A stretch of DNA of 51,637 nt from Dialister histaminiformans (lineage in GTDB: Bacteria > Bacillota > Negativicutes > Veillonellales > Dialisteraceae), in assembly GCF_900103425.1 (NCBI RefSeq), contig NZ_FMXA01000011.1, positions 22,137-73,773 on the forward strand, in the 5' to 3' direction. Made by a program: the position numbers and the translations under genes. The notes beneath the pieces were generated by a model that worked only from the letters and a program-made list of their open reading frames with translations, searched no databases and was not told the origin of the DNA. Below, piece by piece: positions 1 through 51,637 of this stretch. Numbering within the stretch: position 1 is the first letter of the stretch; every line of letters starts with the position of its first letter.

Positions 1-210
1 AATCCACTATGTGAATCAGAAGGAATGAAGGTAATATGTTACACTTCTTCCACTTTACGAAAACGTAAGAATAAGAAAGCTAAGAAAAGGAAAGCTTGCG
101 AAACGTTTCCCGTTCTGGAGAGAAAGGGCGGACCGCCAGCCTTTGGCTGGTGGGGGAAAGTAGAATCCTCTATGTGAATCTATGGGAATAACGGTAATAT
201 GTTGCTCCTC
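1..210. repeat. Dispersed intergenic repeat, two units
   Basis: Bases 6-95 are identical to bases 50809-50898 at the other end of the window. Bases 97-165 closely match 51322-51390, including a hairpin built on CCAGCC..GGCTGG and the phrase GGAAAGTAGAAT. A core of the form TATGTGAATC followed about 12 bases later by GGTAATATG occurs twice here (near 9-40 and 172-204). No protein is evident. These look like non-coding interspersed elements of this genome; I do not recognise a named family. Confidence 0.75.
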
Positions 211-459
211 ACTTTTTTATAAGAGAGGCCATTCGCAGAATCCCCCCTGCAATTCCTGTGGAATTTCACCGATCGGCCATGATGAAGTTAAGGCACCTAC
301 CTACATCCGTTTAGGATGTACCGACCTGTGAGCTGCAGGCTCATCTATATCTCCTCTTCTCATATGGACAATTATCGGCAAAGAGTTTATACTGATAAAA
401 AAACGATGTTGTATAGATTGGCAACAAAAGTATGAATTTTCCGGGATAAAGGTGATATC
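211..459. other. Intergenic, no gene seen
   Basis: Mixed-composition spacer between the repeat block and the PAS gene. It contains short inverted repeats (for example GAGCTGCAGGCTC near 331-343) but no clear terminator, promoter or coding frame. AAAGGTGA at 448-455 is the likely ribosome-binding site of the following gene. Confidence 0.4.
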
Positions 460-873
460 GTGGATATTGAAATAACTGAATTGCTGCAGAAAATAGTGGA
501 TGAAGCTCCCATGGGAATATATGTGTTAGATACAGAGAGAAAAATCGTATTCTGGAGCACAGGTGCCGAGCGTATCACCGGATACAGCCGGGAAGAAATG
601 GTGGGCCGCTATTGCTTTGAAGGTATGCTGAATCACATTGACAGGGAGGGGGTTCATCTGTGTCACGACTTTTGTCCTATGATGGCTACCATTTTCGATG
701 GGCAGTCTAGGGAACAGCCGGTATTCCTGAAAGACCGTACCGGTCAACGCATTCCGGTGATGGTTCATACAGAACCTTTATTCAAAGGACAGGAAACGCT
801 GGGGGCTATTGAATATTTCTGGCTTCTGCCGGAATGTGAATATCCTGTGCCGGAAGAACGGAGACACTCATGA
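460..873 (+). CDS. PAS-domain sensor protein
   Basis: A 137-residue protein that is essentially one PAS domain (about residues 8-125). The pattern APMGIYVLD..RKIVFWS..AERITGYSREEMVG is the canonical PAS N-cap and helix. A Cys/His-rich stretch (residues 65-73, LCHDFCP) could hold a cofactor, but this is not diagnostic. It starts at GTG behind AAAGGTGA. Its stop overlaps the ATG of the EAL protein by four bases (ATGA), so the two are translationally coupled. The likely role is to sense a small ligand or redox state and pass it to the downstream c-di-GMP protein; that partnership is inferred from the coupling only. No output domain is present. Confidence 0.8.
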   Translation: MDIEITELLQKIVDEAPMGIYVLDTERKIVFWSTGAERITGYSREEMVGRYCFEGMLNHIDREGVHLCHDFCPMMATIFDGQSREQPVFLKDRTGQRIPVMVHTEPLFKGQETLGAIEYFWLLPECEYPVPEERRHS

Positions 874-3356
874 CTCAGGAACAGATTCAGCATCTGGTTC
901 TTCAGCAGATGCCGGAACATCTGCCGGGCGGTATCCTGATTTATCGTGATAACAAACGGGAAGAGATTCTTTATGCCAACTCCTGGCTTATTTCCATGAT
1001 GGGGTGTTCCTCTTTTATGGATTTCATGGAGCTGACGGGAGGGACTTTTGCAAACCTGGTTCATCCAGATGACCGGGAAGGGGTAGAGCGGGATATCCGC
1101 GAGCAGATTGCCGGCAGCCGAAGCAAACTGGATTTCGTAAATTATCGGATAATCCGAAAGGATGGCTCTATCCGCAGGGTAGAGGAGTTCGGACACAGAG
1201 TATTCATCCCCGGGGTGGGTACCGTTTTTTATGTATTTTTTCTGGATAATGACACCAAATATAAGGTCTATGATATGGACTCCCTTACCGGACTTCCAGG
1301 GAAAACACGGTTTCTGAAGCATGCCTCTGTAGTTATGAAATTAGCTTCTCTGGATTCCAAGGCGCCGAAAATGGCATTGGTGTATGTGGATATCCGTAAT
1401 TTTCATCTGTATAATATGCGTAATGGCAGCGAAAAAGGGAATCAATTCCTCATCCGAATGGCAAAAGTACTAAAGGGAAACTTTCCAAATAAGCTGATTT
1501 CCCGTTTTGAGGATGACCATTTCGTAATACTGACCAGCCTGCCGTCCCTGAAAAAACAGATTCCGGTAATTACCGGGCAGATTCATGGATTATATGATGC
1601 CAGCCATCTGGATGTGAAATTTGGCATTTGCCCAGTGGATGATTATACAATGCCGCTAGAGGTGGGCTGCAGCAGGGCCCGGATGGCCTGTGACACCATT
1701 AAGGAATTTCCGGACAAACATGTGTGCTTTTATACTCAATCTATGGGTGATGCCAGGAATCTTCGGAATTATATAATTGACCATTTCCGGGAGGCTATGG
1801 AAAAACATTGGATTCAGGTATATTTCCAACCGGTAATCCGCACTGTATCTGGAACCCTGGCAAGCATGGAAGCCCTGTCCCGCTGGATGGATCCTCAAAA
1901 AGGGAAAATTAATCCCGGTGTGTTTGTCCCTTTATTGGAAGACAGCCGTCAGGTTCGGAAGTTGGACATGTATGTACTGGAGGAAATCTGCCGTCTGTAC
2001 CAGAGTCAAAAAGAACAGGGGAAAACCCTGATTCCGGTCTCGTTTAATTTATCGAGAGGAGATTTTTTCCAGGAGTCAGTTTTTGACGAAGTGGAAGAAA
2101 TACGGAAGCGGTATCAGGTGCCCAGGAATATGCTGTATGTGGAAATCACCGAAAGCTTATTAGTCTATGAAGGGGATATACTTTATCAGGAAATAGAGCG
2201 GTTTCGGCAAGCCGGATACGAAGTGTGGATGGATGACTTTGGCAGTGGCTATTCATCCCTGAATACACTGAAAAACTACAGTTTTGATGAAATCAAGATT
2301 GATATGGCCTTTTTGGCCCATTTTACGGATAAATCGCAGAACATAATCCAGGCTATAATCCGGATGGCTAAAAAGATCGGAATGCATACGCTGATGGAAG
2401 GCGTAGAGACCAGTGAACAGGTGGAATTTGCCAAATCTATTGGATGTGAACAGCTCCAGGGCTATTATTATGGTAGACCTATGCCTTTTGAAGAACTGAA
2501 ACGAGTATGTCAGGATAAGCACTGGCAGGTGGAAACGCCACAGCTGCGCAAGTATTATGGATCCCTGGGAGCTATCGATTTTCTCATAGACAAGCCGATG
2601 GCGGTGGTAGAAGTAACCAACCATCGTATACGATATCTTTTTGTCAATGAAGAATACAGAAAGACACTTCAATCCATTGGAATAATGAGTCTGGAAAAAA
2701 ACGAAGAGTTTGTTAATGACCAGGCCGGCCCGACCAGCAAAAATATGCAGAGGATGCTGGCAGATGTTATAAACAGCCATACCGAAGAAGCGCTGACATA
2801 TACGTTAAATGGCCGATATGTGAAACTGGAGGCCAACTACCTGGCCTCTCATGGTCAACATCACCTGGTTCAACTCTACCTGACCAACATCACCATGCAG
2901 ACCGAGAGAAAATTCAGTGAGAATCTGGACCAGGTTACCCGGAACCTGTTATCCCTCTACCAGATGGTTTTCCTTGTAGATATGGAAAAAGATACAGCGG
3001 TTCCGCTGATAATAAATACTCCTTTCCAGGAACATTTTTATCAGAAGCGTGTGGGAATTCAGGCCATGGTTAAGCAGTATGCAGAAACCATGATTCATCC
3101 TGAAGATAGAGAACGTTTCCTGGCTTTCAATGAATCGGAATCCATGATGAACCGGATTCGTCAGAACCCAGAAGGAACGATTTCCGGTGTCTTCCGGACC
3201 CTGGGAAATGATGAGAAGTGTCACTGGGATATTCATTCCATTTTCCCGACCATGTTGAATGGAAAGATTTATCTCCTCTATACCACCCGAATTTCACCAC
3301 TTGAAAACGAGTTAAACATAGCCTGCACTTCCAGTAGGGAAGAAAAGGAAACATAG
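870..3356 (+). CDS. PAS-GGDEF-EAL cyclic-di-GMP phosphodiesterase with degenerate GGDEF
   Basis: An 828-residue cytosolic protein. Domains in order: PAS (about 15-128, with LVHPDDREGV and YRIIRKDGSIR), GGDEF (about 135-300), EAL (about 310-555) and a C-terminal PAS-like region (about 570-815). The diguanylate cyclase signature is EDDHF at residues 214-218 instead of GGDEF, so cyclase activity is unlikely. The EAL domain keeps MEALSRW (E334-A335-L336), EITES, DDFGSGYSSL, KID and EGVET, all expected of an active c-di-GMP phosphodiesterase. It overlaps the upstream PAS gene by 4 bases and is followed by a terminator. The GGDEF remnant may act as a GTP-binding regulatory module, as known for some hybrid proteins. 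No membrane segments are seen. Confidence 0.93.
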   Translation: MTQEQIQHLVLQQMPEHLPGGILIYRDNKREEILYANSWLISMMGCSSFMDFMELTGGTFANLVHPDDREGVERDIREQIAGSRSKLDFVNYRIIRKDGSIRRVEEFGHRVFIPGVGTVFYVFFLDNDTKYKVYDMDSLTGLPGKTRFLKHASVVMKLASLDSKAPKMALVYVDIRNFHLYNMRNGSEKGNQFLIRMAKVLKGNFPNKLISRFEDDHFVILTSLPSLKKQIPVITGQIHGLYDASHLDVKFGICPVDDYTMPLEVGCSRARMACDTIKEFPDKHVCFYTQSMGDARNLRNYIIDHFREAMEKHWIQVYFQPVIRTVSGTLASMEALSRWMDPQKGKINPGVFVPLLEDSRQVRKLDMYVLEEICRLYQSQKEQGKTLIPVSFNLSRGDFFQESVFDEVEEIRKRYQVPRNMLYVEITESLLVYEGDILYQEIERFRQAGYEVWMDDFGSGYSSLNTLKNYSFDEIKIDMAFLAHFTDKSQNIIQAIIRMAKKIGMHTLMEGVETSEQVEFAKSIGCEQLQGYYYGRPMPFEELKRVCQDKHWQVETPQLRKYYGSLGAIDFLIDKPMAVVEVTNHRIRYLFVNEEYRKTLQSIGIMSLEKNEEFVNDQAGPTSKNMQRMLADVINSHTEEALTYTLNGRYVKLEANYLASHGQHHLVQLYLTNITMQTERKFSENLDQVTRNLLSLYQMVFLVDMEKDTAVPLIINTPFQEHFYQKRVGIQAMVKQYAETMIHPEDRERFLAFNESESMMNRIRQNPEGTISGVFRTLGNDEKCHWDIHSIFPTMLNGKIYLLYTTRISPLENELNIACTSSREEKET

Positions 3357-3401
3357 GGCTAACGAATGCTGGCGAAAAAATAATAAAAATGCCATGCAAT
3401 A

Positions 3402-3462
3402 AAAAGAATCGGACAAGGGAAAGAAACTATCAATGGTTTCAATCCCGGTCCGATTCTTTTTT
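3402..3462 (+). terminator. Rho-independent terminator after the EAL gene
   Basis: The 13-bp arm AAAAGAATCGGAC (3402-3414) pairs perfectly with GTCCGATTCTTTT (3448-3460) and runs into T residues. It closes the PAS/EAL operon and, being A-rich on the left, could also work on the minus strand. Confidence 0.9.
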
Positions 3463-3845
3463 GCTTTAAGCCGTACCCCTTACCATTTCCGGGGGATTGT
3501 AAGGGGGAACGGAATATTCTCTTGTGAAAGGTAAGAATGCGAAAGCCAAGAGCAGGAAAGAAGGCAGTATGTATGCAGAGAAAGTCTTCTCTTCATTGCC
3601 CATAATTCACAATAATCAGAAATTCGCAAGTATTCCGCAAGTATTCCTATGTATGATGGGCTGGTCTGCGGTCAGGCGGACCATTTGTGCAATAGATGGT
3701 GGGGGAGAGTGTCGTATGTGACTCTGAAGCAATAATAATGATATTATGTTGCTCCTTGCTGAGACTGGGGAGCGCATAGTCCCGGCATTCCCTCCATAGC
3801 TCGAACCTGTTTTTCTATCTCACCGTTTGGCACCTCCATAATACC
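3463..3845. repeat. Degenerate copy of the dispersed repeat in a gene-free spacer
   Basis: This 380-base spacer holds a worn copy of the element seen at both window ends. GGTAAGAATGCGAAAGC near 3530 resembles the GTAAGAATAAGAAAGC part, and GTATGTGACTC...ATATTATGTTGCTCC (3714-3756) resembles the TATGTGAATC...GGTAATATGTTGCTC core. A 65-codon open frame across it has no protein-like character and is not called. Confidence 0.5.
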
Positions 3846-4394
3846 TTAGTCATCGTCGTAGTCATCATAGTCATCATAGTCGTCATAATCGTTGTCATAA
3901 TCATCGTAGTCATCGTCATCATAGGCAGAAGCATTTCCATCTTCAAACCCCTGCTCATATCCAAATTGTCTGGCTTCCTCTATATCCCGTTCTGCACTAT
4001 CTGTGCCATCTGCAAAACCGTTGTCATATCCCCATATATAACTATAGCCGTCATAGCTGTCATAGTCGTCATATTCATAGTCCTGTGTGGTATTATGTTC
4101 ATTTTCATCGTCCGTGTCACATCCTACGTGACCATGATAGCGGTGGCTTGGATGGACCGAATGAATCCGTATGAGTGGTTGTTTGTCAGAAACAGAGAAC
4201 AAAGGCTCAGGTGGAGAACTGTGATTTGAAATTTCCTTAGCAGTTGTACTTACCGGGAACTGGCTGCCTGGTGTGGGCGGTGGAAACCATAGAGAGTGTT
4301 TTCCTTTTCTTACGGAAGGGATGCTCTCAAGTTTATCCCAGATAACGATAATGACAAGTAACCCCAAAAAAGGGACCAACATAATAAATGACAT
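3846..4394 (-). CDS. Membrane-anchored Asp/Tyr-rich hypothetical protein
   Basis: A 182-residue protein of unknown function. Residues 3-19 (FIMLVPFLGLLVIIVIW) form one hydrophobic segment. A polar Pro/Ser/His-rich linker (about 30-90) follows, and then an extremely acidic tail with repeated DDY and DYDD units ending in DDD. A middle section has GYDNGFADG and FGYEQGFEDG, an apparent internal duplication. The start is supported by AGGAG about 11 bases upstream on the minus strand (near 4406-4410). The codon repeat behind the tail is a run of catcatagt-like units (3848-3925), which could expand or contract. The tail might bind cations or a basic partner; this is speculation. Confidence 0.6.
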   Translation of the reverse strand: MSFIMLVPFLGLLVIIVIWDKLESIPSVRKGKHSLWFPPPTPGSQFPVSTTAKEISNHSSPPEPLFSVSDKQPLIRIHSVHPSHRYHGHVGCDTDDENEHNTTQDYEYDDYDSYDGYSYIWGYDNGFADGTDSAERDIEEARQFGYEQGFEDGNASAYDDDDYDDYDNDYDDYDDYDDYDDD

Positions 4395-4519
4395 GAAAAA
4401 TTATCTCCTAACGGTAAGAATATTCCAGATATACACTATTGATTATAGTATATCAACTGTAATAAGCAATGAGCCGGAGGAGAAATCCGGGACAGCATCT
4501 TTTTCAGGAAGGAGATATC

Positions 4520-4627
4520 ATGGTAGCTCTAATGCCATGTGAACCGGTGTTATGCGTAGATTGCAGGTATGTGACAATCGATATAATTCATCGTCAATAC
4601 TATTGGGACTCTTGGATAGAGTATTAG
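4520..4627 (+). CDS. Possible 35-residue small protein
   Basis: A short frame directly behind an excellent ribosome-binding site (GGAAGGAGATATC then ATG). The product begins MVALMPCEPVLCVDC and contains three closely spaced cysteines. No family is recognised. It may be a genuine small protein or the 5' remnant of a lost gene next to the defence island. The surrounding 4395-4791 spacer is AT-rich and otherwise empty, and no terminator is seen before the helicase gene. Confidence 0.35.
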   Translation: MVALMPCEPVLCVDCRYVTIDIIHRQYYWDSWIEY

Positions 4628-4791
4628 ATATGGGAGATTTTTAGCCAGAAGAATTTGGGAGATATAATAATTGGGGAGATATAATAAGGAATTGGTTTTG
4701 ATTTCTGTATAGATAATGTAATATAATTAACGAATGTTAAGATATTTATACAAATGAATATGAAAATCATCGCATGGATTGGAGCACTGCT

Positions 4792-7700
4792 ATGGATAAA
4801 CGTAATGAAGTCATTGCAATTTTAAAATTTCTACAAGAACTTGGAAACCTCAGGATAAAAATCGTTAAAGACATACAGGCTGAGCCATGGTGTCTATTTC
4901 TTGATAGGTTGCCTGTCAGGAACGATGAAATCACCGTGAATTATCGTGATCGTGTAGATAGCGGGGAAGAAAATCAATCGCAGGTATTGGTGTCTGTTCA
5001 TAATCCAGCGCTTCAGGAAGCACCGAAACCACCGGAGAATGTTTGTAATTGGTTGGATCAAAATGAATGGAATAATGCAAAAAAGAAGCCTGAACCTAAA
5101 ACAGAGGTTGTAAGAAAGGGAAATGATGGCAATCCGCTGAGAGATCAGTATGGCAACTATATATACGATAAGTTTACTGATAATCCAAAGAGGGTTGCTG
5201 ATTATCAAGGATGGATTAAAGATTGGGAATTTTGGTCGAAAGAAGAACAAGAATTAGAAAGAGTACGCGAGTTGTTTCGTACTTTGTATACATTGTATGT
5301 TCAGTTGAAGCAGGAATCAGAAACACTGGAGTTTATGATTGGTAATGGTATTCTTATAGATCATACGGGACAATCAGTAAATCATCCGATTCTTGCCAAA
5401 CGCGTTCGTATCGAATTTAATTCAGATAGCAACATAATTGCAATTTGTGATACAGATCAAAAACCTGAACTTTATACGTTGTTACTTTCAAATCTGGATA
5501 TGGTAAGACCTGGTGTTGTGCAGGATCTGCAACAACGTCTTGATGCAGAATATTATCATCCAATGGATCGAATTGATACGCCAGCATTTTTACAAGCGAC
5601 TATCAACAGTCTTTGTGTTGATGGCAGATTTGTAAAAATGAATGAAGATATACCGCAAGGAACAGCAGATAAGTTTTTCCTGCAGCAGCGTCCTGTATTT
5701 TTCTTACGTCGTCGTATCGATGGGCTTACAAAGTTTATAGATACGATAGTGGCTGATATTGAAGAAAAAGGGGAATTTCCGGCATCTCTCGCCAATATTG
5801 CGGGGGCAAATATTGCATTTCCCGTTACTGATTATGCTGAGCCGACGTTGGAACAAGGTCTTGCAGAGGTAGGTGGGGAAGACGTTGATATTCTTTTGAC
5901 GAAGCCTGCAAATAAAGAACAACTTGAAATTGCGCGACAAATTGGTATACATGATGCTGTACTGGTACAGGGGCCTCCTGGTACAGGCAAAACGCATACG
6001 ATTGCCAATCTCATGGGGCATTTTCTGGCCTTGGGGAATAGTGTACTCGTAACAAGCCATACACCGAAGGCATTGAATGTATTAAAAGATAAGCTACCCA
6101 AATCACTTCAAAACCTTTGCGTTTCAATACTCGACGACACAAATAAAGATATGGAAAGCTCAATTGATGGAATCACCGAATATATATCAAAACATAGAAC
6201 AAAAGAGCTTTCTAATAGGGCTGAACAAGCGCAGGAGGAACGCCAGTCGGTTATCGACAAGTTGGCGGAAGTTCGCAAAAAAATTTATACTATTAATTTC
6301 CGTGAACATGAACCTTTGACTTACAATGGCGAAGGAGTATCGCCAATCAAAGCTGCACATTTGGTGAACCTCCATGCTTCTGAATTAGACTATATTCCCG
6401 GGAAAATTAAAACTGGGGCACCTCTGCCACTCTCATTTGAAGAGCTTACACAGCTCTATCAATCGAATGTGCAAATAACAGCCGACGAAGAAAAGGAGCT
6501 GAATTATAATCTGCCAGATCCGGCAAAACTTGTCTCGCCGGAAGAATTCCGAGGGGTGCTAAAACGTTGCGATACCTTAAATAGGCAGATCAGGGAGGCG
6601 GCCAAAAAAATAGACGCTCAGATAGAGTTAATCTCGCCCAATGAAGGAAAGATTGCCGATGGAACAGTACTTAAAGTTACTCAGGCAGATAAGGTGATTC
6701 GTCTACGTGCAGCTGAAAATAAAGCATTGTCAGATTTGCATAAATATTTGTCTAATCTCAGTCGTGTAGAGGATTGGATGATTATAGTTGCCGCTGATGG
6801 TGTGCGTGGTGCCGGTCCACGACAGCGTTGGGAAAAGCTTTGTGATGCTGTTCTGAAAACTTGTAATTATGCCGATAAATCTACAGACACAATCTTTGGG
6901 AAGAATATTGCTATCGACGAAACCTTGAATTTACAGGAATTACGTAAATTGTTACCAGTAATGAAGTCACTTTATGCAGAAAACGGTAAAATTCCATGGT
7001 GGAAGAGATTAACCAACAAGAAGTATGAAAAAGCAACTAATGGAATCCATATTAATGGTGAATCTATGGATACGGCTGAAAAATGTGATACGGTTTTACA
7101 TTTTCTGGAATTAAGCGATATGCGTGATGAATGTGCCCGTTATTGGAATGAGCTTATGAAGGAGACGGGGGTTCCTGCTTTTGAAGAACTTGATGGTGGC
7201 AAGGAACCAGAACGCATAGCTAGGAATATCACTGATAAAATTACACATTGGCTTGAGTGGTATTCAAGGGATTTCCAGAATCTCTGTGCCCTTATGAAGA
7301 AATCAGGAATGAGCCCGGAGGATATTTTTGTACATGATGATTTTGATGATGACGCAAAGCGGATTCAAAAAATCTTAACAAAGTTTAATGCATTGTTGCC
7401 AACATTGATAACAATTCAGAAGGACGCTGGTGAGTTAATAAAGCTGAAAAGTCGTTTGGATGATATTTACCTGGCGCTCGAAGATGCGTCATCACTGGGA
7501 TCCTCACTTTGTACAAAATTGAGAGATGCCGGTCTGGCGCAGGATATGACTCTTTATGCGGAACTATATTATGAACTCCGTAATCTCTATCAGAAGTACA
7601 CTGTACAATATCGTCGAAAGAAATATTTAGAACGTTTATACTCTGTTGCACCGATATGGGCCAATGCTATCCGTGATAGGGTGGGGGACCACGGAAAAAG

Positions 7701-9426
7701 CGAGATTCTTGAAAATATTGAAGAAGTTTGGCGGGTGAAGCAGTACAGCCAGATGATAGCAGATATCACAGCACAGCCGTTTGATGAATTGCAACGGCAA
7801 AGTGTTGAATTGTCGCGGAACTATCGTGAAGTGACGGGGAAGTTAGCTGAATATCGTGCGTGGTATCATCTGTTGCAGCGTATTGAAAAAGATGCAACGA
7901 TGAATCAGAATCTGCAAGGATGGAAACTGATTACGAAGAAAATTGGCCGTGGTACTGGTAAACGAGCGCCACGGTATCGAGCTGAAGCCAAGCAACTCAT
8001 GACAAAATGTCAAAAGGCGGTGCCCGCCTGGATTATGACGATTAACTCTGTTTTGAATAACATGGTGCCGGGGCGCAATAAGTTTGATGTCATGATTATT
8101 GATGAAGCCAGCCAGGCAGATATTACATCACTGCCATTAATGTATCTTGCAAAGAAAATTATTATTGTTGGCGATGATAAGCAGGTTAGTCCAATGGCTG
8201 TTGGCCTCGACATCGATAAGATGGACGCATTGGTAGATATGTATATTAAAGACCGAATTCCAAACTGGTCACTTTATACAGGTAATACATCGCTTTATGA
8301 CATTGCCAAGACTATTTGTCAGCCATTAATGCTGCATGAACATTTCCGCTGTGTTCCAGACATCATTAACTTCTCCAACCAACTTTGTTATGATGGTAAA
8401 ATTAAGCCGCTACGTGATACTAGTAACTGTAAACTTCTGCCTGCTGTTGTGAATTATCGGACTGATGGACATCGTGATGGAAATAGTAAGACAAATGCCG
8501 TTGAGGCCAATACGATAGTTGCGCTTATTCAGAGCATGATTCAGCTTCCGGAATATAAAGATAAGACTATTGGAGTTATTTCGCTTCTTGGTAAGGAGCA
8601 GGCAGATAAAATCGGTACGCGTCTGATGGATGCGCTTGATCCTGCCGCTATCGAACGGCACAAAATTATTTGGGGTGATGCTGCGCAGTTCCAAGGTGAT
8701 GAACGTGATGTAATTCTGCTAAGTATGGTAGACAGTAATGAAGCAAGTGGTCCGCTTAAGCTGAAGAGGCCCGATACGAATGATAACTTTAAACGTTACA
8801 ATGTTGCTGTCAGCCGTGCACGTGATCAGCTTTTTGTTGTACATTCACTTGACTCTGGTAGGGATCTTAAGGATGGTGATATTCGTAAACGATTGCTTGA
8901 ATATGCTGAAAATCCACATGCTTTACAGCAAGAGTATGAACAGATTGAGCGTAAGGCGGAATCACCATTTGAAGAAGCTGTTGCGAAGTCACTGGTTAGG
9001 AAGGGGTATCATGTGGTACAACAGTGGGCTGTTGGCAGCTATCGAATTGACATGGTAATAAGCGATTCTCAGGGACGTGTGGCTCTTGAATGTGATGGTG
9101 AACGTTGGCACAGTGGTGATGCAAAGATTCGTGCGGATATGGAACGTCAGACTATCCTGGAACGTCTGGGCTGGCGGTTTCTCCGGTTGCGTGGCAGTGA
9201 ATACTACAGCAATCCTGAAAAAGCTATGGAGCGCATTTTTGATAATCTCGCAGAACTGGGCATACAGCCGACTGCTGGCAGCATAGTTAAGAAGCAGGAA
9301 AGCACACCGTTACTCAATCGTGTAAAACAAGGATGTTGGAAATTTATGCACCCGGATATGAAAGCTGTCGGAGGTGGAAAGGATAAAATGTTGCTAAAAA
9401 GCGAGACGTTTTGTGATATTTTTTGA
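4792..9426 (+). CDS. SF1 (COG1112/Dna2-like) helicase with C-terminal MTES_1575-type nuclease
   Basis: A 1544-residue protein. The N-terminal 370 residues are unassigned. A split SF1 helicase core follows: Walker A GPPGTGKT at 394-401, DEASQ at 1104-1108 as motif II, and NVAVSRA (1337-1343) as motif VI. About 700 residues of mostly helical, probably coiled-coil insertion lie between them. The C-terminus (about 1390-1490) has SPFEEAV, YRID (D1420) and ECDGERWH (E1433), the PD-(D/E)XK pattern of Vsr/MTES_1575 endonucleases. Helicase-nuclease fusions of this type are frequent in defence islands, and this one lies just upstream of the csm operon. GGAG seven bases before ATG 4792 favours that start; an in-frame ATG at 4774 has no ribosome site. 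Acting on foreign nucleic acid is an inference from domains and context. Confidence 0.85.
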   Translation: MDKRNEVIAILKFLQELGNLRIKIVKDIQAEPWCLFLDRLPVRNDEITVNYRDRVDSGEENQSQVLVSVHNPALQEAPKPPENVCNWLDQNEWNNAKKKPEPKTEVVRKGNDGNPLRDQYGNYIYDKFTDNPKRVADYQGWIKDWEFWSKEEQELERVRELFRTLYTLYVQLKQESETLEFMIGNGILIDHTGQSVNHPILAKRVRIEFNSDSNIIAICDTDQKPELYTLLLSNLDMVRPGVVQDLQQRLDAEYYHPMDRIDTPAFLQATINSLCVDGRFVKMNEDIPQGTADKFFLQQRPVFFLRRRIDGLTKFIDTIVADIEEKGEFPASLANIAGANIAFPVTDYAEPTLEQGLAEVGGEDVDILLTKPANKEQLEIARQIGIHDAVLVQGPPGTGKTHTIANLMGHFLALGNSVLVTSHTPKALNVLKDKLPKSLQNLCVSILDDTNKDMESSIDGITEYISKHRTKELSNRAEQAQEERQSVIDKLAEVRKKIYTINFREHEPLTYNGEGVSPIKAAHLVNLHASELDYIPGKIKTGAPLPLSFEELTQLYQSNVQITADEEKELNYNLPDPAKLVSPEEFRGVLKRCDTLNRQIREAAKKIDAQIELISPNEGKIADGTVLKVTQADKVIRLRAAENKALSDLHKYLSNLSRVEDWMIIVAADGVRGAGPRQRWEKLCDAVLKTCNYADKSTDTIFGKNIAIDETLNLQELRKLLPVMKSLYAENGKIPWWKRLTNKKYEKATNGIHINGESMDTAEKCDTVLHFLELSDMRDECARYWNELMKETGVPAFEELDGGKEPERIARNITDKITHWLEWYSRDFQNLCALMKKSGMSPEDIFVHDDFDDDAKRIQKILTKFNALLPTLITIQKDAGELIKLKSRLDDIYLALEDASSLGSSLCTKLRDAGLAQDMTLYAELYYELRNLYQKYTVQYRRKKYLERLYSVAPIWANAIRDRVGDHGKSEILENIEEVWRVKQYSQMIADITAQPFDELQRQSVELSRNYREVTGKLAEYRAWYHLLQRIEKDATMNQNLQGWKLITKKIGRGTGKRAPRYRAEAKQLMTKCQKAVPAWIMTINSVLNNMVPGRNKFDVMIIDEASQADITSLPLMYLAKKIIIVGDDKQVSPMAVGLDIDKMDALVDMYIKDRIPNWSLYTGNTSLYDIAKTICQPLMLHEHFRCVPDIINFSNQLCYDGKIKPLRDTSNCKLLPAVVNYRTDGHRDGNSKTNAVEANTIVALIQSMIQLPEYKDKTIGVISLLGKEQADKIGTRLMDALDPAAIERHKIIWGDAAQFQGDERDVILLSMVDSNEASGPLKLKRPDTNDNFKRYNVAVSRARDQLFVVHSLDSGRDLKDGDIRKRLLEYAENPHALQQEYEQIERKAESPFEEAVAKSLVRKGYHVVQQWAVGSYRIDMVISDSQGRVALECDGERWHSGDAKIRADMERQTILERLGWRFLRLRGSEYYSNPEKAMERIFDNLAELGIQPTAGSIVKKQESTPLLNRVKQGCWKFMHPDMKAVGGGKDKMLLKSETFCDIF

Positions 9427-9680
9427 ATAAACCAACTATAATTCAGAGGAAGGCGGTGATGAGGTAGTTTGGCAGGATCAAAGTATAGTGAAAATACATC
9501 AAATATACTTTGATAATATTGATGTCGAATTAATTGATAATTTCGTTCAAAACCAAAACGTATTTATCTATCGTTTCAACTAAGAAAAGCCCAAAAAACA
9601 GGTATCTTATGAACTGCTGTTTCAGTAGCTGTTGTACCTGGATAATATAAAAAGTTTTCAGACTTTTGTAGAGCAGATAA
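9427..9680 (+). other. Spacer with an orphan open frame after the helicase
   Basis: Reading in a different frame, 9431-9583 encodes about 50 protein-like residues (for example DEVVWQDQ and FDNIDVELIDNF) without a start codon. It may be the frameshifted end of the helicase or a remnant of a lost gene. CAGGTA...TACCTG around 9599-9642 can pair. Nothing else is evident. Confidence 0.3.
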
Positions 9681-9732
9681 GCAAAAAAACCGGACGGGGA
9701 AATGTCTATATTTTCCATGTCCGTTTTTTTGC
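9681..9732. terminator. Bidirectional rho-independent terminator
   Basis: GCAAAAAAAC-CGGAC (9681-9695) pairs with GTCCGTTTTTTTGC (9719-9732) with one bulged C. The loop contains a further short GGAAA/TTTTCC pairing. A-tract and T-tract on the two sides allow termination on both strands. It separates the helicase from the csm operon. Confidence 0.85.
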
Positions 9733-9832
9733 TTATTCTGACATTTGCTCACGGGGTTATTGAGGTGGGACAGCATTCCTTGCCTTAAATTTCTGTTTTA
9801 GATGGCATAATTCTTTATTTTATTAGATGATA

Positions 9833-9857
9833 ATTATACACAATAATGTGTAATTTT
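9833..9857. promoter_or_regulatory. Palindrome upstream of the csm operon (possible operator)
   Basis: TACACA-ATAA-TGTGTA at 9837-9852 is a perfect 6-bp inverted repeat flanked by AATTA/TAATTT, in an AT-rich 300-base region before csm1. The spacing and symmetry resemble a dimeric repressor site. No factor can be named, and no strong sigma-70 promoter is obvious nearby. Confidence 0.35.
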
Positions 9858-10050
9858 CGGCTGTTATTGATAATAATGAAAATAAAATTTATAATAATTA
9901 CATAATAGTAAATCGATATAGGGATAAAGTTCAAAGGAAGGAAATAGAAGTTTGTTTATCCAAGCAGAAATTTTAAAATTCTGTATATAAATTCGCATTA
10001 GAAGAATGTATGAGAGCAGGATATCATCTAATTTGGCTAGGGGTGGAATA

Positions 10051-12558
10051 ATGGTTAATCAATTAAAAACAGTTACTATTGCTTCTTTGCTTCATGATAT
10101 AGGAAAGGTGAGCTATAGAGCAGGGGGAGAGAAAAAAACGCATTCTCGCCTGGGAGCCGATTTTTTAGATGCCTTTTGTGGCGAAACGGAAGCAGGGCAG
10201 GCAATTCTACGTTGTATTCGTTATCATCATGCAAAAGTTTTAAAAAACTCACATTTGGCAGATAATGATTTGGCGTATCTTGTTTGTGAAGCTGATAACA
10301 TTGCTGCGGGAACAGACAGGAGAGATGCGGCAGATAAAGGGGAAGCTTTTGGATTCGATTCCAAGCTATCGTTGGAAAATGTTTTTAATGTATTTGAAGG
10401 GACAAAAAAGGAAGATAAATCATATTTCCCTTTGAGCGAACTGAATGCCAGAGAGATGCCTGATTATCCTGTCAAAAGTCCAAGGCCGATAGCTTCACCA
10501 GGAGAATATGCGAAGATTCTCAATGATTTGAAGGCCAATTTCCAGAGAAAAGCACCCCAGGATATGGAACCTAATGAACTGCTTCGTATCTTGGAAGATA
10601 CAGTTAGTTTTGTTCCATCTAGTACAGACAAGAGTCAGGTGGCTGATATTTCTCTTTATGATCATGTAAAAATGACAGCGGCTGTTGCTTCAGCCCTTTA
10701 TCGATACCTGCGTAGCTATCATGTTGATAACCTAAAGGATTATTGTTTTACCCATGGAGAAAAGCATCGCAGAGATAAAAATATGCTTTTTATTTCTGCA
10801 GATTTTTCAGGTATACAGAAATTTATTTATCGAGTGCCAACCAAAGGCGCTATGCGCATGCTCCGGGGAAGATCATTTTATCTGCAGATAGTTATGGAAA
10901 ACATAATTGATGAAATTTTAAGTCGGTTAGGACTTTCCAGGTCAAACCTTATTTATTCTGGCGGCGGTCATTTTTATATGCTGGCAGATAACTCTGAAGA
11001 AACGGTGCAACTTTTGGAGAAAGCATTTCATGGTGTTAATGATAGGTTGCTGGAACTATATGGAACAAGACTTTATGTGGCAGCGGGGTGGGTTCCAGTT
11101 TGCGCTGAGGAACTAATGGGCAAAACAACAGATGAAGACTCCGTTTTTTATCGTGTAAGCAGGAAAGTAGCAGAGAAAAAGAGGGGGCGTTACAGTCAAA
11201 GCCAGATAAAGCAGATGATTGCCGAAAATAGTCAGCTGAATTTTATGGAACCCGGGATGAGGGAGTGTGGCTTGTGTCATCACTCTTTAAAGGAATCCCT
11301 TTTGTCTGATTACATGGCAGAAAGAGGAGAAGAAGGTGAAAAGCTTAAGGTTTGTCCTCAGTGCAATGGTATGTATTATCTGGGAAAAATGATGATAGAC
11401 AGAAACCCGGAGAAAGAGGCGACCTTCTTTGTTGTGCTGAATCAGGAAAAGCCAGATAGTATTCGGCTTCCTGCACCGTTTCATAATCAGTGGTTAAAAG
11501 CGGTAACGTCTGAAGAAGGAAATGAATATATGAAGGAGGGAATCATCGAACGGGTGTATAGCAAAAATGATTCCACGACTTCAGAAATGATAGCCACCCG
11601 CTTGTGGGTTGGGGATTATGCAGCCCGTGAAAATGGAAAAATTCTTGATTTTGCAGATTTGGCCGAACAAGCTGGCGGGAAGGGCAAAAAGGGAATTCGG
11701 CGATTGGGAGTTCTTCGGGCAGATGTAGACTGGTTGGGAGCTGTATTTATGGCGGGACTTCCCGGAGTATATGGAACTCTTTCCCGTTATGCCTCCTTAT
11801 CCCGGTACTTATCTATGTTTTTTGCGGGGATTATTTCCCATATTTGTTACAAGGAATTGCCTGAAGGACAGAAACCGTTTTATCTGTTTCATGAAAAAGA
11901 AGGAGAAAGGGCTGTTCATATTGTGTATTCCGGTGGTGATGATATTTTCCTGGTTGGGGCCTGGGATGATTTGCTGGAAATGTCGGTTGACCTCAGGAAA
12001 GCATTTAGAACCTATACTAATGGGCAATTGTCGTTCTCAGCTGGGTTAGGATTCTTTTCCCCTTCTTATCCGGTAATACGAATGGCATCGGATACCGGAA
12101 AAATGGAAAACAGTGCGAAGAAAAAGGATGAGTCCGTAAAGGATAGCATTGCACTTTTTGGTACAGGAGGAAGCGATGTGGACATGCCGGTTTTCCGATG
12201 GACAGAATTAGAAGAGGGCGTATGGGGAGAAAAGATGCAGTTTCTTCTATCCCATTTTGTGTTTGCCGGCGTGAATGATGAAGAAAAGAAATTGGGGATG
12301 CTTTCTGCTGGAAAATCTCTTCTTTATCGTTTGTTGGAAATATTGAATGAACCGATTTTCAATCTGGCTCATTTTGCTTATGTGATTGCGCGGATGGATC
12401 CAGAAAGCAGTAAGGGTCCAAAATGTACAGAAGAAGAAAAGCAATGTTATAGCGAAGTGCGGTATGCCTTTTTCCAATGGGGGAAGCATTCCGGGGAAGA
12501 TCGAAAAGAGTTGGAAACAGCACTTCGTCTGGTGATTTATCGTATGCGGGACAAATAA
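10051..12558 (+). CDS. csm1: Cas10/Csm1, type III-A CRISPR large subunit
   Basis: An 835-residue signature protein of type III-A systems. It has an N-terminal HD nuclease motif (LLHDIGK, H15-D16), a zinc site (C406/C409 and C435/C438) and the palm motif GGDD at 628-631 in VYSGGDDIFLVG. The HD domain of this family cuts ssDNA; GGDD converts ATP to cyclic oligoadenylate when target RNA is bound. Both motifs look intact. AGGGGTGG just before ATG 10051 decides the start; an in-frame upstream ATG at 10006 lacks a ribosome site. It heads a tightly packed operon csm1-csm2-csm3-csm4-csm5-cas6-csm6. The csm6 gene downstream supplies the expected receiver of the cyclic nucleotide signal. Confidence 0.97.
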   Translation: MVNQLKTVTIASLLHDIGKVSYRAGGEKKTHSRLGADFLDAFCGETEAGQAILRCIRYHHAKVLKNSHLADNDLAYLVCEADNIAAGTDRRDAADKGEAFGFDSKLSLENVFNVFEGTKKEDKSYFPLSELNAREMPDYPVKSPRPIASPGEYAKILNDLKANFQRKAPQDMEPNELLRILEDTVSFVPSSTDKSQVADISLYDHVKMTAAVASALYRYLRSYHVDNLKDYCFTHGEKHRRDKNMLFISADFSGIQKFIYRVPTKGAMRMLRGRSFYLQIVMENIIDEILSRLGLSRSNLIYSGGGHFYMLADNSEETVQLLEKAFHGVNDRLLELYGTRLYVAAGWVPVCAEELMGKTTDEDSVFYRVSRKVAEKKRGRYSQSQIKQMIAENSQLNFMEPGMRECGLCHHSLKESLLSDYMAERGEEGEKLKVCPQCNGMYYLGKMMIDRNPEKEATFFVVLNQEKPDSIRLPAPFHNQWLKAVTSEEGNEYMKEGIIERVYSKNDSTTSEMIATRLWVGDYAARENGKILDFADLAEQAGGKGKKGIRRLGVLRADVDWLGAVFMAGLPGVYGTLSRYASLSRYLSMFFAGIISHICYKELPEGQKPFYLFHEKEGERAVHIVYSGGDDIFLVGAWDDLLEMSVDLRKAFRTYTNGQLSFSAGLGFFSPSYPVIRMASDTGKMENSAKKKDESVKDSIALFGTGGSDVDMPVFRWTELEEGVWGEKMQFLLSHFVFAGVNDEEKKLGMLSAGKSLLYRLLEILNEPIFNLAHFAYVIARMDPESSKGPKCTEEEKQCYSEVRYAFFQWGKHSGEDRKELETALRLVIYRMRDK

Positions 12559-12567
12559 GGAGGAACA

Positions 12568-12987
12568 ATGGATAATTATGTAGATCGAGCAAATCAGGTT
12601 ATGCGTAAATTAAAGGAAAAGGAGGATGCGTCAAACAATAACTATAAAATGGTGACGACATCCCAAATCAGAAAATTCCTGGCAGCAGTTAATCGGATTA
12701 ATGGAAAAATTGACCAGAAAAAAAACGGGAATAAAACTTCAGTAGCCCGTAAAATTCCGGAGGATTTACAGATGGAAATCAAATTTCTGAAGGTGAAACT
12801 GGCTTACCAGATTGGACGGGCAGAAGATAAACGACGCAACAACCCCGTAAAGGATTTTGAAAATAAGGCTGAATTATTTAAAGAAATAGATGGGATAGGA
12901 GATAGCCTGGAAAAGTATGAAAATTTTGCCCGCTATGTGGAAGCACTGGTGGCATTTCACAAATTTTATGGTGGTGAGGAGGATTAA
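12568..12987 (+). CDS. csm2: Csm2, type III-A small subunit
   Basis: A 139-residue basic, mostly helical protein in the position and size range of Csm2, which lines the inner filament of the Csm complex along the target RNA. ...QIRKFLAAVNRINGKI... and ...LKVKLAYQIGRAED... fit the family pattern. AAGGAGGAACA precedes the ATG, nine bases after csm1. The gene is strongly supported by context (csm1 before, csm3 after); sequence alone would be weaker evidence. Confidence 0.93.
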   Translation: MDNYVDRANQVMRKLKEKEDASNNNYKMVTTSQIRKFLAAVNRINGKIDQKKNGNKTSVARKIPEDLQMEIKFLKVKLAYQIGRAEDKRRNNPVKDFENKAELFKEIDGIGDSLEKYENFARYVEALVAFHKFYGGEED

Positions 12988-12989
12988 TT

Positions 12990-13685
12990 ATGGAACAGAC
13001 TCAACTTTTAGCAAAGGTGATTATTCGGGCAAAATTAACTGTGAAGACAGGTCTTCATATCGGTGTTTCCAATGATTATGCCCCTATTGGTGCTGTAGAC
13101 CATGTCTTTATACGAGATCCTCTGACTAAGCAACCAGTTATTCCAGGTAGTTCAGTAAAGGGTAAAATGCGTACGCTTCTGGCTAAAACAAGAAATGGTA
13201 TAGGCATAGGAATGTCTCCAGATAGTGATGAAGAGGTTGTGCTCAGGCTTTTTGGATCTGCGAAACAAGGTAACATTCTTTTTTCCCGTCTTCAGTTTTC
13301 TGATTCCTTTGTAAGCCAAAACTCGGTGGAACAGTTTTTCGGGCTGGATACAGATACCTATCTCGGGGAAGTGAAATTTGAAAATTCAATTAACCGCGCT
13401 ACTGGTATAGCCAATCCAAGACAGATAGAAAGGGTACCAGCAGGTATGCAGTTTGATTTTCAGCTGGTTTATAACCTGGAAAGTAATGAAGATTTTGAAG
13501 AAGATATGACTGTACTTCAGGATGGATTCCGGCTTCTCCAGTTGGATTATCTTGGGGGACACGGTTCCCGGGGATACGGACGGGTGGCTTTTTCTGATTT
13601 TTATGTAAAGAAGATTGATGTCAGAACAGGAAAAGTCGAATTGGATAAAGAACTGGCAGAACGGTTTGGAAGGGGTTGCTTATGA
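12990..13685 (+). CDS. csm3: Csm3, RAMP backbone and target-RNA nuclease subunit
   Basis: A 231-residue Cas7-family RAMP protein. The segment GVSNDYAPIGAVDHVFIRDP followed by IPGSSVKGKMR matches Csm3. The aspartate in IGAVD (D37) corresponds to the catalytic Asp that cuts target RNA every six nucleotides in characterised Csm complexes. A glycine-rich RAMP loop (GGHGSRGYGRV) lies near the C-terminus. GAGGAGGATTAATT precedes the ATG, two bases after csm2. Its stop overlaps the ATG of csm4. Confidence 0.96.
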   Translation: MEQTQLLAKVIIRAKLTVKTGLHIGVSNDYAPIGAVDHVFIRDPLTKQPVIPGSSVKGKMRTLLAKTRNGIGIGMSPDSDEEVVLRLFGSAKQGNILFSRLQFSDSFVSQNSVEQFFGLDTDTYLGEVKFENSINRATGIANPRQIERVPAGMQFDFQLVYNLESNEDFEEDMTVLQDGFRLLQLDYLGGHGSRGYGRVAFSDFYVKKIDVRTGKVELDKELAERFGRGCL

Positions 13686-14683
13686 GCACCTATAGAATTC
13701 TTCCTTTAAAGTTTACAGCGCCTGTTCATTTTGGTGATGCATCCGGAGGAGGCGGACTGGACGCAGTGCAGCCTGTTTGCAGGGCGGATACTTTTTTCAG
13801 CGCCCTGTGCAGTGAAGCAGCCCGAATGGGAAAACAAATACTGAATAGACTGGTTCAGAAAGTAGAAAAAGAAGAAATTGCTTTTTCTGACTTATTTCCC
13901 TGGTATTTTCGCGATGGAGACTATGAATGGTATATACCCAAGCCTGTTCTCTCTGTTACGACTAAGGAAGTAAAGGCAGAAACATTGCAAAAGGCCAGAG
14001 ACATGTCATCTTTTAGAAAGAAAAGTAAGAAAAGATCATTTCTGCGTGCTTCTGATCTAAGGTTTTATGTGGATGATTTACGTTATGGCTCTGCATCACT
14101 CGAGGATGAACCAGATTGGGGAGCAATGCTTTCAGCGGTTCATTTCAATGGCAGAACAAGAGTGCCATATTCGGTTGGCGCTTATTTCTTTGCGCCTACA
14201 GCAGGACTTTATGTATTAATCCGCATGGAGAATCCTTCTGATTGGGAATGGTTGGAATCTCTCATCAGTATAACAGGGATGACAGGCATAGGAGGCAGAA
14301 AATCGAGCGGAATGGGCTCTTTCATTAAAGCGGATGATAGTATATTACTTTCAGAGAAAAACGATAATAAGGATGAAGTTGCTTTATCAGAATTTTTAAA
14401 GGATAGGAAAACGGACTGTCAAATGGCACTTTCCGTATTTCTTCCGACAGAAGATGAACTGGAAATAGCAGCTGCAGGAGCTGGACTATGGATACAACGA
14501 AGTGGTTTTACCTGGTCTCCGGGCATGGAAGGGCCGGTTAAGACAAAATCTATCTACATGCTTTCATCAGGAAGTTGTTTTGCTGCTCGCCTTCATGGAC
14601 GTATGGCAGATGTAAGTACCAGTGGAGTTAAGCATCCGGTGTTCCGATATGGAAAAGGGTTATTTTTGGGGGTGCCGAAATGA
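13682..14683 (+). CDS. csm4: Csm4, crRNA 5'-handle binding RAMP subunit
   Basis: A 333-residue Cas5-like RAMP protein (MSTYRILPLKFTAPVHFG...). In Csm complexes this subunit caps the crRNA 5' handle and contacts Cas10. It carries the family glycine-rich loop GIGGRKSSGMGSF. The ATG at 13682 overlaps the csm3 stop (ATGA), which fixes the start; a TTG six bases earlier is less likely. The gene ends in an ATGA overlap with csm5. Confidence 0.95.
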   Translation: MSTYRILPLKFTAPVHFGDASGGGGLDAVQPVCRADTFFSALCSEAARMGKQILNRLVQKVEKEEIAFSDLFPWYFRDGDYEWYIPKPVLSVTTKEVKAETLQKARDMSSFRKKSKKRSFLRASDLRFYVDDLRYGSASLEDEPDWGAMLSAVHFNGRTRVPYSVGAYFFAPTAGLYVLIRMENPSDWEWLESLISITGMTGIGGRKSSGMGSFIKADDSILLSEKNDNKDEVALSEFLKDRKTDCQMALSVFLPTEDELEIAAAGAGLWIQRSGFTWSPGMEGPVKTKSIYMLSSGSCFAARLHGRMADVSTSGVKHPVFRYGKGLFLGVPK

Positions 14684-15840
14684 GTATGCATTATTGGAAA
14701 GTGTTGATGGTCTGCAATTCTCCTGTCTTTGTGGGAAGTGGCGAGAAGTTCATGAAGAGTCAGTATATCTATAGTAAGGATGAAAGGAAAGTCTATTTTC
14801 TGGATGAAACTGGCTGGATTCGCTTTCTTAATCGGCATGGTATTTTAGATGATTTTTCCAGTTCCCTTTTAAATAATCCGGTTCATTTTAGTTTGTTTAG
14901 TTATATTTCCAGACAGATTCGACTTCGGAATAAATATGGTAGTGTTAGAAATATCCTTCAAACTATGAAGCAGGAAGGAGCCATACTTCGTACAGATCCT
15001 TTTGAGGGGAATTATAATAAAGGGCCTAAGGATATCCATGGATTTACTTTGGACGTATATGGAGATCCTTATATACCGGGCTCATCCTTGAAGGGGGCTT
15101 TCCGTACAGCTATTTTGATGCATTATATTTTTCAAAACCGTAGGTTGTATAAGCAGAATTGGGAAAGACTCAAAACAGTGGCCGGTAAAAAATGCGACAT
15201 GGGGAAAATAATGACTCAACTGGAGCAAAAGGTGGCTATACCGTTGGATACCAACGGAAAGCGCAATATGGTAAATAGTTATTTCCGAGGCCTTTCTGTC
15301 AGTGATGCAAAGCTTGTAAGTGGAGGACTCTGTATTGTGCCAAAAATGGATTTGGGGCTTCATCCGGCTCGTACTCATGAGAGGAGTCTTTTCAGGGAAG
15401 CGCTTACACTTGGCTCAAAATTGGAATTTACTCTTGGGATTGATGATTCAGAATCAGCTATGGGTCATTTGGGTATACATGGATTTGGCGATTTTAAGAA
15501 AATACTTCAGAATTTTGTTAATTTTCAGTATGAGGTTCTGAAGATACCGTTTGAACCGTATGCACAAGATGAGCTGGAAGATATCCGACATGCTGAATAT
15601 GCAGATTTTATATTAGGTGGAGGAACTGGATACATTTCAAAAACGCTGTTGTATGCCCTGGCCCCAAATCGGGAGGATGCGGTAGATGTAGTAAGGAAGC
15701 TTATGGAAGCTCTCTTTAAAAATGGACATCATGATAAAGATTACGAAATTTCACCGCATACGTTGAAGCTGGTAGAATCCAATGGATACAGGTACCTGAT
15801 GGGACTCTGTTCTCTGAAGGGGGCGGAAGCGCTATGTTGA
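14680..15840 (+). CDS. csm5: Csm5, RAMP subunit at the crRNA 3' end
   Basis: A 386-residue RAMP protein. It shows SPVFVGSGEK near the N-terminus and IPGSSLKGAFRTAIL around residue 128, both typical of Csm5, and a GGGTGYISK loop near residue 310. Csm5 sits at the 3' end of the crRNA and is needed for its maturation by host nucleases in studied systems. It starts within csm4 (ATGA) and overlaps cas6 by seven bases, so the whole operon is translationally linked. Confidence 0.95.
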   Translation: MSMHYWKVLMVCNSPVFVGSGEKFMKSQYIYSKDERKVYFLDETGWIRFLNRHGILDDFSSSLLNNPVHFSLFSYISRQIRLRNKYGSVRNILQTMKQEGAILRTDPFEGNYNKGPKDIHGFTLDVYGDPYIPGSSLKGAFRTAILMHYIFQNRRLYKQNWERLKTVAGKKCDMGKIMTQLEQKVAIPLDTNGKRNMVNSYFRGLSVSDAKLVSGGLCIVPKMDLGLHPARTHERSLFREALTLGSKLEFTLGIDDSESAMGHLGIHGFGDFKKILQNFVNFQYEVLKIPFEPYAQDELEDIRHAEYADFILGGGTGYISKTLLYALAPNREDAVDVVRKLMEALFKNGHHDKDYEISPHTLKLVESNGYRYLMGLCSLKGAEALC

Positions 15841-16595
15841 GACAAGTGGAATTTGAGATGACTCTCCCTGATGGAGAAAAACTGAATCAGTCCATGGGGT
15901 CTCTTATGCAGGGAATTCTCATGGAAAAAACAGATTCTGCCTGGGCTGCAGAAATGCATACACAGAGGGTTCGCCCCTTTAGCCAGTATGTCACCATGAA
16001 AGAAGGAAAACCGATATGGTGCATACAGACGATTACAGATCAGGCTTTTGAACACCTGATATATCCTTTGATGAGACTGAACCGGGTGCATCTGAAACAG
16101 AGAGGGTTTGATATAGGTCTTTCTCATTTTCATGTGGTCAAACAGGAAAAATTTAGTGATATAGAGACCAAATATCTGTTAAATCACCAAAAAATTCATC
16201 ATATTAATCTTTCCTTTGTTACTTCAGCTACTTGTAAGACACAGGGGGGATATGCTGTATTTCCTTTCCCTTATCTGATTTTGAAAAACCTGGTGAGCAA
16301 ATGGAATGCTTTTTCTGACAGTTCTATTATTAACTCTGATCATACGGCAGATCAATTGGATAAAGAGATGCAGGTAGTAGATTATCATCTGCATATGCAT
16401 CCCTTCTCGCTGGAAGGGCGAAGAATCCGTGCATTTCGGGGAAATGTATCTTATGGTCTGTTTAAAAATGATATGGCTGCCCGTCTTACGGCTATTTTGA
16501 CAGATTTTGCATCGTATGCAGGGACAGGTATAAAAACTGCTCTTGGTATGGGTGGTACAGCGACAGAAATTTCTTTTTACAGGGAGGGAAAATGA
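15834..16595 (+). CDS. cas6: Cas6 pre-crRNA processing endoribonuclease
   Basis: A 253-residue protein with the Cas6 double-RAMP layout. An N-terminal domain contains a candidate catalytic histidine (H42 in EMHTQRVRPFS). The C-terminal glycine-rich loop is YAGTGIKTALGMGG. It cuts the array transcript inside each repeat, leaving an 8-nt 5' handle; here that handle would be ACGAAAAC, the last eight bases of the repeat. GGGGGCGGAAGCGCT precedes the ATG, which lies inside the end of csm5. Confidence 0.93.
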   Translation: MLRQVEFEMTLPDGEKLNQSMGSLMQGILMEKTDSAWAAEMHTQRVRPFSQYVTMKEGKPIWCIQTITDQAFEHLIYPLMRLNRVHLKQRGFDIGLSHFHVVKQEKFSDIETKYLLNHQKIHHINLSFVTSATCKTQGGYAVFPFPYLILKNLVSKWNAFSDSSIINSDHTADQLDKEMQVVDYHLHMHPFSLEGRRIRAFRGNVSYGLFKNDMAARLTAILTDFASYAGTGIKTALGMGGTATEISFYREGK

Positions 16596-17939
16596 TTGCG
16601 TATTTTATTCACACCAGCCGGTGATACAGATCCAGTGAGAGGGTATCGTGATGGCGCCATTCTTCATATTCTTAGACATTATGAGGTGGATAAGGTAATT
16701 CTTTTTCTGACAAAGGAAATGGAGGAAAAAGAAGAAAAAATGGGATGCTATACTAAAGGCATTTATTCTGTGTCTCCAAAGGTGTCGATTACCCTTATCA
16801 AGAGCAGCATTACCAATCCTGATGACTATGAAAGCCTGACGGTTATTCAGGACGACTTTGCAAGGATTTATGAAGAAAATCCGGAGGCGGAATGGCTGAT
16901 TAATGTAAGTTCTGGGACACCACAGATTAAGACGGTTATGGCACTCCTGGCTTTGGATTATCCAAGGGTCAGGGCGATTCAGGTACTTAGTCCAGAGCAC
17001 AAATCTAATCGCAGGAATCCTCCCTGCCGGACCAGTGAGGAACTGGTGGAAATGCTGGACTGCAATGAAGACGATCAGGAAGACGCCCCTAATCGTTGCC
17101 AAGAACCACGGCTTCTGCTTCTGAAAAAACATGGAGTTTCCATGCAAATAGAATCTCTGGTAAAGAATTATGAATACGCAGGGGCCTATGAATTGGTGAG
17201 GCTGAATCCTCACTTGTATTCTGACATGACGAAAAGACTTATTCAGCATGCTGTATACCGAAGAGATCTTATGTGGCGTCAGGCTAACAAGGTCATTTCT
17301 AAATATAAAGAGAAACCGCTTATTACACGTCCAGATGATTTTTCCGAATATTTTCAGGTTATGGAACTACGTGAAAGAAAAAAACAATATCCTGAATTTA
17401 TAGTTAAGTTATCACCGGTATTGATGGAATTAGGAATTAAATATATGGAAAAGCTGACTTGTTTTCATCTGGCAGATTGTTGTGAAAAACGAAGAAGCGT
17501 GAAGTATTACGTAACAAGATATGCACTAAACCGCCATTATCCAAAACTTCTTGACTACCTGGAGACACAATTAGGAAACATCTTTCGAGATGGACCTTTG
17601 TATTTCAGTACTATAGTTCGTATTTGTGAATATTTACAGCATAATGAATTGAAAGGTCATAAGAATCATGAGAGGATTACCTGTATTTTCAGTAACCTTC
17701 GTGTGGTGGAAGAACGAACCAGAAACCTGGTAGCCCATGAAATTACAAACCTGGATGATCACTTGATACAGAAGACTACTGCTGAGAACTGGAACAACTC
17801 GTTGGGAATTCCGGGGGGATTGCGTGCAAAGGATATTATTTCCTTGCTTCATGAGGCAGTCCGATTAATTATGGGGCGAGATATTCCATGGTCTTATGAT
17901 AATTTAAATGATAAAATAATAGAAAGCCTTTACTGCTAG
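16596..17939 (+). CDS. csm6: Csm6, cyclic-oligoadenylate-activated HEPN RNase
   Basis: A 447-residue protein with an N-terminal CARF domain (ILFTPAGDTDPVRGYRDGAI and NVSSGTPQIKTVM, which line the ligand pocket) and a C-terminal HEPN domain with R376-NLVA-H381, the R-X4-H RNase signature. Family members bind cyclic oligoadenylate made by Cas10 and degrade RNA nonspecifically. The start is TTG at 16596, directly after the cas6 stop (TGATTG), with AGGGAGGG 7-15 bases upstream; an ATG at 16592 opens only a 10-codon frame. It is the last gene before the leader and array. Confidence 0.95.
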   Translation: MRILFTPAGDTDPVRGYRDGAILHILRHYEVDKVILFLTKEMEEKEEKMGCYTKGIYSVSPKVSITLIKSSITNPDDYESLTVIQDDFARIYEENPEAEWLINVSSGTPQIKTVMALLALDYPRVRAIQVLSPEHKSNRRNPPCRTSEELVEMLDCNEDDQEDAPNRCQEPRLLLLKKHGVSMQIESLVKNYEYAGAYELVRLNPHLYSDMTKRLIQHAVYRRDLMWRQANKVISKYKEKPLITRPDDFSEYFQVMELRERKKQYPEFIVKLSPVLMELGIKYMEKLTCFHLADCCEKRRSVKYYVTRYALNRHYPKLLDYLETQLGNIFRDGPLYFSTIVRICEYLQHNELKGHKNHERITCIFSNLRVVEERTRNLVAHEITNLDDHLIQKTTAENWNNSLGIPGGLRAKDIISLLHEAVRLIMGRDIPWSYDNLNDKIIESLYC

Positions 17940-18106
17940 TGCTGGAGAGTAGGATACCAGCTGGGGTGAAATCCCCGCCGATAAGCATGGAGACTAAGGA
18001 AACAGAAAAGGTTACGGGAGGAAACCATGAAGAATCGATTTTATAGGAGAACCTCGCCGAGAAATGAGTGCAGAGAGCTCATGCAATCGAGCCTCCCAGA
18101 CCTGCT
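17940..18106 (+). promoter_or_regulatory. CRISPR leader with structured-RNA features
   Basis: A 167-base segment between the csm6 stop and the first repeat. It lies at the 5' end of the array in repeat orientation, opposite the degenerate end, so it is the leader. Unlike typical AT-rich leaders it is full of hairpins: GCTGG..CCAGC (about 17941-17961), GGGG-TGAAAT-CCCC (17963-17976), GGTT..AACC, ATGAG..CTCAT near 18063-18081, and GGGAGG pairing with CCTCCC just before the array. It may be a structured RNA or a remnant of a ribozyme element. No known RNA family is recognised with confidence. Confidence 0.5.
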
Positions 18107-18969
18107 GTGAAAGAATATTCCCCAAACATGGGGACGAAAACCAGAACACCTATTAAGCCTCAAAATTCTTCTCAAGTGAAAGAATATTCCCCAAACATGG
18201 GGACGAAAACTGTCGAAACAGTCTGATATAATAAAGACACAAACGAGTGAAAGAATATTCCCCAAACATGGGGACGAAAACTGTAAAAATTGTACATGTA
18301 GCATACGTTTGACATTGTGTACGCGTGAAAGAATATTCCCCAAACATGGGGACGAAAACCCAACGGCTTTACAAGTATGTTGCAATGTGATAGTGAAAGA
18401 ATATTCCCCAAACATGGGGACGAAAACTTCCAACAGGCCGTAACCGTCAAACCGGAAATAATCATCATGTGAAAGAATATTCCCCAAACATGGGGACGAA
18501 AACTCAATAAAAGCCTGCACATGTTCAACGTAGATATCAAATCCAGTGAAAGAATATTCCCCAAACATGGGGACGAAAACGATATTCATCATTCACCATG
18601 TAACCATTACCGCATTCCGGAAGTGAAAGAATATTCCCCAAACATGGGGACGAAAACAACATTATCCCTTGCAAGGCGAACGGCGTCTCTATAGCTGTCG
18701 AGTGAAAGAATATTCCCCAAACATGGGGACGAAAACTCTCTAGTAAGCATGCTAATCATTCTCCTTTTTCTTTAAATCTTGTGAAAGAATATTCCCCAAA
18801 CATGGGGACGAAAACCCGCCCGCAATAATCACAGAACCGCATACTTTCCTTTCCACGTGAAAGAATATTTCCCAAACATGGGGACGAGAACCCGAATTGC
18901 AATGAAGCGCTATTCATTGCCTTTTTTGTATGCAGTGAAAGAATATTCCTTAAACAGGGGGGGGCGATC
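18107..18969 (+). CRISPR. Type III-A CRISPR array, 12 repeats and 11 spacers
   Basis: The 35-base repeat begins GTGAAAGAATATTCCCC and ends ACGAAAAC, with an internal CCCC-AAACAT-GGGG hairpin. Repeats start at 18107, 18176, 18247, 18325, 18393, 18469, 18546, 18623, 18702, 18781, 18857 and 18935. Spacers are 33-44 bases. Repeats 1-10 are identical; repeat 11 has two substitutions, and repeat 12 (18935-18969) is strongly degenerate. This marks the cas1 side as the old, trailer end. Spacers do not repeat each other; their targets cannot be judged here. Confidence 0.99.
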
Positions 18970-19083
18970 GTTTATTTATGAAAAAGTGAGGAAGAAAGCA
19001 TAAAGACATATGACCTATGGATATCCATCACAATTGTTATGCTTATAAAAGTAGCATTTATTGGAGGAAATGGAGTGAAGTGT

Positions 19084-20082
19084 ATGAGCTGGTTATACTT
19101 AACCGAAGTAGGTGCAAAGTTAGGAATGAAAGAGGGACATTATGTTATTAGTCGCGGAGAGGAAAATATTGCAGAAATACCAGCTGAAATAGTGGAGGGC
19201 ATTACTCTTATTGATAAGGTGCAGGTATCATCAAAAATTATTGTGGATTGTTTAGAGCGGAATGTTCCAGTCACATGGCTTTCTACAGAAGGTAAGTTTT
19301 TTGGTAGATTGGAGTCAACATCAAATAGAGATATATTACAGGTGAAAGCACAGTTTGAGGCGCTTGAGGATTGTACTTTTCGTCTTGAGTTAAGCCGCAT
19401 GGTTGTATTTAGAAAAATTTATAATCAGCGTACTATTTTAAGGAACTATAATCGAAGGGCAAAAAGCACTGACGTAAGGTCAATTTACGAAAAAATCGGT
19501 ATCTTAATGGGGAAAATACGAAGTGCCGGAAGCGTCGATGAAATTATGGGATATGAAGGAGCGGTTTCCCGACTTTATTTCAAAGCACTTAATGTATTTT
19601 TACCCAGGGAATTTCAATTTGAAAGAAGGACCCGGCGTCCGCCACGTGATTATTTCAATTCTATGCTGAGCTTTGGGTATACGCTGCTTTTGTATGATTT
19701 TTATAATGCGATTGTTAACAGTAATATGAATCCATATATAGGATTTTTGCATACTTTACATAAGGGACATCCTGCATTAGCTTCAGATCTAATGGAGCCT
19801 TGGCGGGCTGCAGTAGTAGATTCTTTTTGCTTGGCTATGGTAACCCACCATGAAATAGACGATACATACTTTATAAAGAATGATGATAATGGAGGAGTAT
19901 ATTTGAATCGTGTGGGAAGACGTATATTTCTTAAAGCATACGAAAGAAAAATGAGAAGTATGAATTCATATTTCAATGGCAAATACTCATGGCGTCATAC
20001 AGTTCAGATGGAATGTGATTCCTATCGGCAGGCTATTCATAAGAAAGATCCAATATTGTTGAGAGCTATGGTGATTCGATAA
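19084..20082 (+). CDS. cas1: Cas1 CRISPR integrase
   Basis: A 332-residue Cas1 beginning MSWLYLTEVGAKLGM. The metal-binding residues are present: E158 in GYEGAVSRLYF, H223 in GFLH, and E238 in ASDLMEPWR. With Cas2 it inserts new spacers at the leader-repeat junction. The ATG at 19084 is preceded by GGAG at about 8 bases and matches the usual Cas1 N-terminus. In-frame GTG 19075 and ATG 19039 are alternatives. It is not fused to a reverse transcriptase. It follows the trailer end of the array, an arrangement that separates adaptation genes from the csm operon. Confidence 0.96.
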   Translation: MSWLYLTEVGAKLGMKEGHYVISRGEENIAEIPAEIVEGITLIDKVQVSSKIIVDCLERNVPVTWLSTEGKFFGRLESTSNRDILQVKAQFEALEDCTFRLELSRMVVFRKIYNQRTILRNYNRRAKSTDVRSIYEKIGILMGKIRSAGSVDEIMGYEGAVSRLYFKALNVFLPREFQFERRTRRPPRDYFNSMLSFGYTLLLYDFYNAIVNSNMNPYIGFLHTLHKGHPALASDLMEPWRAAVVDSFCLAMVTHHEIDDTYFIKNDDNGGVYLNRVGRRIFLKAYERKMRSMNSYFNGKYSWRHTVQMECDSYRQAIHKKDPILLRAMVIR

Positions 20083-20387
20083 TGAATGAAAAAGAAATAG
20101 CAGTTACTGATGTTTCAAGGTATATTGTATTGGCCATTTATGATATAGCAGATAATAAGCGTCGGCAGAATATGGTTAAGTGCTTATCACGGTATGCGGT
20201 AAGGGTACAGAAATCTTGTTTTGAAGGGATTCTCACAACAAAACAATGTTCGCAAATGGAGAAATATGCCAGCCGTATAATTAATGATAGTGAAGATTCT
20301 CTTCGCATATATCGTCTGCGGGATCATACTAAAGTAAAATCATGGGGAAGAGGACACATAGAAACAGAAGATGTTGTAATATTTTAA
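20082..20387 (+). CDS. cas2: Cas2 adaptation protein
   Basis: A 101-residue Cas2 with the ferredoxin-like start YIVLAIYDIADNKRRQ and RVQKSCFEG. It forms the dimeric core of the Cas1-Cas2 integrase. The ATG overlaps the cas1 stop by one base (TAATG), so the two are co-translated. A terminator lies about 110 bases downstream. Confidence 0.94.
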   Translation: MNEKEIAVTDVSRYIVLAIYDIADNKRRQNMVKCLSRYAVRVQKSCFEGILTTKQCSQMEKYASRIINDSEDSLRIYRLRDHTKVKSWGRGHIETEDVVIF

Positions 20388-20489
20388 TTTTTATTTATGC
20401 GTCTGGTGATTTTATCATTCAAAAATATAGACACATTTTATAGTGAGGAAGGTTAATGTTTTGCATTATAATTAATTGACAAATCCTCA

Positions 20490-20533
20490 CAACACAAAAG
20501 GAAGCTCATCTTTTTAGGATGAGCTTCCTTTTT
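20490..20533. repeat. 44-nt direct repeat bracketing the inserted segment (left copy)
   Basis: Identical over 44 bases to 25931-25974 and in the same orientation. The repeat is a hairpin terminator plus its CAACAC lead-in. Together the copies bracket a 5.4-kb block of unlike composition. Confidence 0.9.
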
Positions 20534-20535
20534 GT
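20494..20535 (+). terminator. Terminator after cas2 (copy 1)
   Basis: AAAAGGAAGCTCATC pairs perfectly with GATGAGCTTCCTTTTT around a TTTTTAG loop. It ends the cas1-cas2 transcript. The same sequence recurs at 25935-25975. Confidence 0.92.
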
Positions 20536-20538
20536 ATG

Positions 20539-20810
20539 CAGAAAAACCCCCGGTTAGACCGGGGGTTCCGTTAAGTTTTAGCGTTGAGTATTTAAAGGTT
20601 TTTATGAAAAAAGTTGATATCCATAGTTTATTACATACTCAGTGGGAATATAAGTATCACATAGTATTCGAACCTAAATACAGAAGGAAGGTGTTTTATG
20701 GGCAGAAACGCTATGAAATAGGACAAATACTAAGAGAATTATGTAAATGGAAAGGAGTGAATATGTTAGAGGGAGAAGCCTGTCCAGATCATATACATTT
20801 ACTGTCATAG
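20539..20810 (+). mobile_element. tnpA: IS200/IS605-type remnant with truncated tnpA
   Basis: A perfect hairpin AACCCCCGG-TTAGA-CCGGGGGTT (20545-20567) followed by TTAAGTTTTAGCG is the typical left end of IS200-type elements. The ATG at 20604 opens 68 residues of the Y1 transposase (SLLHTQWEYKYHIVF, KYRRKV, CPDHIHLLS). The HUH motif (HIH) is kept, but the frame ends right after it, so the catalytic-tyrosine helix and the right end are missing. The element is therefore immobile. It lies at the left edge of the foreign block. Confidence 0.85.
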
Positions 20811-20832
20811 AAGATGATGGGGGAGTGGGAGA

Positions 20833-21634
20833 ATGGAGATACGCGTACTGCAGTACTTTATGGCGGTAGCCAGGCATGAGAACATCACCAAGGCGGCGGA
20901 GGAACTTCACCTGACGCAGCTGACGGAAGCCGGACTGATATTCAAGGCGAGAGCGCAGGAGATTTTCAGCCTGACAGAAAAGACGAAGGAGCAGTTTGCC
21001 AAGATGGATGAGCTCGTGGTGGGGGACATCTACATTGGTGCCGGCGAGACGCAGGCGATGGCCTATGTCGCGAAAGTCCTGGCGCCGCTCCTATCCTCAC
21101 ATCCAGTTCTATCTGGTCAGCAGCAATGAAGACCTGATCTACGATTCTCTGCAGAAGGGATTGCTCGACTTTGGGATCGTCTGCCGGGCGGATGCACCGC
21201 GGACGTATGTGTTTCGCCGCATCCCGCACGACGATGCCTGGGGGCTCATGATGCGGGCAGACAACCCTCTGGCGGTCAAAGAGGCCGTACAGCGCGCCGA
21301 TCTCTTGCAGGGGCCGCTCATTGTATCGGAGCAGGCGATGAAGCATCACGAGTTGGATTATTATTTCGGCAGCGCAGCGGAGAAAATCGAGGTGGCCGGC
21401 ACCTACAACTTGCTCCACAATACAATCTTCTTCATCGAGGAGGGCATGGGCAGTGCGCTTTGCTTCAAGGGCATGGCGGATGCCGTAGGTTCGTCACGCG
21501 GGCTCGTCTTCCGTCCCTTGGACCCCGTGATTTACTCGGCGAATTATGTGGTCTGGCGCAGAGACCAGGTTTTCTCCCGCGCCGGTCGTCTCGTCGTGGC
21601 GGCCCTGGACGAGGCGTTCTCTAACCATGCCTAA
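20833..21634 (+). pseudogene. LysR-family regulator, broken by deletion and frameshift
   Basis: It begins MEIRVLQYFMAVARHENITKAAEELHLTQ, the first two helices of a LysR DNA-binding domain. It then jumps to LTEAGLIFKARAQEI, so about 30 codons covering the recognition helix are lost. The joint lies between similar ctgacg-type sequences. Around 21095-21105 the frame shifts, and the effector domain continues in another frame (YPHIQFYLVSSNEDL to the end near 21634). GC is clearly higher than in the cas genes. Without the recognition helix it cannot bind DNA normally. It probably once controlled the neighbouring exporter cluster. Confidence 0.85.
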
Positions 21635-21740
21635 ATTGTATCATAGATTATTAAAACCAAGTATTGGTAATCATAACCCCCCTCCCTTATAATGAATGCA
21701 TCAAGTAAAACAACTGGGCATGCAGCGCTGAGTTGCAACG

Positions 21741-21869
21741 AATGATACACGCATCAAGGCGGTCGCGACATCGGCTATGTACGACATGTCGGATAGCATC
21801 CGCAACCACTTTCAAGGGGATTACTATACGACGGAGCAGCGCGAGATCGTCAAGTACCTCAGTGAATGA
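21741..21869 (+). pseudogene. Internal fragment of a YcjY-like alpha/beta hydrolase
   Basis: Forty-two codons without a start: NDTRIKAVATSAMYDMSDSI...YYTTEQREIVKYLSE and then a stop. This matches the middle of YcjY/dienelactone-type hydrolases, where a similar RIKAVV-MYDM stretch precedes EEQR. Both ends of the gene are gone. The AT-rich 21640-21700 stretch before it (with ATTGGTAAT) may be an old LysR-controlled promoter. Confidence 0.5.
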
Positions 21870-21904
21870 TTGCTGGAAAGACGTAATCGGGAGGAGGATG
21901 TTTG

Positions 21905-22366
21905 ATGAGCAGATTGTTCTTTTTCTGTTGTGCTCTGATTGCACTTCTCGTGCTGGGATGTGGCGGTCCCGGAGTGGAATCCACATCCTTGTCCGGAAAG
22001 GAGGTAGAGATGCACGAGACAGGAGCGGCATACCTACTAACGGGCAGCAAAGCGTATGCTCTAAAGTGGGCTGACACGGAGGCTGCTGCCGAGTTGCGGC
22101 AGCAGTTGCCACTGGCCAAGACGTTTACAGAACTCCATGGCAACGAGAAATACTACAAACTGCCGCAGCATCTGACAGCGGCGGACGAAGATGTCCGCGA
22201 GATCCATAAGGGAGATGTCATGCTGTTTGACGGCCAGTATGTCGTGGTGTTCTATCAGGATTTTCAGACGACCTACCGCTACACGCGCCTGGGTCATGTC
22301 GAAGCAGCCAATGATCTGGACGCTGCTCTGGGGGCAGGTGATGTATTCCTGACCTTGCAACCATGA
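21905..22366 (+). CDS. Cyclophilin-fold lipoprotein
   Basis: A 153-residue protein with a lipoprotein signal peptide (FFFCCALIALLVLGC, lipobox LVLGC). Its body resembles the cyclophilin-like_2 domain: AELRQQLPLAKTF, KYYKLPQHL, HKGDVMLF, VVVFYQDF and RLGHVE are the usual blocks of that family. The biochemical role is not known, and proline isomerase activity is not established. AGGAGG about 8 bases before ATG 21905 decides the start. It precedes an MFS exporter by 40 bases and is probably co-transcribed with it. High GC points to transfer. Confidence 0.75.
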   Translation: MSRLFFFCCALIALLVLGCGGPGVESTSLSGKEVEMHETGAAYLLTGSKAYALKWADTEAAAELRQQLPLAKTFTELHGNEKYYKLPQHLTAADEDVREIHKGDVMLFDGQYVVVFYQDFQTTYRYTRLGHVEAANDLDAALGAGDVFLTLQP

Positions 22367-22406
22367 GATGGGGAGAGCGGTCTGGAGGCGGAAAGGATGA
22401 AATAAT

Positions 22407-23588
22407 ATGAAACGACAGCAGCTATTGCTCTTGATTCTGGCATTTGGTGTGTTCAGCATCCTCAATACGGAGATGGGCATCATCGGCATCTTGCCGATGG
22501 CGGCGGAGATGTACCATGTGGATATCGTACAAGCGGGGATGCTCGTCAGTATGTTCGCGCTTGGCGTGGCCATCGCAGGGCCAACGATGCCGCTGCTGTT
22601 CTCGCGCTTCAATCGCAAGCGCGTGATGCTGCTTGTTCTAGGTGTGTTCACTTTCTGCAATGCATTGGCAGTCGTTGCGAGCGACTTCCAGCTCCTTTTA
22701 GTCCTGCGCGTCGTACCGGCCTTTTTCCACCCGGTCTACTGTGCACTCGCCTTCAGCGTGGCCGCCGCTTCGGTGGCTCCAGAGGATGCGCCGCGGGCTG
22801 TGGCGAGCATCAACATGGGCGTCGCGGCCGGCATGGTCGTCGGCGTGCCCATCAGCAATGTCTTGGCAGCGACGTTTGACTTTTCGGCGGCGATGGTCTT
22901 CTTTGCAGGCGTGACGGGGCTCATGTTTCTGCTGACAATGGCCTTTGTGCCGGACTTGCCGGTGACGCAGCCAATGCGCTACGGCGCGCAGCTTTCCGTT
23001 CTGAAGCGTCCGCCGGTCTGGCTGGCCATCGTGGCGGTTATTTGCCTCAATGGCTCCATCTTCGGCGTCTACAACTACCTCGCTGATTATTTGCAGAAGG
23101 TTGCGGCACTGCCGGGAGAGCTCATCGCAGCGCTGCTCCTCGTCTATGGTCTCTTGAACATCTGCGGAAGCTATCTGGGCGGCAATCTCCTTGCCAGGTG
23201 TCCCAGCGTGACCGTACGCCTTTTCCCGCTGTGTACCATCGCGCTCTACTGCCTGCTCTTTGTGGGCGGTGGGAAGCTGCTGCCTCTTCTCGCGGCACTG
23301 ATCGTGGCCTGGGGCATCCTCGGCGGCATCAATGCGAACATCAATCAGTACCTGCTGGCCTGCGTGGCATCGGATGCGCCGGATTTCAGCAACGGCCTGT
23401 TCCTGACAGCGGCCAATCTCGGCTGCATGGCGGGAACCATGATCAGCGGCTTTTTCATCCGCAGCCTCGGACTGCCCTTCGTCGTCTGCGGTGGCCTGCT
23501 GCTGGCGGCCGCTGCCCTGCTACTCACAAAGTTCGTACACTGCCGGGCAGATGAGCAACAGGCGACGGATTATCTTATCGGCTCGTAA
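22407..23588 (+). CDS. MFS transporter of the DHA1/AraJ-like drug or sugar efflux type
   Basis: A 393-residue membrane protein with about 12 hydrophobic segments. The N-terminal pattern is LNTEMGIIGILPMAAEMYHVD..QAGMLVSMFALGVA, and a loop 2-3 motif reads LFSRFNRKRVML. These match DHA1 efflux carriers such as AraJ/YdhP. Substrate unknown. Its GC is far above that of the flanking cas and metabolic genes, a strong sign of horizontal acquisition. AAAGGATG upstream of the ATG is a fair ribosome site. It appears intact, unlike most genes in this block. Confidence 0.88.
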   Translation: MKRQQLLLLILAFGVFSILNTEMGIIGILPMAAEMYHVDIVQAGMLVSMFALGVAIAGPTMPLLFSRFNRKRVMLLVLGVFTFCNALAVVASDFQLLLVLRVVPAFFHPVYCALAFSVAAASVAPEDAPRAVASINMGVAAGMVVGVPISNVLAATFDFSAAMVFFAGVTGLMFLLTMAFVPDLPVTQPMRYGAQLSVLKRPPVWLAIVAVICLNGSIFGVYNYLADYLQKVAALPGELIAALLLVYGLLNICGSYLGGNLLARCPSVTVRLFPLCTIALYCLLFVGGGKLLPLLAALIVAWGILGGINANINQYLLACVASDAPDFSNGLFLTAANLGCMAGTMISGFFIRSLGLPFVVCGGLLLAAAALLLTKFVHCRADEQQATDYLIGS

Positions 23589-23599
23589 CAAGTGGTTTT

Positions 23600-23773
23600 A
23601 TGGCAGATTGCTGTTTGTTTTTGACGCTTCGGCGATGTACTGCTGGAACTCTTGGCGGAAGACATTGCTGGATTTTGAGAGCAGGCGGTATTTCTTCCGA
23701 GTTCATCTTCCGTCTGATTGACGAGCGCGAGGTGCGGAGTTCCATCAAAGATTCCCTTTTCGTCCGTATGCAA
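23600..23773 (-). pseudogene. Possible LysR C-terminal remnant
   Basis: On the minus strand, after a frame change, one reads KKYRLLSKSSNVFRQEFQQY and then IAEASKTNS, reminiscent of the last helix of a LysR effector domain. A preceding stretch (GIFDGTPHLALVNQTEDEL) is in another frame. No start is present. The assignment rests on general pattern only. Confidence 0.3.
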
Positions 23774-23774
23774 T

Positions 23775-23814
23775 AAAAGTACCTGCTTCTATTTTAGGGA
23801 GCAGGTACTTTTTT
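23775..23814. terminator. Terminator downstream of the MFS gene
   Basis: AAAAGTACCTGCT pairs with AGCAGGTACTTTTTT around a TCTATTTTAGGG loop. Its A-tract on the left would also stop transcripts from the minus strand. Confidence 0.88.
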
Positions 23815-23888
23815 GATAAGCATTTAATAAGAAAAATGTATGACGCAAACTAAAATATAAGCATTTTACATTTCTTGGAGGTATATTT

Positions 23889-24575
23889 ATGGCAAATTCC
23901 TTTTGCTCATCCCATTCTATCCGTACCCCGGAGGGGAATATGCCCATGGTGCATTGGGCAGTGGTGGAATCTACGCCGGGAGGTATGACAGCTATGGGAC
24001 GCATTGCCCAGGAAACGGTTGGACCGCAGTCGGCCCGCGAAGCAGGCACGTATGCGCTGTATGGTGGTGTCGATGCCAAGAATCCAGATGTGATGAGGCT
24101 TCTGGAAATCTATGAAAGCTATGAAGCTTATCGCATACACAGCACCAGTGAAGCTTTTCAGGCATATCGGGCAGCCAGACTGCCTGTTCTGAAAAATTTG
24201 CGGATATTGGAAGCGGATGGCATCGCCTTGGAGCAAAAAGACAAGGGCGTGGGCAAGGTGGTTTACATGCACCGCTATGAAGTCATCCCGGAAAAGCTGG
24301 CCAAGTATCAGAAGCTGACAACCCAGGAGGCTCGCAGGGCTGTAAACGAAGATGGCGGTGTTCTGGGGATGTTCGTTACTGCAGAACACGACGCACCAAA
24401 CGTCATCCATACCATGGAAATCTATCGTGACAGAGAAGCTTTCGAAAAATATCAGGCTTCCGAAGCATGCCAAACATATATGATGGAGGTCATGCCTATG
24501 TTCAGCATGACTCACATGGTTGAGAATATGCCTGGCAATATCGTGCTTAGCGATAAGGGAATCCATAATAAGTGA
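23889..24575 (+). CDS. Tandem antibiotic-biosynthesis-monooxygenase (ABM) domain protein
   Basis: A 228-residue protein made of two ferredoxin-like ABM/YgiN modules. The first (about 15-105) carries LLEIYESYEAYRIHSTSEAF; the second (about 120-215) carries HTMEIYRDREAFEKYQASEA. The near-identical blocks show internal duplication. Such proteins include quinol monooxygenases and many of unknown function. TTGGAGG sits before ATG 23889. Only 14 bases separate it from the esterase pseudogene start, suggesting a former operon. Confidence 0.75.
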   Translation: MANSFCSSHSIRTPEGNMPMVHWAVVESTPGGMTAMGRIAQETVGPQSAREAGTYALYGGVDAKNPDVMRLLEIYESYEAYRIHSTSEAFQAYRAARLPVLKNLRILEADGIALEQKDKGVGKVVYMHRYEVIPEKLAKYQKLTTQEARRAVNEDGGVLGMFVTAEHDAPNVIHTMEIYRDREAFEKYQASEACQTYMMEVMPMFSMTHMVENMPGNIVLSDKGIHNK

Positions 24576-24589
24576 TTATGGGGAGCGGT

Positions 24590-25592
24590 ATGAAAAATAA
24601 AATTATCTATGGCATCACCGTAGGCGTCATTGGGGTCATGCTGGCAGGGGCTCAGACTGCCATGTCTGCAGCAGCTTGGATGCTTCCTGAAACTGGCCTG
24701 CAGATGGAAAGCTAAGCCAAACAGGCTTATGTTGCAAAGGAAATGGGCAAGTTTTTCCATCCTCAACCGGGAGACGCAAAATCTGCTCCTGTGAAATTCG
24801 AGGTGCCGCATGGTTGGATCTACCGTACTTTTACAGTAGATGGCCTGAAGATGGAGCAGGTGCAAAATCCATCTGGCAAGGAGGGCCGGGTTCTGCTGAA
24901 ATTACATGGTTGCGGCTATGTACAGGGACTCCATGACAGACACCGACAGATGGGGGTAAATCAGGCAGTACTTACGGAAGCACAATCGCTTTACATGGTT
25001 CATTATCGTCTTGCACCAGAGTATCCCTTCCCGGCTGCTTTAGAGGATGCCTTTAAAGCATATGAGTATATCCTGAATCAAGGTGTTGAGCCGGAGAACA
25101 TCATCGTCATTGGCGATTCGGCTGGGGGAAACCTGGCCTTGGAACTGGCGGTATATCTCAAAGAGCATAATATGCCGCAGCCCAAAATGTTGATACTGAT
25201 TTCACCCTTGACCACCTTTGCCAATGACCTGCCTTCACGTGGGTATAATATGGATCGTGATTTAGTTTTGGGACGCAATGCCTCCCCCCCTTTACAAGGC
25301 TGTGGTAGATTCTACCTATTCCAAGGGTACAGACCTTAAAAATCCTCAACTTTCCCCATTATATGCCAATCTTACGGGACTTCCCCCCATGTTGATACAG
25401 GCTGGTGGCTATGAACTACTGCTGGATGACAGTATTGAGCTTATGCGTAAGGCAGCATCCAATGATGTGGATGTAACCTTGACTGTTTATCCCGGTATGC
25501 CTCATGAATTCTCTCTGATGATGCCGGAGCTGGATGACAGCGTGGCTTCCTTTAGGGAAATTCGGGACTTTGTCAGCAGGCAGATGCGCTAG
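24590..25592 (+). pseudogene. Exported HSL-family esterase, broken by a stop and a frameshift
   Basis: Starting at ATG 24590 behind GGGAGCGG there is a signal peptide (IIYGITVGVIGVMLAGAQT). An in-frame TAA at 24713-24715 interrupts the frame. It resumes with the alpha/beta hydrolase body: oxyanion-type LHGCGY, nucleophile elbow GDSAGG, and later LLDD and PGMPHEF carrying the acid and histidine. At 25284-25290 a run of seven C residues shifts the frame; with six C the two halves join as NAS-PLYKAV. All catalytic elements are present across the pieces, so decay is recent, or the C7 tract is a sequencing or phase-variation site. Confidence 0.85.
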
Positions 25593-25685
25593 TAACAGAT
25601 TTTTGACATTTTTATTCCAAGCTCACATGGGAAGATTTTTTAGATGATTATTGACAATTTGCTATATTAGGTTAAAAGAAAAGAC

Positions 25686-25750
25686 AAGAAGGATTCCTTT
25701 AGCGTGTGCAATTTTACACTTTGCTATACACCAAGGGAGTCCTTCTTTTT
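25686..25750 (+). terminator. Imperfect terminator after the esterase
   Basis: AAGAAGGATTCCTTT pairs imperfectly with AAGGGAGTCCTTCTTTTT across a 30-base loop and runs into T residues. Confidence 0.6.
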
Positions 25751-25776
25751 ATATTTTTACGCATGAAAGGATAATT

Positions 25777-25878
25777 ATGTCTTTTGCAATTACCGATTTG
25801 CTTTTGAACACGGGGGTGTTCAAAATCCTTGCCATCGTTCGATTGTATCAAATATTGAATATTATGGGGAATGTATAG
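25777..25878 (+). CDS. 33-residue orphan frame, possibly a truncated gene
   Basis: ATG behind GAAAGGATAATT encodes MSFAITDLLLNTGVFKILAI and thirteen more residues. The first half looks like the start of a real enzyme, and the frame then degenerates, as if cut at the right edge of the inserted block. No family can be assigned. The rest of 25593-25930 is AT-rich and empty. Confidence 0.3.
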   Translation: MSFAITDLLLNTGVFKILAIVRLYQILNIMGNV

Positions 25879-25930
25879 TTTTTGTGGAATTGGAACTGAT
25901 GCAGACAGAATACTTCAAATAGTACAGATT

Positions 25931-25974
25931 CAACACAAAAGGAAGCTCATCTTTTTAGGATGAGCTTCCTTTTT
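25931..25974. repeat. 44-nt direct repeat (right copy)
   Basis: Perfect copy of 20490-20533. It is followed directly by the 3' end of the convergent minus-strand gene, so it lies where an ancestral terminator between cas2 and that gene would be expected. Confidence 0.9.
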
Positions 25975-25975
25975 T
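25935..25975. terminator. Terminator (copy 2), shared with the convergent gene
   Basis: Same hairpin as after cas2: AAAAGGAAGCTCATC with GATGAGCTTCCTTTTTT. The A-tract on the left lets it stop the minus-strand gene that ends at 26005. Confidence 0.9.
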
Positions 25976-26004
25976 AGTAGTATTTTAACTTTTTATATTT
26001 AATC

Positions 26005-27063
26005 TCAGAAATGCGTCAGCGTCAGTTTTTCTGCATCCGTCCCCGGAGCAGTACAGAGGATGGCCGTTCCTTTTACCTTGTCCAGGCTGTCACATGGTTC
26101 GGGTACATATTTTCCGTCATGGGAGACGTATTGAATGAGTTCAGCAGGGGCGCCGCCACCGCTCTGGCGTACTATGATGCTTCTGGCACCGTTAGGGAGT
26201 CCGTTGGTGGCATCTTTTGTGATGATGATTGGTGTACGGATCAGAGTGAAAGACTGATAAATCTGGAATTTCCCTTTATATAGGCGTCCCCATACGGCGG
26301 AGTCTCCGCCGGTTCCACTGGTGTATGGTCCGGTGATGACAGCGAAAATTTCATCGGTACCATCACCGTTCAGGTCCACTTTATTATAGACGTAGCTGGT
26401 GTGGGTCCGTTCTTCTTTTCGAATATCATAATAGTCAGCAATGGCCTTCTCCAGTTCAGGGCAGGGCTTGGTTTCCGCATATTGTTTCGGGATAGAGGCA
26501 GGAATCCACGATTCTGAATCGTAGAAATGGTTATTTTTTTTTTTTGTCAATTCCAGTGCGGTCAGTCCGTATTCCTGATAGAGGCGGATATTATTTTTTC
26601 CCAGACTCCATTCTTCCCAGGTGGCTCCTCCTTCAGAAGGCCTGGTCTGGATATTTGTGGGATTTCCGTAAAGTTTTTGCAGAGTTCTACTGTAAGGCTT
26701 TGCCTTAGGGGAATCGAGCTGTATGGTTACAGTGCTGACTTTTCCTTCGTTGTCGTACAGCGTTCCTGCCTGAGTGTTTTCTCCAAAGAGGGGGAGGGAA
26801 TATATTCGGCCAATTAATGTCGTGCCGTCTGCCGCATAATTTTCAGTACCGCCTTGAACATAGCGGCCGGCATGTAAATTATCCTCGCCCGGGAGGAGAA
26901 GGCCCAGGCGGATGGAATCTCTGGTCTGGCGAAGTATGGCAGACTGCGTATCAGTGGGCTGTAAACTGGAGAGTGCAGCATTGGCTGACACTGAAGAGAC
27001 AGCACAAACCCCACAGGTCAGGGCACAGGCCAGGAGGAGACAATAAAGTGATCTATGTTTCAT
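26005..27063 (-). CDS. Secreted FG-GAP/VCBS-like hypothetical protein
   Basis: A 352-residue protein with a classical signal peptide (MKHRSLYCLLLACALTCGVC..VSANA). The C-terminal half contains VDLNGDGTDEIFAVI, the Ca-binding loop type of FG-GAP/VCBS repeats. The N-terminal half (LYDNEGKVSTVTIQL..KLYGNPT) is unassigned. It is probably periplasmic or cell-surface. The ATG at 27063 is preceded on the minus strand by GAAAGAAAGG; a TTG at 27084 in the same frame is less likely. A run of 12 A in the coding strand (plus-strand T run near 26534-26545, the LTKKKNN codons) is a slippage-prone site. Confidence 0.7.
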   Translation of the reverse strand: MKHRSLYCLLLACALTCGVCAVSSVSANAALSSLQPTDTQSAILRQTRDSIRLGLLLPGEDNLHAGRYVQGGTENYAADGTTLIGRIYSLPLFGENTQAGTLYDNEGKVSTVTIQLDSPKAKPYSRTLQKLYGNPTNIQTRPSEGGATWEEWSLGKNNIRLYQEYGLTALELTKKKNNHFYDSESWIPASIPKQYAETKPCPELEKAIADYYDIRKEERTHTSYVYNKVDLNGDGTDEIFAVITGPYTSGTGGDSAVWGRLYKGKFQIYQSFTLIRTPIIITKDATNGLPNGARSIIVRQSGGGAPAELIQYVSHDGKYVPEPCDSLDKVKGTAILCTAPGTDAEKLTLTHF

Positions 27064-27632
27064 GATTATAGACCTTTCTTTCAAATGAATAGAATATTTG
27101 TTATCTGGATATATTGTACAATAATGCAGGCAGACAATGATAAGAACTCCAACACTTATAATACCGGGGGATAGAGCCGCTCGTGTAGATAGAAAAGATA
27201 TTTACGGCGGAAAAGACAAAATCATTCCTTCCTTATAAAAATTCAGGGAATAGTTTTATACTGAGCACTTCCGGATTTTCTGTATAGCTGCATTCGGTTG
27301 CCGTAACACTTCCGCATTGTGACAAATGCTGTTGTCTGCTGCGAGAATCCGTTCTCTGGTAATAATCGCATATACAGGATGTAAGTGCATATCCTTAGCG
27401 GGGAAATTACAGACTTTATACTTGCATTTTCAGCAGATTGCTGTTTGATGGAATTAGGAAGTCCTTTGCAATCTCGACAGGCTTAACAAGCCAGAGATGA
27501 GGGGCTGTGTAAAACTGAGAAATTTTTTCACAGCTCTTGGATGACTAGGAGTTCCGCTCTTCAGTCTCATGTTATAATAAAGAAAAAGTGAAATATTTTT
27601 ATTGTTCGTTTGATGATAGGGGATGAGTGCAG
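27064..27632. other. 570-base intergenic region
   Basis: The spacer separates divergent genes. A degenerate hairpin GGGCTGTG..CACAGCTC (about 27503-27535) resembles the terminators at 28282 and 39585 but lacks a T-run. TTATAAT at 27572-27578 could be a -10 box for the pilin-like gene, though no good -35 is seen. Nothing coding is evident. Confidence 0.4.
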
Positions 27633-28247
27633 ATGAAAAAGCAGAAGGGACAGGATTTGATAGAATATGCGTTTCTGCTGGCTCTTATAGTTGCTGTGGG
27701 AGCAGGCATATATTCCGCTGGCATGCCGCATTCTATTTCCAACGTTTTTGTGCAGGCCGGTTCGCTTCTTGGGGAGGCATCAAAGAAACAGCTTTCTGCA
27801 GTTTCTTCTTATGATGATATTATCAAACGTCTGGGGGAAGGGCGTTACCAGGGACTTGCGGATATACTGAAGGAGACCCCGGATGGCCAGGCGGTGGATA
27901 TAGATTCGGATAGCGCTGCCGGACAGCAGTTGGCGCAGAAGCTGAATATCCAGACTAAAGATGGGGATGGCTGGTTTGCAAGAGTCAATACAAACGGATA
28001 TTTCATAGTGTCTTACTATTCGGCGGACGCTAATAAGGGAGTAACGTTCAGCCAGCTGAAGAGTGATTACAAAGACAATCCGGGTAAGTACGGCAAGGAT
28101 CCTGTAACATCCCGGTATAAGACGACTTTCAAAATTAACGAAGGGTATTATTATCCGAATGGAAATTTGAAAACCTATAATACGGTAGGCCATATAGAAA
28201 CCAGTCCGAATGGGAGTGGAATGAGTATTTATCCTGGAGCTCGATAA
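27633..28247 (+). CDS. Flp-pilin-like protein with long C-terminal extension
   Basis: A 204-residue protein. Its N-terminus KKQKGQDLIEYAFLLALIVAVGAG is a class IVb (Flp/Tad) prepilin signature: Gly before the cleavage site, Glu at +5 and Tyr at +6, then a hydrophobic helix. Flp pilins are usually 50-80 residues; here a 160-residue soluble domain follows (GDGWFARVNTNGYFIVSYY and a YYYPNGNLKTYNT segment), so it is more like a minor pilin or pseudopilin. No tad export genes are nearby. ATG 27633 is chosen over GTG 27627 because of spacing to GGGGATGAG. Confidence 0.7.
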   Translation: MKKQKGQDLIEYAFLLALIVAVGAGIYSAGMPHSISNVFVQAGSLLGEASKKQLSAVSSYDDIIKRLGEGRYQGLADILKETPDGQAVDIDSDSAAGQQLAQKLNIQTKDGDGWFARVNTNGYFIVSYYSADANKGVTFSQLKSDYKDNPGKYGKDPVTSRYKTTFKINEGYYYPNGNLKTYNTVGHIETSPNGSGMSIYPGAR

Positions 28248-28281
28248 CGGGCAAGGGATTAAGGGTGTTTCATGAAAGAAG

Positions 28282-28323
28282 GGGTTGTGAAAACATGAGA
28301 ATTGTTTTTCACAGCTTTTTTTC
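28282..28323 (+). terminator. Terminator after the pilin-like gene
   Basis: GGTTGTGAAAAC pairs with GTTTTTCACAGC (one G-T pair) and is followed by seven T residues. Confidence 0.85.
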
Positions 28324-28444
28324 ATTGTTGTGTTATCAAAGGGAAACAGAAGAAAATATACTGGATAAGTAAGTCACTGGTATATAATGGATTTAGAGGA
28401 ATATAGGCAGATAAATTCAGGGGATATGGAATGGAAGAAAAATG

Positions 28445-28474
28445 TTGACAACCAGGAATTATATCACCTGATAT
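28445..28474 (+). promoter_or_regulatory. Sigma-70-type promoter of thiT
   Basis: TTGACA (28445-28450), an 18-base spacer, then TGATAT (28469-28474). Transcription would begin near 28481, downstream of the longest possible reading-frame start, which supports the shorter ThiT. No TPP-riboswitch sequence is seen between here and the gene. Confidence 0.65.
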
Positions 28475-28518
28475 TTGCTTTTTTATTGATGGTGCTATTA
28501 CCGGAAAGAAGTGTTTTT

Positions 28519-29118
28519 ATGAATGAACTGCTAACCCATCCTGCGGCCGCATTTGCTCTCATTGGCGTGTTAACGTTGATTCTTGGAGGCCTTTATTTCC
28601 GCCATGTTCATCTCAGCACGCGGACTCTTGTCAATATGTCACTGATGCTGGCTATTACCGTGGTTCTTCATCAGATAAAACTTTTTCATATGCCTCAGGG
28701 AGGCAGTGTGACAGCAGGTTCCATGGTGCCGCTGCTTCTTATTGCTTATCGTTATGGGGTGGGAATCGGGTCATTGGCAGGATTTCTTTATGGCTTGATT
28801 GATCTGCTTTTGAATCCATTCATAGTACATCCTGTACAGGTTCTGTTTGATTATCCTTTGCCATATATGGCCATGGGACTTGCCGGTCTCTGGAGCAAGC
28901 ATCTGTATGTGGGCACAGCGCTGGCTTTCATCGGTCGCTTTTTCTGTCACTTTATTTCCGGGATAGTGTTCTTTGCCTCCTATGCTCCGTCGGGGATGAG
29001 TCCTGTGCTTTATTCTATGGTTTTTAATGCCAGCTATCTGTTGCCGGAGTTCATTATTTGCTGCCTCATACTGAAACTACTGCCACTGAGGCTTATTATG
29101 CGCAGTATGAAATCCTAA
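28519..29118 (+). CDS. thiT: ThiT, thiamine-specific ECF transporter S component
   Basis: A 199-residue protein with six hydrophobic segments. QGGSVTAGSMVPLLLIAYRYG and GLIDLLLNP match the conserved thiamine-binding core of ThiT, as does FFASYAPSGMSPVLYSMVFN. It binds thiamine and is driven by a shared EcfA-EcfA'-EcfT module. ATG 28519 gives the usual family length; an in-frame ATG at 28387 would add 44 residues lying upstream of the predicted transcription start. It stands alone, so it must borrow an energising module encoded elsewhere or the one at 33-36 kb. Confidence 0.9.
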   Translation: MNELLTHPAAAFALIGVLTLILGGLYFRHVHLSTRTLVNMSLMLAITVVLHQIKLFHMPQGGSVTAGSMVPLLLIAYRYGVGIGSLAGFLYGLIDLLLNPFIVHPVQVLFDYPLPYMAMGLAGLWSKHLYVGTALAFIGRFFCHFISGIVFFASYAPSGMSPVLYSMVFNASYLLPEFIICCLILKLLPLRLIMRSMKS

Positions 29119-29311
29119 ATCAGGGGCAGACAAACGGCCTCTATAGCTGCCTCTTTGATTTTGTTATAACGAAAGAAAATGACATTTAAATTGGATATTC
29201 ATGCTTTTTATCTATGATAATCATGCGTTGAAAGACTTTTACAGAAGTAAAGGGAAAGTTATATTCTATATATAGGAATAAGTTCGGTAGTATAGCAAAA
29301 GGAGGTATATC

Positions 29312-30478
29312 ATGTTAGGTAATTTTTCTTATGTTAACCCAACCAAACTGTATTTTGGAAAAGATGCACTTTCTTTTCTCCCTGGCGAACTGGCCAGATA
29401 TGGGAAACATGTGGCACTGGTATACGGGGGCGGATCCATCAAGAGAAATGGTATTTATGACCAGGTTATGAATATTCTGAAAAAAGCAGGAAAAGAAGTG
29501 ACTGAAATTTCCGGGGTCATGTCCAATCCTACGGCTGACAAGCTCAAAGAAGGGGTACAGATTGCAAGAAAGGCCAACGTTGATTTTATTCTGGCTGTAG
29601 GCGGCGGTTCCTGTTGTGATTATGCAAAAGCACTTTCTGTATCTGTTCATTATGATGGGGATCCATGGGATAAGCATTTCCTGAAGATGGAAGAGCCGGA
29701 TTGTGAAATTGTACCGGTAGGATGTGTGCTTACTATGGTAGGAACAGGTTCTGAGATGAATGCAGGCTCTGTTATTACCAATCATGAACAGAAACTGAAA
29801 ATCGGCCATGTATTTGGTGAAGAAGTTATGCCTCGTTTCTCCATCCTGAATCCGGAATTTACCATGACGGTGCCACAGTATCAGATGATTTCCGGTATTT
29901 ATGATATGTTTAATCATATCTGTGAACAGTATTTCTCCGGAGATGATGATAATTCCAGTGATTATCTGGCAGAAGGGCTCATGCGCTCTGTTATCCATTC
30001 CTCCCGCATAGCAGTGAAAGATCCGAAGAACTATGAAGCAAGAAGTAATCTGATGTGGGATGCTACGTGGGCACTGAACACCCTTATAGGGAAAGGCAAG
30101 ACTCAGGACTGGATGGTTCATATGCTGGGGCAGGCTGCAGGGGCCATTACCAATGCGGCACACGGCATGACTCTGGCTGCTGTATCACTCCCGTATTATC
30201 GTCATATTCTTCCGTATGGACTGCCGAAGTTCAGACGTTTTGCTGTCAATGTATGGAACGTACAGACTGAAGGAAAGACCGACGAAGAAATTGCCAGAGA
30301 AGGACTTTCTGCAATGGAATCCTGGATGAAAGAACTGGGACTGGTTATGAACCTTACTGATCTTGGTGCAACGGAAGAAATGATTCCGGATATCGTAAAG
30401 GCAACTATTATTCTGAATGGTGGCTACAAGACACTTACAACAGAAGAAGTAGAAGAGATACTCAAAGAAAGTCTGTGA
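29312..30478 (+). CDS. Iron-containing alcohol dehydrogenase (butanol dehydrogenase/YqhD-like)
   Basis: A 388-residue group III ADH. It carries a Rossmann-type NAD(P) site (VYGGGSIKRNG, VGGGSCCDYAKA) and metal ligands D198, H202 (in YDMFNHICEQYF), H270 and H284 (in AAHGMTLA). Family members reduce butanal and other aldehydes with NAD(P)H in fermentation. The glycines GGGS are typical of BDH-type enzymes. AAAGGAGGTATATC before the ATG is a strong ribosome site, suggesting high expression. It is monocistronic by spacing. Confidence 0.93.
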   Translation: MLGNFSYVNPTKLYFGKDALSFLPGELARYGKHVALVYGGGSIKRNGIYDQVMNILKKAGKEVTEISGVMSNPTADKLKEGVQIARKANVDFILAVGGGSCCDYAKALSVSVHYDGDPWDKHFLKMEEPDCEIVPVGCVLTMVGTGSEMNAGSVITNHEQKLKIGHVFGEEVMPRFSILNPEFTMTVPQYQMISGIYDMFNHICEQYFSGDDDNSSDYLAEGLMRSVIHSSRIAVKDPKNYEARSNLMWDATWALNTLIGKGKTQDWMVHMLGQAAGAITNAAHGMTLAAVSLPYYRHILPYGLPKFRRFAVNVWNVQTEGKTDEEIAREGLSAMESWMKELGLVMNLTDLGATEEMIPDIVKATIILNGGYKTLTTEEVEEILKESL

Positions 30479-30775
30479 TTCTAGTAGGAGAAAGACAATG
30501 CAGACTTTCAGACGTCAGATTGGAAGCTCAGGAGATCTCCTTTCAGATAAAACCGTAAGGCAGTAAACTTTGTTTGCCGACTTGCGAGTCGAAGGCTCGC
30601 ATTGAGCATGAGCATTAGCTCATCCTTGTATGTGAATCCATGGGAATGATGGTAATATGCTGCTCACCATCCTTTCAGCTCTCCTGCCATGTATCTCTAA
30701 CCTGATTTTTTCCCTTGCAATTTTTTTTAAGCGGGATATAATAAGATACATAAATAAATATAAATGTATGGCAAT

Positions 30776-30808
30776 GAGGCCTGTGTACTTTGGTACGCAG
30801 GCCTTTTC
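30776..30808 (+). terminator. Rho-independent terminator
   Basis: GGCCTGTGTAC-TTTG-GTACGCAGGCC followed by TTTTC. It probably stops transcripts entering from the dehydrogenase side. Confidence 0.75.
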
Positions 30809-30915
30809 TATGTATGGAGGCGACGGATATGAGGTAGGAGTGTGAGACTGATTCATAAAGTCGGAAAATCAGTATAAGATATTGAAACAATTGTAATTGC
30901 ATACAACAGGTAATG

Positions 30916-30955
30916 GTGCCGCAATGGAAGCTACAGTTATTCCATGCGGTTTTTT
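30916..30955 (+). terminator. Terminator-like hairpin in the amtB leader
   Basis: GCCGCAATGGAA pairs with TTCCATGCGGT (one bulge), followed by TTTTTT, only about 25 bases upstream of the amtB start. It could end an upstream transcript or attenuate amtB-glnK. Confidence 0.65.
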
Positions 30956-30980
30956 GTTTCTGAGAAAAGGGTTGGTCTGT

Positions 30981-32288
30981 ATGAGAAAATATATATTAAT
31001 TCCATTTTTGGAGTTATGTCTTCTTCCTGGAATCGCGAGAGCAGCTGATGCAGGAAGTGAACTTAATGGAGCAGATATCACCTTTATGGCCATATCCACG
31101 CTTCTGGTTTTGATTATGACTCCGGCACTGGCCTTTTTCTATGGAGGCCTCGTCCGCCGCAAAAATACAATTAACACCATTATGATGTCCATGGTGTGTC
31201 TGGCAATTTTTGCTGTTCAGTGGTTCGTGTATGGCTATTCACTTTCCTTTGGTCCCGATGTAGGAGGCATAATAGGCAATCTGGACTGGTCTTTCTTCCA
31301 TGGAGTGGGAATTGCAGCTAATCCTGATTATTCGTCCACTATTCCACAGATTCTGTTCGCACTGTTTCAGATGGCCTTTGCCATACTTACACCGGCTATT
31401 GTCAGTGGGGGCATTGTAGAAAGAACACGATTCCCGGCGTATTGCCTGTTCATCCTGCTCTGGGGCACTTTGGTTTATGATCCCATGTGCCATATGGTAT
31501 GGGCGGTAGGTGGCTTTATCAGGAATGTGGGAGCTTTAGATTTTGCCGGTGGTACGGTTATTCATGTGACTTCCGGGTTTTCAGCCCTTACAGCAGCCAT
31601 TCTGATTGGAAAGAGGAAGGGGTATGGTACACTGTCCCTTCGTCCTCACAATATTCCCTATGTTTGTCTTGGAGGCAGTCTCTTGTGGATGGGGTGGTTC
31701 GGTTTTAACGCCGGCGCAGGGCTTTCTGTTTCCGGTGTTATGACACAGGCCCTGGCCAATACAGGGATTGCATCCTGCACAGCCGGGCTGGTATGGATTA
31801 TTCTGGAAGAATTTATTCATAAAAAGATTACCGCGCTGGGGCTCATGACGGGTATTCTGGCAGGGTTGGTCGGAATCACACCTGGTGCTGGCTTTGTGGA
31901 TACGAATGCAGCTTTTGTTATTGGAGTTACTACTCCTGTAATCTGCTTCTTCTTTATTTCCTGTGTTAAGTCTTATTTTGGCTATGATGATTCGCTGGAT
32001 GCTTTTGGTTGTCATGGTATGGGCGGTGTATGGGGCGCTCTGATGACTGGGATATTCTGTACTAAAGCGGTAAATAGTGCCGGGGCAGATGGGCTTCTTT
32101 ATGGGAACCCGGCACAGATGATTCCGCAGATAACCGGTATTGTGGTTGGCATGGTTGTCGCTGTGGTTATGACCGCCGTTATTCTGAAAGTACTGGGGTG
32201 CTTTATGACCGTGCGTGCAACGCCATCGGAAGAAGCCCAGGGACTTGACCTTATTGATCACGGTGAACGAGCTTATAATAAGTTATAA
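30981..32288 (+). CDS. amtB: AmtB ammonium transporter
   Basis: A 435-residue inner-membrane channel with a cleavable signal (ILIPFLELCLLPGIARAADA) and eleven predicted helices. The conserved FYGGLVRRKN, the pore histidines in VIHVTSG and GCHGMGG, and DPMCHMVW are all present. It conducts ammonium inward and is blocked by P-II proteins in known systems; the P-II gene lies 11 bases downstream. The ATG at 30981 gives a sensible signal peptide; an earlier in-frame start would read through the hairpin at 30916-30955. Confidence 0.96.
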   Translation: MRKYILIPFLELCLLPGIARAADAGSELNGADITFMAISTLLVLIMTPALAFFYGGLVRRKNTINTIMMSMVCLAIFAVQWFVYGYSLSFGPDVGGIIGNLDWSFFHGVGIAANPDYSSTIPQILFALFQMAFAILTPAIVSGGIVERTRFPAYCLFILLWGTLVYDPMCHMVWAVGGFIRNVGALDFAGGTVIHVTSGFSALTAAILIGKRKGYGTLSLRPHNIPYVCLGGSLLWMGWFGFNAGAGLSVSGVMTQALANTGIASCTAGLVWIILEEFIHKKITALGLMTGILAGLVGITPGAGFVDTNAAFVIGVTTPVICFFFISCVKSYFGYDDSLDAFGCHGMGGVWGALMTGIFCTKAVNSAGADGLLYGNPAQMIPQITGIVVGMVVAVVMTAVILKVLGCFMTVRATPSEEAQGLDLIDHGERAYNKL

Positions 32289-32299
32289 GAGGTGCAGAT

Positions 32300-32671
32300 A
32301 TGGATACGGAAAAGAAAATTTATAAGGTAGATGCGGTTATCCGGCCGGAAAAGCTGGAGGAATTAAAGGATAGACTCTATGCTATTGGTGTTACCGGTAT
32401 AACGGTATCGGACGTATACGGTTGTGGTCTTACTCATGGGCAGGAAGAAATTTACAGAGGTAACGTACTCACAGTAAATTTGCTTCCTAAAGTCAAAGTG
32501 GAAATTGTCATATATGAGACTCCGCTCGAAAAACTTATTGATACCATTCGAGATACCTGTAATACCGGACATGTAGGCGATGGAAAGATTTTTGTTTCTG
32601 AACTGCTGACAGCCATTAAAATCCGTACAGGCGAACGGGGCGGCGATGCCATCATCGATGATAAGGCCTGA
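32300..32671 (+). CDS. glnK: P-II nitrogen regulatory protein (GlnK type)
   Basis: A 123-residue P-II protein. It has the T-loop (GLTHGQEEIYRGN), LLPKVKVEIV, the B-loop TGHVGDGKIFV, and the C-terminal IRTGERGGDAI. It senses ATP/ADP and 2-oxoglutarate and gates AmtB. The tyrosine uridylylated in E. coli (Tyr51) is replaced by leucine at position 57 here, while the preceding YRG is retained, so classical GlnD control is unlikely. AAGAGGTGC precedes the ATG. Confidence 0.95.
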   Translation: MDTEKKIYKVDAVIRPEKLEELKDRLYAIGVTGITVSDVYGCGLTHGQEEIYRGNVLTVNLLPKVKVEIVIYETPLEKLIDTIRDTCNTGHVGDGKIFVSELLTAIKIRTGERGGDAIIDDKA

Positions 32672-32825
32672 GGGGCTGAAAAGAGATATAAGAATTGAGG
32701 AGGGGGAAAAGGCCAGAGAAAATCCTCAGACAGCGATGAGCAGAACGCATAGATTGCAAACGTTTGAATTGCGACTTCATTAAACCTCAAATCTGTCCAT
32801 GAGCTATAGCTCATACGGAAAGGGG

Positions 32826-32854
32826 TTGACATAGTAAATATTGAATGCTACAAT
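32826..32854 (+). promoter_or_regulatory. Sigma-70 promoter of the T-box operon
   Basis: TTGACA (32826-32831), a 17-base spacer and TACAAT (32849-32854). It lies directly before the T-box leader. Confidence 0.85.
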
Positions 32855-32869
32855 CTAAGCAATTTAAAG

Positions 32870-33145
32870 TAAAACAACCGTTGAGCAGGGATAGTAACCT
32901 GGCAATATTCATTACAGAAAACCGATAGATGATGAGAATTCGGTATGTATGTGCCTGGCGAATGGGCCTGTGAGGTGCAGTCTGATCCATATGGGGTAGG
33001 AACTGCCGGAGCCTTCACCGTTACAGGAAGGCACGTATCGATTGAAATATCTGTACGCTGAGCAGGGCTTAATAGCCAATATGGGTGGTACCGCGGAAAT
33101 TAACTTTCGTCCCTTTGTCATAATGACAAGGACGAAAGTTTTTTG
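32870..33145 (+). ncRNA. T-box riboswitch, probably tRNA-Trp specific
   Basis: The hallmark TGGTACCGCGG (33086-33096) is followed by a strong terminator whose arms AACTTTCGTCC (33102 on) and GGACGAAAGTT precede TTTTTG. Stem I can be folded with CAGG/CCTG at the base, GGCA/TGCC above it and ACCGA/TCGGT at the apex. This places TGG (32963-32965) at the 3' side of the specifier loop, a tryptophan codon. Uncharged tRNA would stabilise the antiterminator and allow expression of the downstream transporter. The specifier is my manual folding and needs a covariance check. Confidence 0.9.
33102..33144 (+). terminator. T-box-controlled terminator
   Basis: AACTTTCGTCC..GTCA-TAA-TGAC..GGACGAAAGTT followed by a T-run. 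It forms the OFF state of the riboswitch. Confidence 0.92.
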
Positions 33146-33175
33146 TTTTTCAGGAAGATTACTGGAGGGATGGAT

Positions 33176-34654
33176 ATGCAGAAAATAGATGATGTATCAA
33201 CGTTAGTGTTTACTAAGGCCAGAGGTGGAAAATTCAGATGGCTTACTATTTCTACACTGATGCTGGCTATTGGTATGCTTCTGCATCTGGTTTCTCCATC
33301 TGTCTTTGGATTTACACCGAACTGGATGATTGCCACATACTGTGTAGCCATCCTGCTCACTAAGCCGTCATACAGACAGTGCATAGGTATCTGTATGGTG
33401 GCGGCACTGATGGAAGTGTTTACCAGTAAGGCAGCGTTCCCTTATGGCAATTTCTTCAGTGAATTTGGCGGGGCTCTGGTTGCCGGATTTTTCGCACATT
33501 CCGTACCGCCTCTTCGTGTAGGCAGATTTTCTCTTCGCCCTATACTGACTGGATTTGTAACGACTTTGGTCAGCGGGTTTATCTTTGTAACTATTCTCAA
33601 GGTGGTCGTTGGTATTCCTATGCCGGTATATCTGTATGGTATCCTGCCGGCTGTCGCTATGGTAGCCGCTGGTAATGCGGCCATTACTCCTTTCCTTTAT
33701 TTCCCGGCAAGACATCTTTTCCAGACAATGAATGGAGAGGCTGCAGTAGATGAAGACGTAAAGGACAGCGATCACAGCCAGTTAATTTTAAAGCAGTCCA
33801 GACCAGGGGTAATCAGCATTGAACATCTTTCTTATACCTACCCCGGAATGGAAGGGGAAGCACTTCATGACATAAACCTGGCGGTAGAAAAAGGAGATTT
33901 TCTGGTAGTAACTGGTGCCAATGGGGCAGGAAAGACCTCACTTCTTATGGCTATGGCAGGAGCTGTTCCCCAGTACTATGGCGGTACCATGAAAGGGATG
34001 GTATTTACCGGAGGTAAGGCGGTAACCCAGACATCCATTTCCGATCTGGCCTCTAAGGTCGGCGTTATTCTTTCCGATTACAGTGCGCAGATTGTTACGC
34101 TCACAGTTGGGGAAGAAATGGCATTTACGTTGGAAAATCATGGATACAGTCCGGAAGAAATTAAGAAAAGAAGTAAAGAAGCGCTGGCCAAGGTAAGACT
34201 TACCGGACTGGAAAAGAGGGAAGTTTCCACTTTGTCCGGTGGACAGCGGCAGCGTCTGGTTGTGGCAGCGGTACTGGCAGAAGAACCGGAAGTGCTCATA
34301 TTTGATGAACCTACCAGTGCTATGGATCCGGAAGGGATTTCTGAATTTTATGAAATGGTAGGTCGGCTGAATCGGGAAAATGGATTGACCGTTGTGGTGG
34401 CGGAACACCATCTGGAAGCGGTTCTTCCCTATGCGAACCGGTTCGCTCTTCTGGATCGCGGACATCTGCTGTCAGAAGGTACGCCTGAACAGGTCATGAA
34501 GTTTATGATGAATCATCAGGTCTATGCCAATGCGATACCAGATATCTATAAGGCACAGCTTGTTCTGGAAGAAGAAGGCTGTCATTTTGAAAAACCATTT
34601 CTCAGTGTTTCGGATGCTCAGGCGTCCATTGCCAGAGCGGTGAAAGGAGAATAA
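33176..34654 (+). CDS. Fused ECF transporter: TrpP-like S component plus EcfA ATPase
   Basis: A 492-residue two-part protein. Residues about 20-195 form a six-helix membrane domain with LAIGMLLHLVSPSVFGFTPNW and FPYGNFFSEF, which resembles TrpP-type S components. Residues about 210-440 form an ABC ATPase with Walker A GANGAGKT (247-254), signature LSGGQ (353-357), Walker B FDEP (D377-E378) and an H-switch in AEHH. A substrate-binding subunit fused directly to the ATPase is unusual. The Trp-type T-box upstream and TrpP resemblance both suggest tryptophan uptake. GGAGG eight bases before ATG 33176 sets the start. Confidence 0.85.
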   Translation: MQKIDDVSTLVFTKARGGKFRWLTISTLMLAIGMLLHLVSPSVFGFTPNWMIATYCVAILLTKPSYRQCIGICMVAALMEVFTSKAAFPYGNFFSEFGGALVAGFFAHSVPPLRVGRFSLRPILTGFVTTLVSGFIFVTILKVVVGIPMPVYLYGILPAVAMVAAGNAAITPFLYFPARHLFQTMNGEAAVDEDVKDSDHSQLILKQSRPGVISIEHLSYTYPGMEGEALHDINLAVEKGDFLVVTGANGAGKTSLLMAMAGAVPQYYGGTMKGMVFTGGKAVTQTSISDLASKVGVILSDYSAQIVTLTVGEEMAFTLENHGYSPEEIKKRSKEALAKVRLTGLEKREVSTLSGGQRQRLVVAAVLAEEPEVLIFDEPTSAMDPEGISEFYEMVGRLNRENGLTVVVAEHHLEAVLPYANRFALLDRGHLLSEGTPEQVMKFMMNHQVYANAIPDIYKAQLVLEEEGCHFEKPFLSVSDAQASIARAVKGE

Positions 34655-34655
34655 T

Positions 34656-35468
34656 ATGCTGGAATTACAAAATGTATCTTTCCGGTACACGCCCAGGGGA
34701 AATAATATTTTATCTCATTTTTCCGCATCTTTTGGCGAAGGTGAGCTGGTTGCCGTTACCGGGCGCAATGGGAGTGGTAAAACAACCATGACAAGGATTT
34801 TGGTGGGGCTGGAAAAACCATCAGAAGGTATAGTTTCTTATGAGGGAAATGATATTTCTGCAGAAGACGCATCGGCACGCAGTCGATTCATAGGGTATGT
34901 GTTTCAGCAGCCAGATCGTCAGATGTTCATGCCGACGGTAAGGGAAGAAGTCGCATTTGGTCCACGTATGCAGGGGCTTACCGGGAAGGAACTGGACGAT
35001 GCAGTGGAAAATGCTATGCGTGCGGTGGATGTGGCCGAAGAAGCAGATCGGTATCCTCGCTCCCTGCCAAGGGGCACACAGCAGAGAGTGGCTATTGCAT
35101 CAGCTATTGCCATGAATATCCGCTATCTTATTCTGGATGAACCTACAAGCGGGCAGGATGGAAATGAAAAAAAACGTCTTATTTCGCTGATGAATGCATT
35201 GCGTAAACAGGGAATAACGGTGATTCTGGTAACTCATGATATGGATATTGTGGCATCAGACTGCAGCCGGGTTATTGTCATCGCTGATCATGAAAAGGCT
35301 TATGATGGTACACCGGAGAATCTATTTGCCTCGGAAGGAAAGGCAGAGCAGTGGGGGCTGGCCGTTCCATCGTCCGTTGCCCTTGGCAGAGCGCTGCCGG
35401 GGAGCCCGTACTGCAAAGATATGGTTTCTTTCTGTAATGCGTATATGAAATTACATGGGAGGGAGTAA
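34656..35468 (+). CDS. ecfA2: EcfA' ATPase of the ECF transporter
   Basis: A 270-residue ABC ATPase. Walker A is GRNGSGKT at 36-43, a Q-loop reads VFQQPDRQMF, and Walker B is LILDEPTSGQD. The ABC signature is LPRGTQQ (137-143) instead of LSGGQ, a clear departure, so one of the two nucleotide sites in the A-A' pair may be catalytically weak. The start is two bases after the previous stop with AAAGGAGA upstream. It pairs with the fused EcfA and with EcfT. Confidence 0.9.
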   Translation: MLELQNVSFRYTPRGNNILSHFSASFGEGELVAVTGRNGSGKTTMTRILVGLEKPSEGIVSYEGNDISAEDASARSRFIGYVFQQPDRQMFMPTVREEVAFGPRMQGLTGKELDDAVENAMRAVDVAEEADRYPRSLPRGTQQRVAIASAIAMNIRYLILDEPTSGQDGNEKKRLISLMNALRKQGITVILVTHDMDIVASDCSRVIVIADHEKAYDGTPENLFASEGKAEQWGLAVPSSVALGRALPGSPYCKDMVSFCNAYMKLHGRE

Positions 35469-35471
35469 ATT

Positions 35472-36155
35472 ATGGAAAAATTAGTACCGCTTACAAAAAT
35501 TATTCTTACACTGGCCACTGCGGTATGGTCCCTCACGCTTCAGACTCCTTCCGGACTGGCTGTACTGTGTGTGTTTGAACTGCTTATTCTGCTTCTGGCC
35601 AGACGTTTATTCAATAGCCTGAAAGCTGTTTTCCTGCTTGTGGTTTTTGCAGTTATGCTGGGACTTATTGAATATGCTGGTGGTGGAACACCGGTAGAAT
35701 GTTATGTTTCCGCATTCCGTATGCTGGCGCTTACTATCATTTTTATTTACCTCCTTGGTACGGTACGCCTTCAGGATCTTACGGCAACCATGGTGCAGCA
35801 ACTGAAAGTTCCTTATGAGTATGCATTCATGTTTACTGCCGGGCTCCGTTTCATTCCTGATTTTCTGGAAGAAAATCGCATGGTAACGGAAGCCCAGGCC
35901 TGTCGAGGAATGGCCGTGAAGGGCTCCTTTATTAAAAAGTGTAAGAGATATATGAATATTGTACGTCCACTTATGCTCCGTTCTCTGGAACGAAGTGAAA
36001 CCATGGCACTTTCTCTTGAACTTCGTGGATTTGGTGGGAAGGGGAGAACCTTTGTGGACAGTGTGGCTCTGCATGGGGCGGATTATCTGGTGGTAATTCT
36101 GACATGCGTTGCAACGATTATGGTATTTTATGCAAGAATGAAATATGGAGCTTGA
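35472..36155 (+). CDS. ecfT: EcfT transmembrane coupling protein
   Basis: A 227-residue integral membrane protein with five or six hydrophobic segments. The two conserved coupling helices carry ACRGM (in EAQACRGMAVKG) and ELRGFG, the Ala/Leu-Arg-Gly motifs that dock on the two ATPases. GGGAGGGAG lies before the ATG, and only three bases separate it from ecfA2. It completes a self-contained ECF transporter operon that ends at the terminator near 36.2 kb. Confidence 0.93.
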   Translation: MEKLVPLTKIILTLATAVWSLTLQTPSGLAVLCVFELLILLLARRLFNSLKAVFLLVVFAVMLGLIEYAGGGTPVECYVSAFRMLALTIIFIYLLGTVRLQDLTATMVQQLKVPYEYAFMFTAGLRFIPDFLEENRMVTEAQACRGMAVKGSFIKKCKRYMNIVRPLMLRSLERSETMALSLELRGFGGKGRTFVDSVALHGADYLVVILTCVATIMVFYARMKYGA

Positions 36156-36206
36156 AACGCTGATTGTATACAGGACTGAAAGTGAGTACTGGTAATTTCT
36201 ACAGGG

Positions 36207-36255
36207 AAGAGCAGTACGTTGAATGGGATAGCCATTGGAACGGCTGCTCTTTTTG
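36207..36255 (+). terminator. Terminator of the ECF operon
   Basis: AAGAGCAG..CGTT pairs with AACGGCTGCTCTTTTT, with an inner ATGG/CCAT pairing. Confidence 0.85.
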
Positions 36256-36519
36256 CATGTGACCCGCAGTAACATCGGAAGAGGAATAAGACTAAGAACT
36301 GTGGAGAATCATATGAGGTAAATATAGAGAAAATGTAATATTTTCAGATAGTTGACATTATTTATCTATTTTTGGATTTTTTTATATCTATATTAAGAAA
36401 ATTTGATGTAGGCAGTATAATCGGATTTCGAATAAAATGTATATGTATATATTTACCTTTTTGGGGTAGTATAGTAAACTTATATTGTCTTATTTTTTTA
36501 TTCTTGAAAGGAGGAAATT
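36256..36519. other. AT-rich promoter region before the YfcC gene
   Basis: Very AT-rich. TTGACA occurs at about 36353 but has no clear -10 partner at the right distance. The ribosome site AAAGGAGGAAATT directly precedes ATG 36520. No coding frame is convincing. Confidence 0.4.
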
Positions 36520-38232
36520 ATGTTCAAGAATATAACAAAAATGAAGACACCGCATACTTATGCAATTATTTTCGGTGTCGTAATTTTTGCGTGGATTCTG
36601 ACATTTCTGATTCCGGCTGGGCGTTTCAGCACTCATGATATTACTTATAAAGATAACAACGGAACAGAAAAGACACGTACTGTACTTCAGCAGGATTCAT
36701 TCCGTTACTACTACCATTACAATATGGGGGCTGTGCAGAAAGATCTGACTGCTATTGCCAACAATCCGGAAAAGCTGGATGAAATGGGTATTGATAAGGG
36801 TGACCTGGATGATCTCCTTAAGACCAACAGCGCAGAATGGACCGATGAAGATCTGTCTGATGCAGGCATTACCGATGCTGCCCTTTACAAGGAATTTGGT
36901 ATGGGCATCTATGACCAGTCTGCACCGCTGCACAAGACCGCCAGAATCTGGGGTACAGAAGATACCGGCGGATTTGGTGTTCTGAATTATGTATTTGAAG
37001 GGTTGGTAACCGGTGACAGAACAGGTACTGCAGTTGGTATCGTAGCATTGATTCTGGTTGTCGGTGGTTCTTTTGGTATTATCATGAGAACCGGTGCAGT
37101 AGATGCAGGCATCTATGCTTTCATCAACACATCCAAGGGCCTGGAACGTGCGGCTCTTCCACTTCTCTTCTTTGTATTCTCTCTTGGCGGAGCTACCTTC
37201 GGCATGGCGGAAGAATGTATTCCGTTTGCCATGGTTATGGTTCCGTTTGTAATTGCGCTTGGGTATGACTCCATTGTTGCAGTTACTGTAACTTTTGTAG
37301 CTTCTCAGGTTGGTAATGCGGTATCCTGGATGAGCCCGTTCTCCGTAGCTATTGCTCAGGGTATTGCAGGCATTCCGGTTCTGTCCGGCACCAGCTTCCG
37401 TCTTCCTATGTGGTTCATCGTTACCGCACTGTCTGCGGCATACATGATGATTTATGCAGAAAAGATAAGAAAGCATCCGGAATCTTCTGTTGTATATGAA
37501 AGCGATAAGTTCTTCCGCGACAGAATGAATGAAACCACAGAAGAAGAAAAGGAATTTAAGCTTGGACATAAGCTCATTCTTGTGGAAATGCTTGCTGTTC
37601 TGGTATGGATTGTCTGGGGCGTAACTCAGGAAGGTTATTACATCCCAGAAATTGCATCTCAGTTCTTCGTTATGGGCTTTGTAGCTGGTGTTACAGCCAT
37701 CATCTTCAAGCTGAATGGCATGACCATTAATGAAATGGCTGCTTCTTTCCAGTCTGGTGTTAAGGATCTGGCAGGTACTGCAGTGGTAGTAGGTATGGCT
37801 AAGGGCATTCTGCTGGTTCTGGGTGGCAGCGATGCAACCGAACCATCGGCTTTGAACACCATTCTTCACTATATCGGAGAATCTGTTCATGGCATTCCGG
37901 CGTTCTTTGGCGCAGAAATCATGTACCTGTTCCAGAGCTGCTTCAATCTGGCAGTTACCTCTAACTCTGGTCAGGCAGCCCTGACAATGCCGATTATGGC
38001 TCCGCTGTCTGATGTACTTGGCATTCATCGTCAGATTGCTGTCCTGGCATATCAGATGGGTGCAGGCTTCGTAGACGCATTTACTCCGGTATCTGCGGCT
38101 CTGATCGGTGTACTGGGTGTAGCTCATATTGATTGGGCAACCTGGGCGAAGTTCCAGATTAAGATGCAGGGATTCTTCTTCCTTATGGGTACAATTATCC
38201 TGTTTATTGCCTGCATGATTGGTTTGCAGTAA
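36520..38232 (+). CDS. YfcC-family membrane carrier
   Basis: A 570-residue protein. It starts MKTPHTYAIIF..WILTFLIPAGRFS, the hallmark of the YfcC/DcuC-like family, and contains FSLGGATFGMAEECIPFAMVMVP and SNSGQAALTMPIMAPLSD, two conserved re-entrant or core blocks. About 12 helices. Between the first helix and the core lies a polar insertion of about 110 residues (about 40-150, rich in Asp/Lys), probably extracytoplasmic. Substrates of the family are poorly defined (carboxylates or amino acids/peptides). The gene directly downstream encodes isoaspartyl dipeptidase, so uptake of isoaspartyl or acidic peptides is a reasonable guess. Confidence 0.85.
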   Translation: MFKNITKMKTPHTYAIIFGVVIFAWILTFLIPAGRFSTHDITYKDNNGTEKTRTVLQQDSFRYYYHYNMGAVQKDLTAIANNPEKLDEMGIDKGDLDDLLKTNSAEWTDEDLSDAGITDAALYKEFGMGIYDQSAPLHKTARIWGTEDTGGFGVLNYVFEGLVTGDRTGTAVGIVALILVVGGSFGIIMRTGAVDAGIYAFINTSKGLERAALPLLFFVFSLGGATFGMAEECIPFAMVMVPFVIALGYDSIVAVTVTFVASQVGNAVSWMSPFSVAIAQGIAGIPVLSGTSFRLPMWFIVTALSAAYMMIYAEKIRKHPESSVVYESDKFFRDRMNETTEEEKEFKLGHKLILVEMLAVLVWIVWGVTQEGYYIPEIASQFFVMGFVAGVTAIIFKLNGMTINEMAASFQSGVKDLAGTAVVVGMAKGILLVLGGSDATEPSALNTILHYIGESVHGIPAFFGAEIMYLFQSCFNLAVTSNSGQAALTMPIMAPLSDVLGIHRQIAVLAYQMGAGFVDAFTPVSAALIGVLGVAHIDWATWAKFQIKMQGFFFLMGTIILFIACMIGLQ

Positions 38233-38279
38233 CTGGCAGAAAGCCTTATACCACAGGTGACAGGCTTTGTGTTTCTTGA

Positions 38280-38316
38280 GGTGTATGGCGTGACGATATG
38301 CCATACACCTTTTTTG
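38280..38316 (+). terminator. Terminator after the YfcC gene
   Basis: GGTGTATGGC pairs with GCCATACACC followed by TTTTTTG, only about 25 bases before iadA; some readthrough into iadA is likely. Confidence 0.85.
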
Positions 38317-38341
38317 TTACATTTCATCTATGGAGGAAATA

Positions 38342-39535
38342 ATGGTTATTCTCATTAAAAATGCAGAAGTTTATGCTCCGGAGAAACTGGGGCGTAAGGA
38401 TGTTCTTGTTCTGGATCAGCATATTGCCGCTATCGGAGATAATCTGAAGGTCGATTTTGGCGGTGCAGTTCCGGTCACTGAAGTAGATGGAACCGATATG
38501 GTTCTGACGCCAGGCTTTATTGACAGCCATGTGCATGTACTGGGCGGTGGCGGAGAAGGCGGTTTTGCTACCCGTACCCCGGAAGCTGTGCTTACTGACT
38601 TTACTACCTGCGGGATTACTACCGTATGCGGACTGATCGGCACTGACGGCGTGACCCGTGATATGCGGTCACTTGTAGCCAAAGTGCATGGCCTGGATGA
38701 AGAAGGTATCAGCACCTACTGCTATACCGGAAACTATAAGATTCCGATTAACACACTTACAGGCGATGTAATGACCGATATCATGATGATTGATAAGTGT
38801 ATCGGTGTTGGGGAAGTGGCATTGTCTGACCACAGATCTTCTCAGCCTACACAGGCAGAATTTGAACGTATTGTTGCCGATGCCCGTGTGGCAGGTATGC
38901 TTTCCGGAAAGGCCGGAATAGTGGACATCCATCTGGGCGACAGCACACGGTATCTGGATATGATTCTTGCACTGGTTCATAATACGGAAATTCCATATAC
39001 CCAGATTCTTCCGACACATATCAACAGAAATGCAGAACTGTTTGATGCCGGCCTCGATTATGTAAAGGAGGGCGGATATATTGACTTCACCGGTAATGCA
39101 GACATCGATTACTGGGAAACCGTATGCAGTGAAGTCAGAGTTTGCAAGGGATTCCGTCGTTATTATGACCTTGGACTGGATCCGGATCACTTTACCATGT
39201 CTTCCGATGGCCAGGGGTCTATGCCAGTATTTGATGCCAATGGCGTATATAAGGGAATCGGTGTAGCAAATTCTGCATGTCTGCTCAAGGAAATCAAAGA
39301 ATCTGTAGACAGAGAAGCTCTGCCGCTGGATTTTGTTCTCCGTTGTGTTACCTCTAATCCGGCTAAACTGCTCAAACTCCACAACAAGGGACATATCCAG
39401 ACTGGCTATGATGCAGATATCCTGTTGCTGAATAAGAAGGATCTGAGCGTTAATACCGTAATTGCCAAAGGCCAGATTATGGTCAGTGAAGGTAAACCGG
39501 TTAAATTCGGTACATTTGAACATATCAGAAAATAA
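38342..39535 (+). CDS. iadA: Isoaspartyl dipeptidase (beta-aspartyl peptidase)
   Basis: A 397-residue amidohydrolase. GFIDSHVHVLGGGGEGG carries the metal ligands H63 and H65. GVGEVALSDHRSSQPT, VDIHLGD, LPTHINRN and MSSDGQGSMPVFD match IadA. It hydrolyses beta-aspartyl dipeptides released from damaged proteins. The bridging residue in GVGEVALSD is Glu, not the carbamylated Lys of the E. coli enzyme, a known alternative in related proteins. GGAGG seven bases before ATG 38342 fixes the start; an ATG at 38330 overlaps that ribosome site. Confidence 0.94.
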   Translation: MVILIKNAEVYAPEKLGRKDVLVLDQHIAAIGDNLKVDFGGAVPVTEVDGTDMVLTPGFIDSHVHVLGGGGEGGFATRTPEAVLTDFTTCGITTVCGLIGTDGVTRDMRSLVAKVHGLDEEGISTYCYTGNYKIPINTLTGDVMTDIMMIDKCIGVGEVALSDHRSSQPTQAEFERIVADARVAGMLSGKAGIVDIHLGDSTRYLDMILALVHNTEIPYTQILPTHINRNAELFDAGLDYVKEGGYIDFTGNADIDYWETVCSEVRVCKGFRRYYDLGLDPDHFTMSSDGQGSMPVFDANGVYKGIGVANSACLLKEIKESVDREALPLDFVLRCVTSNPAKLLKLHNKGHIQTGYDADILLLNKKDLSVNTVIAKGQIMVSEGKPVKFGTFEHIRK

Positions 39536-39584
39536 ATACGGACTAAATATGGGGTTTATGTGAGAATCCAATATTTGGGAATGA

Positions 39585-39634
39585 CAAAAGGGACTGTGAA
39601 ATAATGAATAAAATCATTTTTCACAGTCCCTTTT
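39585..39634. terminator. Bidirectional terminator between iadA and ppx
   Basis: AAAAGGGACTGTGAAA pairs with TTTCACAGTCCCTTTT around a 17-base loop. It lies between convergent genes and can serve both. Confidence 0.92.
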
Positions 39635-39673
39635 GATGTGCCATGCAAACGATATTTCTGTATATTGTAAAGA

Positions 39674-41212
39674 TTAATATTCAGGGAACCATTCAATAAT
39701 CAAAGGCTTTTCAAAAAGTTTACGGAACACAGGTATGATAGGTGTGACGGCATGTGCAAGAATGTCCACGTTGTCTGTGCTGAAATATACGCGCATGTCC
39801 GCTGAATGGGAAGTTCCGGAGCAGACAATCTTTTCCACAGCCCGGTCGTTGGCTTCATCCAGCGCTTCTGCCAGCTGAAGGAAGCAGGCCAGCTGACGAA
39901 CGGTATCCCAGTCTTCATCTTCCAGCATGTCCGTGTAAGGGTTATTCTTCAGGAATTTGCGGGAATATCCATGATGGAATGCCACAATGAATGCGCACAT
40001 AATCTGTTCCTTATGAGAAAGGCCGAAAATACGGGCATTGGCCGTAAGGTAAGCGCTGTGGCGGGCGTGGCTGTAATAGTTGATAAGCATGCCGGCATCA
40101 TGGAGGAGTGAAGAGGTCATCAGTAGTTTTCTTTCCCGCCCATGCATACGATGAAGTGGTTTCCACTGATCGAACATGGTGAGTGCCATCTTGGTTACAT
40201 GAGAAGCATGTGCCCCATCGTGGAGAGGGATGGAATGGCGGTAATTCTTTACAGAGTTTACCAGCATATTTTTCAGGTAATCTTTTTTGCGATCATATTT
40301 ATTGTCATAATATCGGAAAAAGACACCTTCACGAAGACCGCATCCGGAGATAATCAGTTCTTCTGCGTTTACCAGTTCCAGCAGCTGTTCAATAACCAGG
40401 GACCCGGCAATGATAATATCGGTCCGTTCTTCGGACAGACCGGAAATATTTTCTCGCTCATGGGCGGATGTCCTGGAAAGGTAATCAATCATTTTGAACA
40501 GTTCTTTTACCGGGAGATGGTAGTTATGGAGTTTCGGCAGGGGATATCCGGTTTTTCTCTGATGCATCTTAGCCAGATTTCGAACAGTGCCTCCGATTCC
40601 GATAACAGGAAGCCCTGATTTAGGAAGCCAGGAAATGCGATGTAGCTTAGAAGATATAAATTCTTCCATTTCTTTGCGTTGTGATGAGGAAATTTCATCG
40701 GAAGAATCAAATTTCTGCGTCAAAGTTACAGCACCGATAGGAATGCTGATGGATTTAACCCGTTTTTTGTTTTTGACCAGGGAAATCTCAATACTGGCAC
40801 CGCCCAGGTCAAAAAGGAGAAAGTCCTTTTCATCAATCGTGTGGATTACCCCGGAAAAACCCAGGGTGGCTTCTGCATATCCGCTGATAACCGTCATGGG
40901 AATACCGGTTTTGGCGCGGACTCTCTTGATAAAAGAAGCCCCGTTTCGTGCATTTCGAACGGCAGCTGTCGCTACGGCAAGAACCGTCCCAATATGCTGA
41001 CTTTCGATAATATGTGCATAAACAGAAAGAAGTTTAAGCGCCCGCTGCTGTGCTTCTTCTGTGAGGCACATGTTGTTTTCCAGCATGCCAGCTGACAGGC
41101 GGATGGATTCCTTTTCCTGATATACCAGTTTATGGGCACCATTCTGAGTAATTTCAATGATAATGAAGCGGATTGAATTTGATCCTAAATCGATAACAGC
41201 TACTTGTTCCAT
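39674..41212 (-). CDS. ppx: Exopolyphosphatase/pppGpp phosphohydrolase (Ppx/GppA) with HD domain
   Basis: A 512-residue protein. The N-terminal ASKHA fold has AVIDLGSNSIRF (phosphate loop 1), ATAAVRNARNG and FDLGGASIEIS (loop 2), all intact. The C-terminal part carries an HD-type domain (SSLLHDAGMLINYYSHARHSAY). It degrades polyphosphate and possibly pppGpp. The minus-strand ATG at 41212 follows AAGGAGAAAAC; a longer frame to 41272 lacks support. It is divergent from the second Ppx-like gene and ppk. Confidence 0.93.
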   Translation of the reverse strand: MEQVAVIDLGSNSIRFIIIEITQNGAHKLVYQEKESIRLSAGMLENNMCLTEEAQQRALKLLSVYAHIIESQHIGTVLAVATAAVRNARNGASFIKRVRAKTGIPMTVISGYAEATLGFSGVIHTIDEKDFLLFDLGGASIEISLVKNKKRVKSISIPIGAVTLTQKFDSSDEISSSQRKEMEEFISSKLHRISWLPKSGLPVIGIGGTVRNLAKMHQRKTGYPLPKLHNYHLPVKELFKMIDYLSRTSAHERENISGLSEERTDIIIAGSLVIEQLLELVNAEELIISGCGLREGVFFRYYDNKYDRKKDYLKNMLVNSVKNYRHSIPLHDGAHASHVTKMALTMFDQWKPLHRMHGRERKLLMTSSLLHDAGMLINYYSHARHSAYLTANARIFGLSHKEQIMCAFIVAFHHGYSRKFLKNNPYTDMLEDEDWDTVRQLACFLQLAEALDEANDRAVEKIVCSGTSHSADMRVYFSTDNVDILAHAVTPIIPVFRKLFEKPLIIEWFPEY

Positions 41213-41456
41213 GTTTTCTCCTTCTTTAATAACTGTCTTTATTTTACAACAGGGAAGAAGATTTGAATACAAATTTTACAATTTTTACAACGAGGAATAG
41301 AAATGTGGAGTGACAGAAAGATGAAAAAGTGATATATTTCCAGAAGAAGTAAATTAAAATTAACTATAACAGCATATAGCCCAATGATAGAGAAATTTGT
41401 ATTATAATGATAATAAAGTAAACTTCTATATCAAAGGTTTGGAAAAGGAGTATTAC

Positions 41457-43013
41457 ATGAATTCGAATACAAAAATGTTGTACGGAGTTATTCACATTGG
41501 ATCTACAGCGTTATCTATGCGAATTGTATCGTATCATAACTTAGATGATATTCAGGTTATTGAAGAAGTGGCTAAAGAGGTTACTTTTGGTGAAGAAGTT
41601 TATCTCAATAAGAAACTGTCCTTTGCTTCGGTTAACCGGCTGTGCAGTATGCTGAATGGCTTAAAGCAGCTTCTTAACGACTATCAGGTAAAGGAATACA
41701 GCGTATATGCAACGGCAGTATTCAGAGAAGCAGAGAACAAGCGAGCTATTCTTGATCTGGTACATGTAAATACGGGCTTTGATGTTCAGGTGCTGGATAT
41801 GTCTCAGGAAATTTATCTGGAACATTTTGCATTGCAGCATCAGCTCAGGAAGTATAACCATAAAAATTCACACAGCCTTGGATCTGATTTCCTGTTTGTG
41901 GATATAACTTCCGGGGCGATGGGGCTTACCGTATGGCAGGGAGGCGTACTTACTTATCAGCATGACATACATGTAGGGACGCTTCGTCTGCTGGAAACCT
42001 TTAGTGCTAACCAGCGTGCATCCAGAGATTATCCGGATGCCCTTGCAGAATATATTCATGCGGTAATGAGGCCTGTCTGGAAGACCATTGAGCAGTATCA
42101 TCCGTCAACTCTGGTGTTCTCGGGGCGTGAATCAAGGATTATAGCCAGACTTCTTGGATGGCCGGTTATTAAGCATAATATGGCCATCTGCAGTCCGGAA
42201 AAGATTAACAGTCTCTATGATGCAGTTGGGAGGCAGTCGTCTTCCCATATCCGGCAGGCATATGGAATTACAGAAGCGGAAGCGGATGTGGTTCTTCCTA
42301 CCATTCATATATATCGGGAAATTCTGGAACACGTACCGGCGAATAAAGTGGTCATGATGGGAACAACCTTCCTGGAATCGCTGAGTATGTATTATGGAGC
42401 CGGAAAGACTGATGATCAGGCCATCGTGGAAATGCAGATTCAGAATCTTAAGCTTACTGAATCCATTGCCGAAGGGTACTATTATGAACCAAAACATGCG
42501 CATTGTATGCAGAATTACAGTCATATCATTATTGAAGCCTTCCGCTCAGTGAATGGCCTGGGAAAACGGGAGGAATTCCTTCTAAGTATGGCGCTGATTC
42601 TCAGCCAGATTGGTAAGTATGTCAATCTGATAGACTCCAGCAGAAACACTTGGAGCCTTATCCGCAGTATTGATATATTCGGCATTTCCGAAAAGGAAAA
42701 GGATGCGGTGGCATGCATTGCCTTTTATGAACACAAAGGTATGCCGGAAGAAGATGATTATGCGTTCAAACTTCTGGATGACAGCATGAAGATGACCGTG
42801 CTGAAGCTGATTGCGGTGTTCCGTCTTGTACGGGCTATGGATATTTCACGCAAACAGAAAATTCAGGATGTTACAGCCCGTATGGTGGATGATACACTGC
42901 TGATTGAATATGATACCAGCGCGCGCACAGCACTGGAAAGCTGGTTCTTTGAAAAGGAAAACGATTTGTTTAAGAGTGTTTTTGGTATTGAAGCCAAGCT
43001 GGAGAGAAGATAA
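41457..43013 (+). CDS. Degenerate Ppx/GppA-like protein
   Basis: A 518-residue paralogue of the divergent Ppx. Phosphate loop 1 reads GVIHIGSTALSMRI (catalytic-type DLGSNS lost), loop 2 reads FVDITSGAMGLTV (no GGGS), and the C-terminal HD-like segment lacks the HD pair (ALILSQIGKYVNL). The overall length and order are kept. It is probably a pseudoenzyme that regulates or scaffolds polyphosphate metabolism, because its stop overlaps the ppk1 start. AAAAGGAG before ATG 41457 sets the start. Confidence 0.8.
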   Translation: MNSNTKMLYGVIHIGSTALSMRIVSYHNLDDIQVIEEVAKEVTFGEEVYLNKKLSFASVNRLCSMLNGLKQLLNDYQVKEYSVYATAVFREAENKRAILDLVHVNTGFDVQVLDMSQEIYLEHFALQHQLRKYNHKNSHSLGSDFLFVDITSGAMGLTVWQGGVLTYQHDIHVGTLRLLETFSANQRASRDYPDALAEYIHAVMRPVWKTIEQYHPSTLVFSGRESRIIARLLGWPVIKHNMAICSPEKINSLYDAVGRQSSSHIRQAYGITEAEADVVLPTIHIYREILEHVPANKVVMMGTTFLESLSMYYGAGKTDDQAIVEMQIQNLKLTESIAEGYYYEPKHAHCMQNYSHIIIEAFRSVNGLGKREEFLLSMALILSQIGKYVNLIDSSRNTWSLIRSIDIFGISEKEKDAVACIAFYEHKGMPEEDDYAFKLLDDSMKMTVLKLIAVFRLVRAMDISRKQKIQDVTARMVDDTLLIEYDTSARTALESWFFEKENDLFKSVFGIEAKLERR

Positions 43014-45160
43014 TGATGAATACAACAGATTTCAAACAGAAATTTTATCTTAATCGTGAACTTTCCTGGCTGTCATTCAATGACAGGGTTCTCGAAGAAG
43101 CGACCGATCCCAATAATCCTCTTTTGGAAAAACTGAAGTTTGTAGCTATTACCTCTTCGAATCTGGATGAATTTTTCATGATTCGTGTGGCTGGTCTCAG
43201 ACATCAGAAGGAAAATGGGGTTACCAGAAAAGATATTGCAGGAATGACTCCTGAACAGCAGCTTCAGCACATATCGGAATCGGCACAGCACCTGGTGGCT
43301 AAACAGTATATGTATCTTAAGAAAATACTGAATGCGCTGGAACTGGAAGGCCTGTATTTTGTCAAGCCGCGTGATCTGACTAAAGGACAGCTGGAATGGC
43401 TCAGAGATTACTTTGAAAGGGAAATATTCCCGGTAGTTACTCCTATGGCTGTGGATTCATCCCATCCATTCCCGTTCCTGGCTTCCAAGAGTCTGAACCT
43501 GGCAATGCTTCTTGAAAAGATTGAACGTACCGGCGACGATGATAATGATATCGACGTCAAAACGGCCATTGTTCCGGTGCCTTCGGTTTTGTCGAGAATT
43601 ATTGCTCTGCCGGAAGATAAGGAAAGAAAGGGCTGTCATGATTTCGTCCTGCTGGAAGATGTAATCCGTCACTTTGCACAGCAGTTGTTCATGGGGTATG
43701 ATCTGCTGGAAGCGCATGCGTTCAGAATTACCCGTGACGCCGATCTGTATATTGATGAAGAAGACGCCAAGGATCTGGTAGTGGAAGTGGAACGTCAGTT
43801 GAAAAAGCGCCAGAAAGGGGAAGCCGTACGTGTGGAATTTGAGCGTGGAACCAGCCGGTTTATGCAGCGTTTTATTACACAGTCACTGAATCTGGTAAAG
43901 AACGACCTGTATGAAATTGATGGTCCGATTGATACCACTATGTATTTCCGTTTCTGTGGCATTCCCGGATATGATAAGCTGAGATATCCGGAGGCGCATC
44001 CATACACTCCGTGGAGCATGATTCAGTCCCATGAAAAGGATATCTTTTCCATGATTCGCGAAAAGGATATGCTGGTGCATCTGCCGTATGAATCCTTTGA
44101 TGAATCGGTAGTTAACTTTGTCATGTCAGCGGCTACGGATCCGGATGTACTGGCGATTAAACAGACACTGTACCGTGTAAGTTCCCGGAGCCCGATTATC
44201 TGGGCACTGGAAAAAGCGGCGCAGAATGGTAAGCAGGTCACGGTTCTCATGGAAGTTAAGGCCCGTTTTGATGAAGAAAATAATATTCACATGGCCAGAC
44301 GCCTTGAAAAGGCGGGAGCTCACGTAATTTATGGGCTGGTAGGGCTGAAGACTCACTCCAAGTGTACATTGATTATCCGCAGGGAAAAGGATGGCATCCG
44401 GAGATACGTTCATGTAGCTACCGGTAACTATAACGCGTCTACAGCAAAACTGTATACCGATTTGGGGATATTTACCTGCAGTGATACATTTGGTGCGGAT
44501 GCGTCTGCATTCTTCAATCTTCTGTCCGGCTATTCTGATCCGCCGGTATGGGATTCCTTCCTTGTGGCACCTATCAATCTGCGCGAACGCTGTGTAGCCT
44601 TGATTGACAGAGAAATTCAGCATGTTAAGAATGGGGAAAATGGGCATATTATTGCCAAGATGAATTCTCTGCTGGACAGCCGTATGGTGGATAAACTCTA
44701 TGAAGCTTCGCAGGCAGGGGTAAAGATTGAACTCATTGTCCGTGGTATCTGTGTGCTTATTCCTGGAATTCCAGGGGTGAGCGATAATATTACGGTTCGC
44801 AGCCTGGTGGGGCGTTTCCTTGAACATAGCCGTGTGTTCTGGTTTAATAATGGCGGCCGTGAAGAACTGTACATTGGCAGTGCTGACTGGATGCCGAGAA
44901 ACCTTAATGATCGTGTAGAACTGATGATTCCGGTAAAGGATACCGACTGCATGCACCGCATTAAGAACATGGTGCTTAAGGAACTGGAAGATAATCAGAA
45001 GGCGCATATCATGCAGTCCAATGGTACCTGGGTCAAGATGATAGCCAGTGAAAATAAGGTATGTGCCCAGGAATATTTCCAGAAGCTGGCAGAACAGCGC
45101 GGTGAACAGGAAAAGATGACTCTGAAACAAAAATTTGAACCTTATGTTCCTGTGAAATAA
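43013..45160 (+). CDS. ppk1: Polyphosphate kinase Ppk1
   Basis: A 715-residue Ppk1. The N-terminal domain (LNRELSWLSFNDRVLEEA, SSNLDEFFMIRV), head domain and two PLD-like C-terminal domains are all present. The autophosphorylated His is H448 in LKTHSKCTLI, and H467 lies in YVHVATGNYN. It reversibly polymerises ATP gamma-phosphate into polyphosphate. ATG 43013 overlaps the stop of the Ppx-like gene, so the two are coupled. A terminator follows at 45198. Confidence 0.97.
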   Translation: MMNTTDFKQKFYLNRELSWLSFNDRVLEEATDPNNPLLEKLKFVAITSSNLDEFFMIRVAGLRHQKENGVTRKDIAGMTPEQQLQHISESAQHLVAKQYMYLKKILNALELEGLYFVKPRDLTKGQLEWLRDYFEREIFPVVTPMAVDSSHPFPFLASKSLNLAMLLEKIERTGDDDNDIDVKTAIVPVPSVLSRIIALPEDKERKGCHDFVLLEDVIRHFAQQLFMGYDLLEAHAFRITRDADLYIDEEDAKDLVVEVERQLKKRQKGEAVRVEFERGTSRFMQRFITQSLNLVKNDLYEIDGPIDTTMYFRFCGIPGYDKLRYPEAHPYTPWSMIQSHEKDIFSMIREKDMLVHLPYESFDESVVNFVMSAATDPDVLAIKQTLYRVSSRSPIIWALEKAAQNGKQVTVLMEVKARFDEENNIHMARRLEKAGAHVIYGLVGLKTHSKCTLIIRREKDGIRRYVHVATGNYNASTAKLYTDLGIFTCSDTFGADASAFFNLLSGYSDPPVWDSFLVAPINLRERCVALIDREIQHVKNGENGHIIAKMNSLLDSRMVDKLYEASQAGVKIELIVRGICVLIPGIPGVSDNITVRSLVGRFLEHSRVFWFNNGGREELYIGSADWMPRNLNDRVELMIPVKDTDCMHRIKNMVLKELEDNQKAHIMQSNGTWVKMIASENKVCAQEYFQKLAEQRGEQEKMTLKQKFEPYVPVK

Positions 45161-45197
45161 CAGAAAGACCATTTATAACTGAAATAACAAAGTAAGT

Positions 45198-45253
45198 ACA
45201 ACCCTGAGGAGAGTTGCTGTTGCAGGCAGCTCTTCCCGGGGTTGTGCTTTTTG
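45198..45253 (+). terminator. Terminator of the ppk operon
   Basis: ACAACCC..AGAGTTGCTG pairs with CAGGCAGCTCT..GGGGTTGT, followed by GCTTTTTG. Confidence 0.85.
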
Positions 45254-45738
45254 TGTGCCAGTACAGGATAGCCTTGTAAATAAGAAGGGGCTGCTGTATG
45301 TACAGATGGATATATCTGTAAAGTATGGAACGCTATAACTAATATAACTATTAACACCTGGTGATAATAATTGTAGTAAGTGGTGATAATCCACCTGAAG
45401 GATGGTAAAAATGGGACAAAAAGTGGTAATAACAAATCATTGACAATCATAAAAATGACATTCCGGTGGCGGATGGTTCAAAACTTCAACCATTGAATTT
45501 ATCGGTATGGTGGTAATTTTCAGCGATTTATAAATATGCATCACTTCAATATATCCATTGGATAAGTACAAAGTTTACAATAAAAATATCAATAAATTAA
45601 GATATAATCGGATAAATTAGGAATATTAATAAAATTTTCCGTAAATAAACCATGCATTTATCCGGTAACAAATTGAATAAAAAACACGACAAATACTGAA
45701 TAATATCACAACAATACTTATTGTCAACTGCTATAAAT
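45254..45738. other. 480-base AT-rich spacer
   Basis: Strongly AT-rich, with no coding frame or clear terminator. It leads into the YabE-like promoter. Several short TATCCG and ATAAATTA tracts occur without evident symmetry. Confidence 0.4.
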
Positions 45739-45766
45739 TTGACATAATGTCCTCATATGGTAGAAT
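45739..45766 (+). promoter_or_regulatory. Sigma-70 promoter of the YabE-like gene
   Basis: TTGACA (45739-45744), a 16-base spacer and TAGAAT (45761-45766). Transcription would begin near 45773, so the translation start must lie after it, in agreement with ATG 45795. Confidence 0.75.
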
Positions 45767-45794
45767 ATTTCACATAGGAAAGGGAAATGTGGAT

Positions 45795-46769
45795 ATGAAA
45801 CTTAGAAAACTTCGACATGTTGCAGCCAGTATGTTTATAGCAGTAGCTGCTGTAGCAAGCACTCAGATGACCATGGCGGCTTTTTCTTTTACCCCTCAGC
45901 AGTTTGGAGAAAAAGCGGTTACCATTATTGATGGATCCAAACGTAAGGTGGTTCGCACTAATGCGACTGAATATTCTCACATTTTATTTGAAGAGAATAT
46001 TAATATGGGGGCACACGATACCTATTGGTCCAGTACACCTGTAGTAGAAAACGGTTCAATTGTAGTTATCGAACGTGCCACCCCGGTAACCATTGAAGAA
46101 GATGGTAAGACAAGAAAGATTTATACCACCGATAAAACCGTGCAGGGGGTTCTTAACAGTGAAGGATATGACTGGAAAAAGAAGATGGCACTGGAAGATG
46201 GCATGGAAGTCATCCGCCCCAATATGGTTATTCATGTAGTTCCATATACAACAAAACAGGTGACCATGAAGCAGAATGGTCCTGTGTATTATGACAGATG
46301 GTATGACAGTACTCTTCCTGCCGGACAGGATGTTATCGTAGACCCGGGGGAAGGCGATAAGGAAGAAGTTGTAGTACAGCAGGTCATTGTGGATGGTAAG
46401 GTGCTTAAGAGTCAGGTACTTCAGACAAAGACACTGGCACCGGGCCGGCATGGAAAGTTAAAGACTGGAAGCCGGACTGGCGAAAATGTGGGTAAGGTTA
46501 TTCACATGACAGCGACAGCCTATCATCCGTCCGATGGTAATGGCGCAGGTATTACGGCAACCGGAACCAGAGCTGGTTATGGAACGGCAGCGGTAGATCC
46601 CCGCGTGATTCCGCTGGGCAGCAAAATATATGTCAGCGGCTATGGCGAAGCGGTAGCGGAAGATACGGGCGGTGCGATTAAAGGGCAGCGCATAGACCTC
46701 TGCATGGAAGACTATGCACAGTGCTATTCTTTTGGTCGCCGTACCGTAGAAGTTTTCGTAAACTACTGA
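45795..46769 (+). CDS. YabE-like cell-wall protein with DUF348, G5 and 3D domains
   Basis: A 324-residue exported protein. Signal peptide MKLRKLRHVAASMFIAVAAV..AAF. Two DUF348-type repeats follow (for example TVQGVLNSEGY with DGMEVIRPNMVIHVV), then a G5-type stretch (VVVQQVIVDGKVLKSQ) and a C-terminal 3D domain (TATAYHPSDGNGAG, AVDPRVIPLGSKIYV, AEDTGGAIKGQRIDL) with the three aspartates. 3D domains form the MltA-type active site, so peptidoglycan lytic activity is expected. AAAGGG lies 10 bases before ATG 45795. Confidence 0.9.
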   Translation: MKLRKLRHVAASMFIAVAAVASTQMTMAAFSFTPQQFGEKAVTIIDGSKRKVVRTNATEYSHILFEENINMGAHDTYWSSTPVVENGSIVVIERATPVTIEEDGKTRKIYTTDKTVQGVLNSEGYDWKKKMALEDGMEVIRPNMVIHVVPYTTKQVTMKQNGPVYYDRWYDSTLPAGQDVIVDPGEGDKEEVVVQQVIVDGKVLKSQVLQTKTLAPGRHGKLKTGSRTGENVGKVIHMTATAYHPSDGNGAGITATGTRAGYGTAAVDPRVIPLGSKIYVSGYGEAVAEDTGGAIKGQRIDLCMEDYAQCYSFGRRTVEVFVNY

Positions 46770-46774
46770 TAAAG

Positions 46775-46805
46775 TCGGGAAGGGCAATCCCTTCTCGCTT
46801 TTTTA
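46775..46805 (+). terminator. Terminator after the YabE-like gene
   Basis: CGGGAAGGG-CAAT-CCCTTCTCG followed by CTTTTTT. Confidence 0.82.
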
Positions 46806-46892
46806 TTGGAACAAATTGCAGCCATAGTACAGGCATAATCGGGATTTCTTGCAGGTCCATGATATAATAAGTAGGATTTCAGGAGGTTGATT

Positions 46893-47324
46893 ATGATAAT
46901 TGGCATAGCATTCCTGGTGGTTATACTGGACCAGGTTGTGAAGTATATAGTGCAGCATTCTATGGAACTGGGGCAGACGATTCCGCTGATTCCTCATGTA
47001 TTTCATCTCACGTATATACTGAATCCGGGAGCTGCGTTTGGAATACTGGCTAATCAGAGCTGGATATTTCTCCTTGTGGCACTGGCGTTGTTTGTTGCAT
47101 TCTTTGTTTATAGAAAAAGAATGGAAATGACTCCGCTCTATTTTCAGGCAGCTGTAGGCATGCTGCTTGGCGGAACGCTGGGAAACGCGATAGACAGACT
47201 GCGTTTACATGCGGTAGTGGATTTTTTTGATTTCAGAATATGGCCTATATTTAATGTGGCCGATATAGCCATTTGCTGTGGCATTGCATTAATTCTTTTA
47301 TTTTACTGGAGGCGGGCAGAATGA
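46893..47324 (+). CDS. lspA: Lipoprotein signal peptidase LspA
   Basis: A 143-residue inner-membrane aspartyl protease with four helices. Conserved blocks: VILDQVVKY, NPGAAFGIL, GNAIDRL (D101) and FNVADIAI (D124); the two Asp are catalytic. It removes signal peptides from prolipoproteins. CAGGAGG before ATG 46893 fixes the start; an in-frame TTG lies six bases earlier. Its stop overlaps rluD by four bases, a common pairing in Firmicutes. Confidence 0.96.
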   Translation: MIIGIAFLVVILDQVVKYIVQHSMELGQTIPLIPHVFHLTYILNPGAAFGILANQSWIFLLVALALFVAFFVYRKRMEMTPLYFQAAVGMLLGGTLGNAIDRLRLHAVVDFFDFRIWPIFNVADIAICCGIALILLFYWRRAE

Positions 47325-48238
47325 TAACCAGAACGTATTCCATAGATAAGTCCGATGAAGGAAAACGTGTAGATCAGTTTCTTACGGAACAGACAGGGTT
47401 TACCCGTTCGGAAGTGCAGAAGTGGATTAAGGCGGGAAATGCTTACCGGCAGGGAGAAAAAAAGCTGAAAGCCAATTATCGTCTGGAGGCAGGCGACACT
47501 ATTGTATTTTCATGGGAGGTGAAAGAGGAGCAGACAGTGCAGGCAGAAAATATTCCTCTCGACATCCTGTATGAAGATGAAGATATGATAGTCATCAATA
47601 AACGCAGAGGTATGGTATGTCATCCGGCTCCTGGAAATGAACACGGGACACTGGCTTCTGCCCTGCTCTACCATTGCGGGGAATCTATCCGACAGGTTGG
47701 AGATCCCAAACGACCGGGAATTGTGCACCGTCTGGATAAGGATACATCCGGTGTTATGGTAGCGGCCAAATCTATGCGGGCGTATGAAAGCCTCAGAAAA
47801 CAGATTGGAGAACACACGGCAGTTCGCCAGTATGTGACACTGGTACATGGGCAGATGGAAGGTGACCATGGGGAAATACGTTTTCCTTTAGGGCGAAGTA
47901 CTAAAGACCGAATGAAATGGGATGTACAGCCGGAAACCGGAAAGCCGGCGGTAACCCATTTCCGCGTAATTGAGTATATGAAACATTATTCCTATCTGGA
48001 ATGTCGTCTGGAAACCGGACGTACACATCAGATCCGCGTTCACATGGCGCATATCCGTCATCCGGTAGTAAACGATCCGCTCTATGGATGGAAGAAGGAT
48101 AATTTCCCGATTCAGGGACAGGCACTGCATTCTCGTACATTGGATCTGGTTCACCCGGTTACGGGAAAGCCTATGCATTTTGAAGCGCCAATACCGCAGG
48201 ATTTCCTGGCTTGCCTGAAACAGGCAAGAGAGGAATGA
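47321..48238 (+). CDS. rluD: RluD-family 23S rRNA pseudouridine synthase
   Basis: A 305-residue protein with an N-terminal S4 RNA-binding domain (RVDQFLTEQTGFTRSEVQ) and the RluA catalytic core. The core has IVHRLDKDTSGVM (catalytic D139), RQYVTLVHG and LETGRTHQIRVHM. It converts uridines to pseudouridine in rRNA. The ATG sits in the lspA stop (ATGA) with CTGGAGGCGGG upstream; the longer frame from 47273 is unlikely. Assignment to RluD rather than another RluA-family member follows from the S4 domain. Confidence 0.94.
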   Translation: MITRTYSIDKSDEGKRVDQFLTEQTGFTRSEVQKWIKAGNAYRQGEKKLKANYRLEAGDTIVFSWEVKEEQTVQAENIPLDILYEDEDMIVINKRRGMVCHPAPGNEHGTLASALLYHCGESIRQVGDPKRPGIVHRLDKDTSGVMVAAKSMRAYESLRKQIGEHTAVRQYVTLVHGQMEGDHGEIRFPLGRSTKDRMKWDVQPETGKPAVTHFRVIEYMKHYSYLECRLETGRTHQIRVHMAHIRHPVVNDPLYGWKKDNFPIQGQALHSRTLDLVHPVTGKPMHFEAPIPQDFLACLKQAREE

Positions 48239-48288
48239 CCAGAGCTTTGACAACAGAGCCTGGGTAAAGTACAATTAAGAGTACCAAC

Positions 48289-48635
48289 GGGGACGTACTG
48301 GTTTCGACAGGGGTCACTGTATCATAAATAGCGAGCCGGGATTCCATCTGCCCGTAAAACGGTGGGAAAACATAAAAGCAAACAACGAATTTGCTTTAGC
48401 AGCTTAATTTAAACTGCTTGCCTCTTCGGAGTATTCCTGTGACTTCGGACAGGTATCAACTAACAGGATACCAATGAGAGACTTCCGGTATCTCGGCGGG
48501 AAACAACACCGGAATAGATAAAGGCAGTTTGTTCCTGTACGAAACTTTATCGAATTCATAAAACAGTAACTGCGCTCGGAGAAGTTTATGGGGCAGGCCT
48601 TTTGGACAGGGGTTCGACTCCCCTCGTCTCCACCA
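48289..48635 (+). ncRNA. ssrA: tmRNA
   Basis: It starts GGGGACGTACTGG and ends with the tRNA-like TTCGACTCCCCTCGTCTCC plus an encoded ACCA. The resume frame GCA..TAA at 48378-48407 encodes the tag ANNEFALAA. Both halves of the alanine tRNA-like domain pair (GGGGACG with CGTCTCC). It rescues stalled ribosomes with SmpB. A terminator follows directly. Confidence 0.98.
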
Positions 48636-48643
48636 GAATAAGA

Positions 48644-48687
48644 CAAGGATTGCAGAAAGGAAGATACTTTCTGTAATCCTTTTTTGT
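48644..48687 (+). terminator. Terminator after tmRNA
   Basis: AAGGATTGCAGAAAG pairs with CTTTCTGTAATCCTT (one G-T pair) followed by TTTT. Confidence 0.92.
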
Positions 48688-48738
48688 ATTGGATGCTAAA
48701 AGGTTTACAAGGAGGAGATTTCATGTGCGGTTGAGTGT

Positions 48739-49758
48739 TTGGACGATGGCGGCCTCTGGGATTTGACGCCCACCATCCAGAACGGGCAGTATGTCCATGA
48801 TGTGATGGGCGTGGCTGATGCCAACGACAAACAGTGGTACCTGACGAAACTGGAAAAGAAAGTGAACAAAGACACTATTCCTCTCATGAAAGCCGCCGAT
48901 AACAGCTATGCGCTCTACCGCCTGGATATTGACAGCCTGAGAAAGCGCATGGGAGATCTCCGTTTCCGGAATGTGAAGGATGACTCCGGCATCTGGGCCC
49001 GGGATTTCCACGGCGCCTATGAAGGACAGGGCACAGACAGCCGGTACAACGGTTTCCAGCTGGGCTATGACTATGCTGCTAATGAAAAGGGTGTTTATGG
49101 GTTCTTCGGAGAGCGGACCATTTCCAATCCGAAATACAGCTATGGTTCCTCCAAAGACCACGGCCTTTCCGGCGGCCTCTACGGCACCTGGTTTGGTGAC
49201 AGCGGTGTATACACCGACGTGGTAGCTAAGTGGGGAAGGGACGATACCAGCCTCAGGACCTGGGGTGACTATCCTGACAGGGCCAGCTACCGCACCCGCA
49301 GCGAAAGCCTTTCCGTGGAATGGGGCAAAACCTTCACCAGAGACGACGGCCTCTTCCTGGAACCGGAAGCGCAGATGGTCTTCGGACGTCTGGGAAGCAA
49401 AGACTACACCACCAGTCGCGGCAGGACGGTGCATATGGGAAGCTATGACAGCGCCATCGGCCGCCTGGGTCTCCTTCTGGGCAAACGGGTCACCGAAGGG
49501 GAACATCCCTATGACTACTACCTGAAATTCTCGCTGTTCCATGAATTTGGAGGGGAAAGAAACTTCCACCTTGCAGCGCCTGACGGCGAAACCATGGACT
49601 ACAGCGAAGACTACCGGGACACATGGCAGGAAGCCGGTTTCGGCGGCACCTGGCACGTCAACGACCACACCAGCCTTTACGCAGACGCAGAAAGAAGCTT
49701 TGGAGGGAACTGGCATAAGAAATGGCAGTGGAACCTGGGCATTAACTGGCAGTTCTGA
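48739..49758 (+). pseudogene. C-terminal autotransporter beta-barrel fragment
   Basis: About 339 residues of an autotransporter translocator: WDLTPTIQNG and YLTKLEKK linker, then barrel strands (GFQLGYDYAA, YGFFGERT, GGLYGTWFGDSG) ending in a terminal Phe (INWQF), the outer-membrane insertion signal. Passenger and signal peptide are absent, so it cannot be exported as it stands. The frame has no convincing start. A good ribosome site (AAGGAGGAGATTTC-ATG at 48723) opens a different frame that stops after three codons, suggesting a recombination joint. GC is higher than in the neighbours. It sits just beyond tmRNA, a common integration hotspot. Confidence 0.75.
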
Positions 49759-49770
49759 TAGAAGACAATC

Positions 49771-49801
49771 AAAAAACGCACGGCTGAGACCGTGCGTTTT
49801 G
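49771..49801. terminator. Terminator after the autotransporter fragment
   Basis: AAAACGCACGG-CTGAGA-CCGTGCGTTTT, symmetrical and bidirectional. Confidence 0.9.
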
Positions 49802-50030
49802 GCGTAAGCGAGCAGAAATCAGGCAGATGGAAAACTTCATAGATATGAGCTCTTTCTGTGGGTTTACTACAAAAGAGACGGATGATGTGGACTGTTGGGG
49901 CTTTATCCTTTTTGAATCATAAGATGTGACATTGTAATAGAAGGAAGTATGTTGACTTTTATCGATATGCATAATACAATGTAGCCAGGAATATCGATAA
50001 ATATCGTTATACAGAAAAGAGGGAATGTAA

Positions 50031-50345
50031 ATGATTAAACCAATTACAGGAACAGCAAATTTTGATGCAGCTATTGCCAAAGGCGATGTAATCGTAGGGT
50101 TTTCTGCTCCATGGTGTGGGTTCTGCCGTAAGATTCGGCCGGTTATGGAAAAACTGTCCGGTGAAATGGATATTCCATTCTATGGAATAAATATTGATGA
50201 AGATAAGGAATTGGCTGAACGCTATAATGTAGAAACCATTCCGGACATTTTCTTCTTCCGCGATGGAAAACCACTGGGCAGCATTATTGGCTATGGTAAT
50301 GTAGGGTATAAAGAACTCAAGGAATTCTTTGCACAGTATCGGTAA
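50031..50345 (+). CDS. trxA: Thioredoxin
   Basis: A 104-residue thioredoxin. Active site WCGFC (C29 and C32), cis-proline P71 in VETIPDIF, and the usual length. The second active-site pair is Gly-Phe rather than Gly-Pro, which tends to change redox potential. It reduces disulfides in the cytosol. AGAGGG precedes ATG 50031. A hairpin terminator follows at once, so it is monocistronic. Confidence 0.93.
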   Translation: MIKPITGTANFDAAIAKGDVIVGFSAPWCGFCRKIRPVMEKLSGEMDIPFYGINIDEDKELAERYNVETIPDIFFFRDGKPLGSIIGYGNVGYKELKEFFAQYR

Positions 50346-50349
50346 GTAA

Positions 50350-50387
50350 AAGAGTGCATGTCTGTATATACAGGCATGCACTTTTTG
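50350..50387 (+). terminator. Terminator after thioredoxin
   Basis: AGTGCATGTCTGTATATACAGGCATGCACT (one G-T pair) followed by TTTTTG. Confidence 0.9.
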
Positions 50388-51603
50388 TGTCAAATTAATG
50401 GTAATGGGGCATAGTATTAGTGGCGTACATAACAATAAACTCAATCGAATGCTATTATGGATACAAATTCATTGGATAGGCTTGTCTTTTAATACTATGT
50501 GAACTCCACAGGATTACATAATGCTTTGACTCATATAAAATGGCATTCATCAGAATGCAGATGAACAGAGGGCGGCAAGCGCACTAAAATTTTTCTCTGG
50601 AGAGAGGGACCATCAAAGATGGTGGAAAATAGAATACTCTATGTCTGTGTGAAGGAAAGCATGCAGCACATTTTCCATTCTGGAGAGGGGGAATGACGAC
50701 AAGGGCTTGTCGTCATTGGCTGTAAGTCCATAGAATTATGAAATCTTTGATTTCCATACGATTGACAGCCCGGTCTTTGCTGGTGGATGGTGGTGGAAAG
50801 TAGAATCTACTATGTGAATCAGAAGGAATGAAGGTAATATGTTACACTTCTTCCACTTTACGAAAACGTAAGAATAAGAAAGCTAAGAAAAGGAAAGCAT
50901 GAAAAACGATGCTCCTTTCTTGAAAGAAAGGGGGACCGACGAAGTCGGTGGATAGTTGATTCTACTTTGTTTGAATAAAGGAAAGCAGAAGGATATCACA
51001 TATTTCCCTCTCTGGAGTACGATAGCCAATCATGGTGCATAATATCCAATCTCCAGCTTTAAAGCAGACCCGCCTGCCATATATAAGATATCAAGGATTT
51101 GCAGGCATTCGAGACAATCCGTTGTCTCGAATCCATCCGCTTGGCGAATGGTGGAAAGTAGAGTCCACTATGTTGGAATGTAGGAAAGCATGTTGTTGTT
51201 TTGGGATTATTGTAACCAGGCGATCTGCATTCTTACCCTTATCAAGCTTTAATACGGACCTGGATACCAAATGTTCTATTCTTGCAAAGGGCAAGAATGC
51301 AAAAGCTGATTAACGGAAGCATGCGAAACGTTTCCCGTTCTGGAGAGAAAGGGGGACCGCCAGCCTTTGGCTGGTGGTGGAAAGTAGAATGCTGTATGTT
51401 AGGAAATAGGGAGGCATGCTGATGTTCTCCTTCTGACGTCTGACCGTCTGATATCTGGCCCATGTGCTGCGAAGCGACATTAAACTTTCTAATATTGCTT
51501 GCACAGCGCATGGCTTAGTGCTATTATCATATTCGCCGTTGATGAGGCGGCCACTTCCGGAAAGCGGTTCAACCGTTTTCCGGAAGACATCGCAAAAAAG
51601 CAC
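50388..51603. repeat. 1.2-kb gene-free cluster of dispersed repeats
   Basis: At least five related units stand in tandem. Each has a variable hairpin preceded by GGGGGACCG or similar, then TGGTGGAAAGTAGAAT, then a CTATGT...GGAAAGCATG-type segment. Units lie around 50610-50680, 50790-50900, 50925-51000, 51140-51215 and 51320-51415. 50809-50898 equals 6-95, and 51322-51390 closely matches 97-165. Open frames across the cluster lack ribosome sites and protein character. A hairpin CCGGAAAGCGG..CCGTTTTCCGG stands at 51556-51584. Confidence 0.75.
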
Positions 51604-51633
51604 TTGACATTATAAAGCAATGCATGCTAATAT
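51604..51633 (+). promoter_or_regulatory. Strong promoter pointing out of the window
   Basis: TTGACA (51604-51609), then TAATAT at 18 bases or TATAAT at 21 bases. An A-rich tract (GCAAAAAAGCA) just upstream resembles an UP element, as at stable-RNA promoters. The gene it drives lies beyond the window end. Confidence 0.6.
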
Positions 51634-51637
51634 AATG

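Follow-up and report, generated by a model that had tools for sequence, protein, structure and literature searches.

A TrpP-EcfA fusion gene in a probable T-box-controlled ECF importer operon of Dialister histaminiformans and its relatives

The T-box leader and the operon

The window, the 51,637-nucleotide stretch of the Dialister histaminiformans genome that was analysed, contains an operon on the + strand in which a T-box leader (32872 to 33117) precedes three ORFs. The first is a trpP-ecfA fusion gene (33176 to 34654) that encodes a protein of 492 amino acids, and this is followed by ecfA′ (34656 to 35468), encoding a second ATPase, and by ecfT (35472 to 36155), encoding the transmembrane coupling subunit. 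Directly 5′ of this operon, at 30975 to 32671, there are genes for an ammonium transporter and a P-II regulator. Further along the window, at 36520 to 39535, a gene for a YfcC-type antiporter and then a beta-aspartyl-peptidase (isoaspartyl dipeptidase) gene form a possible peptide-use pair, and a tmRNA gene (187 bits) is located at 48289 to 48635.

A promoter-like sequence, TTGACA-17-TACAAT with an extended -10 element, is positioned just 5′ of the leader on the + strand (32826 to 32854). With 11 of 12 consensus matches it is near-consensus and the best of nine sites found in a consensus scan, although the number of such sites in the scanned region is about that expected by chance. The leader itself, which comprises stems I, II and III and the antiterminator, was identified with cmscan as a full-length match to the Rfam T-box model RF00230 (model positions 1 to 219; 102.9 bits against a gathering threshold of 93; E = 1.1e-21) and was aligned with 18 relatives. 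In the cmscan alignment the specifier loop (32960 to 32966) reads GAA-UGG-G, with the tryptophan triplet UGG at 32963 to 32965 between GAA and a purine. The covariance-model search therefore bears out an earlier note on this DNA, which had proposed a Trp-type T-box with UGG as the specifier. In all of its elements, and in the UGG, the leader is like the known Trp T-box leaders, with no notable difference. Downstream, AACUUUCGUCC (33102 to 33112) and GGACGAAAGUU (33130 to 33140) constitute a perfect inverted repeat with a U run next to it, and both inspection of the sequence and a minimum-free-energy fold identify 33102 to 33149 (+ strand) as an intrinsic terminator, one that a pattern scan did not catch because its loop is longer than 8 bases. 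The 5′ arm of the terminator overlaps the antiterminator and includes the UCGUCC that the antiterminator uses and, as read from the sequence, the two structures, with arms that overlap within 33083 to 33149, would compete. We infer that the leader responds to uncharged tRNA-Trp. When tryptophan is short, the uncharged tRNA would bind to the T-box through the UGG and the antiterminator, the terminator would then not form, and the fusion gene, ecfA′ and ecfT would be transcribed.

GAAUGG is invariant in 19 aligned leaders from Veillonellales, in which the following base is A or G, and GAAUGGR is present in 71 of 71 leader rows 5′ of fused or separate trpP genes, a set in which two collections are combined and some genomes are present twice. 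A T-box specifier normally precedes a purine, and a glycine triplet read one base further on would usually have a C after it. A shift of the reading by one base to a glycine specifier, GGG or GGA, was considered and excluded because the UGG never varies and the base after it may be either A or G. There are 18 T-boxes in the D. histaminiformans genome, and a second leader, before trpE, reads UGG-A. Elsewhere in this genome (L239, on contig C6), an apparent tandem pair of T-box stem I segments is located before a branched-chain amino acid permease-like gene; two successive T-box motifs are also present at loci L001 and L005. A T-box is also listed before a putative tryptophan transport protein in C. 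difficile (PMC11477304).

In Dialisteraceae, Negativicoccus and several Veillonella, the T-box leader is immediately 5′ of the fusion gene. The three Megasphaera/Anaeroglobus loci tested have the gene order ecfA′-ecfT-fusion, with a T-box that reads GAAUGGA before ecfA′, and the absence of a T-box from Megasphaera is thus excluded for these three loci. At four loci tested, in V. parvula, V. caviae, Veillonella sp. VA139 and one Veillonellaceae MAG, the fusion is kept and no T-box was found nearby, so the link to tryptophan is not universal. At locus L182 (~3300 to 4000), which has no T-box, a short ORF with two Trp codons and then a terminator-like hairpin are present 5′ of the fusion gene, an arrangement that, read by eye, resembles a leader-peptide attenuator.

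The fusion protein and its distribution

The favoured start codon of the fusion gene is the ATG at 33176, six bases downstream from a RBS, GGAGGG, at 33164 to 33169; an alternative, earlier ATG at 33170 abuts the GGAGGG. Pfam assigns the N-terminal part to TrpP (PF17099) with a modest score (37.3 bits, gathering threshold 27.2; E = 3e-9) and the region that follows, in the same frame, to ABC_tran (PF00005; 95.4 bits), consistent with the earlier description of TrpP and EcfA as a single chain, the end of which, 34654, was also correct. The best NCBIfam matches are to energy-coupling factor ATPase models, with scores under their equivalog cut-offs. All on the + strand, the TrpP domain, with six helices, is encoded by 33176 to 33730, a linker of ~26 residues by 33731 to 33808, and the EcfA domain, with Walker A, LSGGQ, Walker B and H-loop motifs, by 33809 to 34651. 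A predicted model of the whole fusion has a mean pLDDT of 86.6, and only residues 189 to 193, assigned to the linker, form a stretch below 50. The linker has a conserved S-D-H-S, which occurs in 43 distinct fusion rows and is absent from the termini of those unfused TrpP and EcfA proteins that were examined.

The best structural matches of the EcfA domain are ECF ATPases, including CbiO of CbiMQO (Z 31.5; 2.4 Å over 275 residues). Since matches to this domain filled the structure search made with the whole fusion, the TrpP domain was folded alone, which gave a model with six helices, a pLDDT of 86.7 and a pTM of 0.81. All 21 top structural rows for this model are S-type folds, either S components or CbiM and BtuM, with Z-scores from 15.2 to 9.2, and the first unrelated row is at 8.0. 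PanT is matched with Z 15.2 (3.3 Å over 172 residues) and ThiT with 12.8, and FolT, RibU and BioY are also among the matches. Foldseek alone also ranked S components first, with weak E-values, the best being 0.5, and a sequence search of the PDB with the TrpP domain found no solved relative. As modelled, the TrpP domain has an S-component fold. In helix 1, a possible counterpart of the small-xxx-Ala motif for docking to EcfT reads T28-xxx-A32 in Veillonellales and AxxxA in distant relatives. The ecfT product matches PF02361 (CbiQ family; 70.7 bits) and, by phmmer, a solved EcfT (E = 1.4e-6). An S-type fold for TrpP, joined to EcfA and with ecfA′ and ecfT in the same operon, agrees with the proposal that these genes encode an ECF complex.

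The S component shares its operon with its own ecfA, ecfA′ and ecfT, as in ECF group I; BioMNY and YkoEDC, both of this group, likewise each have an operon that contains S, T and A genes of their own (PMC5037267, PMC10368641). In the ECF fusions described in the literature searched, two ATPase domains are joined (YkoD, PMC5037267; A1-A2, PMC6828968), whereas here the S component is joined to an ATPase, and a search of the literature, limited to open-licence papers, found no S-to-ATPase fusion. TrpP (YhaG) of B. subtilis belongs to the same S-component family, PF17099, and is a tryptophan importer by genetics. It is, however, a separate chain under the control of TRAP (PMC13170310), in contrast to the T-box-controlled protein fused to EcfA described here, and a B. 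subtilis trpP mutant was one of the S-component mutants tested in work on the shared EcfA1A2T system (PMC11487621). The locus is best explained, and we consider this likely, as a group-I-like tryptophan ECF importer that is controlled by a Trp T-box and has a covalently tethered S component.

A TrpP domain is encoded in 60 of 61 Veillonellales genomes, and the matches listed are all in ORFs of 490 to 566 amino acids, the size of the fusion. A frameshift or assembly artefact is excluded by this recurrence. Carriers include Dialister succinatiphilus, Veillonella parvula, Megasphaera massiliensis, Negativicoccus and Anaeroglobus. Across the class Negativicutes, TrpP is present in 172 of 380 genomes; among the matches listed from outside the order, most ORFs have ~190 to 300 amino acids, and nine are fusions of 426 to 499. 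These nine are among 68 distinct fused proteins from the loci fetched that align through the ATPase motifs. In eight of the nine, the linker has only 6 to 9 residues in the aligned stretch and the first strand of the ATPase is missing; in the ninth (L216), the linker is long and distinct. Such differing junctions hint at more than one fusion event. In trees of TrpP plus EcfA, constructed with the linker in or out, the fused proteins cluster, and the trees are compatible both with a single origin and with two or three.

After a separate trpP, ecfA always comes next, and in loci fetched far enough downstream ecfA′ is third, with ecfT behind it nearly always. Many of these unfused trpP-ecfA-ecfA′-ecfT operons carry a Trp T-box. 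The operons of Pelosinus, Phascolarctobacterium and Acidaminococcus, for example, have the same four parts in the same order, many with a Trp T-box, but with trpP and ecfA as separate, often overlapping genes. In most of the separate-gene loci examined, trpP and ecfA overlap by 1 to 29 bases. Given this overlap and the same gene order in unfused relatives, fusion could follow from the loss of one stop codon plus insertion of a linker.

Asymmetry of the ATPase pair

EcfA and EcfA′, both recognised by Pfam, carry ABC motifs, with a degenerate signature in EcfA′, in which LPRGT is present in place of LSGGQ. The EcfA signature S-G-G-Q is present in 107 of 107 distinct operons. All 98 EcfA′ sequences retain the Walker A Lys, the Walker B Asp-Glu and the H-loop His, and in all 98 the first Gly of the signature is replaced. 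The Walker-B Glu or the H-loop His of EcfA is missing in 15 of 107, and in the first of two fusion copies at loci L101 and L102 a Gln replaces the Walker-B Glu. The shared EcfA1 and EcfA2 of D. histaminiformans both have LSGGQ. An ABC dimer pairs each subunit's Walker motifs with the signature of its partner, and all of these motif losses therefore fall within one composite site. Judged by these motifs, ATP is probably hydrolysed at one site, formed by the Walker motifs of EcfA′ and the LSGGQ of EcfA, the other site being degenerate. The asymmetry is the same in separate and fused operons and so is not a product of the fusion.

Role of the fusion and the substrate

Tentatively, we propose that the S component is permanently tethered and yet topples, and that the motor behind it has only one functional ATP site. 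The TrpP half would capture tryptophan, dock on EcfT and topple as S components do, with ATP hydrolysed by EcfA, in the same chain as TrpP, and by EcfA′. The linker of ~26 residues should give room for toppling but not for free diffusion; it would hold the S component to the motor so that the transport cycle, presumably a tethered one, would proceed in cis with no release into the membrane pool, and the single chain would set the ratio of S to A at 1:1. The tether would be lost if the linker were cut by a protease. For group II it is believed that ATP expels the S component and that S components are in competition for the motor, and for BioMNY of group I a power stroke without full separation has been proposed (PMC10368641). 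As a covalent connection of S to A that evolution has conserved, the fusion offers a natural experiment on the mechanism of ECF importers, available in many cultured species, and it provides a single-chain handle for structural studies. The asymmetric ATP sites give a second prediction, one open to point changes.

A neutral event, in which overlapping genes lost a stop codon and the mechanism was unchanged, is a reasonable alternative that we nevertheless hold to fall short of probable. The parts and the substrate would be the same. The few-base overlap of trpP and ecfA in most separate-gene relatives is what such an event would start from, and the linker is long and modelled with low confidence. 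Retention in all but one of the genomes of a diverse order, conservation of a linker S-D-H-S that the unfused partners do not have, and a different junction in the fusions of other Negativicutes argue against neutrality.

The earlier note had suggested that fusion would dedicate the ECF complex to one substrate, and the fusion might have evolved to bar other S components from the EcfA′/EcfT pair. The genome does encode other S components, PF12822 and PF07155 proteins and two BioY; RibU-like and BioY proteins among them could compete for a free module. This we regard as unlikely. The complete four-gene operon, with trpP and ecfA closely coupled, already exists in relatives that lack the fusion, so dedication by fusion is left without support. 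There is also a separate, standard EcfA1-EcfA2-EcfT module for other S components elsewhere in D. histaminiformans, on contig C21 beside an apparent truA, and the suggestion that this genome has no shared ECF module is therefore excluded. Furthermore, two different fusions flank a single ecfA′-ecfT pair in M. paucivorans and relatives. The gene order of M. paucivorans and of a Megasphaera MAG runs T-box, fusion 1, ecfA′, ecfT, fusion 2, and one ecfA′-ecfT pair is located between two TrpP-EcfA fusions at L101, L102, L158 and L160.

The substrate of the importer is presumably tryptophan, as the earlier note had assigned it; the experimental data found for the family concern tryptophan and no other substrate. 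In B. subtilis, deletion of trpP results in resistance to 5-fluorotryptophan, and TrpP has been called the only characterised tryptophan importer of that species (PMC13170310). That the cargo is instead a different compound, an indole or another aromatic, from which the tryptophan pool is supplied, as could be argued from an assignment based on regulation and family and from the second, diverged fusion copy of some Megasphaera, is very improbable given the UGG leaders conserved across Negativicutes, the action of B. subtilis TrpP on 5-fluorotryptophan, and the retention of the transporter and T-box in genomes without trpA, such as G398. Across the Negativicutes, which are common in the mouth and gut, the T-box is evidence for tryptophan as the substrate. 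Of the 61 genomes of the order, 50 have trpA. As D. histaminiformans is one of these, the importer would supplement tryptophan synthesis in this species and may be the main source of tryptophan in other genomes.
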